The notes beneath the pieces were generated by a model, which made no database searches, was not told the DNA's origin, and was given only the letters and a program-made list of their open reading frames with translations. A stretch of 64,000 nt of DNA from Acidobacteriaceae bacterium (GTDB lineage: Bacteria > Acidobacteriota > Terriglobia > Terriglobales > Acidobacteriaceae), in the NCBI GenBank assembly GCA_003151335.1, contig PLXE01000120.1:62001-126000 (forward strand), written 5' to 3'. Of this stretch, positions 1-64,000 are shown in pieces. The translations under genes were made by a program, and so were the position numbers. Position 1 is the first letter of the stretch. Each line of letters opens with the position of its first letter.

Positions 1-1
1 C

Positions 2-1570
2 ATGCCGCCTATGTCGGCCGAGTCCACCGTGTCGCGCAATTACCTCGATTGGCTGCTGGCTGTGCCGTGGAAGAAGCGCTCCAAAGAGATCCGCAATATC
101 GATATCGCCGAGAAGACGCTCAACGAAGATCATTATGGTCTGGAGAAAATCAAGGAGCGCATTCTTGAATTTCTCGCCGTCCGGCAATTGGTCAAGAATC
201 CGAAGGGTTCGATCCTTTGCTTCGTCGGGCCTCCGGGCGTGGGCAAAACTTCGCTTGGTATGAGTATCGCCAAAGCCACGGGCCGCAAGTTCGTCCGCCT
301 GTCGCTGGGCGGCGTGCGCGATGAAGCCGAAGTGCGCGGTCACCGCCGCACCTATATCGGCGCGCTGCCGGGCCAGATCATCCAGATGATGAAAAAGGCC
401 GGCACCAAGAATCCGGTGTTCATGCTGGATGAAGTGGACAAGATGTCGATGGACTTCCGCGGCGATCCCTCGGCGGCGTTGCTCGAAGTACTCGATCCCG
501 AGCAGAACTTCATGTTCGTCGATCATTACCTCGACGTGGAGTACGACCTGTCGCAGGTGTTCTTCATCGCCACGGCGAACGTGCTGCACACCATTCCTCC
601 GGCACTGCAGGACCGCATGGAAGTGCTGCGGCTGCATGGCTATACCGAGCCGGAAAAAGTCGAGATTGCCAAACAGTATCTGGTGCGCAAGCAGCGCCTG
701 CAGACGGGATTGACCGAACAGAACATCATCTTCACCGACGAAGCGCTCACCACCATCATTCGCAATTACACCCGCGAAGCCGGAGTCCGCAATCTGGAGC
801 GCGAGATCGGCAATATTTGCCGCAAGGTCGCGCGCAAGGTGGTTAAGGAAGGCGATAAGTACGCGGTAGAACTCACCGCAGAAAATGCTTCGGAATACCT
901 GGGCGTGATGAAGTTCCGCGACAGCGAGAGACACGAGCACAGCGAAGTCGGCATTGTCACCGGTCTGGCGTGGACCGAGGTAGGCGGATCGATTCTTACT
1001 ACCGAAGTCTCGGCCGTGGAAGGCAAGGGTGGAAAGCCGATTCTGACGGGAAAATTGGGCGACGTGATGCAGGAGTCGGCACAGGCGGCTGTGACCTATG
1101 TGCGGTCACGCTGGAAACAGTTGGGGCTGGCTCGGGATTTCTACCGCAATGTGGACATTCACGTACATGTACCCGAAGGCGCAATTCCGAAGGATGGCCC
1201 TTCGGCGGGCATCACGATGGCAACGGCAATTGCCAGCGCGTTGAGCCGGATTCCCGTGCGGCGCGACCTCGCCATGACTGGCGAGATCACGCTGCGCGGC
1301 AAGGTGCTGCCCATCGGCGGGCTGAAGGAAAAGCTGCTGGCCGCTCATCGCGCGGGCATCATGGAGGTCCTGCTTCCGGCTGACAATGAGAAGGACCTGG
1401 CCGACGTGCCGGAGAACTTGCGCAATGTAATGAAGCTGCGCTTCGTCAATACCATGGATGATGTGCTGGCGTATGCGCTGGAGCGTCCGCTGCCGGAAGT
1501 TCCTGACGATGCCTCTCCGGGAATCACGGCGCTGCTGCCGAACACGGAACCAGCACCGGCACACCAGTAA
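2..1570 (+). CDS. lon: ATP-dependent Lon protease, C-terminal part (5' truncated by window edge)
   Basis: Lon is the cytosolic ATP-driven protease that removes misfolded and selected regulatory proteins. The visible 522 residues hold the AAA+ module (Walker A GPPGVGKT near residue 76, Walker [10 protein letters not shown] near 139), the arginine/sensor region, and the serine-lysine protease domain with the catalytic Ser in PKDGPSAG and the Lys in GLKEKLL. The family is about 800 residues, so the N-terminal substrate domain lies outside the window; the ATG at position 2 is internal, not the true start. A short proline-rich tail follows the protease domain. engB follows about 100 bases later on the same strand. 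Identity is certain; only the start is missing. Confidence 0.97.
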
Positions 1571-1674
1571 GCGCGCGGCTGACCACCACTTCGAGTGAAC
1601 AAGCCCGCCGAGTGCGGGTCCTGTTTCCTTTCTCGCTTCGCGTGCCCTGCGTCCAGGATGGCGGTACTGCTTGC

Positions 1675-2313
1675 ATGAAGGTGTTGACCCGCTTTGTGAC
1701 CTCCGCCGCTGCCCCACTGCAGTTCCCGCCTGCGGGTGCGCCAGAGATCGCGTTTCTCGGCCGCTCCAATGTTGGCAAGTCCAGCTTGATCAACTCGCTG
1801 GTCGGCAGCAAGATCGCCAAGACCAGCAACACGCCCGGTCGTACCCAGACCATCAACTTCTTTCAGGTGCGCCGCCCCGGCAAGCCGCGCCCCGACTTCG
1901 TCTTTGCCGACCTGCCCGGTTACGGTTACGCCCGCGCGCCTAAGGAAATCACCGCACAGTGGGCGCAGTTCATCAATCCATACCTGGAAGAACGCGAGTC
2001 GCTGGTGCTGTGCCTGTCGCTGGTGGACGTCACGATTCCTCCGCAGGCGCTTGATTTGCAGTTGATGGACTGGCTGCGCCACATGGACCGCCAATTCATC
2101 GTGGTAGCAACCAAGGCCGACCGCATTTCCAACAGTCAACTGCGCGCCTCGCTGCCAAAACTGTGCGACCAGCTACGAGTCCTTCCCTCGCAGGTCATTC
2201 CGTTTTCTGCCAAGTCGCGCGTGGGATATGACGAGCTCTGGGCGGCCATCAAGGCCGCGGCGGGGGTTGAAGGTCCCGGCACTGACCACACCTCGAAGAC
2301 CGGTTCTTATTAG
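1675..2313 (+). CDS. engB: Ribosome-biogenesis GTPase EngB (YihA/YsxC)
   Basis: EngB is a small essential GTPase that assists assembly of the large ribosomal subunit. The 212-residue product has G1 GRSNVGKSSL, the threonine-rich switch I segment TSNTPGRTQ, G3 DLPGYGYA, G4 VATKAD and a G5-like SAKSR. The ORF is open to 1612, but the ATG at 1675 gives MKVLTRFVTSA, which matches the usual N-terminus, and the upstream residues do not look like EngB, so 1675 is preferred. It follows lon on the same strand, a common arrangement. The C-terminus has about 15 nonconserved residues. Confidence 0.93.
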   Translation: MKVLTRFVTSAAAPLQFPPAGAPEIAFLGRSNVGKSSLINSLVGSKIAKTSNTPGRTQTINFFQVRRPGKPRPDFVFADLPGYGYARAPKEITAQWAQFINPYLEERESLVLCLSLVDVTIPPQALDLQLMDWLRHMDRQFIVVATKADRISNSQLRASLPKLCDQLRVLPSQVIPFSAKSRVGYDELWAAIKAAAGVEGPGTDHTSKTGSY

Positions 2314-2328
2314 CCACTAACCACCGCC

Positions 2329-3174
2329 TTACACCGGCCAGATCTCGACCGCTGTCTTGCTCAGGATCTTTTCTTTCACGCTTTCGCTCAGCGCCAGCGC
2401 GCGAAACTCGGCCAGGTTCTTCTCGATCTCGAGAACACCGGGCCCCGGCCAGTCGGTGCCGAACAGCGTCTTGTGCGCAATCTCTTCCAGCCGCGGAAAA
2501 TATTGCAGGAGAGTTTTGGGTGGGATGCCGCTGATGTCCAGATAGACGTTGCGGTGTCTCCGCACCAGGAAGAAGGCGGTGTCCATCCACAACGGGCGCC
2601 CGCCATGCGCCAGTAGAATCTTCAGCCGAGGAAAATCGACCGCCACGTCGTCCACGTACATGGGATCGCCGTACTTGTTGCGCGCTCCAGGAAAGATCGA
2701 AGTGCCGGTGTGCACCATGATGGGAATGCCGTTCGCCTCGGCCACGCGATAGATGACCTCCAGCTCTTTGACGCCGTTCACATAATCGTTGGGATAGAGC
2801 AACTGGTGTGGCGGATGGATTTTGATGAGCTTGATGCCCAGCCGCGCGATGTGTTCCATGTCGGCCAGAACATTCTGCGTATGGCGCGGGTGCACGCTGC
2901 CGCAGGGGATCAGCCGCTTCGGATCTTCTTTCACGTAGTTGGCGATGAACTCATTGACCGCTGGCGTAAAGCCGATCACCTCAGGCGCAACGTAGTTGAT
3001 CAGCACTGCCCGATCGATTCCGATTCTGTCGAGATACTTGAGGAATGCCTTTGGCGAGGCGCAGTATTCCGCCACCTGGTCGAAATCTCTGCGAGACTTC
3101 TTCATCAGCGCCAGGGCCTCAGGCTTGAACAACTCCATGGGCTGAATGTGGATGTGGCAGTCGGTGATTAGCAT
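2329..3174 (-). CDS. Amidohydrolase-family (amidohydrolase 2) metal-dependent hydrolase
   Basis: A 281-residue TIM-barrel amidohydrolase of the ACMS decarboxylase/gamma-resorcylate decarboxylase-like group. It begins with the metal-binding HIHIQ motif (residues 7-11), has KIHPPHQ and VHTG in the middle strands, AHGG near residue 190 and a C-terminal GTDWPGPG that supplies the last aspartate. Such enzymes hydrolyse or decarboxylate small cyclic or aromatic compounds, which suits the neighbouring reductase and acyl-CoA genes, but the substrate cannot be read from sequence. There is no SD: the ATG is immediately preceded on the sense strand by a heptad repeat array. It converges on engB with a 15-base gap. 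Confidence 0.85.
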   Translation of the reverse strand: MLITDCHIHIQPMELFKPEALALMKKSRRDFDQVAEYCASPKAFLKYLDRIGIDRAVLINYVAPEVIGFTPAVNEFIANYVKEDPKRLIPCGSVHPRHTQNVLADMEHIARLGIKLIKIHPPHQLLYPNDYVNGVKELEVIYRVAEANGIPIMVHTGTSIFPGARNKYGDPMYVDDVAVDFPRLKILLAHGGRPLWMDTAFFLVRRHRNVYLDISGIPPKTLLQYFPRLEEIAHKTLFGTDWPGPGVLEIEKNLAEFRALALSESVKEKILSKTAVEIWPV

Positions 3175-3213
3175 CAGTCAGTAGTCAGTAGTCAGTAGTC
3201 AGTTGTCAGTACT
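3175..3213. repeat. Heptanucleotide tandem repeat (GTCAGTA)n
   Basis: About five imperfect copies of GTCAGTA, directly abutting the start codon of the amidohydrolase. On the gene's sense strand it reads as CTGACTA units. A second array with the same sense-strand orientation sits before dnaE2 (43211-43244). Confidence 0.85.
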
Positions 3214-3242
3214 CGCATCAGAGTCGGTTTCCCGATAGGCGG

Positions 3243-4223
3243 TCAATTCGCCGCCGCCATCACCGCTCGCTTGGCAAACACCCGCACCATCTCGCGGCGA
3301 TACTCCGGCGTCAGCGCTGAGGTGGTCAGCGGCTTGGCCGTACTGGCCGCCAAGTCGCCAATGCGCTCCGCAATCTCATCATTCGGAACCACTCCAACCA
3401 GAAGCGCATCCGCGTCCTGCACTAGAAATGGCGCAGGATTGACGGCCGTGATAGCAACGCGCGCGTCTTCTACTCGGCCGGCGCGCATTTTGAGCGCCAC
3501 AGCAACGCCGGCCAAAGGGTAGTCGATGCTGCCACGGACGCGGAGCTTCTGATAGCTGCCGCGCCATCCCGCCGACGATTCCGGCACGTACACACGGGTG
3601 ACGATCTCACTTGGCGCAAGATTCAGACGCGCAATGCCATCGTTCAGGTAGAACTCTGACAATGGGGTACGCCGCGTGCCAGCCGGCCCGGCAATCTCGA
3701 TTTCTGCCGCCAGGCAGAGCAGCGCCGGCGGGGTGTCGCCCGAAAAGGCCGCCCAGCATAACTTTCCGCCGGGTGCGACATGACAAAGATCGCCGTCCTT
3801 CTTAAGGCAGAAGCCGCAACTCTTACGCCACAGGAGCGACTGGTTGTACCACAGGCAACGAGTATCGAGACAGAGATTGCCGCCAATCGTTCCCATGTTG
3901 CGCAACACCGGTGAGGCGATCGTCTTGACCGCTTCGTACAGGACGGGAAAATCTTTGCGAATCATCGGCGAATGTTCGATGGCCGCAAGGGTCGTCAGCG
4001 CGCCAATCTCGACGCCCTCGCCTGCACGTTTGCGAATTCCACGCAATTCGCTGATGCCACGCAAGTCGAGAACAAAGAGCGGCGTGAACAGTTTCTGCTT
4101 CATCGAAGGCAGCAAGTCGGTGCCGCCAGCAACCACTTTTACCTGACCGTCATACTTCGCCATCAGCGCCGTGGCTTCATCCAGGCTCTTAGGGCGTAGC
4201 AGCTGAAAGTTGGGCAGGCTCAT
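3243..4223 (-). CDS. FAD-binding subunit of a molybdenum hydroxylase, 4-hydroxybenzoyl-CoA reductase beta (HcrB)-like
   Basis: A 326-residue CoxM/HcrB-type flavoprotein subunit that would carry electrons between the iron-sulfur and molybdenum subunits. FAD contacts are VVAGGTDLLP (about residue 31) and NMGTIGGNLCLD (about 109). The insert after it contains C123, C139, C147 and C156; this spacing (16, 8, 9) matches what I recall for the extra [4Fe-4S] cluster loop specific to 4-hydroxybenzoyl-CoA reductase beta subunits and absent from ordinary CoxM. Start is placed at 4223 because its ATGA overlaps the stop of the upstream large subunit; the ORF-track start at 4310 lies within that gene. Substrate is inferred, not proven. 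Confidence 0.82.
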   Translation of the reverse strand: MSLPNFQLLRPKSLDEATALMAKYDGQVKVVAGGTDLLPSMKQKLFTPLFVLDLRGISELRGIRKRAGEGVEIGALTTLAAIEHSPMIRKDFPVLYEAVKTIASPVLRNMGTIGGNLCLDTRCLWYNQSLLWRKSCGFCLKKDGDLCHVAPGGKLCWAAFSGDTPPALLCLAAEIEIAGPAGTRRTPLSEFYLNDGIARLNLAPSEIVTRVYVPESSAGWRGSYQKLRVRGSIDYPLAGVAVALKMRAGRVEDARVAITAVNPAPFLVQDADALLVGVVPNDEIAERIGDLAASTAKPLTTSALTPEYRREMVRVFAKRAVMAAAN

Positions 4224-6802
4224 TCCCCACCCCCCATGGGCGACCCGGCATTCGTGCCCTGTCGCGCCGGATCGCGCGGATGCCGCATCGGGCCCTTGCC
4301 GCGGAACCACAGCGAGCCGCCATGTTCGCGCAGCTTGTGGGGGGCCGTCGGATCAACCGACTCGGTCATTTCGATTCGCTTCATTCCCTTCTTCGCGCGC
4401 AGCGCTGCCAGCACGCGCTCCGGGGTGAACGGCGCCTCGCGCAGCCGAACTCCCACAGCGTCGTAGATCGCGTTAGAAATTGCCGGGATTGTCGCCGCCA
4501 GCGAACCTTCGCCCGCTTCCTTGGCACCAAATGGTCCTTCGGGGTCAATACTCTCGACGATGATGCATTCAATTTCAGGCGACTCAGCCGACGACGGACT
4601 GCGATATTCCAGCATCCCGGGATTCATCAGCAGACCGTCTTTCCAAATCATCTCTTCCTCAAGCGCCTGGCCAAGCCCCATCCAGACCGAGCCGATCACC
4701 TGGCCTTCGACGGCCACCGGATTCAGCGCGCGGCCGCAGTCGTGGGCCGCCCATATCTTGTGCACCGTTACTCCTCCGGTCTCCTCATCCACGCTGACCT
4801 CCGCAACTTGTGCGGAATACGAATAGGCAGGGGACGGCCCCACTCCGCCGCCTTTGTGTTTGCCACCGCGCGCCGCGACCGGAGGCGCATAGGACCCAGT
4901 GCCGGTCAGTGCCCCATGGAAGTCAATCGCTGCCACAATGGCCTCTTCGAAGCTCATGTGGTCCTTGGGGCCTTCTTCTTTGCGCGTCTGCAAAACCGAT
5001 CCTCGCAGGATCTGGCCATCCACATGGCCGCGCGCCGCCTCTCTTTCTTTGCTGTTGTCGGACAATGTGGGATGGCTGTCTGACAACGTGGTACTAGCTT
5101 TCCAAACCCGGCCGTCGCGCATGATTACGTCCTCGGGGGCGCAATTCATGCGTTTGGCGGAGGCACGGACGATGTTCTTCTTCACCTCTTCGGCGGCGCG
5201 CAGAGTGGCATTGCCGGCCATAAAAGTCACGCGGCTTGAGTAGGAACCGAGATCAATCGGGGTCAGGTCGGTATCGGCGGCAATAACTTTCACCCGCGCG
5301 ATTTCGCACCCGAGTACCTCGGCGACAACTTGCGCGGTCATGGTGTCGGAGCCTTGCCCGATCTCCGAAGCGCCGGTATATACCACTACCCCGCCGTCGC
5401 GGTCGATCTTGATGTTTACCGTCGAATGCGGCATGTCGGAGCGAATAATGCTGTTGGCCGCGCCGCTCACATAGTGGCTGCACGCCACTCCAAGGCCGCG
5501 GCCCTTGGGCATTTTGCCTTTGCGCTGCTTCCAACCCGATCGAGCAACCACCTGATCGATGCACTCCGGCAGCCCGTAGCTCAATACTCGTAGACCGTTG
5601 ACGGTTACGGTTGGTGGCTTCAGCAGATTCACCCGCCGTACTTCAGCCGGATCAAGATTGAGTTTCGCGGCGATCTCGTCCATCTGAGACTCGAAGGCGA
5701 AACGCACATTAACCGTGCCGTGGCCGCGCATAGCACCACACGCAGGCTTGTTGGTCAACACGCGATAGCCGTCGTAGCGGATGTTGGGAATGTCGTACAG
5801 CGCGCCCAGCAGCGCACCAGAATAGAGGATGGTCACGACTCCGTACGAGCAGTAGGCGCCACCATCCTGAATGACCTTGCAGGCCACCGCTGTCATTCGG
5901 CCATCATTCTTCACGCCGGTCTTCAGATCGATGATGGTACGCGGCCGTCCGCGATGCGCCCAGAAAACTTCCTCGCGCGTGTAGGTAATCTTCACCGGCG
6001 CTCTGGCCGCGCGTGCCGCGACCGCAGCTATGATCTCCAGCGGTATGATTTCGCTCTTGCCGCCAAAACCGCCGCCCACCAAGGGTTTGATCACGCGGAT
6101 CTGCGACATCGGCATCTCCAGCACCAGCGAAAGCTTGTGCTGCAGGTAATACGGAACCTGCGTGGACGACCACACGGTAAGCCGCCCCAACTTGCCCGTG
6201 TGGGGATCGAGTTCGAAGTTCGCCAGCGTGCTGTGCGGCTCCATGGCAGCGTGCGTCACTTCATTGGCGATGTAGCGTCCCTCGGCAACGTAGTCCGCTT
6301 CGGCAAATCCCTTGTCCAGATCGCCGAAGACGTGGTGATAGTCCTTCTCGATATTGTGTGCACGGTTCTCGTGAATGAGATCGCTTTCTGCTTTCATCGA
6401 CTCTTCCGGATCGAAGTACGCCGGCAGCGGCTCGTATTCCACGTCGATCAACTCGATCGCGTTTTCCGCAATCTCTTCGTTGATGGCTGCAACACAAGCA
6501 ACATGATCGCCAACGTAGCGGACCTTCCCCACCGCCAGCGCGGTCTCATCGTGACCCACCGGAAGAATGCCGTATGGATTCGGCGCGTCCGCCCCGGTGA
6601 CGACAGCGGCCACTCCATCCAGGGCCTTGGCTCGCGAAGTGTCAATATGCTTGATTCGGGCGTGTGGATACGGCGAATGGAGAATCTTGCCGACCAGCAT
6701 TCCGGGAAGGCTGAGATCGTCCGTGTACTTGCCCGCACCGGTGGTTTTGCCGGCGGCATCCACCATGGCGATCGACTTCCCGATTACAGAAAAATCATTC
6801 AT
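4220..6802 (-). CDS. Molybdopterin-binding large subunit of the same hydroxylase (HcrA/CoxL-like)
   Basis: An 860-residue xanthine-oxidase-family catalytic subunit: aldehyde-oxidase a/b hammerhead domain at residues 20-130 (GKYTDDLSLPGM), then the molybdopterin domains with VGGGFGGKSE, RGHGTVNVRFAFE, GASEIGQGSDT and the catalytic-glutamate motif GAKEAGEGS near the C-terminus. It is longer than typical HcrA (about 770). Part of the excess is an insert with a 7-residue tandem repeat, TLSDSHPTLSDN, produced by an in-frame 21-base repeat, and part is a Gly/Pro/Arg-rich C-terminal tail. The start at 6802 gives MNDFSVIGKS; the upstream ORF extension overlaps coxS and is not protein-like. It overlaps the FAD subunit by ATGA, so the two are translationally coupled. 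Confidence 0.85.
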   Translation of the reverse strand: MNDFSVIGKSIAMVDAAGKTTGAGKYTDDLSLPGMLVGKILHSPYPHARIKHIDTSRAKALDGVAAVVTGADAPNPYGILPVGHDETALAVGKVRYVGDHVACVAAINEEIAENAIELIDVEYEPLPAYFDPEESMKAESDLIHENRAHNIEKDYHHVFGDLDKGFAEADYVAEGRYIANEVTHAAMEPHSTLANFELDPHTGKLGRLTVWSSTQVPYYLQHKLSLVLEMPMSQIRVIKPLVGGGFGGKSEIIPLEIIAAVAARAARAPVKITYTREEVFWAHRGRPRTIIDLKTGVKNDGRMTAVACKVIQDGGAYCSYGVVTILYSGALLGALYDIPNIRYDGYRVLTNKPACGAMRGHGTVNVRFAFESQMDEIAAKLNLDPAEVRRVNLLKPPTVTVNGLRVLSYGLPECIDQVVARSGWKQRKGKMPKGRGLGVACSHYVSGAANSIIRSDMPHSTVNIKIDRDGGVVVYTGASEIGQGSDTMTAQVVAEVLGCEIARVKVIAADTDLTPIDLGSYSSRVTFMAGNATLRAAEEVKKNIVRASAKRMNCAPEDVIMRDGRVWKASTTLSDSHPTLSDNSKEREAARGHVDGQILRGSVLQTRKEEGPKDHMSFEEAIVAAIDFHGALTGTGSYAPPVAARGGKHKGGGVGPSPAYSYSAQVAEVSVDEETGGVTVHKIWAAHDCGRALNPVAVEGQVIGSVWMGLGQALEEEMIWKDGLLMNPGMLEYRSPSSAESPEIECIIVESIDPEGPFGAKEAGEGSLAATIPAISNAIYDAVGVRLREAPFTPERVLAALRAKKGMKRIEMTESVDPTAPHKLREHGGSLWFRGKGPMRHPRDPARQGTNAGSPMGGGE
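5056..5094. repeat. 21-base in-frame tandem repeat within the large subunit gene
   Basis: Two 18-base units with a 21-base period, reading on the minus strand ATCCCACATTGTCCGACA and GTACCACGTTGTCAGACA. They encode the repeated peptide (P/T)TLSD. A related sequence occurs in imuB (42546-42563) and before tldE (63317-63332). Confidence 0.7.
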
Positions 6803-6819
6803 TAGCGATTGGCCTTTGT

Positions 6820-6838
6820 AGCAATTAGCAATTAGCGG
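6820..6838. repeat. Heptad repeat (GCAATTA) between two reductase subunit genes
   Basis: Reads GTAGCAATTAGCAATTAGC. Related seven-base units occur at 7357-7430, 10683-10712, 10812-10848 and 42916-42953, all intergenic, so this is a dispersed family. Confidence 0.6.
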
Positions 6839-6840
6839 GT

Positions 6841-7344
6841 CTATTTCGCTCCGACCAACTCTTCTTTCTTGCCCGTCTGTTCCGCCTGAATCACCGCTCG
6901 TATTGCCTGGTACATCTGCGAATAGCCGGTGCAGCGGCAAAGATTACTGCTGAGCGCCTCGCGAATCTCATCCTCGGTTGGGTCGGGATTATTGGCCAGC
7001 AGCCATCTCACCGTCATCATGAATCCAGGGGTACAGAAGCCGCATTGCGCGCCACCAAAATCGCCGTAGGCCTTCTGCAACGCAGCCAAACCGCCGTGAT
7101 CGGCGACGCCCTCGACCGTGGTGATCTCCTGGCCCTCGCAACTGGCCGCCAGCATGGTGCACGAAAGCATGGGCACGCCATCCACTTGCACGGTGCAGGA
7201 GCCGCACGAGGAATCGTCACAGGCGCGCTTGGATCCGGTGAGCCCCAGGTCCTGGCGCAGCAGGTCGAGCAGAAGCCTATTCGGCTCGATCGCCAGCTCG
7301 TATGTGCGTCCGTTGATGCGGAGTTCAATGAGTTCTTTTTTCAT
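6841..7344 (-). CDS. [2Fe-2S] iron-sulfur subunit of the molybdenum hydroxylase (HcrC/CoxS-like)
   Basis: A 167-residue electron-transfer subunit with the two clusters of the xanthine oxidase family: a plant-ferredoxin-like N-terminal cluster (CDDSSCGSC, then C about 12 residues on in PMLSC) and the four-helix C-terminal cluster (CGFCTPGF and CRCTGY). Length and domain order are standard. It is first in the order S-L-M on the minus strand; a 38-base gap with heptad repeats separates it from the large subunit. The SD upstream of its ATG is weak (CAGG). Together the three genes encode one heterotrimeric protomer. Confidence 0.92.
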
Positions 7345-7432
7345 AGGAAACCTGTATTTAGCTCTTAGCCATTAGCAACCCACATGCTGCAACAAATCTC
7401 GCTCGCGAAAAGCTAATAGCTAACAGCCGCCT

Positions 7433-7768
7433 TCAGTACACCGGCACTGTGGGATCAATTTGCCGCGCCCAGCGGTCGATCCCTCCACGCAACGATTGCG
7501 CCTTTTCGAAACCTTGCTGTCGCAGCCATGCGGTTACGTTCATCGAGCGCACGCCATGATGGCAAACCACCACAATGTGTTCTTCGGGGTCGAGTTCCTG
7601 ATTAAAGCGCGCGGGAATGTCGCCCATCGGAATCAGCTTACTGTCCGCAATCTTCGCAATCTCGAACTCCCAAGGCTCGCGGACGTCGAGGAGGACGACA
7701 TCTCCGCCCGCCTCTTGCTGAGCTTTCAGCTCTTCCGGTGCAATCTCGTAATCCAATGAAGCGCTCAC
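7433..7768 (-). CDS. Rhodanese-like domain protein
   Basis: A 111-residue single-domain rhodanese (sulfurtransferase fold). The signature LLDVREPWEFE is near residue 28 and the active-site loop CHHGVRS near residue 74, with cysteine as first loop residue, so a persulfide-forming enzyme is plausible. The start is set at the GTG at 7768 because it overlaps the stop of the upstream hydratase as GTGA and has a GGGGAA stretch just before it; the ORF-track GTG at 7780 is possible. A role in supplying sulfur for the mono-oxo, sulfido-type molybdenum cofactor of the adjacent hydroxylase is conceivable but is inference. Confidence 0.88.
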   Translation of the reverse strand: MSASLDYEIAPEELKAQQEAGGDVVLLDVREPWEFEIAKIADSKLIPMGDIPARFNQELDPEEHIVVVCHHGVRSMNVTAWLRQQGFEKAQSLRGGIDRWARQIDPTVPVY

Positions 7769-8544
7769 TTCCCCACCCACTTCGGTCTTCGTTTCTCGAT
7801 GAATGCTGCGATGCCTTCCTGCGCGTCCGCTGTTTTCATCAGCTCGTCGAAATAAATCTGTTCGGCGCGCGCCAAACCTTTATCGAAGTGAATCGCGTCC
7901 CAGGCATAAAATGCCTTCTTCGCCAGAGCGATGGCCGCCGAACTCAATTGCGACACCCGCTGCACACATTCCGTGACCAGGGTTTCGGGATCGTCGGCCA
8001 GACCGTTCACTAGTCCCGCCTCCAGCGCCTCCTGGCCATTCAGAGTTCGGCCGGTGAGGACGAGCTCGGCGGCCAGTTTTTGTCCCACAATAGCGGACAA
8101 GGCCACAGCGGCGACCGGCGGATAGCACGCCAGCTTGATCTCAGGAAATCCCCAAACCGAATCTGGCGCGGCGTAAACCACATCGCACATCATCGCCAGT
8201 TCCGCGCCTCCACCCAGGCAGTGCCGGCGAACGCTGGCAACCGTCAGCTTTCTGCTCCCCAGCACGGAGCGAATCACGCCGTGAAATGCGGTCAGCATGT
8301 CACGCACTTTGTCGGGCGTGTGGGCAGCGATGTCCACGCCGACGGAGAAAGCGCGCTCCGAACCCGCTAGGACGATGATGGTGATTTCCGCTCGTGCCTC
8401 GATCTGCTCCAGCGCTGCGCGCAACTCGTCCATCATCGGGACGTCGATGACGTTCAGCGGCGGGTTATTCAGGACGATGCGCGCTGCCGGTGGCTGCATC
8501 TCCACCGTGATGCGGTTAAAACCGATTTGCGTGACCGTGGTCAT
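7765..8544 (-). CDS. Enoyl-CoA hydratase/isomerase family protein, possibly cyclic dienoyl-CoA hydratase
   Basis: A 259-residue crotonase-fold enzyme acting on a CoA thioester. Oxyanion-hole segments are AFSVGVDIAAH (about residue 60) and CLGGGAELAM (about 105). The N-terminal NNPPLNVIDVPMM and the EIKLACYPPVA segment resemble cyclohexa-1,5-dienecarbonyl-CoA hydratases as I remember them; next to an HcrABC-like reductase this would fit a benzoyl-CoA-type pathway, but ordinary hydratases share much of this. The start at 8544 has GGAGAAGG seven bases upstream; the ORF-track start nine codons earlier does not. It overlaps the rhodanese gene by four bases. Confidence 0.83.
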   Translation of the reverse strand: MTTVTQIGFNRITVEMQPPAARIVLNNPPLNVIDVPMMDELRAALEQIEARAEITIIVLAGSERAFSVGVDIAAHTPDKVRDMLTAFHGVIRSVLGSRKLTVASVRRHCLGGGAELAMMCDVVYAAPDSVWGFPEIKLACYPPVAAVALSAIVGQKLAAELVLTGRTLNGQEALEAGLVNGLADDPETLVTECVQRVSQLSSAAIALAKKAFYAWDAIHFDKGLARAEQIYFDELMKTADAQEGIAAFIEKRRPKWVGK

Positions 8545-8576
8545 GGATGCACCTTCTCCAAACAACCGCACGTCCC

Positions 8577-8642
8577 CTCGGCTTCGCTCGGGGCAGGCAC
8601 TTCGACTTCGTTCGCTTCGCTCATCAGGCTCAGGATGACAAC
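8577..8642. repeat. Dispersed repeat, GTCATCCTGAG type
   Basis: On the minus strand it begins TGTCATCCTGAGCC and contains GAGCGAAGCGA and a GCCTGC end. It resembles the elements at 33465-33559 and 63249-63288 (GTCATCACGAG...GAGGGAYCTGC). It lies between the hydratase and tetR and encodes nothing evident. Confidence 0.5.
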
Positions 8643-8710
8643 TTCTTGCAATCAGGTTGGGTCGTGCTACCCATTGGCAGAACTCCTGACCCGGGATTGC
8701 CGCAATGCGG

Positions 8711-9496
8711 TCATGAACGAGTTCGGCCGGTTGCCAGCGAGGGAGCGGGCTTGCGCTTGGCGCCTTTTGCCCTGGGGCGGCCGTTGGTCTCCGGCTTACG
8801 GCTGAGGTCCGGCGCCCGACGCGGCTTCCAATCGGCGGCTTTTTCCGCTCGCACTCCCCGCAGAAAAATATCGCTCATCTCGCAAGCGATGGTTTCCGCG
8901 TCAGGATCGACGCGGGGCTTGTACCAGGTGTGCAGCCAGTTCATCATTCCGAAAAGGCCCATGACCGCCGTGCGCGTGGATATCCCGCCCGTCGCGCCGG
9001 CATTGCGCCCCACAAATTTCAGCCCTTCCGTCTTCACCAGGTCCTCCACCAGTCCGACACAGATGCGATAGTACTCACGCTTGATGGCCGCCAGTTCGGC
9101 GCCAAACCCGTCCTTCAAAACGTCGGCTTCATGCGACAGCACCTTCATCGCTTTTTCTCTGGCGACGGCATAGCTAATGTGATTGTGGACGAAGATGCGG
9201 ATGCGGGTCTCGGGATCGTGACTTTCCTGCAGGCGCTCGCGCAATCGCTCGATAATCGTGTTGAAGGTGTGCTGCTGGATGAAATACAGCAGTTTCTCTT
9301 TGGATTCGAAATAGTAGTAAAGACCGGCCAGCGAGATACCGCTCAAGCGCGATAAGTCGCGCATGGAAGCGCCCTCATACCCCTTTTCGGCAAAAATCTC
9401 GGTGGCGTAGTCGAGAATCTCGCCCAGGCGGCGATCGAAGCGGGTATCGACCGAGGAAGGATGTTCCAAGGCCCGGGTTGTGGAGGATGAGGACAT
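8711..9496 (-). CDS. TetR/AcrR-family transcriptional regulator
   Basis: A 261-residue repressor with an N-terminal helix-turn-helix (ILDYATEIFAEKGYEGASMRDLSRLSGISLAGLYYYF, cited in part; about residues 25-60) followed by a TetR_C ligand domain with charged helices. The C-terminal 40 residues are Lys/Arg/Pro-rich and unstructured. The ORF runs to 9826, but ATG 9496 starts a normal TetR N-terminus and the upstream part overlaps the divergent region. TetR proteins beside acyl-CoA genes usually sense the CoA thioester; here it may control the hydratase/reductase genes downstream on the same strand. A palindrome 50 bases upstream is a candidate autoregulatory operator. Confidence 0.88.
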   Translation of the reverse strand: MSSSSTTRALEHPSSVDTRFDRRLGEILDYATEIFAEKGYEGASMRDLSRLSGISLAGLYYYFESKEKLLYFIQQHTFNTIIERLRERLQESHDPETRIRIFVHNHISYAVAREKAMKVLSHEADVLKDGFGAELAAIKREYYRICVGLVEDLVKTEGLKFVGRNAGATGGISTRTAVMGLFGMMNWLHTWYKPRVDPDAETIACEMSDIFLRGVRAEKAADWKPRRAPDLSRKPETNGRPRAKGAKRKPAPSLATGRTRS

Positions 9497-9545
9497 GTGG
9501 CGGTCGTCAATCGGGAAGCACGAACCTCGGAAAGCGGCTCCGTTT

Positions 9546-9555
9546 CGAACGTTCG
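9546..9555. promoter_or_regulatory. Candidate TetR operator palindrome
   Basis: Perfect 10-base palindrome CGAACGTTCG followed by a further GTTC, about 50 bases upstream of the TetR start. Position and symmetry suit a TetR-family operator; no binding data are implied. Confidence 0.4.
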
Positions 9556-9712
9556 TTCTAATTTTAGTCTTACCCGGCTGATCCGGCAACCGCTCGATGC
9601 AAAGCGGGCTTACCTCAACGCCCATCGTTTTGGCCATCGCTTCTGTTTCCTGGAAAAGGCCTCTTCCTGGTTGATGGTCGCGGGCCACACGGGCGCCCCT
9701 GAAACAGTTGCG

Positions 9713-9741
9713 TTGACAAGCAACGCCCGAAAGGGCAAACT
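9713..9741 (+). promoter_or_regulatory. Candidate sigma-70-type promoter for the RsbW-like/STAS operon
   Basis: TTGACA at 9713-9718, a 17-base spacer, then CAAACT at 9736-9741 (-10 with 4 of 6 matches), about 70 bases before the ATG at 9812. Confidence 0.4.
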
Positions 9742-9811
9742 GCTCCATCTTGGAGATTCTGTTCCTTTGGGCCTTGAACTCCGCACTGAGCAGGCCGGAA
9801 CGAGCCAATTG

Positions 9812-10261
9812 ATGACCGCGCCACAACGCGTTTCATACAGGATGGAATCGACGCTGGAAAGCGTCAACCAGGCCGAAGCGATGGCCGAGCAGTTCTCGTC
9901 GCGGGCGGGTTTCGAGGAGGACACGCGGGGCGGAATTTCGATGGCGGTCCGCGAGGCGATGATCAACGCTGTGTTGCACGGTAACGGCTACGACCCGGCC
10001 AAGAGCGTAAAGTTAACCTTTGAGCAAAACGGGCGGGAGTTGATCATCACGATCACCGATCAGGGCAAAGGACTGGACCCGGACGAGGTTCCTGACCCGC
10101 TTGCCCCGGAAAATCTTATGAAACAATCCGGCCGTGGGATATTCTTAATGCGGGCTTTCATGGATGAAGTCCGTATCCGTAAAGTTGACCCCGGCACTGA
10201 AATTACTTTGATCAAGCGGCTCCAGAACAACGATCTGGACCCTCAGGAGGCTTCCACGTGA
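9812..10261 (+). CDS. RsbW/SpoIIAB-like anti-sigma factor serine kinase (HATPase_c_2)
   Basis: A 149-residue GHKL ATPase. The N-box is in EAMINAVLHGNGYD (about residues 48-61), G1 box ITDQGKGLDPDE and G2 box SGRGIFLMRAFMD. Such kinases bind a sigma factor or other partner and phosphorylate a STAS antagonist, here encoded by the next gene, with which it overlaps as GTGA. The ORF track extends to 9497 but that part reads through the promoter region and the TetR divergent spacer; ATG 9812 gives a family-length protein. No sigma factor is adjacent, so the partner is unknown. Confidence 0.85.
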   Translation: MTAPQRVSYRMESTLESVNQAEAMAEQFSSRAGFEEDTRGGISMAVREAMINAVLHGNGYDPAKSVKLTFEQNGRELIITITDQGKGLDPDEVPDPLAPENLMKQSGRGIFLMRAFMDEVRIRKVDPGTEITLIKRLQNNDLDPQEAST

Positions 10262-10605
10262 GCATGAAAGCAAGCACCCGGCAGGTAGATGGCGTCACTA
10301 TTGTCGACTTGAGCGGGCGAATCACTTTGGGCGAAGGCAGTGTGGTGTTGCGCGATACCGTCAAGGACCTGCTGGGCAAAGGACAGAAGAAGATTCTGCT
10401 AAACCTGGGCGATGTCAGCTACATCGACAGCTCGGGCATTGGCGAGCTGGTTAGCGCCTTCACCTCGGTCCGCAACCAGGGCGGCGAGTTGAAGCTGCTG
10501 CATCTGACCAAGAAAGTGCACGATCTGCTGCAGATCACCAAGCTCTACACCGTCTTTGACGTGAAGGACGACGAAGCCGGCGCCATCACGGCATTCGGCA
10601 AGTAG
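10258..10605 (+). CDS. Anti-anti-sigma factor (STAS domain)
   Basis: A 115-residue SpoIIAA/RsbV-like STAS protein. The phosphorylatable serine is in YIDSSGIGEL (about residue 58). Unphosphorylated it would sequester the RsbW-like kinase encoded just upstream. The GTG at 10258 has GGAGG seven bases before it and overlaps the upstream stop; the ATG two codons later would be too far from the SD. A hairpin terminator follows about 40 bases after the stop. Confidence 0.9.
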   Translation: MSMKASTRQVDGVTIVDLSGRITLGEGSVVLRDTVKDLLGKGQKKILLNLGDVSYIDSSGIGELVSAFTSVRNQGGELKLLHLTKKVHDLLQITKLYTVFDVKDDEAGAITAFGK

Positions 10606-10644
10606 CCGGCTTCGCCTGTCGGCAGCGTGATGTTGCCAGACCCT

Positions 10645-10680
10645 AACGCCCTTTCGCGTCTCGCGGGAGGGCGTTTGTTG
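10645..10680 (+). terminator. Rho-independent terminator after the STAS gene
   Basis: Stem AACGCCCT (10645-10652) and AGGGCGTT (10668-10675) followed by a short T-rich tail TTGTTG. Confidence 0.6.
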
Positions 10681-10828
10681 CTGGCAATTAGCAAGTAGCA
10701 ACTAACAATTAGTTCTCAAGATTTACCGCTGCCGTCAGTGGCGGCGAGATCACGCCGAACGGCGCGTTGCCAGCACGATAGCGGTGATTTTGGCCAGTTT
10801 AGCTTCGCATTGCTAGTTGCTAACTGCG

Positions 10829-12055
10829 CTAGTTGCTAATTGCTTGCTGCCCGCTTTCTAACTTCGGTGCAAAGCGCATCCCGTAAAACAGCACCGCCGC
10901 CGAAAGCGCAACCGCCCCAATCATTGCCATAAGTCCTGTCTGAAGATTGCTTTTATCGGAGATGTACCCGATCAGAGTGGGTGAAAAAGCGTCGCCCAGC
11001 AGGTGGATGGTAAATATGTTCACCGCCAGGGCGGTGGCGCGAATGCGCGCGCTGACCGAGTTCACCAGGGCTGCATTGAGCGGAGCGGTGTTAAGGAGAA
11101 GGCAAAATTCGCCAAGGAAAATTGCCGGGTACATCGCCGGCCCGGTGCAATATATAGCCGCGATGATGGCCGGAATGGAAAGCGTCATCCCGATGGCGGA
11201 GATGAGTTGATAAGCTGCGGGGATGCGCCGCAGCAGGCGATCGCCCAGCCATCCCCCCAGCAAGGTGGCCACCGTTCCGGCGATTACCGTCATGCCGCCG
11301 AAGGAAATATTGGCGTGCTCCAACGGCACGTGCCGGATGCGGTAAAGGAATGTGGGCATCCACACTTGCAGACCACCGATGGCGAAGGTCATCATGGCCG
11401 CTCCCAGGCTGATGGTCCAAAAAGCCCGGTTGCGAAACAGGCCGCGCACGGAACCGCGCTCGAAGCTGTCGGCCATGTGATCGCTGGCGCCGCGCACGGG
11501 TTCGCGCAGTGCTAAAACGCCAAACGCCAGCAGCAAGCCGGGCAGCGCCGAAATCAGGAACGGGGCCCGCCAGCCGTAGCGGCTCCCCAGGTAGCCGCCG
11601 ACGAGGTAGCCCAGCGCACTGCCCACCGGCGTTGCCAGATAGAAAAGACCCATCACCCGGCCGCGCATGGTCTCCGGAAAAATGTCAGAGAGGAACGCCG
11701 GCGAAATGGCGACGAAGGTTGCCTCTCCGATACCGACGATGACGTGGCGGAGCAAGAGTTCGTCGTAATTGTGCGTGACCGCGCTCAGCAGCGTGGCCAG
11801 GCTCCAGACAAAGGCGCCTGCCGCCATGATCCAGCGGCGCGGAAAGCGATCGGCCAGGGGAACGATCAGTGGCGCGGCAATCATGTAGCAGACAAAAAAA
11901 GCGGAGGTCAAAAAGCCGACCTGCTTGTCACTGAGGGTGAATTCCTTCTGGATCAGCGGTTGCACCGCGAACAGCACGTTGCGATCGATGTAGTTGAGAA
12001 AGTTCAGCGCCGTCAGCAGCAGCAGCGCGACCCAGGCATTGGTCTTGGCAGACAT
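10829..12055 (-). CDS. MFS transporter, Spinster-like
   Basis: A 408-residue inner-membrane major facilitator with about 12 hydrophobic segments. The first helix contains LNYIDRNVLFAVQP, the NYIDR motif typical of the Spinster-type MFS group, and the loop after helix 2 has PLADRFPRRW, the MFS motif A variant. Substrate is unknown. Start is placed at ATG 12055 (MSAKTNAWVALLLL) because upstream residues to 12157 are charged and come from a low-complexity stretch; neither start has an SD. The gene is alone on its strand, flanked by heptad-repeat-containing spacers. Confidence 0.88.
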   Translation of the reverse strand: MSAKTNAWVALLLLTALNFLNYIDRNVLFAVQPLIQKEFTLSDKQVGFLTSAFFVCYMIAAPLIVPLADRFPRRWIMAAGAFVWSLATLLSAVTHNYDELLLRHVIVGIGEATFVAISPAFLSDIFPETMRGRVMGLFYLATPVGSALGYLVGGYLGSRYGWRAPFLISALPGLLLAFGVLALREPVRGASDHMADSFERGSVRGLFRNRAFWTISLGAAMMTFAIGGLQVWMPTFLYRIRHVPLEHANISFGGMTVIAGTVATLLGGWLGDRLLRRIPAAYQLISAIGMTLSIPAIIAAIYCTGPAMYPAIFLGEFCLLLNTAPLNAALVNSVSARIRATALAVNIFTIHLLGDAFSPTLIGYISDKSNLQTGLMAMIGAVALSAAVLFYGMRFAPKLESGQQAISN

Positions 12056-12372
12056 GGGTGGGCGGAGGATAACACGAGGGGCGGCGGTTCGCTTTTCGCG
12101 ATACGCTTTTCGCTCGTCGCTGCTCGCTTTAAGGATTCGCTCCAGGTACAAACTCAACTCTCGCCACCGCGAACTGAAGGAGGTTGATAGCAGCCCCGCA
12201 AAAATCCTTCCAATGTAGGCGATACCGAGATACTCTCTCGTGGAGAAGAATCGGCAAGTGAACGCGCGCGGTAGCTCCTAACCGCGCCATCTCCTCCCGC
12301 TGCGCCCGCCGGGGCGGCAGGACACTTGTCCACCCTTCTCAGTCGTACCCAATCTATCGTCGCGGAGAGTGT
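12056..12372. other. Gene-free stretch between divergent genes
   Basis: Contains a short direct repeat CGCTTTTCGC (around 12090 and 12105) and presumably the promoters of the MFS gene and of the downstream secreted protein. I see no convincing promoter hexamers or RNA structure. Confidence 0.4.
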
Positions 12373-12999
12373 ATGAAACGCTTGCTGCTGTTCCTGGTTT
12401 GTGTGATGTTGCAGGTCACCCTGCTGGCACAAGATTCGAAGCCGGCAACCGACGCCAACGCCGTGGCCGATTCGCAGCCCACGGCCAATAGCAAACCCGC
12501 GGCTAATTCCGACCGCATGTTTTTTCCCAAGGACTGGTATTGGGGATGGGCGCAATTCGACATCACTCCCCCGCACAATGAGGCCGATCCCAACCTGTGC
12601 GCGGCCAATGCAGGACAATTCGGTGGCGTGCACTCACAGTGCAGCGCCTTTGGGCGCTACATGATCTCGGGGGCGGTAGAGTTGCGTCCCTTCGGCCGCA
12701 CCTTGCTGCGCCGGGTCAATTTCTTTTACGATCCCACGTTCCTGTTCGGCAAAAACATTCCGCAAACCCTGTACACCTGGTCGTGGAGCGGAATTGGTAT
12801 GGAGTACTCCTGGGGCGTTGGAATCGATCTCCCTAAGCGATTTGAATTTCGCGTAACCGGTCATCCGCAGATGCAGCGGTTCGGAGCGCGCGATCAACCG
12901 TTGGGGCCGGCGTGGCTGGGTCCCAATGGCCCCTGGGGCCGCTACAATGCGTTCGGAATTCGCAAGTATTTTGGGACGCGGCGAGAGGGCACGTACTAA
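12373..12999 (+). CDS. Secreted hypothetical protein
   Basis: A 208-residue protein of unknown function. Residues 1-20 form a signal peptide (MKRLLLFLVCVMLQVTLLAQ), followed by a 25-residue Ala/Asn/Ser/Asp-rich linker. The rest is rich in Trp, Tyr, Phe and Gly with alternating polarity and ends in an aromatic (GTY), so a small outer-membrane or periplasmic beta-rich fold is possible. It stands alone between the divergent MFS gene and the convergent queF. Confidence 0.7.
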   Translation: MKRLLLFLVCVMLQVTLLAQDSKPATDANAVADSQPTANSKPAANSDRMFFPKDWYWGWAQFDITPPHNEADPNLCAANAGQFGGVHSQCSAFGRYMISGAVELRPFGRTLLRRVNFFYDPTFLFGKNIPQTLYTWSWSGIGMEYSWGVGIDLPKRFEFRVTGHPQMQRFGARDQPLGPAWLGPNGPWGRYNAFGIRKYFGTRREGTY

Positions 13000-13009
13000 G
13001 ACCGCGGCA

Positions 13010-13408
13010 TTAGTTCTTCGGTCTCGGGAAGCGCGCAATCACGACCGTGCCGATACCTCCGCGGGGACGAAACTCGCCTTTGACTTCAGCCCATTTCGGC
13101 TGGCTGGCGCGCACCACGTCCTCGAGAACGCGGTTCACGACGTTTTCCTGGAAGATGCCGAGATTGCGATAGCCGATCAGGTATTCCTTTAGCGACTTCA
13201 GCTCGAGGCAGGCCTTGTCGGGCATGTAGCGAATCCACAGTGTACCGAAGTCAGGCAGTCCGGTCTTGGGACATACGGAGGTGAACTCGGGTATGTCGAT
13301 CACAATCTCGTAGCCGGGAAATTGGTTCGGCCACGTTTCGATTTCCGGAAATCTGGCGGACAGACCAGCCGCGGCGTGCTCGAGCGTATAGCGTGCGCTT
13401 TTTGCCAT
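13010..13408 (-). CDS. queF: NADPH-dependent 7-cyano-7-deazaguanine reductase QueF (unimodular)
   Basis: QueF reduces preQ0 to preQ1 in queuosine biosynthesis. The 132-residue protein has the catalytic cysteine in FTSVCPKTGLPDFG and the QueF motif LELKSLKEYLIGYRN, and the length suits the short cytosolic (type I) class. The ORF runs to 13510, but ATG 13408 (MAKSARYTLEH) is the natural start. No other queuosine genes are in the window. Confidence 0.94.
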   Translation of the reverse strand: MAKSARYTLEHAAAGLSARFPEIETWPNQFPGYEIVIDIPEFTSVCPKTGLPDFGTLWIRYMPDKACLELKSLKEYLIGYRNLGIFQENVVNRVLEDVVRASQPKWAEVKGEFRPRGGIGTVVIARFPRPKN

Positions 13409-13632
13409 GGCCCTATTGTAGCGATGCGCGCGGCGGTATCGAGATGAGAAATGGCGAGTCAAGATCCGAGTCATGCTGGGCTGGCTGCGTCTTCGGGCTG
13501 GCTCGCACATCAGATGGGAAGGGGCAGCAGGGGCCCTTCCCAGTCTGGGGGGGCGATTGCCCAGCGGGTTCGCCTTGGCGCCGGCCGAGGTGGAAGTTGT
13601 GCCCTACGTTATACTTATAGATCCGAGTAAAA

Positions 13633-14889
13633 ATGGCAGCAGCAACTGAGAACGGCCATGACCGCGTAACGGGAAGACGGTGGGGCATCGTTATTGGCCT
13701 GACTGTGGCGGTGGTGGTGCTCGCAGCTTTCGTGTCTCTGCACCGTTCTCAAGTGGCTGTCCGGATCGGTCGCGCCGATCGCGAAACCATCACCGAAAGC
13801 ATCGCCACCAACGGCAAGATCGAAGCCCTGAATAACTTCGAGGCTTACGCGCCCACGGCCACCACGGTGAAAAAGATTTATGTGCAGCAGGGTTCATGGG
13901 TGAAGCCCGGGCAATTACTTGTGCAACTGGAAGATGCCAACGCGCGGTCGCAGGCAGCGCGGGCCGAGGCGCAATTGAAGGGCGCAGAAGCCGATAGCAA
14001 CGCTGTGGAAAACGGTGGCACCAAGGACGAGTTGCTGACCACGCGCAATGCCCTGGTGAAAGCCCAGGCTGATCGGGATGCCGCGCAACGGAATCTGCAA
14101 GCCATGCAGCGCTTGTTGCAGAGCGGGGCGGCGTCGCAAGCCGAGGTGGATGCCGCGCAGAGCCGGTTTCAGATTGCCGAAGCCAACGTGCAGTTGCTGC
14201 AACAGAAACTGAGCGGACGCTACTCACCACAGGAGGTGGGCCACGTCGAGTCGCAGCAGGCTGAAGCTCGCGCCTCGCTTGCCGCCGCACAGGAGTTGCT
14301 GAGAAATTCAAACATTGTGGCTCCGCGCGCCGGAATGGTCTATTCCCTGCCGGTGCGGCAAGGTGCATTTGTCAACCCTGGAGATCTGCTGGTGCAGGTG
14401 GCGGACCTGCACCAGGTACGAGTACGCGCATTTGTCGACGAACCGGAGATCGGCAAACTGCGAAAGGGCCAATTGGTGGAAGTCACGTGGGACGCCATCC
14501 CGGGGCGGGTCTGGCAGGGCACGCTGGAAACTCTGCCTACAACGGTGGTGCAGCGCGGGACGCGAATGGTCGGCGAAGTGACCTGTGTGGTCGAAAACAG
14601 CGATCTCAAGCTGCTGCCTAATACCAATATCAGCGTTGCCGTCGTCATCGCGCGGCAGCAAGACGCGCTAACCGTACCTCGCGAAGCCGTGCATCAGGAC
14701 GCCAACGGCCAATTCGTATTCCAGGTGACCAACGGGGAGTTGCAGCGACGCGACGTGAAAACCTCCATCGAAAACCTCACGCGCATCCAAGTCACCAGCG
14801 GCCTCCCCGACCATGCGGTGCTGGCGTTGGGCGCCATCAACATGCAGTCCCTGCGCGAAGGGATGCTGGTGAAAGTCGCTAATCCATGA
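13633..14889 (+). CDS. HlyD/RND-family periplasmic adaptor (membrane fusion protein)
   Basis: A 418-residue adaptor: one N-terminal membrane helix (about residues 17-37), a barrel-sandwich/lipoyl half (KKIYVQQGSWVKPGQLLVQLED), a long alpha-hairpin coiled coil with Ala/Gln-rich heptads (about residues 100-220), the second lipoyl half (IVAPRAGMVYSLPVRQGAFVNPGD) and a beta-barrel. It would bridge an inner-membrane transporter and the TolC-like protein encoded two genes on. It overlaps the TPR gene as ATGA. No ABC or RND transporter is in this cluster. Confidence 0.9.
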   Translation: MAAATENGHDRVTGRRWGIVIGLTVAVVVLAAFVSLHRSQVAVRIGRADRETITESIATNGKIEALNNFEAYAPTATTVKKIYVQQGSWVKPGQLLVQLEDANARSQAARAEAQLKGAEADSNAVENGGTKDELLTTRNALVKAQADRDAAQRNLQAMQRLLQSGAASQAEVDAAQSRFQIAEANVQLLQQKLSGRYSPQEVGHVESQQAEARASLAAAQELLRNSNIVAPRAGMVYSLPVRQGAFVNPGDLLVQVADLHQVRVRAFVDEPEIGKLRKGQLVEVTWDAIPGRVWQGTLETLPTTVVQRGTRMVGEVTCVVENSDLKLLPNTNISVAVVIARQQDALTVPREAVHQDANGQFVFQVTNGELQRRDVKTSIENLTRIQVTSGLPDHAVLALGAINMQSLREGMLVKVANP

Positions 14890-15836
14890 AGGTCTTGTAT
14901 TCCAGGTTCTCCGTTCTGTTTCTGCTGCTGGCGGTCACGACGATCGCCGCCGCCGATCCTGCAACCGTGGAGTTACTGTCCCGTGGCCGCATGAATGAAG
15001 CGATCAGCGCGTTGTCCAACCGCGGCGATGCGGAATCGTTCAACCTCCTGTCCCGCGCCTACTACGCCATGGAGCGCTGGGACGATGCCGTGCGATGGGG
15101 AGAGCGCGCGGTCGCCGAGCGGCCCCAGGACGCCGGTTATCATCTTTGGCTGGCACGAGCGTATGGCAGGAAGGCGGGCGATTCGAGTCCACTCGCCGCT
15201 GCCGGACTGGCGCGCAAGGCCAAGAATGAGTTTGAGCGCGCCGTGCAACTGGATCCCGCGAACGTAGAGGCCCGCAGCGATCTTTCCAAGTATTACGTGC
15301 AAGCTCCGGCCGTCATGGGAGGGGGACTGGATAAGGCCCGCGATCAGGCGGCGCAGGTCAACCAATACGACGCTGCTGAGGCCCATTCGATCCTGGCGCA
15401 GGTTGCCGCCAAGGCAAAACGGTACGATGAGGCTGAGAGCCAGTTCCGCAGCGCTATCAAGGAGGCCCACAATCCTGCGACTTATTGGCTGCAACTGGCC
15501 GATTTTTACCGTCTCCGTGGACGATTCGATGATGTGCAGAAGACGGTGCTGACGGCCATGGCGCTGCCCAGCCGGGCCGCCGAAAACTATTTTGACGCCG
15601 CCAACGAACTGTACCTTAGCGGTCGTGACTTTCCAGACGCGACGCAATATTTGCAGAAGTATCTCGATTCTGGTGGACTGGTGGAGGATGCACCGGCGTT
15701 TCGCGCCCACTACCTGCTAGGTCAGATCGACGAGAAGATGGGCCGTGGTGCGGACGCCACCTCGGAATATGAGGCGTCACTTGCTCTGGCGTCCGGTTTC
15801 GACCGCGCGCGGAAAGCTCTTGACCGGCTACAGTAG
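14886..15836 (+). CDS. Exported TPR-repeat protein
   Basis: A 316-residue protein with a signal peptide (residues 1-23, cleavage near AAADP) and several tetratricopeptide-like helical pairs, for example ERWDDAVRWGERAVAERP and AKRYDEAESQFRSAIKEA. TPRs mediate protein-protein contacts; lying between an HlyD and a TolC gene with a four-base overlap upstream, it may be a periplasmic assembly factor of the exporter, though that is inference. Confidence 0.85.
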   Translation: MKVLYSRFSVLFLLLAVTTIAAADPATVELLSRGRMNEAISALSNRGDAESFNLLSRAYYAMERWDDAVRWGERAVAERPQDAGYHLWLARAYGRKAGDSSPLAAAGLARKAKNEFERAVQLDPANVEARSDLSKYYVQAPAVMGGGLDKARDQAAQVNQYDAAEAHSILAQVAAKAKRYDEAESQFRSAIKEAHNPATYWLQLADFYRLRGRFDDVQKTVLTAMALPSRAAENYFDAANELYLSGRDFPDATQYLQKYLDSGGLVEDAPAFRAHYLLGQIDEKMGRGADATSEYEASLALASGFDRARKALDRLQ

Positions 15837-15869
15837 CCGTCTTCAATCGTTTCACTAGGTAGAGCAAGG

Positions 15870-17222
15870 ATGCCCCGAAGGCCCCGCTGTTACAGAATGA
15901 TCCGGGTTGGTTGTGCTGCGAGGGTAGGCGCTCTCGCCTGCGCACTTGCCCTTTCTTGTGCTCCTTGCGTTGCCGCCGATGCTGCGGCTGCGGAACCCAT
16001 TTCCTTCCGTAGAGCAGTGGACTTGGCGCTGCAGCACAGCGGTGTCATGGGCATCGCGACCGTCAACCAATGGCGAGCGCGCGAGGCCTATGAGGAGGTT
16101 CGGGCGAACTATATTCCGCAGATCACAATTGGTTCCGGCCTGGGCTACTCTTATGGATTTCCGCTCACCCTGGAAGGCTCGGCGCCATCGGTGGTGAACT
16201 TCAATTCCTCCCAGTCGTTATTCAACCTCTCGCTGCGGCAGTTCCTCAAAGCTGCGAAGATCGACTGGAATGCGAGTTCCCTGGACGTGCAAGACAAGCG
16301 CGACTCCGTCATTCTGGATACCGCGCTGACCTACGCACAACTCGATCAGCTCACCGGCAAGCTGAAGGCGTTAGGCGAAGCTCAAAGCGCGGCCGAGAAC
16401 GCACAATTTGTCACCGAACAGCGCCTGCAGCAGGGCGTGGACAGCAAGCTTGACCTCACCAAGAGCCAACTGGTGGCGGCTCGCATTCGGTTGCGAATTG
16501 CCGAGGCGCAGGGGCAAGCCGACGTGCTGCGCGAGCATCTATCCAAGCTGCTGGGATTACCTGCCGAGTCCATCGCGGTCGAGCCTGCATCGATGCCTGA
16601 GCTGCCCGTGATTTCGCAGGATGACGATCTGCCGGCCCGCACTGTGGAGAACAGTCTCGCCGTGAAGCAGGCCGAACAGAAAGTGGCCGCTGCACAGGCG
16701 CGAGCTACCGGCGAACACAAGGCGCTGACAATGCCCATCATCGATTTGGCATCGCAATACGCTTATCTGGCCAAATACAATAACTACGATCTCTACTATC
16801 GTAACTACACTGCCAACAATTTCAGTGGTGGCCTGAATATCAGGTTCCCCATCTTCAATTCGGTGCAGAAAGCCAAGGCGGAGCAAGCTGATGCCAGTGC
16901 CTTGATCGCGAAGAAGCAGGTAGAGAGCACAAAGAACCAGGTCAGCGAAGATGCCTTGAAGCTGCAAAGGTCTCTGCGCCAACTAGCCGCCGCACGAGAT
17001 GTGGCCAAATTGGAATGGGAAGTAGCTCAAGGGGACCTGGAGGCGGTGAAGGCCCGAATCGAGACCGGCAACGCCAACACCCGCGATCAGCAAAACGCCC
17101 GCCTCGATGCCGAAGATAAGCACGCCGCCTACTTTGACGCTCAGCTCGAACTCAGCCGGGCCGAACTGCAGCTGCTCCGGCTTACCGGCGAACTGGAAAA
17201 ATGGGCCATTCCACCTCGCTAA
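15870..17222 (+). CDS. TolC-family outer membrane efflux protein
   Basis: A 450-residue outer-membrane channel subunit. It has a signal peptide (about residues 1-35, ending PCVAADA), then two OEP repeats with the usual long coiled-coil helices (EAQSAAENAQFVTEQRLQ and AEQKVAAAQARA) and a tyrosine/asparagine-rich beta segment around residues 295-320. It closes the HlyD-TPR-TolC operon (33-base gap from the TPR gene). Confidence 0.88.
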   Translation: MPRRPRCYRMIRVGCAARVGALACALALSCAPCVAADAAAAEPISFRRAVDLALQHSGVMGIATVNQWRAREAYEEVRANYIPQITIGSGLGYSYGFPLTLEGSAPSVVNFNSSQSLFNLSLRQFLKAAKIDWNASSLDVQDKRDSVILDTALTYAQLDQLTGKLKALGEAQSAAENAQFVTEQRLQQGVDSKLDLTKSQLVAARIRLRIAEAQGQADVLREHLSKLLGLPAESIAVEPASMPELPVISQDDDLPARTVENSLAVKQAEQKVAAAQARATGEHKALTMPIIDLASQYAYLAKYNNYDLYYRNYTANNFSGGLNIRFPIFNSVQKAKAEQADASALIAKKQVESTKNQVSEDALKLQRSLRQLAAARDVAKLEWEVAQGDLEAVKARIETGNANTRDQQNARLDAEDKHAAYFDAQLELSRAELQLLRLTGELEKWAIPPR

Positions 17223-17321
17223 TCAACCGTTGACTGCCAGCCATAAAATGTATCCCGCTGGCGGTGAAATGTATCTAACCGAAACATAGGTAAGAAGTTC
17301 CGCCGGTACGGCACAAATGAT

Positions 17322-18869
17322 ATGATAGTTAATCCTATGCCTTTGAAAACTCTGTTGCTGAACCCTCCTTCGTTTGAGAATTATGACGGCGGCGCCAGCT
17401 CTCGCTGGCCGGCCACGCGCGAGATCGAGTCCTATTGGTACCCGGTCTGGCTGGCTTACCCGGCAGGCATGCTGGAAGGCTCCCGTCTGCTCGACGCTTC
17501 GCCGCACAAGGTGACGGCGCAAGAGACTATCCAAATTGGAAGGGATTACGAATTCCTGGTTTTGTTTACCAGCACGCCCGGCTTTCAGGGTGACATCAAG
17601 CTGGCGGCTGCCATGAAAGCGGCCAACCCGGGGCTGAAGATCGCTTTCGTGGGACCGCACGTAACCACCCTGCCGGAGGTGTCCCTCAAGGAAGGCGCGG
17701 CGCTTGATTTCGTCGTGCGCCGGGAGTTCGATTACGCCGTAGTTGAGTATGCCAATGGTAAGCCGTTGAATGAGATACTCGGCGTTTCGTATCGTGGGCC
17801 GAATGGCCAGATACTGCACAACGCCGACCGCCCGGCAGTGGCCGATCTCGATGCACTGCCTGACGTGGTGGATGTGTATAAGCGCGACATCGATCCTCGT
17901 CGCTACAATGTGCCATTCCTGCTCTATCCATTCGTCTCGCTGTACACCACGCGCGGCTGTCCGGCGCAGTGCACGTTCTGCCTGTGGCCGCAAACGCTCA
18001 GCGGACACCCGTGGCGCAAGCGCTCGACAGACGCGGTGGCGGCGGAAATGGCGAAGGCCAAGGAATACTGGCCGTGGGTGAAAGAGTTTTTCTTCGACGA
18101 CGACACCTTCAACATTCAGAAGGTTCGTACCATCGAACTTTGCACCAAGCTGAAACCGTTGAAGCTGACCTGGTCTTGCACCTCACGCGTCACTACGGAT
18201 TACGAGACGCTGAAGGCAATGAAAGAGTCCGGTTGCCGCCTGTTGATCGTGGGCTACGAGTCGGGCGATCAGCAAATCCTCAAGAACATTAAGAAGGGCG
18301 CGACCGTCGAACGGGCGCGGGACTTCACCAGGGACTGCAAGAAACTCGGCCTCATCGTTCACGGCGACTTCATCCTCGGCCTGCCTGGCGAGACCAAAGA
18401 AACCATTCGGCGCACCATCGATTTCGCCAAGGAGCTGGATGTGGACACCATCCAGGTATCGCTGGCGCATGCCTATCCGGGAACGGAACTTTACGATTAC
18501 GCCAAGGCGAACGGATTCCTTAAGGCCGAAGGCTCCCAGATGGTTGACGATATGGGACACCAGGTCGCCATGATTGAGTATCCGGGGATTTCGCGCGACT
18601 ATATCCTGGAAATGGTGCACCGTTTCTACGACGAGTACTACTTCCGCCCCAAGGCCGTGTTCCGGATCGTCAAGAAGGCCGTATTTAACTCGTCTGAACG
18701 GAAGCGTCTATACAGGGATGCGAGGTCGTTCCTCAAGCTGCGCGCCTCGCGCAATCGTTCTGTGAAGGAGTCGCGCGAGCAGCAGGGCGCCGGATTAACA
18801 CCTCCGCCTGCAGGTGGAACATCTAATAGCGGCGCTCCATCGGAAACGGTTGAACCGGTCAACGCCTAA
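17322..18869 (+). CDS. hpnJ: Hopanoid-biosynthesis radical SAM protein HpnJ
   Basis: A 515-residue cobalamin-dependent-type radical SAM enzyme. The N-terminal 150 residues form a B12-binding-like Rossmann domain starting KTLLLNPPSFENYDGG, a segment I associate with HpnJ; the radical SAM cluster motif CPAQCTFC is at residues 213-220, with the following FFDDDTFN and GYESGDQ strands. HpnJ acts on the bacteriohopanetetrol side chain to form the cyclitol ether. The C-terminus carries a 40-residue Ser/Pro/Gly tail. Start could be ATG 17322 or 17337; neither has a clear SD. No other hopanoid genes are in the window, so the symbol rests on similarity alone. Confidence 0.78.
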   Translation: MIVNPMPLKTLLLNPPSFENYDGGASSRWPATREIESYWYPVWLAYPAGMLEGSRLLDASPHKVTAQETIQIGRDYEFLVLFTSTPGFQGDIKLAAAMKAANPGLKIAFVGPHVTTLPEVSLKEGAALDFVVRREFDYAVVEYANGKPLNEILGVSYRGPNGQILHNADRPAVADLDALPDVVDVYKRDIDPRRYNVPFLLYPFVSLYTTRGCPAQCTFCLWPQTLSGHPWRKRSTDAVAAEMAKAKEYWPWVKEFFFDDDTFNIQKVRTIELCTKLKPLKLTWSCTSRVTTDYETLKAMKESGCRLLIVGYESGDQQILKNIKKGATVERARDFTRDCKKLGLIVHGDFILGLPGETKETIRRTIDFAKELDVDTIQVSLAHAYPGTELYDYAKANGFLKAEGSQMVDDMGHQVAMIEYPGISRDYILEMVHRFYDEYYFRPKAVFRIVKKAVFNSSERKRLYRDARSFLKLRASRNRSVKESREQQGAGLTPPPAGGTSNSGAPSETVEPVNA

Positions 18870-18917
18870 GATTCCGCGAAAAGTCGACCTCACCTGAATC
18901 TTGCACGGACCTTTGTC

Positions 18918-19601
18918 ATGGCCTCCGGGCGTTTCACTTTGTACATAGCGTTGCTGCTTTTTGCCTGCCTGCTGGGGCCGGCACAGGCTTCATGGGCGCA
19001 AGCGTCCGCAGCGCAACCGGCGCCGCAGCGCAAGACCAGCACGCCTTACACCGGCGATCTCTCCATCTTCGATTCCCCCGGCAGAGGCCAAAGGCTGCAC
19101 ATCAATCGCGTGATGGACATTCTCTCCATCGCGCCGGGTAAGACGGTCGCCGACATCGGGGCCGGTTCGGGATGGTTCACGGTGCGAGCTGCGAAAAGGG
19201 TGACGGAGGCTGGCACCGTCTATGCGGTCGATGTTAATCCCGAGGCGGTACGTCACGTCGCGGACCGGGCCCAGCGGGAACATCTGCGTAATGTGAAGGC
19301 CGTGCTGAGCACACCCGACGATCCGCAACTGCCTGCCAATTCCATCGACGCTGTGCTCTTGCTGAAGACCTACCATGAGGTGGCGAGCCCGATTGTCTTG
19401 TTGCGCAACTTGCGAACTTCGCTAAGACCCAACGCGCGCGTGGGCGTCATTGATCGCAAGGGAAACGGCGAAGATCACGGCGTACAGAAAGAAGTGGTGC
19501 TCCGTGAAGCTGAGCAGGCCGGCTATCGTTTGCTCGAGGAGCATGACGACATGGTGAAGGCAGACAAAATGGATTACTTCCTGGTGTTGGAGGCTAAGTA
19601 A
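18918..19601 (+). CDS. Class I SAM-dependent methyltransferase with N-terminal signal peptide
   Basis: A 227-residue protein with a hydrophobic signal (residues 5-25, ASWAQA) and a Rossmann methyltransferase domain: motif I VADIGAGSGWFT (about residue 75), motif II YAVDVNPEA, motif IV IDAVLLLKTYHEV and post-motif LRPNARVGVIDR. An exported SAM enzyme is unexpected because SAM is cytosolic; the signal may instead anchor it to the membrane. It lies 48 bases after hpnJ on the same strand, but a link is not established. Confidence 0.8.
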   Translation: MASGRFTLYIALLLFACLLGPAQASWAQASAAQPAPQRKTSTPYTGDLSIFDSPGRGQRLHINRVMDILSIAPGKTVADIGAGSGWFTVRAAKRVTEAGTVYAVDVNPEAVRHVADRAQREHLRNVKAVLSTPDDPQLPANSIDAVLLLKTYHEVASPIVLLRNLRTSLRPNARVGVIDRKGNGEDHGVQKEVVLREAEQAGYRLLEEHDDMVKADKMDYFLVLEAK

Positions 19602-19739
19602 CGCTAAGGGAACCACGGAATTACACGGCTAGAGCAGGTTCTGATTGGAGGGCTGCTTCGACCTGCCACGAGTCGCAGCATAGCCCCTTCTCCAGACGAG
19701 AAAATTCCTTCAAGAGGGCGACACCTGACCAGCCGCCAA

Positions 19740-19985
19740 TCAGTCCAAGGCGCCGATTTGCGCGTCCAGGCCGGCCAGCGTTCGCCGCAGCAACTCGGAA
19801 TAACGCTCGTTGTCGCTCCGCTCCATTTGCTGAAGCACCAGCTTGCGCGAAAGCTCGAGGTCAGCTTTCTTCATCTGGAGTTGCATTTCTTCAGCAGAGC
19901 AGGAGCGGGTTTCGCTAAGGGAGGGTTCGGAATCAGACTCTTCTATTTGAGATTCTACAGATTTACTTTCCCAACCACGTGCCAT
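19740..19985 (-). CDS. Small hypothetical protein, coiled-coil rich
   Basis: An 81-residue protein of unknown function. The first 35 residues are Ser/Glu-rich and probably disordered (MARGWESKSVESQIEESD); the rest is an amphipathic helix (EMQLQMKKADLELSRKLVLQQMERS) and a short C-terminal helical pair. Start at ATG 19985 is preferred over 20018 because the extra residues are basic and non-matching in composition. Divergent from the two-component operon. Confidence 0.6.
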   Translation of the reverse strand: MARGWESKSVESQIEESDSEPSLSETRSCSAEEMQLQMKKADLELSRKLVLQQMERSDNERYSELLRRTLAGLDAQIGALD

Positions 19986-20206
19986 ACTGCAATTATAGCG
20001 CCGCGAGGATGATTCCACGACGCAAAAAATGCTGCGCGGTCCTCAATGCCATCACCTCCCAACGCAATGTGACAGCCGTACGTACGTGATCTTCGTCATC
20101 AGTTGCTGGTTACCGGTTCAATATGGTCCTTCCTGAATCGGCACGCGGTGCCTTGCCGGAGGTCGGAGATATGTTGACGAGCCCTGTCGGAAAGGACGAA
20201 GATCAT

Positions 20207-20227
20207 AGTAACCATTGGTTGGTTACT
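20207..20227. promoter_or_regulatory. Candidate operator upstream of the response regulator
   Basis: Inverted repeat AGTAACCA (20207-20214) and TGGTTACT (20220-20227), 17 bases before the start codon; another GGTTACC lies at about 20108. The symmetry and placement suit autoregulation by an OmpR-type regulator. Confidence 0.4.
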
Positions 20228-20243
20228 CGCCAAAGGCTACGCC

Positions 20244-20930
20244 ATGCGCATCCTGGTTGTAGAAGACGACGCTCCGCTCGCTAGCTTTCTCCGCAAGGGT
20301 CTGGAGGCGGAGCACTACGCGGTGGATGTGGCACCCGATGGTGAACAGGCCCGGCAGATGGCCTTGGAAAGCGAATACGATCTACTCATCCTCGATCTGA
20401 ACCTGCCCAAACTCGACGGTATAGGCGTGCTGAACGCCGTGCGTCCCAAGAAACCGTCGCTTCCGGTGCTGGTGCTCACCGCGCGCAGTCGGGTGGAAGA
20501 TCGGGTGCAATCGCTCGATACTGGCGCCGATGATTGCCTCATCAAACCGTTTTCCTTCACCGAGCTTTCGGCGCGGGTGCGCGCGCTGCTGCGCCGCGGC
20601 CCGCAAACCGTTGAGACGGTGTTGCGACTCGCCGACCTGGAACTCGATCGCGTGGAACGCAAGGTGGAACGCGCAGGCAAACGCATCGAGCTTACTTCGA
20701 AAGAATTTGCCCTGCTCGAATACCTGATGCGCAATGCGGGCCGCCGCATGACCCGTGCCATGATCGTCGAGCACGTGTGGAACCTGTCGTTCGATACCAC
20801 CACCAACATCGTCGATGTTTATATCAACTACCTGCGCAAGAAGGTGGATGGTGAATACGCGCCCCATCTCATTCACACGGTCCGCGGTGTGGGATACGAA
20901 ATGAGCTGCCAAGCCGGGGCGCCGACGTGA
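20244..20930 (+). CDS. OmpR/PhoB-family response regulator
   Basis: A 228-residue regulator: receiver domain with acidic pair EDD (residues 7-9), phosphoacceptor in LLILDLNLPK (D51 region), T in LVLTARS and K in CLIKPFS, then a winged-helix DNA-binding domain ending YINYLRKKVDGE...TVRGVGYEM. All phosphotransfer residues are present. It overlaps the histidine kinase gene by four bases (GTGA). Confidence 0.95.
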   Translation: MRILVVEDDAPLASFLRKGLEAEHYAVDVAPDGEQARQMALESEYDLLILDLNLPKLDGIGVLNAVRPKKPSLPVLVLTARSRVEDRVQSLDTGADDCLIKPFSFTELSARVRALLRRGPQTVETVLRLADLELDRVERKVERAGKRIELTSKEFALLEYLMRNAGRRMTRAMIVEHVWNLSFDTTTNIVDVYINYLRKKVDGEYAPHLIHTVRGVGYEMSCQAGAPT

Positions 20931-21592
20931 GCGCGCCTGTTGTGGCTACCGCAGAACTCGCCCCGCGCCGCGATTTCGCGGCGAACGTGTTTCACGATCT
21001 CAGCCAGCCGCTCACCGCTCTGCACTGCTCGCTGGAACTCGCATTGGTGCGCGATCAAACCATCGAGGAATTTCGCGCCAGCGTGGAAGCCGCCCTGCAC
21101 GCGGCCGAACGGTTGCGCCAGCGGCTGCTGCTGCTGCGCGAATTGAGCGACGCAGAAGACCCCGGAGATACTTCTACTCCGCTTGTGCTCGATCAGCTTT
21201 TGCAGCAACTGCGCGAGGACATGCTTCCCCTGTTCGAGTCCGCGGGACGGTCCTTTGAGCTGACCTGCGAAGCCGCGAAGGTGGCGGCGCATGAAGCGAA
21301 GCTGATGCGCGGTTTCTTCTATCTGCTGGAGTTCCTGCTCCGCTGCGCTTCGCCAAGCCACAGTATCATCATGCGCGGAGAGCGCAAGGACCGACAGCAG
21401 GTGGAGATCTGCATCGCAGGATGCGGGGCCCGCGTTGATGCTGCGCCGTCTGACGATTGCTCCGAGCCGGATTGGAACGGTGAGCTGGAAATTGCCCGCC
21501 GGACCTTTTGCGCGGTTGGCGGTGACCTGATATGGAGCGCGTCCCCTGGTCTTCCCGGCGTGTGGATTGTGCGACTGCCCTGCGTTAGTTGA
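20927..21592 (+). CDS. Minimal soluble sensor histidine kinase-like protein
   Basis: A 221-residue protein with an H-box, VFHDLSQPLTAL (H23), a four-helix dimerization domain to about residue 75, and a weakly conserved ATPase-like region (AKVAAHEAKLMRGFFYLLEFLLRCA; C-terminal GGDLIWSAS). The N- and G-boxes of a normal HATPase domain are not recognisable, so it may be a phosphotransfer or inhibitory partner instead of an active kinase. It has no membrane segment and no sensor domain. GTG start coupled to the regulator stop. Confidence 0.75.
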   Translation: MSAPVVATAELAPRRDFAANVFHDLSQPLTALHCSLELALVRDQTIEEFRASVEAALHAAERLRQRLLLLRELSDAEDPGDTSTPLVLDQLLQQLREDMLPLFESAGRSFELTCEAAKVAAHEAKLMRGFFYLLEFLLRCASPSHSIIMRGERKDRQQVEICIAGCGARVDAAPSDDCSEPDWNGELEIARRTFCAVGGDLIWSASPGLPGVWIVRLPCVS

Positions 21593-21837
21593 GCGACGGC
21601 AGGCTGCGCGCTCTCACTCAACTGGCGTATTTCGTCGGCGTCGCGATAGTTCTTCAGTTTCCTAGGAACTTCTAATTCCCTACTAATCCATTTCTAAGGT
21701 TGGCGGACTACAACGGTCTTTGTGACGACCATTGCGTGGTTCTGCTGAGATTTGACGCGGACGCCGTCGAGGCGCCAGGACAACTATCCCCCAGTGCTGC
21801 CGGTGCAGTCGTCGAAATGATTCGATAAGGAGGAGAC

Positions 21838-22653
21838 ATGACTGCCCCCCAGACTTACGAGCAGATTAGTGAACCGGCTGGAGAGATGACGGACGAGCTC
21901 CTGCTGGAACAACTGCCGCAGGTAAAATACATCGCACGCCGCATCCACGAACGGCTGCCGCAGCACGTTCCTTTCGACGATCTTCTGCACGCCGGTATCG
22001 TGGGCCTGATCGACGCCGCGCACAAGTTCAACCCCGACAAGAAGGTGCGCTTCGCCTCCTATGCCAAGTTCCGCATTCGGGGAGCCATTCTGGACAGTCT
22101 GCGGGACATGGACTGGAGTCCGCGCGATCTGCGCCGCAAAGCCCGCCGCCTGGAAACCACCACGCAGAAGTTGCAGACCGAGCTGGGCCGCTCAGCCACC
22201 GAGCCCGAGCTGGCGCTGGCCATGGGCATGACCCTGGCGGAATTTCAGCACCTGCTGGACGAAATTCGCGGCCTCGAGGTAGGCAGCCTGCAGATCGTAG
22301 CGCTGGAAGACGGACGGGAAACCGATCTCGGGCAAAATCTTCCCGGGCCCGCCGACCAGGATCCGCTGTTTCTCTGCTTGCAGGGAGAACGCCGGCAGAT
22401 GCTGGCGGATGCGATTACGCAATTGCCCAAGCGCGAGCAGCAAGTGCTCGCCCTGTATTACCAGGAAGAGCTCACCATGAAGGAGGTAGGAGCGGTGCTG
22501 GGAGTGGGAGAATCGCGCGTCTCGCAGATTCATTCCATGGCGGTGGCGCGGCTGCGGGCCAGCCTGGAGAGTGCGCAGCAAAGTGGCGCCGCCGCTCTCG
22601 CCGCGTCCGTTCACGCCGCTACCCCGCAGGTAGGGATATGGAAAATGTTCTAA
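21838..22653 (+). CDS. fliA: Sigma-28-type RNA polymerase sigma factor (FliA/WhiG family)
   Basis: A 271-residue sigma factor with regions 2 (FDDLLHAGIVGLIDAAHKF, FASYAKFRIRGAILDSLR), 3 (RDLRRKARRLETTTQ) and 4 (LPKREQQVLALYYQEELTMKE, then GVGESRVSQIHS as the helix-turn-helix). FliA directs transcription of late flagellar and some chemotaxis genes. It has a strong SD, AAGGAGGAG, before ATG 21838. The next gene encodes a FlgM-like anti-sigma factor, supporting the FliA assignment; no flagellar structural genes are in the window. A C-terminal Ala/Ser-rich tail of about 25 residues extends beyond region 4. Confidence 0.9.
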   Translation: MTAPQTYEQISEPAGEMTDELLLEQLPQVKYIARRIHERLPQHVPFDDLLHAGIVGLIDAAHKFNPDKKVRFASYAKFRIRGAILDSLRDMDWSPRDLRRKARRLETTTQKLQTELGRSATEPELALAMGMTLAEFQHLLDEIRGLEVGSLQIVALEDGRETDLGQNLPGPADQDPLFLCLQGERRQMLADAITQLPKREQQVLALYYQEELTMKEVGAVLGVGESRVSQIHSMAVARLRASLESAQQSGAAALAASVHAATPQVGIWKMF

Positions 22654-22764
22654 ACCAGGTGGGAATCGATATTTGTTCCGGGCCGGATGTAGCGGAGCAC
22701 GATTCCGCCGGATGCGCCAGCCGATTAGCGATTGGCGGGCGGCGAAAAAAATCCGTAGAAAGAT

Positions 22765-22791
22765 TAAAGTTTTCTTAACTATTGCCGATCA
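22765..22791 (+). promoter_or_regulatory. Sigma-28 (FliA) promoter for flgM
   Basis: TAAAGTTT at 22765-22772, an 11-base spacer, then GCCGATCA at 22784-22791. The textbook FliA consensus is TAAAGTTT-N11-GCCGATAA, so 15 of 16 consensus bases match. It lies 34 bases before the flgM ATG. Confidence 0.85.
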
Positions 22792-22825
22792 CTCAATTGC
22801 AAGGGACATAGCACGAGGAACTGGG

Positions 22826-23299
22826 ATGACAATTGACTTGAAGAGGCTGCTGAAGAAGTGCCAAAAGCAGATCTCCGGCGGGCTGAACTTTACCCCAACA
22901 AGCGCAAGAACTGCGCCCGTCAGGAACCCCGATTCGCCCGCCCAAAATGGCACAAGCAAAGCGCTTCACGGCATATCGGAAGATGCGCCGCTTCAGGACA
23001 CCAGATGGGACCTATTCTTCAGCAGCCTGTTAAATCCGCAAGCCATGCCCGCGCTGGATCGCAGCACGCGCGCCGGGAGTAATGGCCAGGACATGACCGC
23101 CGATGCTAAAGCTGTGACGCATCTGTTTACCTGGAGCGCGGCGGTCGAAACCTTGAAGACACACCTGGACAAAGTTCCAGACATCCGGCAGCCGCGGGTG
23201 GATTCGCTGAAACAAGCCCTGGCGGAGGGAAGCTACCAGCTATATCCGCAACAGATCGCGGCTGCGATGTTTGCTGAAGGAGGAACCAATCTCAGCTGA
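22826..23299 (+). CDS. flgM: FlgM-like anti-sigma-28 factor
   Basis: A 157-residue protein whose last 55 residues match the FlgM sigma-binding region: VETLKTHLDKVPDIRQPRVD followed by SLKQALAEGSYQLYPQQIAAAMF. The N-terminal two thirds are Ser/Pro/Gln-rich and look disordered, making it longer than enteric FlgM (about 97). It would hold FliA inactive until it is exported or degraded. Start at ATG 22826 has GAGG about ten bases upstream; the ORF-track extension to 22673 runs through the sigma-28 promoter and is rejected. A strong terminator follows. Confidence 0.83.
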   Translation: MTIDLKRLLKKCQKQISGGLNFTPTSARTAPVRNPDSPAQNGTSKALHGISEDAPLQDTRWDLFFSSLLNPQAMPALDRSTRAGSNGQDMTADAKAVTHLFTWSAAVETLKTHLDKVPDIRQPRVDSLKQALAEGSYQLYPQQIAAAMFAEGGTNLS

Positions 23300-23314
23300 A
23301 GAAGGCGTGGGTGG

Positions 23315-23348
23315 AAGCGGCCCAGGGTAAACTGGGCCGCTTTCATTT
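23315..23348 (+). terminator. Rho-independent terminator after flgM
   Basis: Eleven-base stem AAGCGGCCCAG (23315-23325) with CTGGGCCGCTT (23332-23342), loop GGTAAA, then TCATTTGTTATTTG. Confidence 0.85.
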
Positions 23349-23417
23349 GTTATTTGTGGAACTGGAAGCCAGGGACAGAGCGTTTCCCACATCGCGAAGT
23401 GCTACGCTGTTCCCACA

Positions 23418-23918
23418 ATGACTGCCGATGACGTCAAACAACTGCTGCAACTGCAGCCGCTGGCAATCGAGGGCGGCTTCTTTCGCGAAACCTATCGCTC
23501 ACGCTGGAATGTCTCCGGCGAATACCTGCCGGACGGCATTCGTGGTCCGCGCTCCATCGGCACCGCGATCTACTACATGATTACGCCGGAGACGTTTTCG
23601 GCATTGCATCGGCTGCCCGGTTCGGAGATCTTTCACTTCTATCTTGGCGATCCCGCGATCATGCTGCAGTTGCTGTCCGACGGAAGCTCGCAGACGATCA
23701 CGCTGGGAAGCGACCTCGCCCGCGGACAGCAGCCGCAAGTCGTAGTTCGTGGAGGCATCTGGCAGGGATGCAAGCTCGCACCCGGCGGCAACTTCGCGCT
23801 CATGGGGACGACAATGTCGCCCGGCTTCGATTACGCCGATTATGAGAATGGCAATCGCGAGCAGTTGACTGCGCAGTATCCGGGCGCGGCGGCGTTGATC
23901 AGGAAATTCACCCGGTAA
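23418..23918 (+). CDS. Cupin-like DUF985 protein
   Basis: A 166-residue single-domain cupin of the DUF985 group. It begins with a helix (TADDVKQLLQLQPL), then EGGFFRETYRS, SALHRLPGSEIFHFYLGDP (the cupin metal-site region with H and E), and GCKLAPGGNFALMGTTMSPGFDY. Function of the family is not established; a carbohydrate- or small-molecule-related role is usually proposed. Single gene behind the flgM terminator. Confidence 0.88.
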   Translation: MTADDVKQLLQLQPLAIEGGFFRETYRSRWNVSGEYLPDGIRGPRSIGTAIYYMITPETFSALHRLPGSEIFHFYLGDPAIMLQLLSDGSSQTITLGSDLARGQQPQVVVRGGIWQGCKLAPGGNFALMGTTMSPGFDYADYENGNREQLTAQYPGAAALIRKFTR

Positions 23919-23980
23919 CAAAAGCAGCCACGGATCTCTGAAGGGGTACGGCTGTATTAGCCGATAGCCGACGGCTGACC

Positions 23981-25195
23981 CTACTGATCAACCTGCACCA
24001 CTCCGTAAAGCGCCCCGGTGAATACGACCTGCGTTTTCTGGGGCGCGTCGGTAGTGGTGTCGTAAATCGTGAGGTATCCCCCCTCGATCACATATACCGT
24101 GTTTCGGCCGGCAATCGCGAGCATCCCTGTCACGGCGCCTTTGGGGGGCAAGGGTGCATCAGCGGTGTTGTTGGCCACATTGACCACCGACAGACATCCC
24201 GTGGTGAGATTCAGGCAGGTCTTGGCGCCAATGTAGAGCTTGTTGTTGGCGGACAGCGCCATGGTGCTGTGATAACCGTCGCCGATGGCCACCGAGTTAG
24301 CGGTCAGACGCGACATAGTACTGACGGTCACCGCATCGTAGGTCCCGGCGGGACCGGGATTTCCGGCTACGTACAACGTTCCGCCGTTGAGCAGGCCAAC
24401 GCTGGCGCCTCCAACCGGTACGGTCGCCTTGATGGTTTGGGACGGAATGTCGAGCTGCTGTACCGATGCACCCGAAGTCGATCCGCACTCAACTCCGCAA
24501 CTGAGCACATAAGCGGTATTGCTGTCGCTGCTGAAGAACGCGTTGACCGGCCTGGCGAACCCGGGAATCTCCACCGGACTGGGCGTAGTGGCGCTCAAGT
24601 TGATCAGGAAAACCGAGTCCGAATCGTCTGCGAACACCAGCAGAAACTGCCCGCTGGGACTGAGGGCAATATACCTTGCTGACGGGACAGCATAGGACGT
24701 AGTGATGGTGGCCGACGCAATGACCTCCACGGCGCCGGGCCGTGCGCCGGTGACGGGCACGTTCCGCACGGGTGCGTACACTTTAGTACCGTCCGGGGAG
24801 TAAAGCGCCATATCGGCAAAATCAGGAAGAGTCACGCTGCCGCTGGCCGTCTCGCTGGCATTGTCCACGAACTCCAGCAGGTTGCCAGTCTGGCTATATA
24901 CCAGCGTGTTGGTCCGGTCGGGGCTTACCACCTCAAACGTCAGCGAGCCTCCCACCGTTATCGTCACGGGAACACCGGGCACGATCTGGCCGGAAGAGTT
25001 GGTGGTCTCCGCGGTGTAGGGCGTGGTGTCGTTTTGAGTATCCATTATTTGCAAGTTGCCCGAATAGGTATTGCTGATAAAAGCGCGGTGCTGCACCTTG
25101 CTGGCCGGCGTGCCGGAACTCCCGCTGCTCCCGCCGCAAGACGTAAGGAAAACTACGATTAGTAAGCTGAGGACGAGGACTGGAAGCCGCTTCAA
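23981..25195 (-). CDS. Lipoprotein with YncE-like beta-propeller repeats
   Basis: A 404-residue exported lipoprotein: signal with lipobox LTSC (C20), a Gly/Ser linker, then repeated strands typical of seven-bladed propellers, such as HRAFISNTYSGNLQIMDT, YVAGNPGPAGTYDAV and VYVIEGGYLTIYDTT. Likely attached to a membrane and facing the periplasm; ligand unknown. The start is TTG at 25195 with GAGG seven bases upstream, supported by the perfect signal sequence that follows. Confidence 0.82.
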   Translation of the reverse strand: MKRLPVLVLSLLIVVFLTSCGGSSGSSGTPASKVQHRAFISNTYSGNLQIMDTQNDTTPYTAETTNSSGQIVPGVPVTITVGGSLTFEVVSPDRTNTLVYSQTGNLLEFVDNASETASGSVTLPDFADMALYSPDGTKVYAPVRNVPVTGARPGAVEVIASATITTSYAVPSARYIALSPSGQFLLVFADDSDSVFLINLSATTPSPVEIPGFARPVNAFFSSDSNTAYVLSCGVECGSTSGASVQQLDIPSQTIKATVPVGGASVGLLNGGTLYVAGNPGPAGTYDAVTVSTMSRLTANSVAIGDGYHSTMALSANNKLYIGAKTCLNLTTGCLSVVNVANNTADAPLPPKGAVTGMLAIAGRNTVYVIEGGYLTIYDTTTDAPQKTQVVFTGALYGVVQVDQ

Positions 25196-25354
25196 GCGTT
25201 TACCTCGGACGTTATGATGAATTGCGATGATATGCTGGAATTCGTTGAATTATAACAGAACGTGGCCTGACCCCCGGGTGCTCCGGCAATGGCGAATTCG
25301 CCCCATTTGCGGTAAAGTTCAATCCAGCCAGGCATTACAGCCTCCACCATCTCC

Positions 25355-27208
25355 ATGACTACAGACCTCATTTCGCGTTTGCAGAAGGGCGCTGTCTTAT
25401 GCGATGGCGCCATGGGCACACTGCTGTATGCCAAGGGCATTTTCATCAACCGCTGCTACGACGAGCTCAACCTCTCGCAGCCTGACCTGATCCGCGGGAT
25501 CCATCAGGAATACCTCCAGGCCGGGGCAGACATCATTGAAACAAACACCTTTGGCGCCAATTCGTTTCGCTTGTCCAAGCATGGATGTGTGGACAAGCTG
25601 GCCGATGTCAATCGCCTGGGTGCTCGCCTGGCCCGGGAGGCGGCCAAGAGTTTCGACGCCCTGGTCGCCGGCGCCGTCGGACCGCTGGGAGTCCGCATCG
25701 AGCCCCTGGGCAAGATCTCGCTCCAGGAAGCCCGGGCGGCCTTTCACGAGCAGATTGCAGCCCTGAACGAAGAAGGCGTGGATCTCATCATCCTGGAGAC
25801 CTTCGGATATCTGGAAGAACTGCATCAGGCCATTCTGGCTGCTCGCGATGTGAACCCCAACTTGCCGGTGGTGGCGCAAGTCACCATCGACGAAGATGGC
25901 AACTGCCTGGATGGATCGGCCCCCGAGCACTATGCTCCGCAAATCGAAGCCTGGGGCGCCGATGTGGTGGGCTGCAACTGTAGCGTCGGCCCGGTGGCCA
26001 TGTTGGACGCGATGGAGCGGGTGCGCGCCGTCACCACCGCGCCGCTCTCCGCCCAACCCAACGCTGGCATGCCGCGCTCGGTGGAAGGCCGCAACATCTA
26101 TCTCTGCTCGCCCGAGTACATGGCGGAATATGCTCGCAGGTTTGTGGATGTCGGGGTGCGCCTCATCGGCGGTTGCTGCGGCACCACGCCCGATCATATC
26201 CACGTCATGAAAGCCTTTCTGCGCGCGGTCTCCGGCGGCACGACCGCGCGAAAGTCGGCTCCGGCTCCCAAGGCCCAGCCGGTCGAGGTGCCGCCGCTCC
26301 GCGAACGTTCGCAGATGGGCCGCAAGATCGCTGACGGCGAGTTCATTACCATGGTCGAGATTGTTCCGCCGAGGGGCACCGATGGAAGCCGCGAGATCGA
26401 AGGAGCGCGCTTCCTGAAATCGGTTGGCGTGGACGGCGTCAATGTTCCCGACAGCCCGCGCGCCTCGGCGCGCATGAGCAACCAGGCGCTCTGCTTGCTG
26501 GTGCAGCAGCAGGTCGGGATCGAGGCCATCCTGCACTACACCTGCCGCGACCGCAACGTGCTGGGGATCCAGTCGGACTTGCTGGGCGCCAGCGCCATCG
26601 GCATCCGCAACCTGATCTGCATCACCGGCGATCCGCCGAAGATGGGCGACTACCCCGACGCGACGGCGGTGTTCGATGTGGACGCCATCGGTCTGGTCAA
26701 CATCGTCCACAACTTGAACCGCGGGCTCGACATCGGCGGCAATCCCACAGGCGCCTCAACCAAGTTCGTCATTGCCGTGGGCGCCAATCCCGGCAGCCCC
26801 AACATTGACGAGGAAATCCGCCGCTTTGAGTACAAAGTTGAGGCCGGAGCGGAATTGGCCGTCACCCAGCCCGTGTTCGATGTTCGCCTGCTGGAAGAGT
26901 TCCTGCGCCGAATCGAGCACTGCCGCATACCCGTGGTGGCGGGCATTTGGCCGCTCACCAGCACTCGCAATGCCGAGTTCATGAAGAATGAGCTGCGGGT
27001 TTCCATCCCCGACGAGATCTTCGCGCGCATGGCGAAGGCGACCACCGTCGACGCCGCCCGCGCCGAGGGCGTGGCCATCGCTCGCGACATGCTCGCCGCC
27101 GTCCGTCACATGGTGCAGGGCGCACAGATTGCCGCGCCCTTTGGCAGGTATTCCTGTGCCGTGGATGTGCTGGAAGCGCTGGGCACCGGCAAACGCGCCG
27201 CGGTGTAA
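25355..27208 (+). CDS. Bifunctional homocysteine S-methyltransferase / 5,10-methylenetetrahydrofolate reductase
   Basis: A 617-residue fusion for the methyl branch of methionine synthesis. The N-terminal domain (about residues 1-285) is a betaine-homocysteine-type methyltransferase with zinc ligands in GCNCSVGP and GGCCGTTPDH. The C-terminal domain (about 320-610) is an FAD-dependent MTHFR barrel (EIVPPRGTDGS, LLGASAIGIRNLICITGDPP, TQPVFDVRLLEEF, AGIWPLTS). The arrangement resembles B. subtilis YitJ. xseB follows after 124 bases. Confidence 0.93.
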   Translation: MTTDLISRLQKGAVLCDGAMGTLLYAKGIFINRCYDELNLSQPDLIRGIHQEYLQAGADIIETNTFGANSFRLSKHGCVDKLADVNRLGARLAREAAKSFDALVAGAVGPLGVRIEPLGKISLQEARAAFHEQIAALNEEGVDLIILETFGYLEELHQAILAARDVNPNLPVVAQVTIDEDGNCLDGSAPEHYAPQIEAWGADVVGCNCSVGPVAMLDAMERVRAVTTAPLSAQPNAGMPRSVEGRNIYLCSPEYMAEYARRFVDVGVRLIGGCCGTTPDHIHVMKAFLRAVSGGTTARKSAPAPKAQPVEVPPLRERSQMGRKIADGEFITMVEIVPPRGTDGSREIEGARFLKSVGVDGVNVPDSPRASARMSNQALCLLVQQQVGIEAILHYTCRDRNVLGIQSDLLGASAIGIRNLICITGDPPKMGDYPDATAVFDVDAIGLVNIVHNLNRGLDIGGNPTGASTKFVIAVGANPGSPNIDEEIRRFEYKVEAGAELAVTQPVFDVRLLEEFLRRIEHCRIPVVAGIWPLTSTRNAEFMKNELRVSIPDEIFARMAKATTVDAARAEGVAIARDMLAAVRHMVQGAQIAAPFGRYSCAVDVLEALGTGKRAAV

Positions 27209-27331
27209 GAGCTGGCATTGCGACGCTGGGCTGGAGTGTTTTCTACTGAGAAAATATTTCCCGCCGACGTCGATTGACTCCAAATTTTTACGTTCACCGA
27301 AACCGTTCTGCACTAGAATTACTGATGGAGT

Positions 27332-27577
27332 TTGAGCTTGCCTAAATTCGAAGAGTCTCTCCAACGGCTGGAAAAAATCGTGACTGAACTGGAGAAGGGC
27401 GACGTCTCGCTCGATCGCACGCTGGAGCTTTTTGATGAGGGCATGAAACTTTCCAGTTCCTGCCGCAAGGAGCTGGAAGAAGCCGAAGGCAAAGTGGAAA
27501 TCCTGCTGAAGCGAAATGGCAAGCTGCATCCGGAAGCCTTCGAAGCCGCAACCCAATCGGGCGACGCTGCCAAATAG
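27332..27577 (+). CDS. xseB: Exodeoxyribonuclease VII small subunit
   Basis: An 81-residue XseB with the diagnostic FEESLQRLEKIVTELEKGDVSLD start and FDEGMKL coiled coil. It partners the XseA large subunit (not in the window) in degrading single-stranded DNA. The start codon is TTG: 27332 as in the ORF track, or 27338, which sits seven bases after a GGAG and gives MPKFEES; 27338 may be the better choice. Confidence 0.93.
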   Translation: MSLPKFEESLQRLEKIVTELEKGDVSLDRTLELFDEGMKLSSSCRKELEEAEGKVEILLKRNGKLHPEAFEAATQSGDAAK

Positions 27578-27702
27578 CGCCGCCGCTCGTCCATAACTGT
27601 GTGCGCCGCACCGGACTGGTGCGGAGTTGTTGAATCGTCAACCGAACATCATCACCGGGTTGGCTCTTGCCGCCCCCTCCGCCATTTCAAAAGGGGTTTG
27701 CC

Positions 27703-28080
27703 ATGCGGCCTATCAATGTTGTTCTCGCTCACCACGATGCAGTTGCGGCCGACCGCCTGGCTGCGTCCCTCGGTAAACAGTTCCGCAACCTCGCCATTGC
27801 AAAATCTGACGGGGAAATTGCTTCCGCAGTGGCGCGTTTTCGCGCTCCATTCGCGGTCGTGGACTTGGAACTGGTTGACTTCCCCAGACTGCAGGCTCTC
27901 TGCTCGCAGTTTCCCGCAACTGCGTTCGTGTGCATCCACCGTCTGGCGGACGATCGCATGTGGTCCGAGGCCTTGGCCATGGGCGCGGTAGATTGCTGTC
28001 ACTCCGGCGACCTGCACGGCATCCTGCTGGCCTCGGAGCGCTACGTGGTGCTCACTCGTTCGCGGGCTGTGGCGGCGTGA
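27703..28080 (+). CDS. Degenerate response-regulator receiver-like protein
   Basis: A 125-residue single domain with receiver-like beta-alpha pattern: INVVLAHHDAVAADRL (acidic pair reduced to HHD), FAVVDLELVD (putative phosphoacceptor), AFVCIHRLADD and MGAVDCCHSGD, where the conserved lysine is missing. It probably cannot follow the normal phospho-switch. ATG 27703 has AAGGGG upstream; the ORF-track start adds a proline run. No kinase is adjacent. Confidence 0.6.
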   Translation: MRPINVVLAHHDAVAADRLAASLGKQFRNLAIAKSDGEIASAVARFRAPFAVVDLELVDFPRLQALCSQFPATAFVCIHRLADDRMWSEALAMGAVDCCHSGDLHGILLASERYVVLTRSRAVAA

Positions 28081-28107
28081 ATGCGTCCCAGCATGACCTG
28101 AGAAAGA

Positions 28108-28545
28108 TTAGGGAGCGCAGATCTTGCCGCGCAGACTGGCCGGAGCCAGCAACCTGAAATCTGCCAAGTTGAAGGTGTAGATACGGTCCACGGAACACTT
28201 AGCCGCACAGCCCAGCAGTAGCGCGTCATAAATCTTCGCCCCGCTCCATCCTCCGTCCTTCATGACGGTGAGCGCTAACAGATAATCCGCCTTGCTAACC
28301 GGCACGGTTTCAAAATGAGGCAGGAGATTGTCGGTCACAATACGCGCCGCCTCCATAGGATGAATGCGCGGCTCCACTGGCAGGCGTGTCAGCGATGCGT
28401 ATACCTCAGCAATCGAATGGGTGCTGATGAAACCCTTGTCCCGCCCCGTGGCCACTCGCCTTAACGCAGGGAAAGCTTGTGCATGGTGGGGATGACTCCG
28501 TGATGAAGACGCCACCAGGACTGTGGTATCGAAAAAAATGTTCAT
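28108..28545 (-). CDS. vapC: PIN-domain ribonuclease toxin (VapC-like)
   Basis: A 145-residue PIN domain with acidic residues in IFFDTTVLVAS (D6), STHSIAEVYASL (E), and the C-terminal pair IYDALLLGCA and TFNLADFR. VapC toxins cleave RNA, often initiator tRNA or rRNA. Its ATG shares one base with the stop of the AbrB-type antitoxin gene, the usual antitoxin-first order. Confidence 0.87.
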   Translation of the reverse strand: MNIFFDTTVLVASSSRSHPHHAQAFPALRRVATGRDKGFISTHSIAEVYASLTRLPVEPRIHPMEAARIVTDNLLPHFETVPVSKADYLLALTVMKDGGWSGAKIYDALLLGCAAKCSVDRIYTFNLADFRLLAPASLRGKICAP

Positions 28546-28805
28546 TACGGCTTAAGAACGGTTTGCATCCGCTCCTCGCGAACGTCGTTCAGTACCCCTT
28601 CCCAATTCGCGCCGCGTTCAGCCGCTCCTTGATGAATCCAAAGTCCGTCCACCTGGATCATCGACGGTTTCTGCATCAACGGGCGTAGCAAAACACCGCC
28701 AGGCTGTTCCACCGCCTCAAGTTCCATCTCGGACGCAAGACCCAGTCTTTTTCGCAAGGGTTTGGGAAAGACGACGCGACCCGCTTTGTCTATCCGGAGC
28801 TTCAT
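28545..28805 (-). CDS. vapB: AbrB/MazE-type antitoxin (VapB-like)
   Basis: An 86-residue protein with an N-terminal swapped-hairpin DNA-binding domain (MKLRIDKAGRVVFPKPLRKRLGL) and a C-terminal toxin-binding tail (GLWIHQGAAERGANWEG). It would neutralise the PIN toxin and repress the operon. The ORF track begins at 28934, but those residues overlap the aminotransferase terminus; ATG 28805 is the domain start. Confidence 0.87.
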   Translation of the reverse strand: MKLRIDKAGRVVFPKPLRKRLGLASEMELEAVEQPGGVLLRPLMQKPSMIQVDGLWIHQGAAERGANWEGVLNDVREERMQTVLKP

Positions 28806-28866
28806 ACCATAAATTATGCCATTTACCATGAGTTCTGGCAACATACCGTCCAGAAGGAATCGGGCT

Positions 28867-30120
28867 TTAGACCGGCACCGCGGGATGAGCGATTTTCGCC
28901 GCTGTCGCCGCAGCTTTCTCCTGCTTTTGCGCATCCGCCAACAGCTTGCGCAAGATTCGCATTCCGCTGTCCACGTGCTTTTCTTGCAGCAGGAAGGGCG
29001 GCAAGAAGCGCAGCACGGTGTCCTGGGTCACGTTGATCAGCAGGCCTTTGGCGAGCGCACCTTCCAGGATCGGCTTGCCGGGGACGGTCAACTGTAGCGC
29101 CTGAATCGCGCCCACCCCGCGGACTTCCACGGCAATGTCGAACTTGTCCACCAGCTCGCGCAGCTTCTGCGACAAGTACCCCCCGACGCGACGCACCTGC
29201 TCCAGCAGGTTTTCGTCCTCCAGAATCGCGAGATACTCCAACGCGACGCGGCAGGTCAGCGGGCCGCCGCCGAAAGTTGTCCCGTGCTTGCCCGGAGTAA
29301 TGTGTTGCGCGAACCGCTCCTTGGCGAGAAACGCCCCCAGCGGCAGTCCGGCGGCGATGGGCTTGGCAATGCAAACTACGTCGGGCACGACGCCGAAGTG
29401 TTGGAAGGCGAAGAGCTGCCCGGTACGCCCGAGTCCGCATTGAATCTCGTCGAAGATGAGCGCGGCCTGGTGCTGGTCGGCCAACTGGCGGCACGCCTGC
29501 AAAAATTCGGACGACGATTCCTGAATGCCGCCCTCGCCCTGGATGGGCTCCAGCACGATACCGCAAACCTTGTCGTCCATCGCATTGCGCAAGGCTTCCA
29601 CATCGTTGCGCGGCACGAAGCGCACGCCTTCCAGCATGGGATCGAAGCCCTGACGATACTTGGGCTGGCCGGTGAGCGCGAGCGCCCCCATGGTGCGTCC
29701 GTGAAAGGAATTCTCCAGCGCGATCAGAATGCACTTTTCAGGGCCTCCCGTGGCGTGGCCGGCAGCGCGCACCAGTTTCAACGCGCCTTCAATCGCCTCG
29801 GTACCGCTGTTGGAGAAAAAGGCGCGATCCAATCCCGACTTCGTGCACAGCTTTTCGGCCAGCAAGCCCTGGTACTCGTTGTAGTAGAGGTTGGAAACGT
29901 GGATGACCTTCGCCGCCTGGTCGCGGATAACCTTCACGATGCGTGGGTGGGCATGGCCGAGTGCGTTAACGCCCAGTCCGGCGAGCAAGTCGAGATAGCG
30001 CCGGCCCTCAACGTCGTAAACATACACTCCCTTCCCGCGCGCAATGGCGAGCGGATAGCGAGCGTAGGTGTTCAGCAGGTATTTCTGTTCCAGCGCAACA
30101 ATTTCTTCATACGTCAACAC
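28867..30120 (-). CDS. Class-III PLP aminotransferase, acetylornithine/4-aminobutyrate type
   Basis: A 417-residue fold-type I aminotransferase. Recognisable features are NSGTEAIEGALKLVR (phosphate binding), SFHGRTMGALALTG, LIFDEIQCGLGRTG (Asp contacting PLP nitrogen) and CIAKPIAAGLPLGAF with the PLP lysine. Sequence suits ArgD-like acetylornithine transaminase or a GABA/ornithine enzyme; no arginine genes are nearby to decide. The start is GTG 30120 with GAGG about nine bases upstream. vapBC follows 61 bases downstream on the same strand. Confidence 0.87.
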   Translation of the reverse strand: MLTYEEIVALEQKYLLNTYARYPLAIARGKGVYVYDVEGRRYLDLLAGLGVNALGHAHPRIVKVIRDQAAKVIHVSNLYYNEYQGLLAEKLCTKSGLDRAFFSNSGTEAIEGALKLVRAAGHATGGPEKCILIALENSFHGRTMGALALTGQPKYRQGFDPMLEGVRFVPRNDVEALRNAMDDKVCGIVLEPIQGEGGIQESSSEFLQACRQLADQHQAALIFDEIQCGLGRTGQLFAFQHFGVVPDVVCIAKPIAAGLPLGAFLAKERFAQHITPGKHGTTFGGGPLTCRVALEYLAILEDENLLEQVRRVGGYLSQKLRELVDKFDIAVEVRGVGAIQALQLTVPGKPILEGALAKGLLINVTQDTVLRFLPPFLLQEKHVDSGMRILRKLLADAQKQEKAAATAAKIAHPAVPV

Positions 30121-30274
30121 GATGATGACCTCGCAAAGAGTTCATTGTAACGCGAGCAAAGACGGGCTCGCCGAGGACTGGAAGTTCGACAATTTCGCGC
30201 AGGTACCGGCGAACAATGCTGCCTGTGACCAATCTCACAGAGGATGGTTTGCTCACTTCGATAGACTTAGGAAC

Positions 30275-30853
30275 ATGGTGATGGAAAAGCAGTTCCGCGA
30301 ACGCGCCAAGAGCGAACTCCGCGAAATCCGCAACCAGGTCCTCAGCCTGGCCCGCGATCGCGACATTTACTGGAAGCTGGAACGCGAAGTCATTGAGCGC
30401 AATCCTCAGCTTCACGGCGTCCGCAATGCGTTCCTCGATATGGTGAGAGCCGCCTACGCCGACGCCTTGGCCGCCCGTGTGCTTCGGCTGCTCGATGCGG
30501 ACAATACCGATCTGTCCTTGCGCCGGGTGCTGACCGAGCTTGAGGAATATCCCCATCTGCTACACGACAAGGTGAGCGAGCGTGAGTTTGCCGACGATCG
30601 CTCCGAGTTGGACCGCGCCGCAACCAATCTGCAGCAGGTCTTGAACCCGCATTTTGCCCATCACGAGCGCACCCTGTCGGCCCTGGCCTCCACTCATCGC
30701 GAACTCGACCAGGCGATTGACGCGATCATCTACACCCTGAAGACCTATTACTGGATCGTTGCCGACGCTCACCTCGATTTCGAGGTGAGCTATCCCGAAG
30801 ACCCATTAGCGATCTTCCGGTTCCCCTGGATCAAGCCGGAGTTGGTGAGCTAG
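30275..30853 (+). CDS. Helical protein, possibly HEPN/AbiU2-like
   Basis: A 192-residue all-helical protein (RERAKSELREIRNQVLSLARDRDIYWKLEREV; YADALAARVLRLLDADNTDLSLRRVL) with a C-terminal ITYTLK-like helix and a FEVSYPEDPLAIFRFPW tail. The pattern recalls the AbiU2/HEPN group linked to phage defence or RNA cleavage, but no R-X4-6-H motif is clear and it has no adjacent partner. Start may be ATG 30275 or 30281, the latter eight bases after AGGA. The ORF-track start at 30068 overlaps the divergent aminotransferase. Confidence 0.55.
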   Translation: MVMEKQFRERAKSELREIRNQVLSLARDRDIYWKLEREVIERNPQLHGVRNAFLDMVRAAYADALAARVLRLLDADNTDLSLRRVLTELEEYPHLLHDKVSEREFADDRSELDRAATNLQQVLNPHFAHHERTLSALASTHRELDQAIDAIIYTLKTYYWIVADAHLDFEVSYPEDPLAIFRFPWIKPELVS

Positions 30854-30887
30854 CAGTTTCACAGTTGGCGTAGACGCTGGTAGGGCG

Positions 30888-31478
30888 CTACTTCGTCGCG
30901 GCGCTTTTCTCGCGCAGCACAATCGGGCTCTGATCGTAGGGCACGATGGTCACGTTAAGATCCTTGCGAGCGCTGAACTGCTGCTCGGTGACGGGAAACG
31001 CCACCAGGACAGTTCCCTTTTGCTCGGCGCCGGGCATGATCTTGGTCTCCACCGTCAATGGTTGCGTCGCGTGTTTGCGAAGGTCCGGGTAGGCCGAGAA
31101 GTAGCGGTCGTAATCGGAAGAGGACGCGGCGTCGTCGGACTGATCACCTTGATCGGTTTTGAGGTTGGCGGAGATGGACTTGATGTAGAGCGCCTTGTCG
31201 CCAACGTTCCGCAGCGTAACGTTGAGCACGACCATGGTGTTGGTCATGTCGGCAGGCTGGCTGGCATACACTGCGTCGATGCCGCCCTGCGCCACCGGCT
31301 TTGACCGCTCCAAGAAAGCGATTACGCCTACCACGATGCCAACGACAAGCAGTGCGATGACAACCGGCACGGCGGGGGGCAGGCTGCGTTTGGGGCTGTC
31401 AAATTCCTCGGTGATGGGAACATGTCCGGCATCGTATTGCGGTTGAGGCGCTTTGGGCGGAACTTCATTCTCAGCCAT
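30888..31478 (-). CDS. Single-pass membrane hypothetical protein
   Basis: A 196-residue protein: a proline-rich cytosolic N-terminus (to about 33), one membrane helix (VPVVIALLVVGIVVGVIAFL), and a beta-sandwich-like periplasmic domain (TMVVLNVTLRNVGDKALYIKSISA, GTVLVAFPVT). The layout resembles DUF4352-like or FxLYD-type extracytoplasmic domains; function unknown. ATG 31478 has GGAGG five bases upstream and is preferred. It lies immediately downstream of polX, so probably co-transcribed. Confidence 0.7.
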   Translation of the reverse strand: MAENEVPPKAPQPQYDAGHVPITEEFDSPKRSLPPAVPVVIALLVVGIVVGVIAFLERSKPVAQGGIDAVYASQPADMTNTMVVLNVTLRNVGDKALYIKSISANLKTDQGDQSDDAASSSDYDRYFSAYPDLRKHATQPLTVETKIMPGAEQKGTVLVAFPVTEQQFSARKDLNVTIVPYDQSPIVLREKSAATK

Positions 31479-31489
31479 GACTTCCTCCA

Positions 31490-33250
31490 TCAATCACTGG
31501 GCCACCGATGCTTCATCGCCTGGCGAAATTGTTTCTCCGGCAGGGTGTTCAGCACATCCTTCGGCGTGAGCCAGGCGCGCCGTGCCTGCAGGATACCGTA
31601 CTTGATCTTTTCGAAGTGCGAGGTGTGGTGCGCGTCGGTGTTGATCACGATCTTCACTCCGCGTTCCCTTGCCATGCGCAGGTGCACGTCGTTCAAGTCG
31701 AGCCGGTCGGGGTACGCATTCAGCTCCATCGCGACTTTGTTCTTCAGCGCGGTCTTCAGGACCGCATCCATGTCGAACGGATAGGCGTCACGCCGTAGCA
31801 GCAGGCGACCGGTGGGGTGTCCGAGAATCGAGACGTTCTTATTGCTCAACGCGCGCAATAGACGGTCGGTCATCTGTTGCGCCTCCTGGTTGAACGCCGA
31901 ATGTACGCTGGCCACCACAACGTCCATCTGCTCCAGCACCGAGTCGGAGAGATCGAGCTCGCCGTCGGCCAGGATATCCACTTCAATGCCGGCCATGATG
32001 GTGATGCCATCCGTCTGCTCGTTGGCAGCATGAATACGGGCGATGTGTTGCACGGCGCGCTTGTCATCGAGGCCGTTGGCGAAGGCCAGATTTTTCGAGT
32101 GATCGGTGATGGCGATGTACTTGTAGCCACGCTCTTTGGCCGCCGCTGCCATCTCGTCAATCGTGCACTTCCCGTCGGTTTCGACGGTGTGCATGTGTAC
32201 CTCGCCACGCAGGTCTTGCACACTGATCAGGTGAGGTAGTTCGTGCTTCTCGGCGGCTTCGATCTCGCCGCAATTCTCGCGCAGCTCCGGCGGGATGCAA
32301 TCGAGCTTGAGCTTGCCATAAATCTCGTCCTCGGTGGCGCCCGCGACGCGCTTGTTATTGTCGAGGCGAAACAGCCCGTACTCGCTGAGGGTGAACCCCA
32401 TCTTGAGCGCGCGCTGGCGCAGCGAGACGTTGTGGTTCTTGGAGCCGGTGAAGTACTGCATGGCCGCGCCATAGGATTCGGGCGGCAAGGTGCGCACATC
32501 CACCTGCATTCCGCTGCGCAATTTGAAGCTAACCTTGTTGTCGCCCTTGGCCAGCACTTCGACGATGCCGGGAAAACGCAGGAGCTCTTCGATCAACCCA
32601 GCGCGCTGCTCATCGTCAACGCAGCACGGCCCGGTGATCAGCACGTCGAGGTCGCCGACCGTCTCGCGTCCACGGCGCAGCGAACCGGCGGGCGTGATTT
32701 TCTCGATCCCTTTGATGTGCCGCAGATGCTCCGTCAGCTTCTGCGCGGTGCGATCGGCTTCGTCGAGCAGGAAGCGCCCCGAAATGCGGCGGTAATCCTC
32801 AATGGCTTTCAGGATCTTCTGCTCGCTCTTTTCGCTCAGACGCGGCAGTTCGCGGAGCTTGCCTTCGCGTGCCAGCTTCTCGACGCTGGCGAGATCGCTG
32901 ACCTGGAAGGCGCTCCACAGCAGCGCAATGGTTTTCGGCCCCAGCCCCTGTATCTTCAGCAGCTCCAGCATGGAGGGCCGATACTTTACCAGCAACTGCT
33001 GGTGCGGACCAAGTTTGCCGCTCCGGCACAACTCCTGGATGTTCGCCGCCATACCTTTGCCGATGCCAGGAATCTCTAGCAGCTTCTTGGGTTCGTCGAT
33101 CAGCCCCGAGACCTGCTGAGGCAGCCCTTCGATGACCTCGGCAGCGCGGCGATAGGAGCGGATACGGAAAGAGTCGTCGCCGTTGATCTCCATGAGATCG
33201 GCGGTTTCGTAGAAGACGTTGGCGATGGCCTTGTTGTCCACGCAAGACAC
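31490..33250 (-). CDS. polX: DNA polymerase/3'-5' exonuclease PolX (family X with PHP domain)
   Basis: A 586-residue repair polymerase. Helix-hairpin-helix segments ([34 protein letters not shown]) lead to the nucleotidyltransferase active site [10 protein letters not shown]; the C-terminal PHP domain ([38 protein letters not shown]) gives metal-dependent exonuclease activity. It probably fills gaps in base excision repair. The start is a GTG at 33250, or the GTG three codons on (33241), without clear SD. Confidence 0.93.
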
Positions 33251-33612
33251 CCGAGAGAAATTGTAACGTGGAGAAGGGATATGCGCTGCGGTTCGGCTGG
33301 CACTCGGAACGGTTCCATGATTTGGTGTGCTTGCTTGTACGGGTAGTGGGGGCCTTCAGGAACGCCGAATGCGTCGGTCTCCAGGGCTTTGCGAATTGTG
33401 ATGCCAGCTTGCAATGCGGTAGGTGTTGATTGAGGTTTGCACAATAGGGTGACAGTTTCATAAAAATTGTCATCACGAGTGCAGCGAGGGACCTGCTTTT
33501 GCTTGTCCGCGGGAAAGCAGATTCCTCGCGCCCAAAATCGGGCGCTCGTAATGACAATTCACGAACTATGGGCACCCCGTTGTATGCTTTGCTGCGTCAT
33601 TACAATTCGCCA
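33251..33612. other. Gene-free spacer carrying a palindromic repeat
   Basis: Contains the 95-bp palindromic element at 33465-33559 and otherwise no gene I can support. A minus-strand ORF at 33283-33444 reads somewhat protein-like (PHYPYKQAHQIMEPF) but overlaps polX out of frame and has no SD. Confidence 0.5.
33465..33559. repeat. 95-bp MITE/REPIN-like palindromic element
   Basis: Termini AATTGTCATCACGAGTGC (33465-33482) and its inverse, 16 of 18 bases matching, at 33542-33559. A second nested inverted repeat, GCGAGGGACCTGCTTT against AAAGCAGATTCCTCGC, occupies the interior. The left half recurs at 63249-63288 and, more diverged, at 8577-8642. Confidence 0.75.
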
Positions 33613-33620
33613 TTCTCAAT

Positions 33621-34191
33621 CGGGAGCAGGTATCTGTTGAAACATGCATCCACCTACGGATTCCCCACCACAATGCGAGCAAGGTATTCCGCGATTTCTT
33701 CCACGTTGAATGTTTGTCCGGTTCGCTCAAGCAATGCTGTGAATTGGCCTATCGGGGAGTTTTTTTCCTGCAGGGAATATCTCAACTCTGACCCTACAAC
33801 TACCGGCTCGAATAATCCTTGTGCAACTCCCATGTATGAAATGGCTCCATCAAGGCGAACGTCTAATTCGGTAGCGCCATTCTTGAGCCTAAAGCTGTGG
33901 CCCTCGAGCGGCCAGAAGGTAATGCCAATCTCTTGGCTGAGAGCTTTTACTTCTCGCAAGAGGTCGTCCCACTGTTTCAGACCCTGCTTATTGATTACGT
34001 CCGCATCATGCAGTTTCTCGCGTTGATTCTGGTCGGCCTTCTGCTTCTGTTCGGCCAGCGATTCCTTCATCTCTCGCACAAAGTCTTGTCGTGTCATATC
34101 ACCTCCGCTTCTTGAATCATACTCACGCATAAAGCAAAACTGAACATCAAATCTGCACCTAAGAGCGAGGTTCAACAGATACCTACTCCCG
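33621..34191. mobile_element. 571-bp mobile insertion cassette with 21-bp TIRs and 8-bp target duplication
   Basis: Left end CGGGAGCAGGTATCTGTTG(AA) at 33621-33641 and its inverted copy at 34171-34191 match at 20 of 21 bases. Both ends are flanked by the direct repeat TTCTCAAT (33613-33620 and 34192-34199), the footprint of a transposase-made staggered cut. Inside is one gene with its own promoter and SD and no transposase. This is the form known as a mobile insertion cassette: IS-like termini carrying cargo, moved in trans. The interior is more AT-rich than the neighbours. Confidence 0.85.
33654..34097 (-). CDS. Cargo protein of the insertion cassette, function unknown
   Basis: A 147-residue protein I do not recognise. 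Residues 1-55 are a charged amphipathic helix or coiled coil (REMKESLAEQKQKADQNQREK), followed by a small alpha/beta domain (GHSFRLKNGATELDVRLDG; SPIGQFTALLERTGQTFNVEEI). ATG 34097 has a strong SD, GGAGGTGAT; the ORF-track start at 34214 lies outside the cassette's right end. A candidate promoter (TTCAGT-17-TATGAT) lies between the SD and the right repeat, so the gene is self-contained. The stop lies 12 bases from the left repeat. Cytosolic; no signal or membrane segment. Confidence 0.75.
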   Translation of the reverse strand: MTRQDFVREMKESLAEQKQKADQNQREKLHDADVINKQGLKQWDDLLREVKALSQEIGITFWPLEGHSFRLKNGATELDVRLDGAISYMGVAQGLFEPVVVGSELRYSLQEKNSPIGQFTALLERTGQTFNVEEIAEYLARIVVGNP

Positions 34192-34252
34192 TTCTCAATA
34201 GGCAGACAGCTCAACAGATTTGTATTGCGTGTCCGGCAAGACCTGCGCGCTC

Positions 34253-34282
34253 AACAAAAAACCCAGCCTCGCGGCTGGGTTT
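34253..34282 (-). terminator. Rho-independent terminator of the cold-shock gene
   Basis: Minus-strand stem AAACCCAGCC with GGCTGGGTTT (34259-34268 and 34273-34282), loop of four, followed by TTTTTTGTTGA. Confidence 0.9.
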
Positions 34283-34303
34283 CATGAAGGCAGAGCAAGG
34301 ACC

Positions 34304-34513
34304 CTACTGGACCCTCGTCACGTTGCCTGCCTGCGGGCCTTTCTGGCCATCGACGATCTCGAACTCGACCTGGTCGCCTTCCTGCAAGCTCTTGTAGCCT
34401 TCAATGTTGATCGCACTATAGTGCACGAACACATCCGAACTACCATCCTCACGGCCTATAAATCCAAAGCCTTTCGCGTTGTTGAACCACTTGACGGTTC
34501 CTTTCAGTCTCAC
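34304..34513 (-). CDS. Cold-shock domain protein (CspA family)
   Basis: A 69-residue single cold-shock domain with RNP1 KGFGFIGRE and RNP2 VFVHYSAI; it binds single-stranded RNA/DNA as an RNA chaperone. The true start is the GTG at 34513 ([15 protein letters not shown]), which has AGGAGGAA upstream; the ORF-track start at 34582 would add a basic leader. The upstream 5' region contains a GGCCAAT-TGG-ATTGGCC palindrome (34638-34654) and a TTGACA further up, so a structured leader of the type seen in csp mRNAs is possible. Confidence 0.93.
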
Positions 34514-34637
34514 TTTCTTCTTCCTCCTGGCAGAGCCCATCAGCATCCCCACCCCGAGGATGCCGGTCTTGAATTGCGTCAATCAGGTTACGCCCAGAAG
34601 CCAAAGTCGATGGAGGAGTTTCCCCTAGATCACATCT

Positions 34638-34654
34638 GGCCAATTGGATTGGCC
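34638..34654. promoter_or_regulatory. Hairpin-forming palindrome in the cold-shock gene leader
   Basis: GGCCAAT and ATTGGCC with a TGG centre, about 125 bases upstream of the csp start. Could be an mRNA hairpin or an operator. Confidence 0.35.
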
Positions 34655-34785
34655 TGTCGAACAGCGTACTTTAAGCTTGCTCCCGTGTGCTGGTGTTGTC
34701 AAGAGAGTATATAGACTGAAGTCCCATTTCGAGAGGGGGTTTGAGCGTCCGGGCCCTAGGCCAGCCAACGGCCTTGACGAGTATC

Positions 34786-35412
34786 TCACTCCAGCGATGA
34801 CCCACTGCGGAGACTCTGCGCCAACCACAAAACGGAGGCGATTGTCTTGCCATCGCGAATCTCGCCCGATCGGACCATGTCCAACGCTTGGGACAAAAGC
34901 GTCAGACGGCACTCGATAGATTCATCCTCTTCGGGCTGTGCATCACCGGCCGTCAGCCCGCGAGCGAGGTACACCGTCATGGTCTCGTCCAGAAAGCCCG
35001 GGCTGGGATAGAAGAACAGAGCCCGCGTCCACTTGGCGGCGCGATATCCAGTTTCCTCCAGTAGTTCGCGCTTGGCCCCGGCCAGAGGTTTCTCCCCTGG
35101 ATCGACACGGCCGGCAGGTAGTTCCCAGAGATAATCGTCAGCTGCATAACGGTACTGGCGCTCCAGCAGAACGCGCGGCTCGGGCCCGCTGTCGTCCACG
35201 GCGAGAATTACAGCCGAGCCGGAATGCCGCACCACGTCACGCCGCGCAACAATTCCGCCCGGCTCACGCACGCGGTCGGAACTGACGCTGAAGGCGGGCC
35301 CTTTGAAGACGGTCCTCGACGAGAGGACCTCGACTTTCTTTGTCCTGCGGGATGGTTTTTCTGATTTGCGGCTGCTGGCTGGCTTTTCCGACACGCGCTT
35401 TTTCGATGGCAT
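34786..35412 (-). CDS. NUDIX hydrolase, ADP-ribose pyrophosphatase-like
   Basis: A 208-residue NUDIX protein with a complete Nudix box, GRVDPGEKPLAGAKRELLEE then TGY, and the upstream LLERQYRYAADDYLWELPAG typical of ADP-sugar pyrophosphatases. The first 30 residues are Lys/Ser/Arg-rich and probably unstructured. ATG 35412 is preferred over 35511, which overlaps the divergent gene. It likely hydrolyses ADP-ribose or another nucleotide sugar. Confidence 0.9.
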   Translation of the reverse strand: MPSKKRVSEKPASSRKSEKPSRRTKKVEVLSSRTVFKGPAFSVSSDRVREPGGIVARRDVVRHSGSAVILAVDDSGPEPRVLLERQYRYAADDYLWELPAGRVDPGEKPLAGAKRELLEETGYRAAKWTRALFFYPSPGFLDETMTVYLARGLTAGDAQPEEDESIECRLTLLSQALDMVRSGEIRDGKTIASVLWLAQSLRSGSSLE

Positions 35413-35481
35413 GGTCTCACCACTATAAGGCAGTTGCCGCGAGTTTTCGTAAGGGCCGCGTTGAACCGCGCGAAATCTGCT

Positions 35482-36372
35482 ATGCTGCCCGCCGTGCCTA
35501 AACAATCTCACTCCTCTCGTCCCCTGACGGTCAGCATCGTAGGTCCGGGGAATTTAGGAACGGCGTTGGCGTTAACGTTGCCGTCCGCAGGCTACGTGGT
35601 GAAGTTCATTGCCGCTCGCCCCAAGAGCATCGCCAGTCGTGAAACGAAAGGCCTGGCGCGAAGAGTAAAGGCGCGACTGGTCGCGCTGGACAAGGTACCG
35701 CTCGACAGCGATCTTGTCTGGATCACCGTTCCCGATGACGCGATTGCCGCAACGGCCCTGCGACTTGCGCCAACCCAGGACTGGCGGGGGAAGATTGTCT
35801 TCCACTCCAGTGGCGCTCTGACCAGCGACGATCTGGCTCCGCTGCGTGCGCAGGGAGCCAAGGTCGCATCGGTGCATCCCGGCATGACATTTGTGCGCGG
35901 TCCGGCGCCGCTGATGTTGGGGGTGGCATTTGCGGTCGAGGGAGATCCCGCAGCCGTTCGCGTGGCCAAACGAATCGTGCAGGACCTGGGCGGTACAACG
36001 TACGCCATCGACAAGCGCAATAAGGTGCTGTATCACGCTTTCGGCAGTTTTGCCTCGCCTCTGGTGATCGCCTTGATGGCTTTGCTGGAGCGCGTGGCGC
36101 AGGCCGCCGGCATCAGGCCTGATGACGCCAAGACCATGATGGTTCCCCTGCTGACGCAGACGTTGCGCAATTACTTGCAGCACGACGCCGCCTCGGCTTT
36201 CAGCGGTCCCTTGGTACGCGGCGATGTCGCTACGGTTCGCCGGCACTTGGAGGAGTTGAAGGCGGTTCCCGAGGCACGCGCCGTGTACATCGCGTTGGCC
36301 AGGAGCGCAGTGATGAATTTGCCGGTGAAAAATCGTAAGGCGATGGAGCGGGAGTTGAAAGGTCGCGAGTAG
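35482..36372 (+). CDS. Rossmann-like / DUF2520 domain protein
   Basis: A 296-residue protein: N-terminal NAD(P)-binding fold with SIVGPGNLGTALALTL, a middle SVHPGMTF segment, and a C-terminal all-helical DUF2520 domain (HAFGSFASPLVIALM; FSGPLVRGDVATVRRHL). It resembles ketopantoate reductase-like or pyrroline-carboxylate reductase-like dehydrogenases of unknown substrate. Start 35482 or GTG 35494; divergent from the NUDIX gene across 69 bases. Confidence 0.87.
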   Translation: MLPAVPKQSHSSRPLTVSIVGPGNLGTALALTLPSAGYVVKFIAARPKSIASRETKGLARRVKARLVALDKVPLDSDLVWITVPDDAIAATALRLAPTQDWRGKIVFHSSGALTSDDLAPLRAQGAKVASVHPGMTFVRGPAPLMLGVAFAVEGDPAAVRVAKRIVQDLGGTTYAIDKRNKVLYHAFGSFASPLVIALMALLERVAQAAGIRPDDAKTMMVPLLTQTLRNYLQHDAASAFSGPLVRGDVATVRRHLEELKAVPEARAVYIALARSAVMNLPVKNRKAMERELKGRE

Positions 36373-36447
36373 CTACCCGTTCCGCTGGACACACGCGTCC
36401 CGAAACTGTTTTAGAATGTCGCAGTCCAATACTTTGTAGGAGCTCAA

Positions 36448-38106
36448 ATGCGTTCTCTTCTCTTGAACCTGGCGTTGTTATCGCTCTTACTGATTCCGGC
36501 GCTCGGGCAACAACCAGACTCGCTCCAGAGCCAGCCCAAGACCGAAACTCAGGCCAAGACCAACGCAGCATCCAAGAAGGCACAGTCCGCGCCGGCGAAG
36601 TCCCCCGAGACCCCCACGGCGACGGAAGAACAAAAGCCCGAGGCGGCCAAGGAATCCGGCGACAAGGCGAAGGACAAAGAAGAACACTTCGACATGACCG
36701 AGGTGGCGCCGATTGTGACCCATCACCAGATCACCGTGAACGGGAAACTACTGCACTACACGGCCACCGCCGGACGCCTTCCGATTAAGCGCGATGACGG
36801 CAAAATCGAAGCCGAGATGTTTTTCGTGGCTTACACCCTGGATGGGCAGGAGACCAGCAAGCGCCCCCTGACCTTTGCCTTCAACGGCGGGCCGGGTTCG
36901 TCGTCGATTTGGTTGCACATGGGAGCGCTCGGGCCCAAGCGGGTAGTCCTGCAACCGGACGGCTTCATGCCCCCCGCGCCTTACCGCCTGGAAGACAACC
37001 CCTACACGCTGCTCGACAAGACCGATCTGGTGCTGGTGGACGCGATTGGCACCGGGTTCAGTCGCGCGGGCGATGCCGAGATGTTCAAGAAGTTCTGGGG
37101 AGTGACAGGCGACATTGAAGCCTTCAGTGAATTCATTCGTCTCTACATCACGCGCAATGAGCGCTGGACTTCGCCCCTCTACCTGCTGGGTGAAAGCTAT
37201 GGCACGACGCGGTCGGCGGGAATCGCGGGCTACCTTGCCGACCATGGCATTTCCTTCAATGGAATTACGCTGCTTTCGATGGTGCTGAATTTCGAGACCC
37301 TGATCAGCAACAAGACCAACGACCAGGCCTACGTGTTCCTCGTGCCTTCGTTCACCATGATCGCGGGATACCATCACAAGCTGGCGCCCGACCTTGCCCA
37401 GGACATGAACAAAGCGCGCGAGGAAGCGCAACGCTGGGCATCCACCGAGTATGCGCAGGCGCTCGACAAAGGAGACGCCCTGACGCCGGAGGAGCGGCAG
37501 AAGGTCATCAGCCAGTTGGCGCGCTATACGGGCGTAAGCGCTGACGTGATCGATCAGGCGAATCTGCGCATCGATGTGCGCAAGTTCACTCATTACCTGC
37601 TGATCGACCAGAAATTGCGCGTGGGCCGCCTGGATGGGCGTTACACCGGCCCCGACCCCAACGGTCTGCTGGATACTCCCTATTACGATCCCACCGGATC
37701 AGCCACGACTCCACCCTTCACTTCGGTGTTCAACAACTATGTGCGGACGGAGTTGGGTTATAAAACTGACATGCCGTACTACGTTAGCGCCCCGACGGCG
37801 GGGTTTGAGAAGTGGGATTGGGGATCGAGCATTCAGGGCTTTCCCGACACAGCCACCGCGCTCCGCCAAGCCCTGGTAAAAAATCCTTACTTGAAGGTGT
37901 TCGTGATGGAGGGCTATTACGATCTGGCTACGCCATTCGCCGCCGCCAATTACACCATGGAACATCTCGATATCGGCCCGAAATATCACCAGAACATTTC
38001 CTTCGCCACTTACGATGCCGGACACATGGTGTATCTGCCCATGGATGGTCTGAAGAAAATGAAAAGCGATGTGGTGAAGTTCATGGAGATGTCGGGGGCG
38101 CAGTAA
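36448..38106 (+). CDS. Secreted serine carboxypeptidase (peptidase S10 family)
   Basis: A 552-residue exported peptidase with a signal peptide (to about residue 21) and a 55-residue Lys/Ala/Pro/Glu-rich linker before the alpha/beta-hydrolase core. The catalytic Ser is in [11 protein letters not shown], Asp in YYDLATPF and His in DAGHMVYL; the oxyanion motif is [11 protein letters not shown]. It has AGGAG before the ATG. It removes C-terminal residues from peptides in the periplasm or outside the cell. Its stop codon is followed at once by a copy of the tRNA-Glu anticodon region. Confidence 0.92.
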
Positions 38107-38129
38107 CCGGGTTTGAGGATTGAGAATCT
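38107..38129. repeat. 23-bp copy of the tRNA-Glu anticodon region (att-like remnant)
   Basis: CCGGGTTTGAGGATTGAGAA and the next three bases match 39780-39802 inside tRNA-Glu at 22 of 23 positions in the same orientation. It begins one base after the S10 peptidase stop. The two copies bound a 1.7-kb segment holding only the GloVer-repeat gene. Confidence 0.7.
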
Positions 38130-38288
38130 AGCGGCCTAGTTAACAGGCTCAATCACTTACGGCCTGTAGTAACCAATCTGTGTACCGCTGTGTATACCAA
38201 GAACCAAAAAATGCCCTCCCAAATTTGCAGCGCTTGCGTCGGTTCGAACTCGGATTGGTTCCAGAACTTTCCAATCCCTACGGCGATG

Positions 38289-39566
38289 TTACGGCGTGAT
38301 CTCCCAGGCGACCCCCTTGTCGTAGGCACCGCCCCCTCCTGCGGTGCCGTAGAGATTACCACTCACGTCAAATGCCACGCTGCCATCGGGACCCCAACCG
38401 TCGGCACCACCAGTGAAGTCGTAAAGCGACGTATAAGTCCAACCCGGGCCGGCCAACTTGAAAACATTGCCTCGCTGGTACGCCCCATATCCGGCGGTCG
38501 TGCCGTACAGGGTCCCCGCCTTCATAACCAAGTCGCCGGCAGGTCCATAACCGTCACCGTACCACGAGTAAAGCAGCGTATATGTCCAGTTTCCGCCTGC
38601 GGGCGTGAGTTCGTAGACCGTGGCGCCGCTATAACTAGTGCCAGAGGTAGCACCGTAAAGATTGCCCGCCTGATCAAAGATCACACCGGCGTAAGGGGAT
38701 TCTCCGTCCACTCCGCCGCTGAAGCTGTGGAGAGTCTTTTCCGCCCAGCCTGCGGCTGAGGGGGTCAACTGGAAAACGTTCCCACGATAGGCGGAACCGC
38801 CTCGAAGCGTCGTGCCATAGAGATTTCCTGCCTGATCAAACACCAGTCTCGCTTCGGGGAAGGCGCCGTCTGTCCCGCCGCGGAAGCTGTACAGGATGGT
38901 CTCTGTCCAGCCGCCGCTTGAAGGTGTCAGCTTATAAACAACCCCGCAGCCACCTGAGCAAGCGGGAGAGCCCCCGCCGCCGCTTGCAGTGCCGTAGAGA
39001 TTGCCCCGCTGGTCGAAGACAACCTCGGCATTGGGATACAGTCCATCACTGAATCCGCTGAAGCGATAAAGAACGGTTTCGGTCCAGAAACAGAGCGCAG
39101 CCTTACAGGGGGTCGCTGGCGGCCTTAGCTGGAAGACCGTACCGCAACCAGGGACGAAATCGCGATTCTCACAAGGTCCTCCTCCACCCGCTTGCGTGGT
39201 GCCATAGAGATTGCCGTCCGGGCCGATAATGACTCTGGCTGTGGGAAAAATCCCATCAGTACCGCCGGAAAAGTCGTAGAGTGGGACCAACATCCAGCCG
39301 GAACCTGCGTGCGCTAGCTTGAAGACGGCGCCGCATCCGCGGCTTCCGCAATTGCTACCAGTGTTACCGCCTTCGTAGTTCGTGCCATAGAAATTTCCTG
39401 CTCTGTCGATTGTCAACCCAGCCACCGGGGCTTCCCCATCGGCTCCGCCTGTGAAGTTGCCAATCACGGCGAATGTCTGCGCCTGCGCCGATTGGGTCAA
39501 CAGGACTAGCGTCAAGATAATCGTCAGAGTCATAAGCGATGTGACTGGACTGTGCTTGCTGCACAT
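38289..39566 (-). CDS. Secreted GloVer-repeat (Gloeo_Verruco) protein
   Basis: A 425-residue exported protein made almost wholly of a repeated unit ending in a GNLYGTT-type motif (YSFRGGTDGAFPEARLVFD, then QAGNLYGTT). I count about seven good copies, with the spacing typical of TIGR03803 repeats, which likely form a beta-propeller. Signal peptide at residues 12-29 (ending QSAQAQ). ATG 39566 has AAGGAGT five bases upstream; the ORF-track start at 39677 is rejected. Function of the family is unknown. It stands alone between the tRNA-Glu fragment and tRNA-Glu. Confidence 0.87.
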   Translation of the reverse strand: MCSKHSPVTSLMTLTIILTLVLLTQSAQAQTFAVIGNFTGGADGEAPVAGLTIDRAGNFYGTNYEGGNTGSNCGSRGCGAVFKLAHAGSGWMLVPLYDFSGGTDGIFPTARVIIGPDGNLYGTTQAGGGGPCENRDFVPGCGTVFQLRPPATPCKAALCFWTETVLYRFSGFSDGLYPNAEVVFDQRGNLYGTASGGGGSPACSGGCGVVYKLTPSSGGWTETILYSFRGGTDGAFPEARLVFDQAGNLYGTTLRGGSAYRGNVFQLTPSAAGWAEKTLHSFSGGVDGESPYAGVIFDQAGNLYGATSGTSYSGATVYELTPAGGNWTYTLLYSWYGDGYGPAGDLVMKAGTLYGTTAGYGAYQRGNVFKLAGPGWTYTSLYDFTGGADGWGPDGSVAFDVSGNLYGTAGGGGAYDKGVAWEITP

Positions 39567-39712
39567 GGGTACTCCTTGCGAGAAAACAAACTGATTCTGG
39601 CTCATCTCAGACCGCTTTGCAAGAACGAACGGTTCCATTTGTCCTAGCTGAAATCTGTGTACCACGAATCGCGCCAAAGGCCGCTAGCGGATGACACGAG
39701 GTATTTTGAGCA

Positions 39713-39740
39713 AAAACGAAACCCGCTGATTTAGCGGGCT
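39713..39740 (-). terminator. Rho-independent terminator of tRNA-Glu
   Basis: Minus-strand stem CCCGCT with AGCGGG around AAATC, followed by TTTCGTTTTTG. Confidence 0.7.
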
Positions 39741-39755
39741 TTAGCGGTTGATAGC

Positions 39756-39830
39756 TGGTAGCGCTACCGGGAATCGAACCCGGGTTTGAAGATTGAGAAT
39801 CTTCCGTCCTAACCCCTAGACGATAGCGCC
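39756..39830 (-). tRNA. tRNA-Glu (anticodon CUC)
   Basis: Cloverleaf readable on the minus strand: acceptor GGCGCTA with TAGCGCT (a G-U at the first pair), anticodon stem GAAGA/TCTTC with loop TTCTCAA (anticodon CTC), T-arm CCGGG-TTCGATT-CCCGG, and an encoded ACCA end. A TATAAT box lies about 20 bases upstream. Confidence 0.95.
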
Positions 39831-39850
39831 CCTTTCAGCAAGGCTGCTGC

Positions 39851-39856
39851 ATTATA
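39851..39856 (-). promoter_or_regulatory. -10 box of tRNA-Glu
   Basis: Perfect TATAAT on the minus strand, 20 bases before the tRNA 5' end. The -35 region (CTTATA or neighbouring bases) is poor. Confidence 0.6.
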
Positions 39857-40148
39857 ACAAATCGCCTGCGTTTATAAGCGTTTCGCGCTCCTCGCGCATT
39901 CCACACCGGACACACGATTTAGTGCAGTGCATCACTGCGCACGTCCTTCCTTAGGAGTGCTAGTCTTTTTGGTCCGGCATTGAGAAAGTACAGATGACGC
40001 ACGCAAAGTCCGCCAAAACTCCCCTTTTAGGGCGGCTCCCGCAGAGGGGTTGACAACCTAGGTTCCCCGTAGCAGAATCCATCTGTAGGCGAATAAAAAG
40101 CGAAAGTAGCTCCTGCCCCCGTACTCGCTCCGCCCACCTGAGGTCCTT
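39857..40148. other. Intergenic region upstream of imuA
   Basis: Holds the candidate imuA promoter (40050-40078) and no gene that I can support. Confidence 0.5.
40050..40078 (+). promoter_or_regulatory. Candidate imuAB promoter with overlapping palindrome
   Basis: TTGACA (40050-40055), 17-base spacer, CAGAAT (40073-40078). The 10-base palindrome AACCTAGGTT (40055-40064) overlaps the -35/spacer, where a repressor such as LexA could block polymerase. The LexA site of this lineage is not known to me. Confidence 0.45.
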
Positions 40149-41090
40149 ATGCCGTCTGTCGCCACGCTTCGTGCCCGCATCGAGTCTTCGCTGGGCGAGC
40201 ACCTCACCTCCACGCTGTTGCTGCGCCAGCGCGCCGCCCCGCTGACGGTCTCAACCGGGTTGGCGGCGCTCGATGCGCTCACCGGAGGTCTGCCGCGAGG
40301 AGCCCTCAGCGAAATTACCGGGCCAGCTTCCTCGGGACGCACTGGGGTAATGCTGGCGGCGCTGGCGCAAGCCACCGGCCGGCGGGAAGTGTGCGCGCTA
40401 GTGGACGCCAGCGACAGCTTCGATCCCGCTTCGGCGGCGGCGGCTGGCGTGGATCTTGAGCGCCTGTTGTGGGTGTGTTGCAGTGAGCGCTCCAGTTTGT
40501 CACCGCATAAAGACCATCCACCACGGGCTGCGCTTGGCCGCCTCGAACAAATGTTGAAGGTGACGGACCTGCTGCTGCAAGGCGGTGGCTTTGGCATGGT
40601 AGTGCTCGATCTTGGCGATATTCCCGCTGAAAGTGCGCGGCGCGTGCCACTCACCTCGTGGTTTCGTTTTCGCCGCGCGGTGGAACCTACGGCGACCGTG
40701 CTGTTGCTCCTCGAACAGGAGCCTTGCGCCAAGACCTGCGCTTCCCTGGTCGTGCGATTGGAGCGCCAAGCGGTATGCGCCCGCGATGCAGTGGCAGCCC
40801 CCGCGCGCATTGGACCGGAAGGCTGGCAAATTGTGTCGCACAGCAGCTCTGGCATTCCTGAGAACAATGTCGTGAGCCATGCCGCGTTATTGCGGGGAAT
40901 GCAATTGCGGGCCGAAGTGGTGCGCTGCTCCAATCCCCCAGCCCGCCACGGCGGGGCGTTCGATGGAAACCCCGGCGCCTCCACCCCACCGAGCGCAAAA
41001 GCGACGCTCGGTGGGGGCCCCGGTTCGTGGACGCAACGCAAACCAGCGCAGCCAGCCAACGCCAATTTTGAATTGCGCGCTGCGTGGTGA
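40149..41090 (+). CDS. imuA: ImuA-type RecA-like protein
   Basis: A 313-residue relative of the RecA core, with the nucleotide-binding region LPRGALSEITGPASSGRTGVM (a degenerate Walker A, quoted in part) and hydrophobic strand GMVVLDLGDIPAE as Walker B. ImuA partners ImuB and DnaE2 in DNA-damage-induced mutagenesis. The C-terminal 70 residues are Gly/Pro-rich and contain an in-frame REP-like hairpin, so this tail may be repeat-derived. imuB starts 28 bases later. Confidence 0.85.
   Translation: MPSVATLRARIESSLGEHLTSTLLLRQRAAPLTVSTGLAALDALTGGLPRGALSEITGPASSGRTGVMLAALAQATGRREVCALVDASDSFDPASAAAAGVDLERLLWVCCSERSSLSPHKDHPPRAALGRLEQMLKVTDLLLQGGGFGMVVLDLGDIPAESARRVPLTSWFRFRRAVEPTATVLLLLEQEPCAKTCASLVVRLERQAVCARDAVAAPARIGPEGWQIVSHSSSGIPENNVVSHAALLRGMQLRAEVVRCSNPPARHGGAFDGNPGASTPPSAKATLGGGPGSWTQRKPAQPANANFELRAAW
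40984..41016. repeat. REP-like hairpin inside the imuA coding region
   Basis: Twelve-base stem CCCCACCGAGCG (40984-40995) and CGCTCGGTGGGG (41005-41016) with loop CAAAAGCGA. It is read in frame by imuA (TPPSAKATLGGGPG). Confidence 0.75.
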
Positions 41091-41118
41091 TTCTTCAACT
41101 TTCGACTTCGAGGCTTGG

Positions 41119-42909
41119 ATGTTTGCTTGTATCTACATTCCCGATTTCCCGGTGGAGGCCATCGTCCGCGTGGAGCCCTGGTTGCGCGAACAGGCGGTAG
41201 CTGTGCTGGAAGGCAAACCTCCACTGGTGCGCGTGGTGGCGCTCAATGAAAAAGCCCGCTGCCTGGGAATGGAAGTGGGCATGACCAAGCTGCAGACAGC
41301 TGTTTTCTCAGCTCCTGCAAATGAAGCGGCCCATTCCATCGAAGCTAAGGTTAAAACTTCCAAGACTACGCAGATCGAGCTTTCTTCCCGGCGCACGAGA
41401 AGCAAGCCGAAACCTGGTCTGGCAATCTTGCGTCAGCGCTCAGCCGAGCAGGAGAACTCGGCCCATGCCGCGCTGCTCGACGTCGCCCATGCTTTTACGC
41501 CGCGCGTGGAAGACACCACCAGCGACACGTTGCTGCTTGACCTGGCCGGGCTGGAACGGCTCTACGGCGCGCCTGCAACCACGGCGCGCGATCTGGCGTC
41601 GCGGGTAAACGCGATTGCGCTGGAGGCAAATATCGCGCTAGCCGCAAATCCTGAAGCCGCCTTGCATGCTGCGCGGGGATTCAGCGGGACAACCGTGCTT
41701 CCCGCTGGAGAAGAAGCGCATCGCCTGGGAGTGCTGCCGTTGCAGGTGCTGCTGGATACATTCGATATGTCGGTGCACGACGGTCTAGCTTCCGATCGCG
41801 AACGCGAGAAGCTAGGTGAACAGATGCTCGACACGCTGGAACGATGGGGCATACGTGATTTTCACACCCTGGCGCTGCTGCCCGAGCATGCACTGGCTTC
41901 ACGGCTCGGCGAAGCGGGCACGCGTTTGCAGCGTCTGGCCCGGGGAGCAGGCATGCGCACACTGGTGTTGTGCGAGCCAGTTACCCATTTTGAAGAGGCG
42001 ATGGAGTTGGAATCTCCGGTCGAAACGCTCGAGCCGCTGTCGTTCGTCTTGAACCGGCTGCTGGAACAACTATGTGCCCGGCTGGAGGCCCGGGCCCTGG
42101 CTGCACAGAAATTGCATTTGCGTTTAAAGCTGGAGCGGCGGGTCGCCGACGAGGAGACAACCTCTGCGCAGGACGTATCCGGAGATTCGTCCCACGTTGT
42201 GGGAGGTGGGAACATTGGGGAACGCATTTTGCGCCTGCCGGTGGCCATGCGCGATACCAAGATTTTTCTCAAGCTGTTGCAGTTGGAATTAGCGGCGCAT
42301 CCGCCGGGCGCTCCCATCACCAAAGTATGGATCGCAGCCGAGCCGGCGCCACCCCGTTCGGCACAGCACGGACTTTTCCTGCCTGTTACTCCCGAAGCGG
42401 AGAGGTTGGAGATTACGCTGGCCCGGATCAGTGGCATCGTGGGTGAGCGGCGGGCGGGAATCGCGCGTCGGCTGGATACCCACCAACGGGACGGGTTTCT
42501 GATGGATCGTTTCGTGACGGCAGAAGAGCCGAAGCAAAGGGAAGCTCCCACAATGTCAGATACCAAGGAGCCGGCACGATTGGCTTTGCGCATGTTTCGG
42601 CCGCCATGGCAGCTGCAGGTCAGGCTGGCAGAAGGACGTCCAGTGGCTTTGACGGCCGTGACGAAACCAGCCCGTCTAGGAGAACTGCAAGGAAAGGTTT
42701 TGTGGTCGGCAGGACCGTGGCGCTCCTCCGGAGACTGGTGGACGGAGAATGCGAAAGAGCAAAGCGCAAGCAAAGACCCAGTGTGTTTCTGGCACCGTGA
42801 AGAATGGGATGTAGCGCTGGCGAATGGGGACAGCGACAATGTGGCCCTCTATTGTATTTACCGCGATCTTACGAGTGGAAAGTGGTTTGCGGAGGCAAGC
42901 TATGACTGA
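41119..42909 (+). CDS. imuB: ImuB, Y-family polymerase-like translesion factor
   Basis: A 596-residue Y-family homologue: FACIYIPDFPVEAIVRVE start, DTLLLDLAGLERLYG catalytic-palm-like segment, helix-hairpin-helix (LERWGIRDFHTLALLPEHALASRLG) and little-finger region. The usual pair of catalytic acidic residues is not intact (IPDFP in place of DMDAF), consistent with ImuB being a non-catalytic hub joining ImuA, DnaE2 and the beta clamp. ATG 41119 is the domain start; the ORF-track start at 40879 overlaps imuA. It contains an in-frame repeat encoding PTMSD. Confidence 0.88.
   Translation: MFACIYIPDFPVEAIVRVEPWLREQAVAVLEGKPPLVRVVALNEKARCLGMEVGMTKLQTAVFSAPANEAAHSIEAKVKTSKTTQIELSSRRTRSKPKPGLAILRQRSAEQENSAHAALLDVAHAFTPRVEDTTSDTLLLDLAGLERLYGAPATTARDLASRVNAIALEANIALAANPEAALHAARGFSGTTVLPAGEEAHRLGVLPLQVLLDTFDMSVHDGLASDREREKLGEQMLDTLERWGIRDFHTLALLPEHALASRLGEAGTRLQRLARGAGMRTLVLCEPVTHFEEAMELESPVETLEPLSFVLNRLLEQLCARLEARALAAQKLHLRLKLERRVADEETTSAQDVSGDSSHVVGGGNIGERILRLPVAMRDTKIFLKLLQLELAAHPPGAPITKVWIAAEPAPPRSAQHGLFLPVTPEAERLEITLARISGIVGERRAGIARRLDTHQRDGFLMDRFVTAEEPKQREAPTMSDTKEPARLALRMFRPPWQLQVRLAEGRPVALTAVTKPARLGELQGKVLWSAGPWRSSGDWWTENAKEQSASKDPVCFWHREEWDVALANGDSDNVALYCIYRDLTSGKWFAEASYD
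42546..42563. repeat. Dispersed CCCACATTGTCAGACA-type motif in imuB
   Basis: TCCCACAATGTCAGATAC, encoding PTMSDT; related to the coxL-like gene repeat (5056-5094, PTLSDN) and to 63317-63332. A further partial copy, GTCCCACGTTGTGGGA, is at 42189-42204. Confidence 0.5.
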
Positions 42910-42995
42910 TGGGGAAGCAATTAGCAATTAGCATTCAGCAATTAGTATTCAGCGACTACTTAGATTCGTATGCCACAGCTTGTAGCAGCAGACCA

Positions 42996-43136
42996 GATTT
43001 GTATCAGGGCACGACTTCCAGTCGTGCCGTGGCTGCGGGCCAAGATAAACGGCTTTAGCCGCTGAAGACAGGGGCTAAAGCCCAATCGAGAAGGGGGCCT
43101 TTTCGGCACGGCTAAAGCCGTGCCCTGATACAAATC
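42996..43136. repeat. 141-bp composite REP/MITE-like element
   Basis: Ends are the inverted pair GATTTGTATCAGGGCACG (42996-43013) and CGTGCCCTGATACAAATC (43119-43136), a perfect 18-base match. Inside are further small hairpins: GCACGACT-AGTCGTGC, CGGCTTTAGCCG, GGGGCTAAAGCCC and GGCACGGCTAAAGCCGTGCC. Confidence 0.85.
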
Positions 43137-43210
43137 GCACCCACGAATCGCAGCCCACGTCATTTGAAGATGGGCTGTAGAGAGGACCACATTGATCTAA
43201 TCTGGGCCGT

Positions 43211-43244
43211 AACTGACTACTGACTACTGACTACTGACAACTGG
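43211..43244. repeat. Heptad repeat (CTGACTA)n before dnaE2
   Basis: About four copies of CTGACTA ending CTGACAACTGG, five bases before the dnaE2 ATG. It has the same sense-strand orientation as the array before the amidohydrolase gene. Confidence 0.85.
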
Positions 43245-43248
43245 TTTC

Positions 43249-46200
43249 ATGTACCTCGAACTCCACGCTCGCTCGGCGTTCAGCTTTCTCGAAGGAGCTT
43301 CGGTTCCTGAGGAGCTGGCTGAGGTGTGCGCCGCGTACCAGATGCCGGCAATGGCGTTGCTCGATCGCGATGGAGTGTACGGCGCGCCGCGCTTTCATCT
43401 GGCGGCAAAGAAGCTCGACATCAAAGCGCACATTGGGGCAGAGATCACTTCCCTGCTGCCATCCTGCTCTAAGACCGGCGAACCTGCGACTCCGCGCACG
43501 GCATTATTGTGCGCCTCGCGAGAAGGCTACCAGAACCTCTGCCGCCTGGTGACCCGCATGAAGTTGCGTGCGCCAAAATATCCGGTTGCGCGACCTCGCC
43601 GCGCGAAAGCGGAGTTGGATGACGAGCTGGTTTTGGGTTCACAAGCTATCGCTTCCCTCGAAGACCTCAATGAATATGCGACTGGATTGATTTGCCTGAC
43701 CGGCGGCGACGAAGGTCCGCTGGCACATGCACTGGCTACCGGCGGCCTGGAGGCTGGCCGCAGCACACTCGAACAATTGATCGCGATCTACGGGCGCAAG
43801 AATGTTTACGTCGAACTGCAACGCCACTACAACCGCGCGCAAGAGACCCGCAACCAGGCAGCGATTGCGCTGGCACGCAGCCTGGACTTGCCGTTGCTGG
43901 CCACCCAAGGTGCGCAATATGCCAAGCCGGAAGAGCGCCAGATACTGGATGTCTTCACCTGCATTCGTAACCATCGCACGCTCGACACGGCCGGCCTCCT
44001 GCTGGCGCGCAACAGCGAGCGCTATATCAAGACGCGGCAGGAGATGCTGCGTCTCTTCGCCGATCTGCCCGAAGCCACCGCAAACACCGTTGAGCTGTCA
44101 TCGCGCCTTGAATTCACGCTGAACGATTTGGGGTATCAATTCCCGCGCTATCCCGTGCCCGAAGGCGAAACCATGGACTCATTTCTGCGGACGCGCACCA
44201 TGGAAGGCGCACGCGACCGTTATCTACGCCCCGGGCAAAGCGAATTGTGGCAGCGCGCACAACGCCAGATCGAGCGCGAACTCGTGCTCATCAAGAAGCT
44301 CGATCTTGCGGGCTACTTCCTCATCGTTTGGGACATTGTGCGCTTCTGCCGCGAGCAGGGCATCCTGGTGCAGGGCCGAGGATCGGCGGCCAACAGCGCA
44401 GTTTGTTATTCCCTCGGCATCACCGCAGTCGATCCCGTTGGCATGGACCTGCTGTTCGAGCGATTCCTGTCGGAGGAGCGCGGCGAATGGCCCGACATCG
44501 ATCTCGATCTTCCCAGCGGCGATCAGCGCGAGCGCGCCATACAGTACGTCTATCAACGCTATGGCAAACTCGGCGCTGCCATGACGGCCAACGTCATTAC
44601 CTATCGCGGACGTTCGGCGGCGCGCGAAGTTGGCAAGGCGCTCGGTTTTGATGGCGAATCCCTGGACCGCCTCTCCGGGCTGGTGAGTTCGTGGGAATAC
44701 AAGGACCCGGATGACACACTGGAGCGGCAGTTTCGCGATGCCGGCTTCGACCTGCGGCATCCGCGCATGCGCAAATTTTTCGAGCTTTGCCTGGCGGTAC
44801 AAGACCTGCCCCGGCATTTGGGGCAGCACTCCGGCGGCATGGTGATTTGCCAGGGACAGCTCGATACCGTGGTCCCGCTGGAACCTGCGACCATGCCCGG
44901 CCGGGTGGTGGTGCAGTGGGACAAGGAAGATTGCGCCGACCTCGGCATCGTCAAAGTTGACCTGCTGGGACTGGGAATGATGGCCGTGTTGGAAGATTCC
45001 ATCACCCTGATCCGCGATCACTACAAAGAAGAAGTTGATCTGGGAAAGTTGCCGCCCGACGATCCCACAGTGTATGACACGCTGCAAAAGGCCGACACAG
45101 TAGGGATGTTTCAGATCGAGAGCCGGGCGCAGATGTCGTGCCTGCCACGCCTGCATCCCACCCGCTTCTACGACATTGTGGTACAAGTCGCCATCATCCG
45201 TCCCGGACCCATCGTGGGCCAGATGGTTAACCCTTTTCTGCAACGCCGGCAGGGACGGCAGGCCGTCGTCTATCCGCATCCTTCGCTGCAGCCAGTACTG
45301 GAACGCACGTTGGGCGTGCCGCTCTTTCAGGAGCAACTGCTGCGCATGGCGATGATTGCCGCCGGCTTCAGCGGCGGCGAAGCCGAGGAACTGCGGCGCG
45401 CCTTCGGCTTCAAGCGCAGCGAGATGCGCATGCGCGATATCGAGGTCAAACTCCGCGCGGGCATGGAGCGTAACGGCATTCCGCCGGAAGCGCAGGAGCA
45501 GATCATCCTTTCGATTACTTCGTTCGCGCTCTATGGATTTCCCGAGTCGCACGCCGCCAGCTTCGCGCTGATCGCCTACGCCAGCGCCTATCTCAAGTGC
45601 CATTACCTGGCGGCTTTTACGGCGGCGCTGCTAAACAATCAGCCCATGGGGTTCTATCATCCTTCAACCATCGTGAAAGACGCGCAGCGGCACGGGTTGC
45701 GAGTGAAGCCGGTGGATATTGCGCGGTCCGAATGGAGATGCACGCTGGAAGACGACTTCGCGCTGCGCATGGGATTTCGTTATGCCAAAGGATTGCGTGA
45801 AGAGGCGGCACAAGCCATTGTGCGCGAGCGCAGTAAGCGGCCCTTTGCATCTATCGTGGACCTTGCCCATCGCGTGCCCGAGTTGCGCCGCAAGGAACTG
45901 GTACTGCTGGCCTCGATTGGCGCGCTTAATTCGATTGGCTGCACTCGCGAAGAAGACTTACTTGCGAATCTTGATTCAGCGCGCAAAACTGGCTCCAGGC
46001 AACACCTGCATCGCCGCGATGCGCTGTGGCAGGTGGAGCGCGCCGTGCGTTTTGCCGGTCCGCTCCTGGAAGGAATTCCAGAGAGCGATACGGCTTCGCC
46101 ACTTGCGCCCATGACACCCGAGGAACGGCTGGTCGCCGACTTCCGCGGCGCCGGGCTCACGGTCGGTCCTCATCCCATGGCGTACCGCAGGACCACTCTA

Positions 46201-46554
46201 CGCCGGGCGCGAGTGCTCTCCGCGAAAGAGTTGACGCAGGTGGTACATGGCCGTTATGTGCGCACAGCAGGGTGCGTGATCGCGCGACAGAGGCCGGGCA
46301 CCGCCAAGGGCTTCGTCTTTCTCAGCCTGGAAGATGAAACCGGAATCAGCAATGCGATCATCTCGCCCGATGTGATGGAGCAGAACCGCATTATGATCCA
46401 GTCGGAAAAGTTTTTGTTGCTGGAAGGCGTGCTGCAAAACCAGGAGGGCGTGATTTCAGTGAAGGTCAATCGGGTTGCGCCCATGCGGGAAGCGTATGCC
46501 GTTGAGAACGTCGATATTACGGACGCCGACGTGCGCTCGCATGATTTTCATTGA
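43249..46554 (+). CDS. dnaE2: Error-prone DNA polymerase III alpha subunit DnaE2
   Basis: A 1101-residue C-family polymerase. PHP domain at the N-terminus (YLELHARSAFSFLEGASVP), polymerase core with GRGSAANSAVCYSLGIT and the catalytic acidic motif PDIDLDLPSGDQRERAI, the second QHSGGM region, VKVDLLGLGMMAVLEDS, FQEQLLRMAMIAAGFSGGEA and a C-terminal OB fold (RTAGCVIARQRPGTAKGFVF). Length and lack of the replicative C-terminus fit DnaE2. It acts with ImuA/ImuB in damage-induced mutagenesis. There is no SD before the ATG, only the heptad array. Confidence 0.95.
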   Translation: MYLELHARSAFSFLEGASVPEELAEVCAAYQMPAMALLDRDGVYGAPRFHLAAKKLDIKAHIGAEITSLLPSCSKTGEPATPRTALLCASREGYQNLCRLVTRMKLRAPKYPVARPRRAKAELDDELVLGSQAIASLEDLNEYATGLICLTGGDEGPLAHALATGGLEAGRSTLEQLIAIYGRKNVYVELQRHYNRAQETRNQAAIALARSLDLPLLATQGAQYAKPEERQILDVFTCIRNHRTLDTAGLLLARNSERYIKTRQEMLRLFADLPEATANTVELSSRLEFTLNDLGYQFPRYPVPEGETMDSFLRTRTMEGARDRYLRPGQSELWQRAQRQIERELVLIKKLDLAGYFLIVWDIVRFCREQGILVQGRGSAANSAVCYSLGITAVDPVGMDLLFERFLSEERGEWPDIDLDLPSGDQRERAIQYVYQRYGKLGAAMTANVITYRGRSAAREVGKALGFDGESLDRLSGLVSSWEYKDPDDTLERQFRDAGFDLRHPRMRKFFELCLAVQDLPRHLGQHSGGMVICQGQLDTVVPLEPATMPGRVVVQWDKEDCADLGIVKVDLLGLGMMAVLEDSITLIRDHYKEEVDLGKLPPDDPTVYDTLQKADTVGMFQIESRAQMSCLPRLHPTRFYDIVVQVAIIRPGPIVGQMVNPFLQRRQGRQAVVYPHPSLQPVLERTLGVPLFQEQLLRMAMIAAGFSGGEAEELRRAFGFKRSEMRMRDIEVKLRAGMERNGIPPEAQEQIILSITSFALYGFPESHAASFALIAYASAYLKCHYLAAFTAALLNNQPMGFYHPSTIVKDAQRHGLRVKPVDIARSEWRCTLEDDFALRMGFRYAKGLREEAAQAIVRERSKRPFASIVDLAHRVPELRRKELVLLASIGALNSIGCTREEDLLANLDSARKTGSRQHLHRRDALWQVERAVRFAGPLLEGIPESDTASPLAPMTPEERLVADFRGAGLTVGPHPMAYRRTTLRRARVLSAKELTQVVHGRYVRTAGCVIARQRPGTAKGFVFLSLEDETGISNAIISPDVMEQNRIMIQSEKFLLLEGVLQNQEGVISVKVNRVAPMREAYAVENVDITDADVRSHDFH

Positions 46555-46581
46555 GGAGCTAGGCGAAGGTCGAACAATCAG

Positions 46582-47463
46582 TCACTTACTTCTTGTCTCG
46601 CCCTTCTGCTCCGGATATTCATACACTCCGCGCCCAGCTTTGCGGCCCAGGCGTCCGGCCTTGACGTACTGCACCAGCAGCGGCGCCGGCCGATACTTTT
46701 CGCCCAGGGTTTTATGCAAGTATTCGAGGATGTGCAGACGAGTATCGAGCCCGACGAGATCAACCATCTCGAATGGTCCCATAGGATGATTCAATCCAAG
46801 CTTGAGGGCTTTGTCGATGTCCTGGGCGGAAGCAATGCCCTCCTGCAACATGTAAAACGCTTCGTTGCCGATCATGGCATTGATGCGGCTGGTAATGAAG
46901 CCCGGCGATTCCTTGATGACCACAACCTCTTTGCCCATGTGCGTGCCCACATCGACCGCAGCCGCCAGCGTTTCGTCATCGGTTTCCAGGGCGCGCACCA
47001 CCTCCAACAGCTTCATCTTGTGCACCGGATTGAAGAAGTGCATGCCCACACACTTCGGCGCGCGATAAGTTACCGAAGAAATTTCCGTGACGCTAAGCGA
47101 CGATGTGTTGGAGGCCAGGATAGTGCCGGGCCGGCTGACCTTATCGAGCAGGGTAAAGATCTCGATCTTCGATTCCATCTCCTCCGGCACCGCCTCGATC
47201 ACAAGGTCCGCCTGGCGCGCCGCCTGTTCCACCGACGAGGCATATTCCAGGCGGTCAAAAGCTTCGTCGGCAGCGTCTTTTGTAACCTTCCCGATTTCGA
47301 CCGCCTTGTCGAGGTTGGCGCGAATCTCCGTCCCAGCCCTGCGCAATGCGGTAGGGAGAATATCTTCCAGGATGGTGCGATAGCCGCCCAGCGCCGCGGC
47401 ATGAGCGATACCGCGGCCCATAATGCCGGCGCCAATCACGGCGATGGTGCGGACCTCAGCCAT
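46582..47463 (-). CDS. 3-hydroxyacyl-CoA dehydrogenase (3-hydroxybutyryl-CoA dehydrogenase type)
   Basis: A 293-residue NAD-dependent dehydrogenase: IAVIGAGIMGRGIAHAAALGGY Rossmann motif (quoted in part), FFNPVHKMKLLEVV with catalytic His, VVVIKESPGFITSRI and NHPMGPFEMVDLVGLD. It oxidises 3-hydroxyacyl-CoA in beta-oxidation or the reverse direction. It is followed upstream on its strand by a 61-residue protein with only three bases between, so the two are likely one transcript. Functionally it could join the thiolase at 57 kb and the hydratase at 8 kb. Confidence 0.94.
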   Translation of the reverse strand: MAEVRTIAVIGAGIMGRGIAHAAALGGYRTILEDILPTALRRAGTEIRANLDKAVEIGKVTKDAADEAFDRLEYASSVEQAARQADLVIEAVPEEMESKIEIFTLLDKVSRPGTILASNTSSLSVTEISSVTYRAPKCVGMHFFNPVHKMKLLEVVRALETDDETLAAAVDVGTHMGKEVVVIKESPGFITSRINAMIGNEAFYMLQEGIASAQDIDKALKLGLNHPMGPFEMVDLVGLDTRLHILEYLHKTLGEKYRPAPLLVQYVKAGRLGRKAGRGVYEYPEQKGETRSK

Positions 47464-47466
47464 CGG

Positions 47467-47652
47467 TCACTCTCCCTTTTCCAGGAGCTCGATGATGTTC
47501 AGGAAATTGGGGTCGGCCTTGCGCATGTATTCGGCCAAGCGCTTCTTCTCTTCACCGCTGAGCAGATAAAAGCTGCTGTTGATGCGGCGCAGCGTCGCCG
47601 CAATATCGTCCACAAAGTTCATCATGCGAATCAGTTCACCAGTGGCAGCCAT
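47467..47652 (-). CDS. Small helical protein encoded ahead of the dehydrogenase
   Basis: A 61-residue protein of unknown function, predicted helical (VDDIAATLRRINSSFYLLSGEEKKRLAEYMRKADP). AAGGA lies six bases before the ATG. The stop is three bases before the dehydrogenase ATG, so they are almost certainly co-translated. Confidence 0.75.
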   Translation of the reverse strand: MAATGELIRMMNFVDDIAATLRRINSSFYLLSGEEKKRLAEYMRKADPNFLNIIELLEKGE

Positions 47653-47965
47653 ACCAATCCTTTCAAAACAGGTAGTAAAGCGGAGGAATGATGCGTTTTG
47701 GTCCGGTCAGCGCTGTTGACGAACGCAGCCGGCATGGATCCAAAGGACTTTCAACGGCGCACCTGACGGTGCGTCCCTCCAACGGCAAAGACCGGGCAAA
47801 CACTTATTCTCACCGCCACCCGCAATTAAGTAAAGGAGGCGAGCAAGGATGCCAGCACAGCCCGCGGTCTGGAATGATTTGGTATTGGCGCCACCGGAGG
47901 TGATGATTTCTTGCCTACGCAATATCTTTACGGCCCGAAGTACTGATTGCGCTGGAGCGGTTCCG
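47653..47965. other. Spacer between the small protein and malQ
   Basis: No gene that I can support firmly; contains a small hairpin (GGCGCACC-TGAC-GGTGCGTC) around 47757 and the beginning of a possible short ORF. Confidence 0.4.
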
Positions 47966-48019
47966 CTATGCCGCGAAATCGTCGCTCACTTTCCCGTCGC
48001 TCTTTTCCGCGTGCGCTGA
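47849..48019 (+). CDS. Possible 56-residue small protein
   Basis: An ATG preceded by AAGGAGG (47833-47839) opens a 56-codon frame ending at TGA 48017-48019, antisense to the 3' end of malQ. The product (MPAQPAVWNDLVLAPPEVMI start) has no recognisable domain. The SD is the only support. Confidence 0.22.
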   Translation: MPAQPAVWNDLVLAPPEVMISCLRNIFTARSTDCAGAVPLCREIVAHFPVALFRVR

Positions 48020-49525
48020 CGGCTGTTTCACGCATTCGTCGCGGTCTGTAATCTCGACCAGGGCAGCCAGCTTTTCCGCCAGCGGCGAGGTCAACGCGCC
48101 GCGCCGCAATCGCCATGACCAGTTGCCGGCCGTCTGGCTGGGAACATTCATGCGCGCATCGCTGTCGAGCCCCAGCACGTCTTGCACGGGAATCACGCTC
48201 TGGTTTGCCACGGAAGTCAGCGCCGCTCGAATGAACGCCCAATGCACACCATCTTCCCCAATTCCCAGGTAGGCGGACGCCGCTGCCTTTTCCTCTTCGG
48301 TCGCGCCTGAATTCCACCAGCCCACGGTGGTGTCGTTGTCGTGGGTGCCGGTGTACACAACTGCATCTGGCTCGAACTGATGCGGCAGGTATATGTGAGC
48401 GCCGCGATTTCCGAAGCCAAACTGCATGACCTTCATCCCCGGTACTTTCAGGTTCTTACGCAGATCGTGCACCTCACGGGTGATGTAGCCAAGATCCTCG
48501 GCAATGAAGGGTAGCTTGCCCAGCGCGCTCTTGAGCGCTCTGAACAGGCTGGCATTCGGGCCCGCCACCCAACGGCCATGGACCGCAGTAGGCTCGTCGG
48601 CGGGAATTTCCCAGCACGATTCAAAGCCACGGAAGTGATCGAGGCGCACGATATCGCAAGTCTCAATCGCCCAGCGCATCCGCTTGATCCACCAACTGTA
48701 GCCGCGAGAGCGGAGCGCATCCCAGTCGTACAGCGGATTCCCCCAGCGCTGCCCGGTTTCGCTGAAGGCATCAGGAGGCACACCGGCCACCACCTCGGGT
48801 GACAGGTCCGGCTTCAGGCGGAAAATTTCGGGGTGGGTCCAGACGTCGGCGCAGTCGTAGCTGACGAAGATTGCGACATCGCCGATGACCCGAATGCCAC
48901 GCTCGCGGCAATAGGAACGCAAAGCCGCCCACTGCTCGAAAAACGCGAACTGCAGAAAGCGCTCCTGATCCAGTTGCTCGCGCAACTCGGTGTGCAGTTT
49001 CGCCATGGCATCGGGGCGCCGGCGAACGATTTCTTCCGGCCAGCTATTCCAGGGCTGATTGCCGTAGCATTCGCGCAGGCTACTAAACAGCACGTAATCT
49101 TCCAGCCACCAATGGTTGTCGCGGCAGAAGTGGTCATAGCGCTCACGCGCTGCACCCGGCGCCGACCGCATGAAGTTCGTGGCCGCCTCCCGCAAGAGGG
49201 GAAGCTTATGCTGGCGCACGCTGTCAAAATCCACGGGAGAATCCAGGCCGGAGAGGGCCCCGATTCGCTCACGATCGATGAGGCCGCGATCAGCGAGACG
49301 TTCCAGGCTGATCATCAGGACATTGGCGGCGAATGCCGAGGTGCAGGAATACGGCGAGTTGCCGTATCCCACCGGGCCGAGCGGAAGAATTTGCCACAAG
49401 GTCTGCTTGGCAGCAGCAAGCCAGTCAACGAACTCGTACGCCGCGGGGCCCAGATCGCCGATACCATCGCGCGAAGGCAGCGATGTGGGGTGCAGCAGAA
49501 CACCGGATGAGCGTTGTGAAAGCAT
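47966..49525 (-). CDS. malQ: 4-alpha-glucanotransferase (amylomaltase, GH77)
   Basis: A 519-residue disproportionating enzyme that transfers maltosyl units between glucans. Diagnostic segments are RSSGVLLHPTSLPSRDGIGD, VRLDHFRGFESCWEIPA (nucleophile Asp), PFIAEDLGYIT (acid/base Glu) and YTGTHDNDTTVGWW. ATG 49525 (MLSQRSSG) is preferred; the ORF-track start is a TTG two codons earlier. Length is normal. Confidence 0.96.
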   Translation of the reverse strand: MLSQRSSGVLLHPTSLPSRDGIGDLGPAAYEFVDWLAAAKQTLWQILPLGPVGYGNSPYSCTSAFAANVLMISLERLADRGLIDRERIGALSGLDSPVDFDSVRQHKLPLLREAATNFMRSAPGAARERYDHFCRDNHWWLEDYVLFSSLRECYGNQPWNSWPEEIVRRRPDAMAKLHTELREQLDQERFLQFAFFEQWAALRSYCRERGIRVIGDVAIFVSYDCADVWTHPEIFRLKPDLSPEVVAGVPPDAFSETGQRWGNPLYDWDALRSRGYSWWIKRMRWAIETCDIVRLDHFRGFESCWEIPADEPTAVHGRWVAGPNASLFRALKSALGKLPFIAEDLGYITREVHDLRKNLKVPGMKVMQFGFGNRGAHIYLPHQFEPDAVVYTGTHDNDTTVGWWNSGATEEEKAAASAYLGIGEDGVHWAFIRAALTSVANQSVIPVQDVLGLDSDARMNVPSQTAGNWSWRLRRGALTSPLAEKLAALVEITDRDECVKQPSAHAEKSDGKVSDDFAA

Positions 49526-49654
49526 GAGCAAGAGTTAGACGGACGGAGGTAAACACTCATCACCAGCAACTGGCATTTATCCCGGTTGCTGGTCAAGACA
49601 ACGTAGGCCAGCAGACTTCTCCGCTGGCCAAAGACTCGAAACCGCTGGGCTGCG

Positions 49655-51637
49655 CTATGTCCCTTCGGAAAGGCTGGACAGACGCTCCATCTCCGCCTTA
49701 TTGATTTTGATCTTCCCTTCCTTCTCCAGCCGATCGCGCAGGCCTTGCACGTAGAGTCCTTCAAACTCGGTGCGCTTCTGGTCAAGAAGCGTCTCTTTCG
49801 CTTTGTCCCAGTTCTGCTTCACTTCTTCCGGCGAAGGCTTTTGAGCTTCCAGCACGCTCAGCACGACTCCGTTCGGGCCGCCCTGCAAGGGACCGCTGAT
49901 TTCGCCGGGCTTCATGCTGAAGGCGACGGCGGCAGCGCCATTCATGGGACCGATTTCAGGGACCTGCGCATTGCTATCGACCAAATCGCTGGTCTTGACC
50001 GTGGCGCCCAGCTCTTTGGCCGCTTTTTTCAGGTCGTGAGCGGCGTGGGCGCGGTCGGAAAGCTCCTGCGTCTTTTGCGCCAGCAGCGCTTGCGCACGTT
50101 GTTGCTTGAACTGCTGCTCCACCTGTGCCTTGATCTGTTCAAACGTCGGCGTTTGCGGGGGCTGAATGTCGGTCACCTGATAGATTGCGTACCCCTGTGA
50201 CGTCGGCGCCGTGCCCGGAGGGTCGTTCTTCTTGGCGGTGAACAGCGCGCTTTCCAAGTCCTTCGCGTTGCCAACGCCGGGAAGAGGATCGGTTTGCGAA
50301 ATGAAATCGGTGGTGATAATGAGCAGTCCCTTTTCGCTGGCAGCCTTGTCAAGACCAGCCTTGCGGGCCAGCGCCTGCACACTGTCGGCCAGTTTTTGCG
50401 CCTCGCCAGCGACCTGCTGCTGCTTAAGCAACGGCTCAATTTGCAATTTCACTTCCTCCAGCGGCTTCAACCTTGCCTGCTGCTTGCCCTCGACATGGAT
50501 AATATGGAAGCCATAGCTGGTGCGAATGATGCCAGTGGTCTGGCCCACCGGCGTAGTGAAGGCAGCCTGCTCGAACTCGGGAACCGTGCGGCCGCGCGTA
50601 AGCGGCGGCAGCAACCCGCCATTCTCTGCGCTCCCCGGGTCTTCGGAGTTCTTCTTGGCCAGATCGGCGAAGTTGGCGCCGCTCTTCAACTGCTTCGCAA
50701 TGTCGTCCGCCTTGGTCCGCGCTGCCTCCACGCCCTTCTGATCAATTTTGCCGTCAGCATCCGGCGCCGGTGTCTTGATCAGGATGTGCCGCACGGTCAC
50801 CGTCTCGGGAATGCGGTACTCGTCCTGGTGCTGGTTGTAGTACTGCTGCAGCTGGGCCTGGCTCACCGAAACCTTCTCCGCCAGTTTGGCGGTGTCGATC
50901 ACGATGTAGCGCGCCTTGCGCTTTTCGGGAATGGAATTCGCGTACTGCTGCTTGTTCTGCTCGTAGAAAGCCTTCAGCTCGGCATCGGTCGGCTTGATCT
51001 GCCTCTTCACGTCGTCCAGCGTCAGCACGGCGTAGTCGAACTTCACCTTCACGCCCTGCTTCTGCACTTGCTCGGCGACATCTTTGTCGCTGACGGAGAC
51101 TGCGCCGTTCACCAGGGCCATCAGTTTTCGCTGTGCGATCTCAGCCTTCACCTCTTGCTCGAACTGCTGCACGCCCATATTGAACTGGTTCTGGATGAAA
51201 TCTTGATAAGCCTGCTGGCCGATGAAATTTCCTCCTGGAAATATCATCTGCCCCATTTGCCCCTGGTGCAGGTAAGCACGAAGCTCCTCATCGCTGACGC
51301 CCAGGCCCATGCGATCGGCTTCATACACCAGCGCCTTCTGCGTGATCATGCCTTGTGCGGCCCGCTGCATCAGATAAGGCATGAGGGCGGGAGGGATGTT
51401 CCCCTTGAACTGCTGGCGGCCCATGAGGCGGGCCTGCTCCGATACCTCCAGCAGGGTGACCTCCTGGTTGCCAACCTTGGCCAATATCCCTGACTGCGTG
51501 ACGCTGCCGCCAAACATGTCGTTGAGGAAGCCGCCACCGGGAATGAGGGTGATCACCATCATCACGCAGATGACGAGAAGAATGCCGCCCAGCACAATTT
51601 TCTTGATCGGGCCGGGGGTTTGCAGAAATCGAATCAT
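49655..51637 (-). CDS. PpiD/SurA-like periplasmic peptidyl-prolyl isomerase chaperone
   Basis: A 660-residue membrane-anchored foldase: one N-terminal helix (IVLGGILLVICVMMVITLI), a SurA_N-type chaperone region, a parvulin domain (TVRHILIKTPAPDADGK ... FGFHIIHVEG-like, here YGFHIIHVEGKQ), and a long C-terminal chaperone region. It would help outer-membrane or secreted proteins fold. GGAG lies about ten bases before the ATG. Confidence 0.9.
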   Translation of the reverse strand: MIRFLQTPGPIKKIVLGGILLVICVMMVITLIPGGGFLNDMFGGSVTQSGILAKVGNQEVTLLEVSEQARLMGRQQFKGNIPPALMPYLMQRAAQGMITQKALVYEADRMGLGVSDEELRAYLHQGQMGQMIFPGGNFIGQQAYQDFIQNQFNMGVQQFEQEVKAEIAQRKLMALVNGAVSVSDKDVAEQVQKQGVKVKFDYAVLTLDDVKRQIKPTDAELKAFYEQNKQQYANSIPEKRKARYIVIDTAKLAEKVSVSQAQLQQYYNQHQDEYRIPETVTVRHILIKTPAPDADGKIDQKGVEAARTKADDIAKQLKSGANFADLAKKNSEDPGSAENGGLLPPLTRGRTVPEFEQAAFTTPVGQTTGIIRTSYGFHIIHVEGKQQARLKPLEEVKLQIEPLLKQQQVAGEAQKLADSVQALARKAGLDKAASEKGLLIITTDFISQTDPLPGVGNAKDLESALFTAKKNDPPGTAPTSQGYAIYQVTDIQPPQTPTFEQIKAQVEQQFKQQRAQALLAQKTQELSDRAHAAHDLKKAAKELGATVKTSDLVDSNAQVPEIGPMNGAAAVAFSMKPGEISGPLQGGPNGVVLSVLEAQKPSPEEVKQNWDKAKETLLDQKRTEFEGLYVQGLRDRLEKEGKIKINKAEMERLSSLSEGT

Positions 51638-51852
51638 GCTTTAGGAACTCCAGAGTAGATAGCTGAATTGTTGATTATAAACCAGCACTCAGGTGAGCGC
51701 AGTCTCCCCGCCTTCAACTGCTTAGCGCCAAAATGAGCCAGCATACAACCGCTGGATGCCATCTGACTCCACTCGCTGGCGGAAATTCCCCGAACAAGGG
51801 CAAGCGCTTTCCAAGCCCCATATCGGATGTGGTGTAATGGAACGAGTTTAGT

Positions 51853-52878
51853 ATGCCGAAATCGTCATCAGGGGTGCGGCGGCGCGTGCTTGCCTGCAAG
51901 CGCCGGCTTCGCGAATTAAAAATGATCGCCAAAGGGCTGGTCTCCACTGACCACCCGGTGTTGGCGCACATCATTCCAATTCGCCGCTGCAATCTCGCCT
52001 GTGAGTATTGCAACGAGTACGACGATTTTTCCAAGCCTGTCGCTCTCGACATCATGAAGCACCGCGTCGATCAACTGGCGCGCCTGGGCACCACCATTGT
52101 CACCCTCAGCGGGGGCGAGCCTTTGCTGCACCCGCAACTCGACGAGATCATCGCGCACATCCGCACTTATCCCATCCTGTCGGGCTTGATCACCAACGGT
52201 TATCTGCTCACCGCAGACCGCATTCAGCGCCTGAACCGCGCCGGCCTTGACCATCTGCAGATCAGCATCGATAACGTGATGCCCGATGAGGTCTCCAAAA
52301 AGTCCCTGAAGGTACTGGATAAGAAGTTGCAACTGCTCGCCGAACATGCCGACTTTCACGTCAATATCAACTCGGTGGTGGGCGCGGGCACGCACAATCC
52401 ACATGACGCGCTGGTCGTGGGCAGGCGCGCCGTGCAACTCGGCTTCACTTCCACCATCGGCATTATCCACGATGGCGACGGACAGCTTCAGCCGCTGAAC
52501 GAGGTCGAGCGCGAAGTGTTCCTGAAGATGAAGGAACTTGAGAGGCACCACTATGCGCGCTTCAACTGGTTCCAGAACAACATCGCCAACGGCAAGCCGA
52601 ACCAGTGGCGCTGCCGCGCCGGGGCGCGCTATCTCTACATTTGCGAGGACGGCTTGGTGCACTACTGTTCGCAGCAGCGCGGCTATCCCGCCGTCCCGCT
52701 GGAGCACTATTCGGTTGCCGATATCCGGCGCGAGTTCCTCACGGAAAAGAGTTGCGCCCCACATTGCACCGTTTCGTGCGTGCATCAGGTGTCGTATATG
52801 GATTTCTGGCGGGCCCCCCAAACCCTCCAGACCCCGCGGCCGGCGGTGGACACCGGCCCGTTAGTGCAGATCGAATAA
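51853..52878 (+). CDS. Radical SAM protein with SPASM-like C-terminus
   Basis: A 341-residue radical SAM enzyme with CNLACEYC (residues 47-54), GGEPLLHP, and later cysteines ([31 protein letters not shown]) that would bind an auxiliary cluster. Related enzymes modify peptides or activate partner enzymes; no precursor peptide or partner is recognisable nearby, so the substrate is unknown. No clear SD before ATG 51853. Confidence 0.82.
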
Positions 52879-53063
52879 GCCCGTTTTGCCGAGTTGTCCG
52901 GCCCAACGGCTCCGATCGCTCATCACCCTACTCGTTGACTTTGTCTTTGCCTCCCCTCGCTTCCCTTTCTAATAATGTCATTTCCACCTACTTTTTGTTT
53001 GGCGAAAGCGCTATTCTGTGAGGCTTGTTCCGGAAGAAGGATCCCGCATAGGCGAAAGGGTTT

Positions 53064-54032
53064 GTGAGGGTACGAGTCTTCTACCACGATAAATGTTTCG
53101 ACGGCGCTTGTTCGGCGGCGCTGTTTTCGCGTTTCTACCGCGAGCGCATCCGCGACGCCGAATTCGAATATGTGGGTCTGGTGCATCGCGCTGGCGCGCT
53201 GTTCAACGAAGACGATTTCACCGGCGACGAAAACGCCATTGTCGATTTCAAGTACTCATCGTCACCCCGTATCACCTGGTGGTTCGACCATCACCAGAGC
53301 GCCTTCCTGACGCCGGAGGACGCCTCCCATTTCGAGCAGGAGCTGAGCAATACCAAGTTCTACGATCCCGATTTTCGCTCCTGCACAAAGTTCATCGCTT
53401 CCGTGACCGAGAACCGCTTTGGCTTTGATCCCGCGCCGGTGGCGGAGTTAATTAAGTGGGCCGACATTATCGATGGCGCCCTCTACAGCGATCCGCAGTC
53501 AGCGGTCGAGATGAAGGCGCCGGCGATGAAGCTGACCATGGTGATCGAGTCGAACCAGGACCCACAGTTCATCCCCACCCTAATCCCGATGCTGGCTTAC
53601 CGGTCGCTGGCGGAAATGGTCGCGGAGCCGATGATCGCCGAGCGCATTCCGGCGCTGACGGAACGGCACCTCCGGTCGATCGACATTTTGCGCGAGCGTG
53701 CCCAGTGCAAGGACGGAACCATCTTTTTCGACGTAACCGACCATGAGCTTGAGGGCTACAGCAAATTTGTGCCCTATTACTTGCACCCCGATTGTGTTTA
53801 CAGCGTGGGACTGAGCAAGAGCAGCTTCCGGACCAAGGTGTCCGTGGGCTCGAATCCGTGGTCGAAGGTCGAGCCGATGGAGAACCTGGCCAAGATTTGC
53901 GAGCGCTACGGCGGGGGCGGCCACGCGCGCGTAGGCGCGATCTCGTTTCCGCCAGGGAAGCTGGAAGAGGCGCGCCGGGCGGCGCAGGAGATCGTCGCAG
54001 AACTACGGGCAAGCTACCGGAAACATTCGTAA
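53064..54032 (+). CDS. DHH/DHHA1-family phosphoesterase
   Basis: A 322-residue protein with YHDKCFDGACSAALF, the DHH motif in WWFDHHQSA, and a C-terminal DHHA1 region ending GGGGHARVGAISFP. Such enzymes hydrolyse oligoribonucleotides, cyclic dinucleotide products or pAp; the exact substrate is not decided. Start is GTG 53064 with AAAGGG upstream. Confidence 0.85.
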   Translation: MRVRVFYHDKCFDGACSAALFSRFYRERIRDAEFEYVGLVHRAGALFNEDDFTGDENAIVDFKYSSSPRITWWFDHHQSAFLTPEDASHFEQELSNTKFYDPDFRSCTKFIASVTENRFGFDPAPVAELIKWADIIDGALYSDPQSAVEMKAPAMKLTMVIESNQDPQFIPTLIPMLAYRSLAEMVAEPMIAERIPALTERHLRSIDILRERAQCKDGTIFFDVTDHELEGYSKFVPYYLHPDCVYSVGLSKSSFRTKVSVGSNPWSKVEPMENLAKICERYGGGGHARVGAISFPPGKLEEARRAAQEIVAELRASYRKHS

Positions 54033-54147
54033 GTGGTGGGGTGAGGCCTGCACAACGCCTCGGCCAAGTTGCGACGGCGCGCCGGCGATATCGAGGAGCG
54101 TTGATGTGTGCTTCCTCACCGAAAAGCTACAGAATGTTCACATCTTG
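54033..54147. other. Spacer after the DHH gene
   Basis: No gene or signal seen; followed by the candidate small-RNA unit. Confidence 0.4.
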
Positions 54148-54177
54148 TTGACAACCTCGAAACCCTGCACCGATAAG
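54148..54177 (+). promoter_or_regulatory. Candidate promoter of the small RNA
   Basis: TTGACA at 54148-54153, an 18-base spacer, then GATAAG at 54172-54177 (4 of 6). It predicts a transcription start near 54184. Confidence 0.5.
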
Positions 54178-54183
54178 CTTCAG

Positions 54184-54318
54184 CACAGTACGATGGGCGG
54201 ATGGGGTTCGACAAACGCACCTGTCGGGGCAATTCAGAAGGGTTTGTCCATCCGCCCAAGGTCTGTTGTCATCGGAGATGATGATCCTCAGCTTGTTACG
54301 ACGAGCTGGGGATTTTTG
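54184..54318 (+). ncRNA. Candidate structured small RNA
   Basis: An ORF-free stretch with a long hairpin: GGGCGGATG (54195-54203) and GACAAAC (54210-54216) pair with GTTTGTC (54242-54248) and CATCCGCCC (54249-54257), a 16-pair helix with a six-base bulge. It ends in a strong intrinsic terminator, ATCCTCAGCTTGT (54284-54296) with ACGAGCTGGGGAT (54301-54313) and TTTTTG. A promoter lies just upstream. About 135 bases; family unknown. Confidence 0.55.
54284..54318 (+). terminator. Rho-independent terminator of the candidate small RNA
   Basis: Thirteen-base stem with a TACG loop followed by TTTTTG. Confidence 0.8.
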
Positions 54319-54522
54319 CGCTAATTGACCGTGACTCCGATGCGCCGCAGTTCTTCTCACCGTCACTTCCCTTTTTCGAATCGCAGCCCGAAACTGGTTG
54401 TAATAAAATGCATCAGCCCTGTGAGCCCACGCTGCTGGCATGGGCATTGAATCCCGCGGCGCGAATGCGACATCCAAGCACCGCTGACGCGTGTCCATTG
54501 TTCGCGAGAATGGGAATATCGT
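54319..54522. other. Spacer before the DUF5996 gene
   Basis: No gene supported. The minus-strand ORF at 54127-54777 here is a shadow. Confidence 0.4.
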
Positions 54523-55443
54523 ATGGCGCCAGAGTTTGTCCCGCACAGTACGAACGATGGCGGCTCCCTTCCCGCGCTGCCCTTCGAGAGCTGGAAAGAC
54601 ACTCTGGCGACCCTGCACATGTGGACGCAGATCGTCGGCAAGATCCGCCTGAAACTTTGTCCGCTGGTAAATCATTGGTGGAATGTGACGTTTTATGTCA
54701 CCGGCCGAGGCATGACGACCTTGGCGATGCCGCATCAAGACCGAGGTGTGGAGATACGGTTTGACTTCGTGGACCACAAGCTGGTCATCGAAATCTCGGA
54801 CGGTAGAACGCGGGTCCTGGACTTAAAACCGCAGAGCGTCGCCGAGTTCTATGGAGAGTTCATGGCGGCGCTCGCCGAACTCGGATTGGATGTAAGGATT
54901 TGGGCCACCCCAGTCGAAATCCCCGAGCCAATTCCTTTTGAGCAAGACCACACCCACGCCTCCTATGACGCCGAGGCGGTGCATCGCTTTTGGCTCATCC
55001 TCGCGTGGGTGGACGAAGTGTTCAAGGAATTCAGGGCGCGTTTCATCGGCAAAGTCAGTCCGGTGCACTTCTGGTGGGGAAGCTTCGATCATGCGGTGAC
55101 GCGCTTCTCTGGAAGGGTGGCGCCGGAGCGGCCTGGCGCCGACCGGATCACCCGGGAAGCGTATTCCCACGAGGTCAGCAGTGCTGGGTTCTGGCCCGGC
55201 GGAGGCGACATCGCAGGGCCAGCCTTCTACTCCTACGCCGCGCCCGAGCCGCCCGGTTTTGCCGAGCAGCGTGTCGGGCCAGCAGCGGCTTTCTACCATC
55301 CGCAACTGAAGGAGTACCTGCTGATGTACGACGACGTGCGCACGGCAGCTTCGCCCAAGGCTGCCCTGATGGACTTTCTGCAAACCACCTACGACGCCGC
55401 CGCCACGCTGGCGAAATGGGACCGTAAAGCCCTGGAGCGTTGA
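54523..55443 (+). CDS. DUF5996-family protein
   Basis: A 306-residue cytosolic protein with the family's start LPFESWKDTLATLHMWTQIVGKIRL, NHWWNVTFYVTGRGMTT, FWWGSFDHAVTRFSGR and the Pro/Ala-rich AGFWPGGGDIAGPAFYSYAAPEPPGF. Conserved in many bacteria with no assigned function. It is followed by a zinc-finger protein. Confidence 0.85.
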   Translation: MAPEFVPHSTNDGGSLPALPFESWKDTLATLHMWTQIVGKIRLKLCPLVNHWWNVTFYVTGRGMTTLAMPHQDRGVEIRFDFVDHKLVIEISDGRTRVLDLKPQSVAEFYGEFMAALAELGLDVRIWATPVEIPEPIPFEQDHTHASYDAEAVHRFWLILAWVDEVFKEFRARFIGKVSPVHFWWGSFDHAVTRFSGRVAPERPGADRITREAYSHEVSSAGFWPGGGDIAGPAFYSYAAPEPPGFAEQRVGPAAAFYHPQLKEYLLMYDDVRTAASPKAALMDFLQTTYDAAATLAKWDRKALER

Positions 55444-55463
55444 GGTGGACGGGGAGGAACAAG

Positions 55464-55736
55464 ATGGCGAACGCGTGCACTCATCTCGACCAGATCAAGA
55501 TCACGCACACCAAAATCCACGTTTGTGAGGACTGCGTCAAACTTGGAGACACCTGGGTCCATTTGAGGCTGTGCCTGGAATGCGGACATGTGGGCTGCTG
55601 CGACTCGTCCAAGAACAAACATGCCACCAAGCACTACCATAAAACGCAGCATCCGCTGATACGCTCCATCGAACCGGGAGAAGCCTGGGTCTGGTGTGAT
55701 GTCGATGACATCTCACCCTGTGAACTGCCTGACTAA
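55464..55736 (+). CDS. ZnF-UBP (ubiquitin-hydrolase-type zinc finger) domain protein
   Basis: A 90-residue protein consisting of one UBP zinc finger: C..H at CTHLDQ, CEDC, CLECGHVGCCDSSKNKHATKHYHKTQHPL and WCDVDD. In eukaryotes this fold binds the ubiquitin C-terminus; bacterial versions have no known ligand. ATG 55464 has GGGGAGGAA upstream. The ORF-track start (TTG 55440) overlaps the DUF5996 stop; the two genes are probably one transcript. Confidence 0.9.
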   Translation: MANACTHLDQIKITHTKIHVCEDCVKLGDTWVHLRLCLECGHVGCCDSSKNKHATKHYHKTQHPLIRSIEPGEAWVWCDVDDISPCELPD

Positions 55737-56344
55737 CTGGGGCGTATGGCAAAAATGGCTGGAGTCTTCCACTTTCCTCCCGAATCGGGAAAACATCTTG
55801 AAATTGGGAACGCCGTGGAATTCGCGTTTAGAGGCCCTACAGCGACGATTGGACGCCAAGAGGTACTTTTGGGGTCATCCGCAACCGAGAAGGCTGGCCT
55901 ACTGGCCTGTAAGCGCTCTTAAATGGCATTCTACGCTGTAGCTCAATAGTGGTTTACGAACTACTACTTAGATATTACAAATTTTTCTGCTAGTATGGCA
56001 CTTAAGTCTTATATCTCGCCTGCGGAGTCGCCGAGCGATCATATGACTATTGCCAAAGTAGCGCTTGCAGCTAGAAACCCTTTAGCCCTTAAATGCAAAC
56101 CCCTGCGCACTGGGCACTTATTCACACTCATTAGTTCTTGGCATAGTCTCGTCGATTCGACCCGTGTTATCAACAACCTAACGTTCGACAAGTCTTTGCC
56201 AATTCGTGGTATTTGGATTGCACGGTTGCCATTGATAAGTCACCCGTCTATTGGAAATTGCGCTTTACACGTGTGCGGCACAAAGAATCGATGGATTGGG
56301 TCTTTCCAAACTGATCAGAAAGCTTTCTCGAAAGGATGGAAACC
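55737..56344. other. AT-richer gene-free stretch
   Basis: About 600 bases with lower GC than the surroundings. Two plus-strand ORFs (55696-55941, 55995-56372) have no SD or family resemblance and are rejected. A small hairpin (AGTGGTT-TACG-AACTACT, near 55950) is present. Probably regulatory for the PEP-CTERM gene or decayed sequence. Confidence 0.4.
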
Positions 56345-56980
56345 ATGCGGTTGGTTAAACTCACGACACTGATTGCGCTATGCCTGGTGTTGAGCCTGCC
56401 TGCGTTTGCGGGCTTTACCACCTTCGGGCAGCCGGGCCAGGGCAACTACGAGTCCAGCACCACTAATTACGGAGGTGGAGATGGGTCCGGGGGCTTCATT
56501 ACGTCCTTGGGTCCGTTCGGCTTCAGCAACCCCCAGTCGGAAAACTTCGTGCCTGGCACTTGGGCGACTTGGGGTAGCCCTCCGGCGACCGAGAGCAGCA
56601 CACCTAACATTCTGTGGAATGCGGGGTTTAGCACATTAACTCTTACCCTCACTGGTAATTTTAATGTCGTCGGATTCGAGCTCGAGCCGGACAATTTCGC
56701 GGTCGAAGAAGTCACGGCGCAGTATTTCAATGGCGGCACCCTCCTGGGCACGATTGATTTGTTCCCGAACGGCTCGTCGGGCGCGCTGTTATTTGCTGCC
56801 CAGTCTAGCTCGGACATCACTAGCGTCGTAATCACCGATCTTGCGGGTGGCGATTTCGCCATCGCCCAGTTGCGTGCGGGATTGATACAGCCCACTACAC
56901 CGGAACCGGGCACGATGATCCTGCTCGGCACTGGTCTTCTGGGCGCGCTTGGAGTGATGCGCCGCAAAATGAATCTCTAG
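56345..56980 (+). CDS. PEP-CTERM sorting domain-containing protein
   Basis: A 211-residue exported protein: signal peptide (residues 1-20, LSLPAFA), a Gly/Ser/Thr-rich beta domain (TLTLTLTGNFNVVGFELEPDN; GTIDLFPNG), and the C-terminal TPEPGTMILLGTGLLGALGVMRRK motif recognised by an exosortase, which cleaves and exports it to the cell surface or biofilm matrix. No exosortase gene is in the window. ATG 56345 has AAAGGATGG upstream; the ORF-track ATG at 56336 sits on the SD itself. Confidence 0.88.
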   Translation: MRLVKLTTLIALCLVLSLPAFAGFTTFGQPGQGNYESSTTNYGGGDGSGGFITSLGPFGFSNPQSENFVPGTWATWGSPPATESSTPNILWNAGFSTLTLTLTGNFNVVGFELEPDNFAVEEVTAQYFNGGTLLGTIDLFPNGSSGALLFAAQSSSDITSVVITDLAGGDFAIAQLRAGLIQPTTPEPGTMILLGTGLLGALGVMRRKMNL

Positions 56981-57018
56981 GCCCAGCCCTCCTCCGTGGT
57001 ATAGCGGTAGAGTCTATC

Positions 57019-57047
57019 AGCCGGAGCGATAACGCTCCGGCTTTCTT
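57019..57047 (+). terminator. Rho-independent terminator after the PEP-CTERM gene
   Basis: Stem AGCCGGAGCG (57019-57028) with CGCTCCGGCT (57033-57042), loop ATAA, then TTCTT. Confidence 0.85.
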
Positions 57048-57282
57048 ATGCTTGCCGGACGTCACGGACAGCTTTGGAGTTGAACACACCTCTGTCCAAT
57101 GCGCCAATGTGTTCAGAGAATCAGCTCTGCGAAATGCAAGCGTGATTTGAATCACATACGGCTGCGATGCTACCGTGATAGAAATGGACGCTCGCGAATT
57201 CTGGAAACCCGCGAGACGGCGGCTCGCCGGCAGGCGGCGGCCGATGGGAGAGGGTTTCGGAGAGCGGAGCCAGGAGGAAATC

Positions 57283-58491
57283 ATGAACCAGCGCATTTAT
57301 ATCGCCGCCTACAACCAGTCCAAGTTTGGCAAGCTCATGGATATGACCGTGCCTCAGATTTTGGCCAATGCGGTCAGCGGCGTTTGTCAGGAGATCAAAG
57401 TTGAGCCTTCGGTCATCGACACTGGGTCGGTCGGCTCGGCTTGCAACTTTACCTTGAACCAGCAAGGCCTGCTCTCGGGCCTGATGGCCACAGTTCCCGG
57501 ATTGGAAGGCAAACCGATCGAGTCGGTCGAGAACGCCTGCGCTTCCGGTGGTCAGGCGGTGCTGTCGGTGATTTACAAACTGCTAGGCGGTGTGGGCGAC
57601 GTGGGAATTGCCATCGGCTACGAGAAAATGCGCAACCAGGAAGGCAAGATGGACGGCAAGCTCATCGGCGAGGTCCTGGGATACTATTCGCATCCCAACG
57701 AGCGGCCCGGCAAAGTTTTCATCTTCCCGCATCTGTTTGCAGAGATCATGCAGTGCTACCTGCAGGTGTATGGCGCCAGCGAAAGCGATCTGGCACAGAT
57801 TGCCGTCAACGAGTATCAGAATGCGAAATACAATCCCCTGGCCCAGATGAACAAAGTCCAGATCACGCTGGAACAGGCCATGAAGATCGAGGGCATCAAT
57901 CGTTACGTGGTGGATGGTCTGCCGCTCAAGACCTACGACTGCTCACAGATTACCGATGGCTACGCCGCGCTCATCCTGGCCACGGAAGAAGGGCTGCGCA
58001 AGCTCGGCATAGCGAAATCGGAGTGCGTCGAAATCGCGGGCTATGCGCAGGCCACCGACCCTCTGCAGAAGGAAGGACGCAACACGCTGGTTCCTACGGG
58101 CGCCTACCGGGCAATGAGAAAGGCATACGAAATGGCGGATGCCCTGCCCGCCGATGTGAATGTGGCGGAGATCCACGACTGTTTCACCGTGGCCGCAGCC
58201 ATTGGAACGGAAGTCCTGGGGAAGACCTCGCCCGGCAAGGGGGCACGATACTGGGTGGAAGGCAAAGCCAGTGTCGATGGAGACTGCGCCATCAACATGT
58301 CCGGCGGCTTAATCGCGAAAGGACACCCCGTGGGGGCGACTGGTGTTGCGATGCTGGGTTCGTGTTTCCGGCAACTGAAAGGGAAAGCGTCAAAGGAAAT
58401 TCAAAGGAAAGATCCCAAAGTGGCTGCGACCTTCAACATCGGCGGCGCGCTGTGCGCTTCGGTGTGCACCGTGTTGCGAAACCCGGCATGA
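57283..58491 (+). CDS. Thiolase-superfamily acyltransferase (SCP2-type)
   Basis: A 402-residue thiolase-fold enzyme: nucleophile region ENACASGGQAVLS, EIHDCFTVAAAI, GGLIAKGHPVGATG and C-terminal NIGGALCASVC. The HDCF motif and missing CxG near the end place it with the SCP2/lipid-transfer thiolases of steroid or aromatic acyl-CoA breakdown. A strong CAGGAGGAA precedes ATG 57283; the ORF-track start at 57175 is upstream of that SD. Confidence 0.88.
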   Translation: MNQRIYIAAYNQSKFGKLMDMTVPQILANAVSGVCQEIKVEPSVIDTGSVGSACNFTLNQQGLLSGLMATVPGLEGKPIESVENACASGGQAVLSVIYKLLGGVGDVGIAIGYEKMRNQEGKMDGKLIGEVLGYYSHPNERPGKVFIFPHLFAEIMQCYLQVYGASESDLAQIAVNEYQNAKYNPLAQMNKVQITLEQAMKIEGINRYVVDGLPLKTYDCSQITDGYAALILATEEGLRKLGIAKSECVEIAGYAQATDPLQKEGRNTLVPTGAYRAMRKAYEMADALPADVNVAEIHDCFTVAAAIGTEVLGKTSPGKGARYWVEGKASVDGDCAINMSGGLIAKGHPVGATGVAMLGSCFRQLKGKASKEIQRKDPKVAATFNIGGALCASVCTVLRNPA

Positions 58492-58777
58492 TTGAGAAGG
58501 CTCATGGTCAGGATGCCGCAGGCGCATGAGCTTTACTCCGCGGCCACCACCCTGCCGCGTCACGTTTGTGGTGCAGCAGCGCTACGCCATCTGCATCAGG
58601 CTCGACAATCAAGGGTAGTGCGCTACCTTGACAAGTAGCGCACTACCAATCAAGCACTTGATCTTCGATTATCCCAGTACTAATCTCCTACTGGGCCGAC
58701 CAGCACCCTTCCCGCTCCAGGTTTTTGAACGGTGCTGTTCACCCCAGTGGAGTTGTTTGCGGAGCACAGGAGTAAAG

Positions 58778-60040
58778 ATGGAAAACGCGCTCGGCTTAGC
58801 GATGACAGGAGGCGGTGCTCGCGGGGCTTATCAAGCCGGCGTTCTGAAGCGCATTGGCGAGATACAACGGGTCCAAACCAACGGCAATCCTTTTCCCATA
58901 ATAGGAGGTGCTTCCGCCGGAGCGATCAATGGTTCTGCCCTGGCCGTCGGTAGCGACGATTTTGCTTTGGCCACCAAAGTTCTCGCCCACCTTTGGTCCA
59001 GCCTTAGACCTACCGACGTCTTTCGCTGTGATGTTTTGTCACAGGCCCGCAATTCCATTACCTGGATATTTGATCTCTCTTTTGGGGCAGTCCTTGGAGG
59101 AGGTAACGCCCGGTCCTTCTTGGATGCGAGCCCTTTGCAGCACTATCTCCGCGCACGCCTCGATTGCGACCGAATTCAGGACAACATCAGGCGTGGGCAT
59201 CTCTACGCCCTGGCTATTTCCGCCACCAACTACAACTCAGGCAAGAGTTACCTCTTCATTCAAGGCGCTAAAGGCCATCCGATGTGGAACCGAAGCCGCC
59301 GGGTGACACTGGCGACCAAGATCACCGTCGATCATATTTGCGCCTCGGCCGCCATTCCTTTGGTGTTTCAACCAGTAAGACTCAAGACGGCTAAAGGAGC
59401 GGCTTTTTTCGGCGACGGATGTTTGCGCCTGCAACAACCTCTCAGCCCGATCATACGGCTGGGGGCAAGAAAGATTTTCGCGATCGGCGTTCGCTGTGAG
59501 AATAAGGAACATCAGACAGACGCCACTGATCCAAAAGATCCTTCGCTGGCGCAAGTGATGGGAGTCCTCTTCAACGTGATGTTCCTGGACCATCTCGCAA
59601 CCGATGTCGAACACCTGGAGCGGCTGAACCAGTTGCTCAGAGAGGGCCACATCAGCCAGACGGGCCTTGAGGGATGTGAAAAGATGCGGCCTTTGCTTCC
59701 CCTTCTCATCACCCCGTCCGTAGATTTGTCAGAACTGGCAGCGCAACACCAGCGAGACATGCCGTATCTGATTCAGTACTTTATAAATGGTTTGGGACGA
59801 GATGCAGCGTCGTGCTCGGACCTGATGAGTTACCTGCTATTCACACCAAAATACACCAAGGAACTCATCGACATTGGCTACAGCGACGCCAGCAAGCGGA
59901 TCGATGAGATCGAGAATTTCCTATACTCGTCTGACAACGAGGACACCGAGCTCCCGCGCCGGCCAAACGGAGCAGGCAAGTCGCGACAGGTAGTCTCTTT
60001 CGCGAAACCAGCCCCCAACCTGGCCAAGTCCCGCGGCTGA
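58778..60040 (+). CDS. Patatin-like phospholipase
   Basis: A 420-residue lipolytic enzyme: oxyanion loop MTGGGARGAYQAG at the N-terminus, nucleophile GGASAGAING (Ser of the Ser-Asp dyad) and the dyad region FFGDGCLRLQQPLSP. No signal peptide, so intracellular or type-independent. ATG 58778 has CAGGAGTAAAG upstream; the ORF-track start at 58628 is rejected. Convergent with the nuclease-like gene. Confidence 0.9.
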   Translation: MENALGLAMTGGGARGAYQAGVLKRIGEIQRVQTNGNPFPIIGGASAGAINGSALAVGSDDFALATKVLAHLWSSLRPTDVFRCDVLSQARNSITWIFDLSFGAVLGGGNARSFLDASPLQHYLRARLDCDRIQDNIRRGHLYALAISATNYNSGKSYLFIQGAKGHPMWNRSRRVTLATKITVDHICASAAIPLVFQPVRLKTAKGAAFFGDGCLRLQQPLSPIIRLGARKIFAIGVRCENKEHQTDATDPKDPSLAQVMGVLFNVMFLDHLATDVEHLERLNQLLREGHISQTGLEGCEKMRPLLPLLITPSVDLSELAAQHQRDMPYLIQYFINGLGRDAASCSDLMSYLLFTPKYTKELIDIGYSDASKRIDEIENFLYSSDNEDTELPRRPNGAGKSRQVVSFAKPAPNLAKSRG

Positions 60041-60058
60041 TTCTCCATGGTTGACACG

Positions 60059-61606
60059 CTATCGCGGGGACTGATTTCCCTTTGCGTGTTTCTTGTTCAC
60101 CACTCGCACCCCATTGCGCCAGCGCTCAGCTACCTGCACTAGCGTCCACTCGATACGCGGCGAGAGGTAGCGCAGCAGAACATCGCTGGCGGGATGCACG
60201 CGCAACGCCGGAGCGACCAGGAACAGCAACGGCGGGGCACTGGAAAGTTCGCGTCCGGCGAAGTATCCGTGGCGCGCGAATTCGCCGTGCTGTTGATGCC
60301 AGCGCACCCGCGCCCAGTAGTCGAGCCCTTGCAGCGGCAGATGAATGTCCTCATTAGCTTTCAGCTCCAGGATGGCCAGCCTGCCGTCGAGGGTGCAGGT
60401 GAGCACGTCGAGCATGGCGCGATCGGAGGCCGCAAACGCGGGTACTTGCGAGTACACGAAGCGGCCATCGAGCCTCTCGTCGATCGTGCGGACCTCGCGC
60501 GTGATCAGGGTTTCCAGCCAGCGCTCGGGGGCCAGACGGAAGAACAGGTTGGTAGGCGAGCCGTCGGGTTGGCGCTGCTCGAGGATGCCCTGCACCAATT
60601 CGCCGAACAACGCCTCGCTGTTTTCGTCGAGGACGTACTCCGCTGAACCGATGCCGAAGAGGACCGTCTCGGCATTGCGCAACGCTCCTGAAGCCGGCGT
60701 CAGACGGGCGCGTGCAAATTCCAGGCCGAACAGCCGAAACACGATTTCCGAGGCGGACTCGACCGTAATCTCCGCTCCAGGCGCCAGCGCGCGAATGCGC
60801 GCAATGGAGGCAGCGAAGCGCACTCGCGCGCCCTTCACATCTACCGCGTGGGTCAGGCGCGTGACGATGTTGCCGGTATCGGGGACGTCGAGAGGAGCGC
60901 AAATCTCGGAGCGTTCGTCGAGTTCGTAGAGCTGCCACTTGGCTGCCTCGGGATGAAGGTGCGCCGCGCGCTGGCGCACGATTTCCGCTCGTCCCGGCGG
61001 CAGAAACAGCTTCAGCCCTTCCACGTGAGCTCGTCCGGCAAGCTGCTGCCGCTGGTAATCCATCCAGAGAATGCCGAAGGTGAGCACTGCATCCACCGAC
61101 GACTGCGTCTCTTCGGCATTGACGCCGAGCACGGCAAACGCCGACTGACCGGCCCGCAGCACGGCGCGCGTGTACACCGGGCTGAACGAATGTTCCAGAT
61201 CGGGGCTGCCGCTCAGGTGCTCGACTTTCATCCCGGGATACTCGCGCAGCAAGACCCGCTCCAGCAGGCGTTGATACTGAGTGCGAGTTGCGTGCTTGGC
61301 GGCGCCCTTGCGCCGGTCAGGGTTGGCGCAGATATCCAACACCCGCGGCTGCGCCTGTCCGAAGCGCACTACGCTAAGCCGCAGGATGCGACCCTTCAGT
61401 TCCGCATCCAGCACCCGGCGCACGGCATTGCGCTCCTCCGACCACAAATGCAGAATGCATTTGCCTTCGCCGGAGACGGAATACTTTGCGGTGGCGAATT
61501 CGAACAGCAATTCGCCGTCTTCCATGGCCACCGCCTGGGGCGCGTCCACCAGGAACTGCTCCAGGAGCTTAGCCAGATGCTTGGTAGTGATGGCCCTGTT
61601 TTGCAT
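60059..61606 (-). CDS. Putative PD-(D/E)XK nuclease-domain protein
   Basis: A 515-residue protein of unknown function. Near residue 420 is MLDVLTCTLDGRLAILELKA: an aspartate followed 13 residues on by E-L-K, the layout of PD-(D/E)XK endonucleases and close to the NucS/EndoMS pattern. The N-terminal region (VRFGQAQPRVLDICANPDRR) and the middle are unfamiliar. The start could be GTG 61657 or ATG 61606. It is divergent from tldD, 168 bases away. Confidence 0.6.
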   Translation of the reverse strand: MQNRAITTKHLAKLLEQFLVDAPQAVAMEDGELLFEFATAKYSVSGEGKCILHLWSEERNAVRRVLDAELKGRILRLSVVRFGQAQPRVLDICANPDRRKGAAKHATRTQYQRLLERVLLREYPGMKVEHLSGSPDLEHSFSPVYTRAVLRAGQSAFAVLGVNAEETQSSVDAVLTFGILWMDYQRQQLAGRAHVEGLKLFLPPGRAEIVRQRAAHLHPEAAKWQLYELDERSEICAPLDVPDTGNIVTRLTHAVDVKGARVRFAASIARIRALAPGAEITVESASEIVFRLFGLEFARARLTPASGALRNAETVLFGIGSAEYVLDENSEALFGELVQGILEQRQPDGSPTNLFFRLAPERWLETLITREVRTIDERLDGRFVYSQVPAFAASDRAMLDVLTCTLDGRLAILELKANEDIHLPLQGLDYWARVRWHQQHGEFARHGYFAGRELSSAPPLLFLVAPALRVHPASDVLLRYLSPRIEWTLVQVAERWRNGVRVVNKKHAKGNQSPR

Positions 61607-61774
61607 GATCGAGGCGGAGATTCGAGTTTTTCGGGTAGAGCGGGCCAGTCCCTTCACGGGAAAGAGTATTCCAACCCTGAGAAGTCTGCACCCTCCCTTA
61701 GCACAGCCCTATGTGATAATCGAAGATTGGGACCTCGGCGGTCAGCCGCGTCTTCTCCTGCAGCCGGACATCCA

Positions 61775-63214
61775 ATGAGTGTGACTATGGACAAGAAGTT
61801 CTTTTTCGACCGCTACGGACTGGCGCAAGCCGATGTGGAACGCTATCTCTCTGCGGCGCTCTCCGCGGGCGGCGACTTCGCCGACCTCTATTTCGAATAC
61901 CAAACCTCCACCTCGGTTTCGCTTGACGAGAGCATGGTGAAGTCGGCCACGCAAGGCATTTCGGCGGGATGCGGGGTGCGGGTGTTGTCGGGGGAGCGCA
62001 CGGGCTACGCCTACACCGACGACCTCTCGCCGGAGCGGCTGCTGCACGCCGCCCGCACTGCGGCGCTTATCGCCAGTGGTCCAGCGAAGCAGCCTGTGGT
62101 GGGCCTGACCAACAAGCCCGCGCACAATCTTTATCCGGTGCCGCTGCCCTCCGTGGAAGCCGAGGTGCTGGCCAAGGTTGACTTGGTGCAACGTGCCGAT
62201 AAAGCGGCGCGCGCCTACGATCCGCGCATTCATGAAGTACGCGTGAGCTACGCCGACGAGCTGCGCCACATTCTGGTAATTGGTTCCGACGGCAGCTTCG
62301 CTGAGGATGCCCAGCCCATGGCGCGCATGAGTGTCTTCTGCATCGCCAAGGACGAAATTGCTGGCTCGGCGCGTGGCACGGCTGGTGGCGGCGGCCGCGT
62401 GGCGCTGGAATATTTCCAAGGGGACGCGTCGCCCGAGCATTTCGCCAAAGAAGCGGCGCGGCAGGCCATCATTCAGCTGGATGCGCGCGAGGCGCCGGCT
62501 GGCGAAATGGAAGTGGTGCTCGGCCCGGGATGGCCGGGGATCCTGTTGCACGAAGCTATCGGACACGGCCTCGAAGCCGACTTCAATCGCAAGAAGACTT
62601 CTGCGTTCTCCGGCATGCTGGGTCGGCGCGTCGCCAGCGATAAATGCACCGTCGTGGACAACGGCACCATGCCCGGCCGCCGCGGCTCGCTCAACGTGGA
62701 CGACGAAGGCAATCCGACCGAAAACACGATCCTCATCGAGAACGGCATCCTCAAGGGCTATCTCTCCGACAAGTTGTCGTCGCGCCTGATGGGCATTCCC
62801 AACACCGGCAATGGCCGTCGCGAGAGCTATCAGCACATTCCCATGCCGCGCATGACCAACACCTACATGCTGGCCGGGCAGGACTCGCCGGAAGACATCA
62901 TCAAGTCGGTGAAGTACGGTATTTACGCGGCGAACTTCGGCGGCGGGCAGGTGGACATCACCAACGGCAAGTTTGTTTTCTCCGCCTCGGAAGCTTACCT
63001 GATCGAGAACGGCATCATTACTTCGCCGCTGAAAAACGCGACGCTCATCGGCAACGGACCGGATGTGCTGACCAAGGTCTCGATGGTCGGCAGCGATCTG
63101 CAACTCGACGAGGGGGTTGGCACCTGCGGCAAGGATGGACAGTCGGTGCCAGTCGGGGTGGGAATCCCAACGCTGAAGGTGGACCGGCTGACCGTCGGCG
63201 GAACGGGCGGATAA
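61775..63214 (+). CDS. tldD: Metalloprotease TldD
   Basis: A 479-residue zinc protease: HEAIGHGLEADF (HExxxH zinc motif), FNRKKTSAFSG, RRGSLNVDDEGNPTENTILIENG and C-terminal GVGTCGKDGQSVPVG. TldD works as a heterodimer with TldE (next gene), degrading or maturing small peptides. ATG 61775; the ORF track extends antisense to the upstream gene and is rejected. Confidence 0.95.
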   Translation: MSVTMDKKFFFDRYGLAQADVERYLSAALSAGGDFADLYFEYQTSTSVSLDESMVKSATQGISAGCGVRVLSGERTGYAYTDDLSPERLLHAARTAALIASGPAKQPVVGLTNKPAHNLYPVPLPSVEAEVLAKVDLVQRADKAARAYDPRIHEVRVSYADELRHILVIGSDGSFAEDAQPMARMSVFCIAKDEIAGSARGTAGGGGRVALEYFQGDASPEHFAKEAARQAIIQLDAREAPAGEMEVVLGPGWPGILLHEAIGHGLEADFNRKKTSAFSGMLGRRVASDKCTVVDNGTMPGRRGSLNVDDEGNPTENTILIENGILKGYLSDKLSSRLMGIPNTGNGRRESYQHIPMPRMTNTYMLAGQDSPEDIIKSVKYGIYAANFGGGQVDITNGKFVFSASEAYLIENGIITSPLKNATLIGNGPDVLTKVSMVGSDLQLDEGVGTCGKDGQSVPVGVGIPTLKVDRLTVGGTGG

Positions 63215-63248
63215 CACAAAAGCAGGCCACTCGATTAGCTCTTTGTTT

Positions 63249-63288
63249 TTGTCATCACGAGCGGCTTCCGCGAGGGATCTGCTTTTTT
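63249..63288. repeat. Half copy of the GTCATCACGAG element
   Basis: GTCATCACGAGCGGCTTCCG followed by CGAGGGATCTGCTTTTTT; same as the left half of the palindromic element at 33465-33559. Confidence 0.55.
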
Positions 63289-63316
63289 CGGTTTTCAATG
63301 GCCTCCTCGGTCGCCT

Positions 63317-63332
63317 GTACCACATTGTGACA
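63317..63332. repeat. Dispersed CCCACATTGTCAGACA-type motif before tldE
   Basis: GTACCACATTGTGACA, about 25 bases before the tldE start; related to the in-frame copies in the coxL-like gene and imuB. Confidence 0.35.
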
Positions 63333-63355
63333 CTCTGACAACATAGGACTAATTC

Positions 63356-64000
63356 ATGACCGTTTCTGCTCAAGAACGCCCCGGCGCCGCACAAACCGCG
63401 TCGACCGATCTGAAGGAAATTGCCGCCGACGTGGTCCGCCGCGCCATGCAGGGCGGAGCTAGCGCCGCCGAAGCTGTCGCCATGGACGGCAGCGAATTCT
63501 CCACCGTCGTGCGTCTCGGCGAAGTGGAGACGCTGAAGGAATCCGGCTCCAAGGCCATCGGGGTCCGTGTCTTTTTCGGACAGCGCGCTGCCAGCACCTA
63601 CTCCAGCGACCTCACTTCGGAAGGAGTGCAGCAGTTGGTGGATTCGGCGCTGGCCTTGGCGAAGGTCACCAGCGAAGATCCATTCGCCGGTATTCCCGAG
63701 CCGGCGCAACTGGGCAAACTTGAAGGCGACCTCGACCTCTATCACAACGACGTCTATTCGCTTTCCACCGCCGATCGCATCGACTACGCGCGCCGCGCCG
63801 AGAAAGCGGCACTCGACGCCGACCCGCGCATCATCAACTCCGAAGGCGGTACCTTCGACGCCGCCATCGGCTACAAGGTGCTGGCCAATTCGCACGGATT
63901 CGTCGGCGACTACCAGCGCTCCTATTGCTCGGTTTCGGCGGTGCCCATCGCGCAGGTGGAAGGTTCGTCGATGCAGCGCGACTACTGGTATTCGGTCGCA
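63356..64000 (+). CDS. tldE: TldE/PmbA-family protein (3' end beyond window)
   Basis: The first 215 residues of the TldD partner: DLKEIAADVVRRAMQGGASAAEAVAMDGSEFSTVVRLGEVETL, ESGSKAIGVRVFFGQRAASTYSSDLTSEG. TldE lacks the metal site and shapes the TldD-TldE channel. It starts at ATG 63356, about 140 bases after tldD, and runs off the window; it is missing from the ORF track because it has no stop here. Confidence 0.93.
   Translation, partial: MTVSAQERPGAAQTASTDLKEIAADVVRRAMQGGASAAEAVAMDGSEFSTVVRLGEVETLKESGSKAIGVRVFFGQRAASTYSSDLTSEGVQQLVDSALALAKVTSEDPFAGIPEPAQLGKLEGDLDLYHNDVYSLSTADRIDYARRAEKAALDADPRIINSEGGTFDAAIGYKVLANSHGFVGDYQRSYCSVSAVPIAQVEGSSMQRDYWYSVA

Follow-up and report, generated by a model that had tools for sequence, protein, structure and literature searches.

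Structure of the element

The window, meaning the whole stretch of DNA that was analysed (64 kb of a soil bacterium of the Acidobacteriaceae), contains a 571-bp element at positions 33621-34191, located between what we take, from their sequences and not from HMM matches, to be a polX-like and a cspA-like gene, and holding one gene, on the minus strand. The features of the element and its borders are:

33613-33620, no strand: left target-site duplication TTCTCAAT, exact match to 34192-34199
33621-33641, plus strand: left terminal inverted repeat (TIR) CGGGAGCAGGTATCTGTTGAA, matching the right end at 20 of 21 positions
33654-34097, minus strand: cargo gene, an open reading frame (ORF) with an ATG start, encoding 147 amino acids (P0001)
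34102-34106, minus strand: Shine-Dalgarno sequence GGAGG of the cargo gene, read from the sequence
34171-34191, minus strand: right TIR CGGGAGTAGGTATCTGTTGAA, read inward on the minus strand, 20 of 21 positions
34192-34199, no strand: right target-site duplication TTCTCAAT, exact match to the left copy

The preliminary description of this locus had reported near-perfect 21-bp TIRs, an exact 8-bp duplication on both sides and one 147-residue gene with a Shine-Dalgarno sequence and no transposase, all of which were found again here. The cargo gene stops 12 bp from the left TIR and starts 73 bp from the right one, and its Shine-Dalgarno sequence is strong (GGAGGTGAT-ATG). The promoter also claimed for it was not recovered, as a sigma-70 scan of the strand of the gene gave no promoter at the scan threshold. 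No transposase was found inside the 571-bp element, either among its ORFs or by Pfam (DDE_Tnp_IS1595 is absent), so the element is not itself an IS.

The whole 64 kb was scanned for 21-bp inverted ends, up to 3 kb apart, that are bordered by an exact 8-bp duplication; only the 571-bp element came out with at most five mismatches, the next best candidate having six. With 5489 equal 8-mer pairs and a probability of 1.5e-11 for at least 20 of 21 matching positions, the chance expectation is ~8e-8 (about 1e-7) per window, which agrees with the earlier judgement that a chance origin is very unlikely. Adjoining the cassette, at 33465-33560, is an imperfect palindrome of ~100 bp. This repeat is dispersed, with some 100 more matches in the nine genomes of the genus.

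IS1595 elements with matching ends

The end sequence was searched as a pattern, with up to two mismatches allowed, in 399 genomes of the class; 15 sites were found, including the two in the window itself, versus 4 in a reversed control. Two of these sites are the ends of complete elements, one of 3372 bp in genome G014, with ends matching at 17 of 21 positions and the target-site duplication TCTGACCT, and one of 2065 bp in G245, with ends matching at 18 of 21 positions and the duplication GTTTAGTT, read on the plus strand. A third, the 2059-bp element of G262, was reached by searching with the G014 transposase; it has perfect ends and the duplication AACTCTTT, and its transposase is 92% identical to that of G245. 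The three genomes represent other genera of the family, and the 8-bp duplications of their elements are perfect but differ from one another. The transposases of G014 and G245 contain the DDE_Tnp_IS1595 domain (PF12762; 4e-35 and 1e-32, respectively) and a zinc ribbon, and passenger ORFs are also present in both elements. These are the full-length IS sharing the ends of the cassette that the preliminary description had proposed to look for, and their existence was the decisive check; its reading of the locus as a mobile insertion cassette (MIC) is supported, with IS1595 as the likely helper family.

Transposases that are 71-87% identical to that of G014 go with CGGGANTAGG-type ends, present as both ends in G245 and G262 and as a single end in G295 and G280, and those at 45-50% identity go with ends reading CGGAAGTATGTACTTTACGC, where ends were found. 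The end sequence thus tracks the transposase subclade, which places the window cassette with the subclade of G014, G245 and G262; the 571-bp element combines the end sequence of this IS1595 subclade with an 8-bp duplication. Unrelated bacteria and archaea also gave exact matches to the TIR (L011-L014); these lacked an inverted partner with a matching duplication and were attributed to chance.

The G014 element encodes a further passenger with a DUF4145 domain (L056:10725-11618, E 3e-9). By eye, a sequence similar to the inner part of the TIR is visible inside the element just upstream of the transposase in L058 (~7937-7957) and L056 (~9636-9660), as if the inner end were old, the outer one newer and the passengers lay between them. 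The 8 bp flanking the end at 2950-2970 of L057 (G295:C60), AGGTCAGA, are the reverse complement of the G014 duplication, the two transposases being 87% identical; chance, a shared target and an assembly effect are all options.

Also present in IS1595-family elements of Acidobacteria are tRNA-like genes 85-96 nt long, whose variable arms are long and which resemble allo-tRNAs. The anticodon called goes with the transposase and end subclade, TGC occurring with CGGGANTAGG ends and TGG with CGGAAGTATG ends:

L056:8505-8593, tRNA-Ala TGC
L058:8684-8771, tRNA-Ala TGC
L141:5309-5396, tRNA-Ala TGC
L057:2662-2749, tRNA-Ala TGC
L145:5844-5928, tRNA-Pro TGG
L147:5770-5862, tRNA-Pro TGG
L150:5771-5855, tRNA-Pro TGG
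L151:5495-5583, tRNA-Pro TGG
L152:7212-7307, tRNA-Pro TGG

An allo-tRNA pseudogene overlapping a transposon-related ORF has been described in Edaphobacter, according to a review (PMC7609411).

IS1595 elements are numerous in the host and its congeners. The host's own IS1595 transposases reach only 33-37% identity to the G245 query, and its intact IS1595 end pairs read GGCAATTATTTACTTGAC; the host assembly yielded no transposase of the matching kind. No complete IS with the ends of the cassette was seen in the genus, in which one contig of another species (G008:C50) carries such an end with three mismatches and, ~0.55 kb apart, a short transposase piece of 64% identity. This contig evidently holds a decayed IS1595-family element, in the same genus as the host.

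Distribution and age of the insertion

The host genome, assembled to 4.65 Mb in 121 contigs, contains a single copy of the element. The ends of the element were found nowhere else in this genome at up to two mismatches, and the second copy that the preliminary description had suggested looking for was not recovered; one end site with three mismatches is present elsewhere in the genome, without a partner. The element is also present in three more species of the genus, represented by the genomes G007, G008 and G002; in G008 and G002 it is split across contigs with the break inside it. It occupies the same site in all four species, with common flanks and the left duplication TTCTCAAT preserved. 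In G008 the right copy of the duplication reads TTCTCGAT, and the right end of the element is changed at 2 of 20 positions in G007 and shortened in G002. The insertion is old, as four species hold the element at one site, and from the shared flanks it is one insertion and not several.

A match to the cargo is absent from five genomes of the genus, two of which are only 71-74% complete. The polX-cspA neighbourhood can still be recognised in G003, where a short and different stretch of DNA separates the genes. This relative, which can be aligned and lacks the element, also lacks the flanking intergenic DNA, and the clean empty site expected from the preliminary description was not found in any relative. 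No second site of the cargo was found in any genome searched, and movement of the cargo itself was not observed. The genomes compared are draft assemblies, from which IS elements are easily lost.

The cargo gene and its relatives

The cargo gene is intact in G007 and G008, with pN/pS values of 0.09-0.34. The window and G008 differ by 6 synonymous and 2 nonsynonymous changes (Fisher p 0.002), the window and G007 by 5 and 4 (p 0.03), and G007 and G008 by 5 and 6 (p 0.07); the three pairwise comparisons share sequences and are thus not independent. The cargo gene of G002, compared in two pieces only, has no clear excess of synonymous change. An intact gene under purifying selection, together with a right end that is decaying in relatives, suggests a gene retained in a cassette that is no longer moving, that is, a probably immobilised and retained MIC.

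The preliminary description saw no recognisable family in the cargo, which is borne out for Pfam, NCBIfam, PHROGs, PADLOC and the PDB, but the cargo does have relatives tied to IS1595 remnants. It had no match in Pfam, NCBIfam or PADLOC, its best PHROGs match reached only E 0.04, and no relative was found among the viral contigs, plasmids or phages searched. Its PDB sequence matches were designed helical proteins and similar helical chains, set aside as compositional matches to a long helix. Weak matches in G147 (L054) and G095 (L116), on the strand opposite long ORFs, were discarded, and those in G102 and G566 were not confirmed by tblastn.

The cargo is restricted to the genus and has one paralog in the host (37% identity, E 3e-9), on contig G000:C68, which shares the GGAGGTGATATG start context with the cargo gene and is located within ~0.7 kb of a C-terminal piece of an IS1595 transposase. 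This paralog is near the contig end, and no convincing pair of TIRs and target-site duplications was found around it; a nearby TTCTCAATAGG matches the right flank in the window, in the opposite orientation relative to the gene, and was regarded as a coincidence. In the G008 remnant, a gene for 165 amino acids ends 8 bp inside the end-like sequence. Compared alone, its protein is barely distinguishable from chance in similarity to the cargo (2 of 150 shuffles score higher). With two homologs added (from G405 and G281), hhalign gave a probability of 75%, and 63% on rerun, and a score of 34 versus 28.6 for the best of 200 column shuffles, in what is a weak profile comparison of few sequences. AlphaFold2 models of the cargo and of the G008 protein (mean pLDDT 83 and 78) have the same order of elements, though order only: for the cargo, a long helix, a six-stranded sheet and a C-terminal helix are predicted. 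Structure searches with both models gave no match at E <= 0.001. Common descent of the two proteins is favoured, with some reserve. It can be proposed tentatively, and with less confidence, that the cargo belongs to an unrecognised small alpha-beta family that is a standard passenger of IS1595 elements in Acidobacteria, and which has here survived the loss of its transposase to become a host gene that is fixed and under selection.

Origin and fate of the cassette

The locus is very probably a non-autonomous IS1595-type MIC, an old insertion that is probably immobile and has retained its cargo. Its structure is that of an MIC, with an IS-type TIR pair, a target-site duplication and a passenger gene without a transposase. 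Copies at several sites or a clean empty site, which would give this reading further support, were not found, and because of this we infer the mobility of the cassette, and its mobilisation in trans, from its ends.

The establishment of the cassette would have involved recognition of its 21-bp ends in trans by an IS1595-family transposase of the subclade with ends CGGGANTAGGTATYTGTTG, and insertion at TTCTCAAT between the polX-like and the cspA-like gene, duplicating 8 bp, before the four sampled species of the genus diverged. It most likely derived from a passenger-carrying IS1595 element after loss of the transposase. The helper was not found in the host assembly, with only a wreck left in one congener, so the cassette is probably no longer mobile. 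Its 147-aa gene is kept by purifying selection, presumably through a benefit to the cell.

That no mobile element is involved, and that an ancestral small intergenic gene lies between coincidental repeats, would agree with four species having the same gene at one site and with the second copy not being found, but it is contradicted by the chance estimate of ~8e-8 per window and by independent IS1595 elements with the same ends, which match this defined IS family, and is extremely improbable. A cassette that is still active, with its helper IS missing from the draft assembly, is quite unlikely: the near-perfect ends (20 of 21) and intact duplication of the window copy, and the many IS1595 elements in the host and congeners, are consistent with it, but the presence of a single copy at a single site in four species, the 33-37% identity of the host transposases to the matching kind, the GGCAATTATTTACTTGAC reading of the intact host ends and the decay of the right end in G007 and G002 all argue against it.

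Capture of a chromosomal gene between two IS1595 ends, in place of transposase loss from a passenger-carrying IS, is possible though doubtful. No match to an IS1595 transposase was found in the 12 kb retrieved for the relatives of the G008 passenger in G405 and G281, as capture would allow, whereas both the host paralog, which adjoins an IS1595 transposase piece, and the G008 remnant, in which a possibly related gene lies immediately within an end of this kind, point to transposase loss. The cargo is also unlikely to be an accessory protein of the defence or toxin-antitoxin type; passengers of mobile elements in general often are, and the paralog has a marginal PADLOC match (PDC-M40C, E 0.008) over 38 residues of its helical N-terminus, but the cargo itself has no PADLOC match, no partner gene in the cassette and no informative fold match.

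Comparison with known systems

Both MICs and passenger-carrying IS are already described, the former as MIC231 of Bacillus cereus and mic-qnrD of Proteeae (PMC3913671), of which MIC231A1 is moved in trans by IS231A (PMC3913671), and the latter, in the IS1595 family, as 'transporter IS' (PMC3129680). To these the present cassette adds an IS1595-type member with an uncharacterised cargo; a full-text literature search in one library gave no paper naming MICs together with Acidobacteria. As in MIC231 and mic-qnrD, IS-type inverted repeats flank a passenger instead of a transposase and the target is duplicated, but the window cassette differs from them in its IS1595 ends, 8-bp duplication and genus-restricted cargo, and in that its trans-mobilisation is presumed from sequence. 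It shares the same kind of ends and the 8-bp duplication with the IS1595 elements of G014, G245 and G262, but it lacks the transposase of passenger-carrying IS1595 elements and is 571 bp long compared with their 2.0-3.4 kb. MITEs are similarly short and without a transposase, with IS ends and a target duplication, whereas the cassette is single copy and contains an intact protein gene under purifying selection. Its end sequence ties a cassette without a transposase to its helper IS family, and the old insertion, with a cargo that stays conserved even as one end is decaying in relatives, is a concrete example of a gene kept after its mobilisation.
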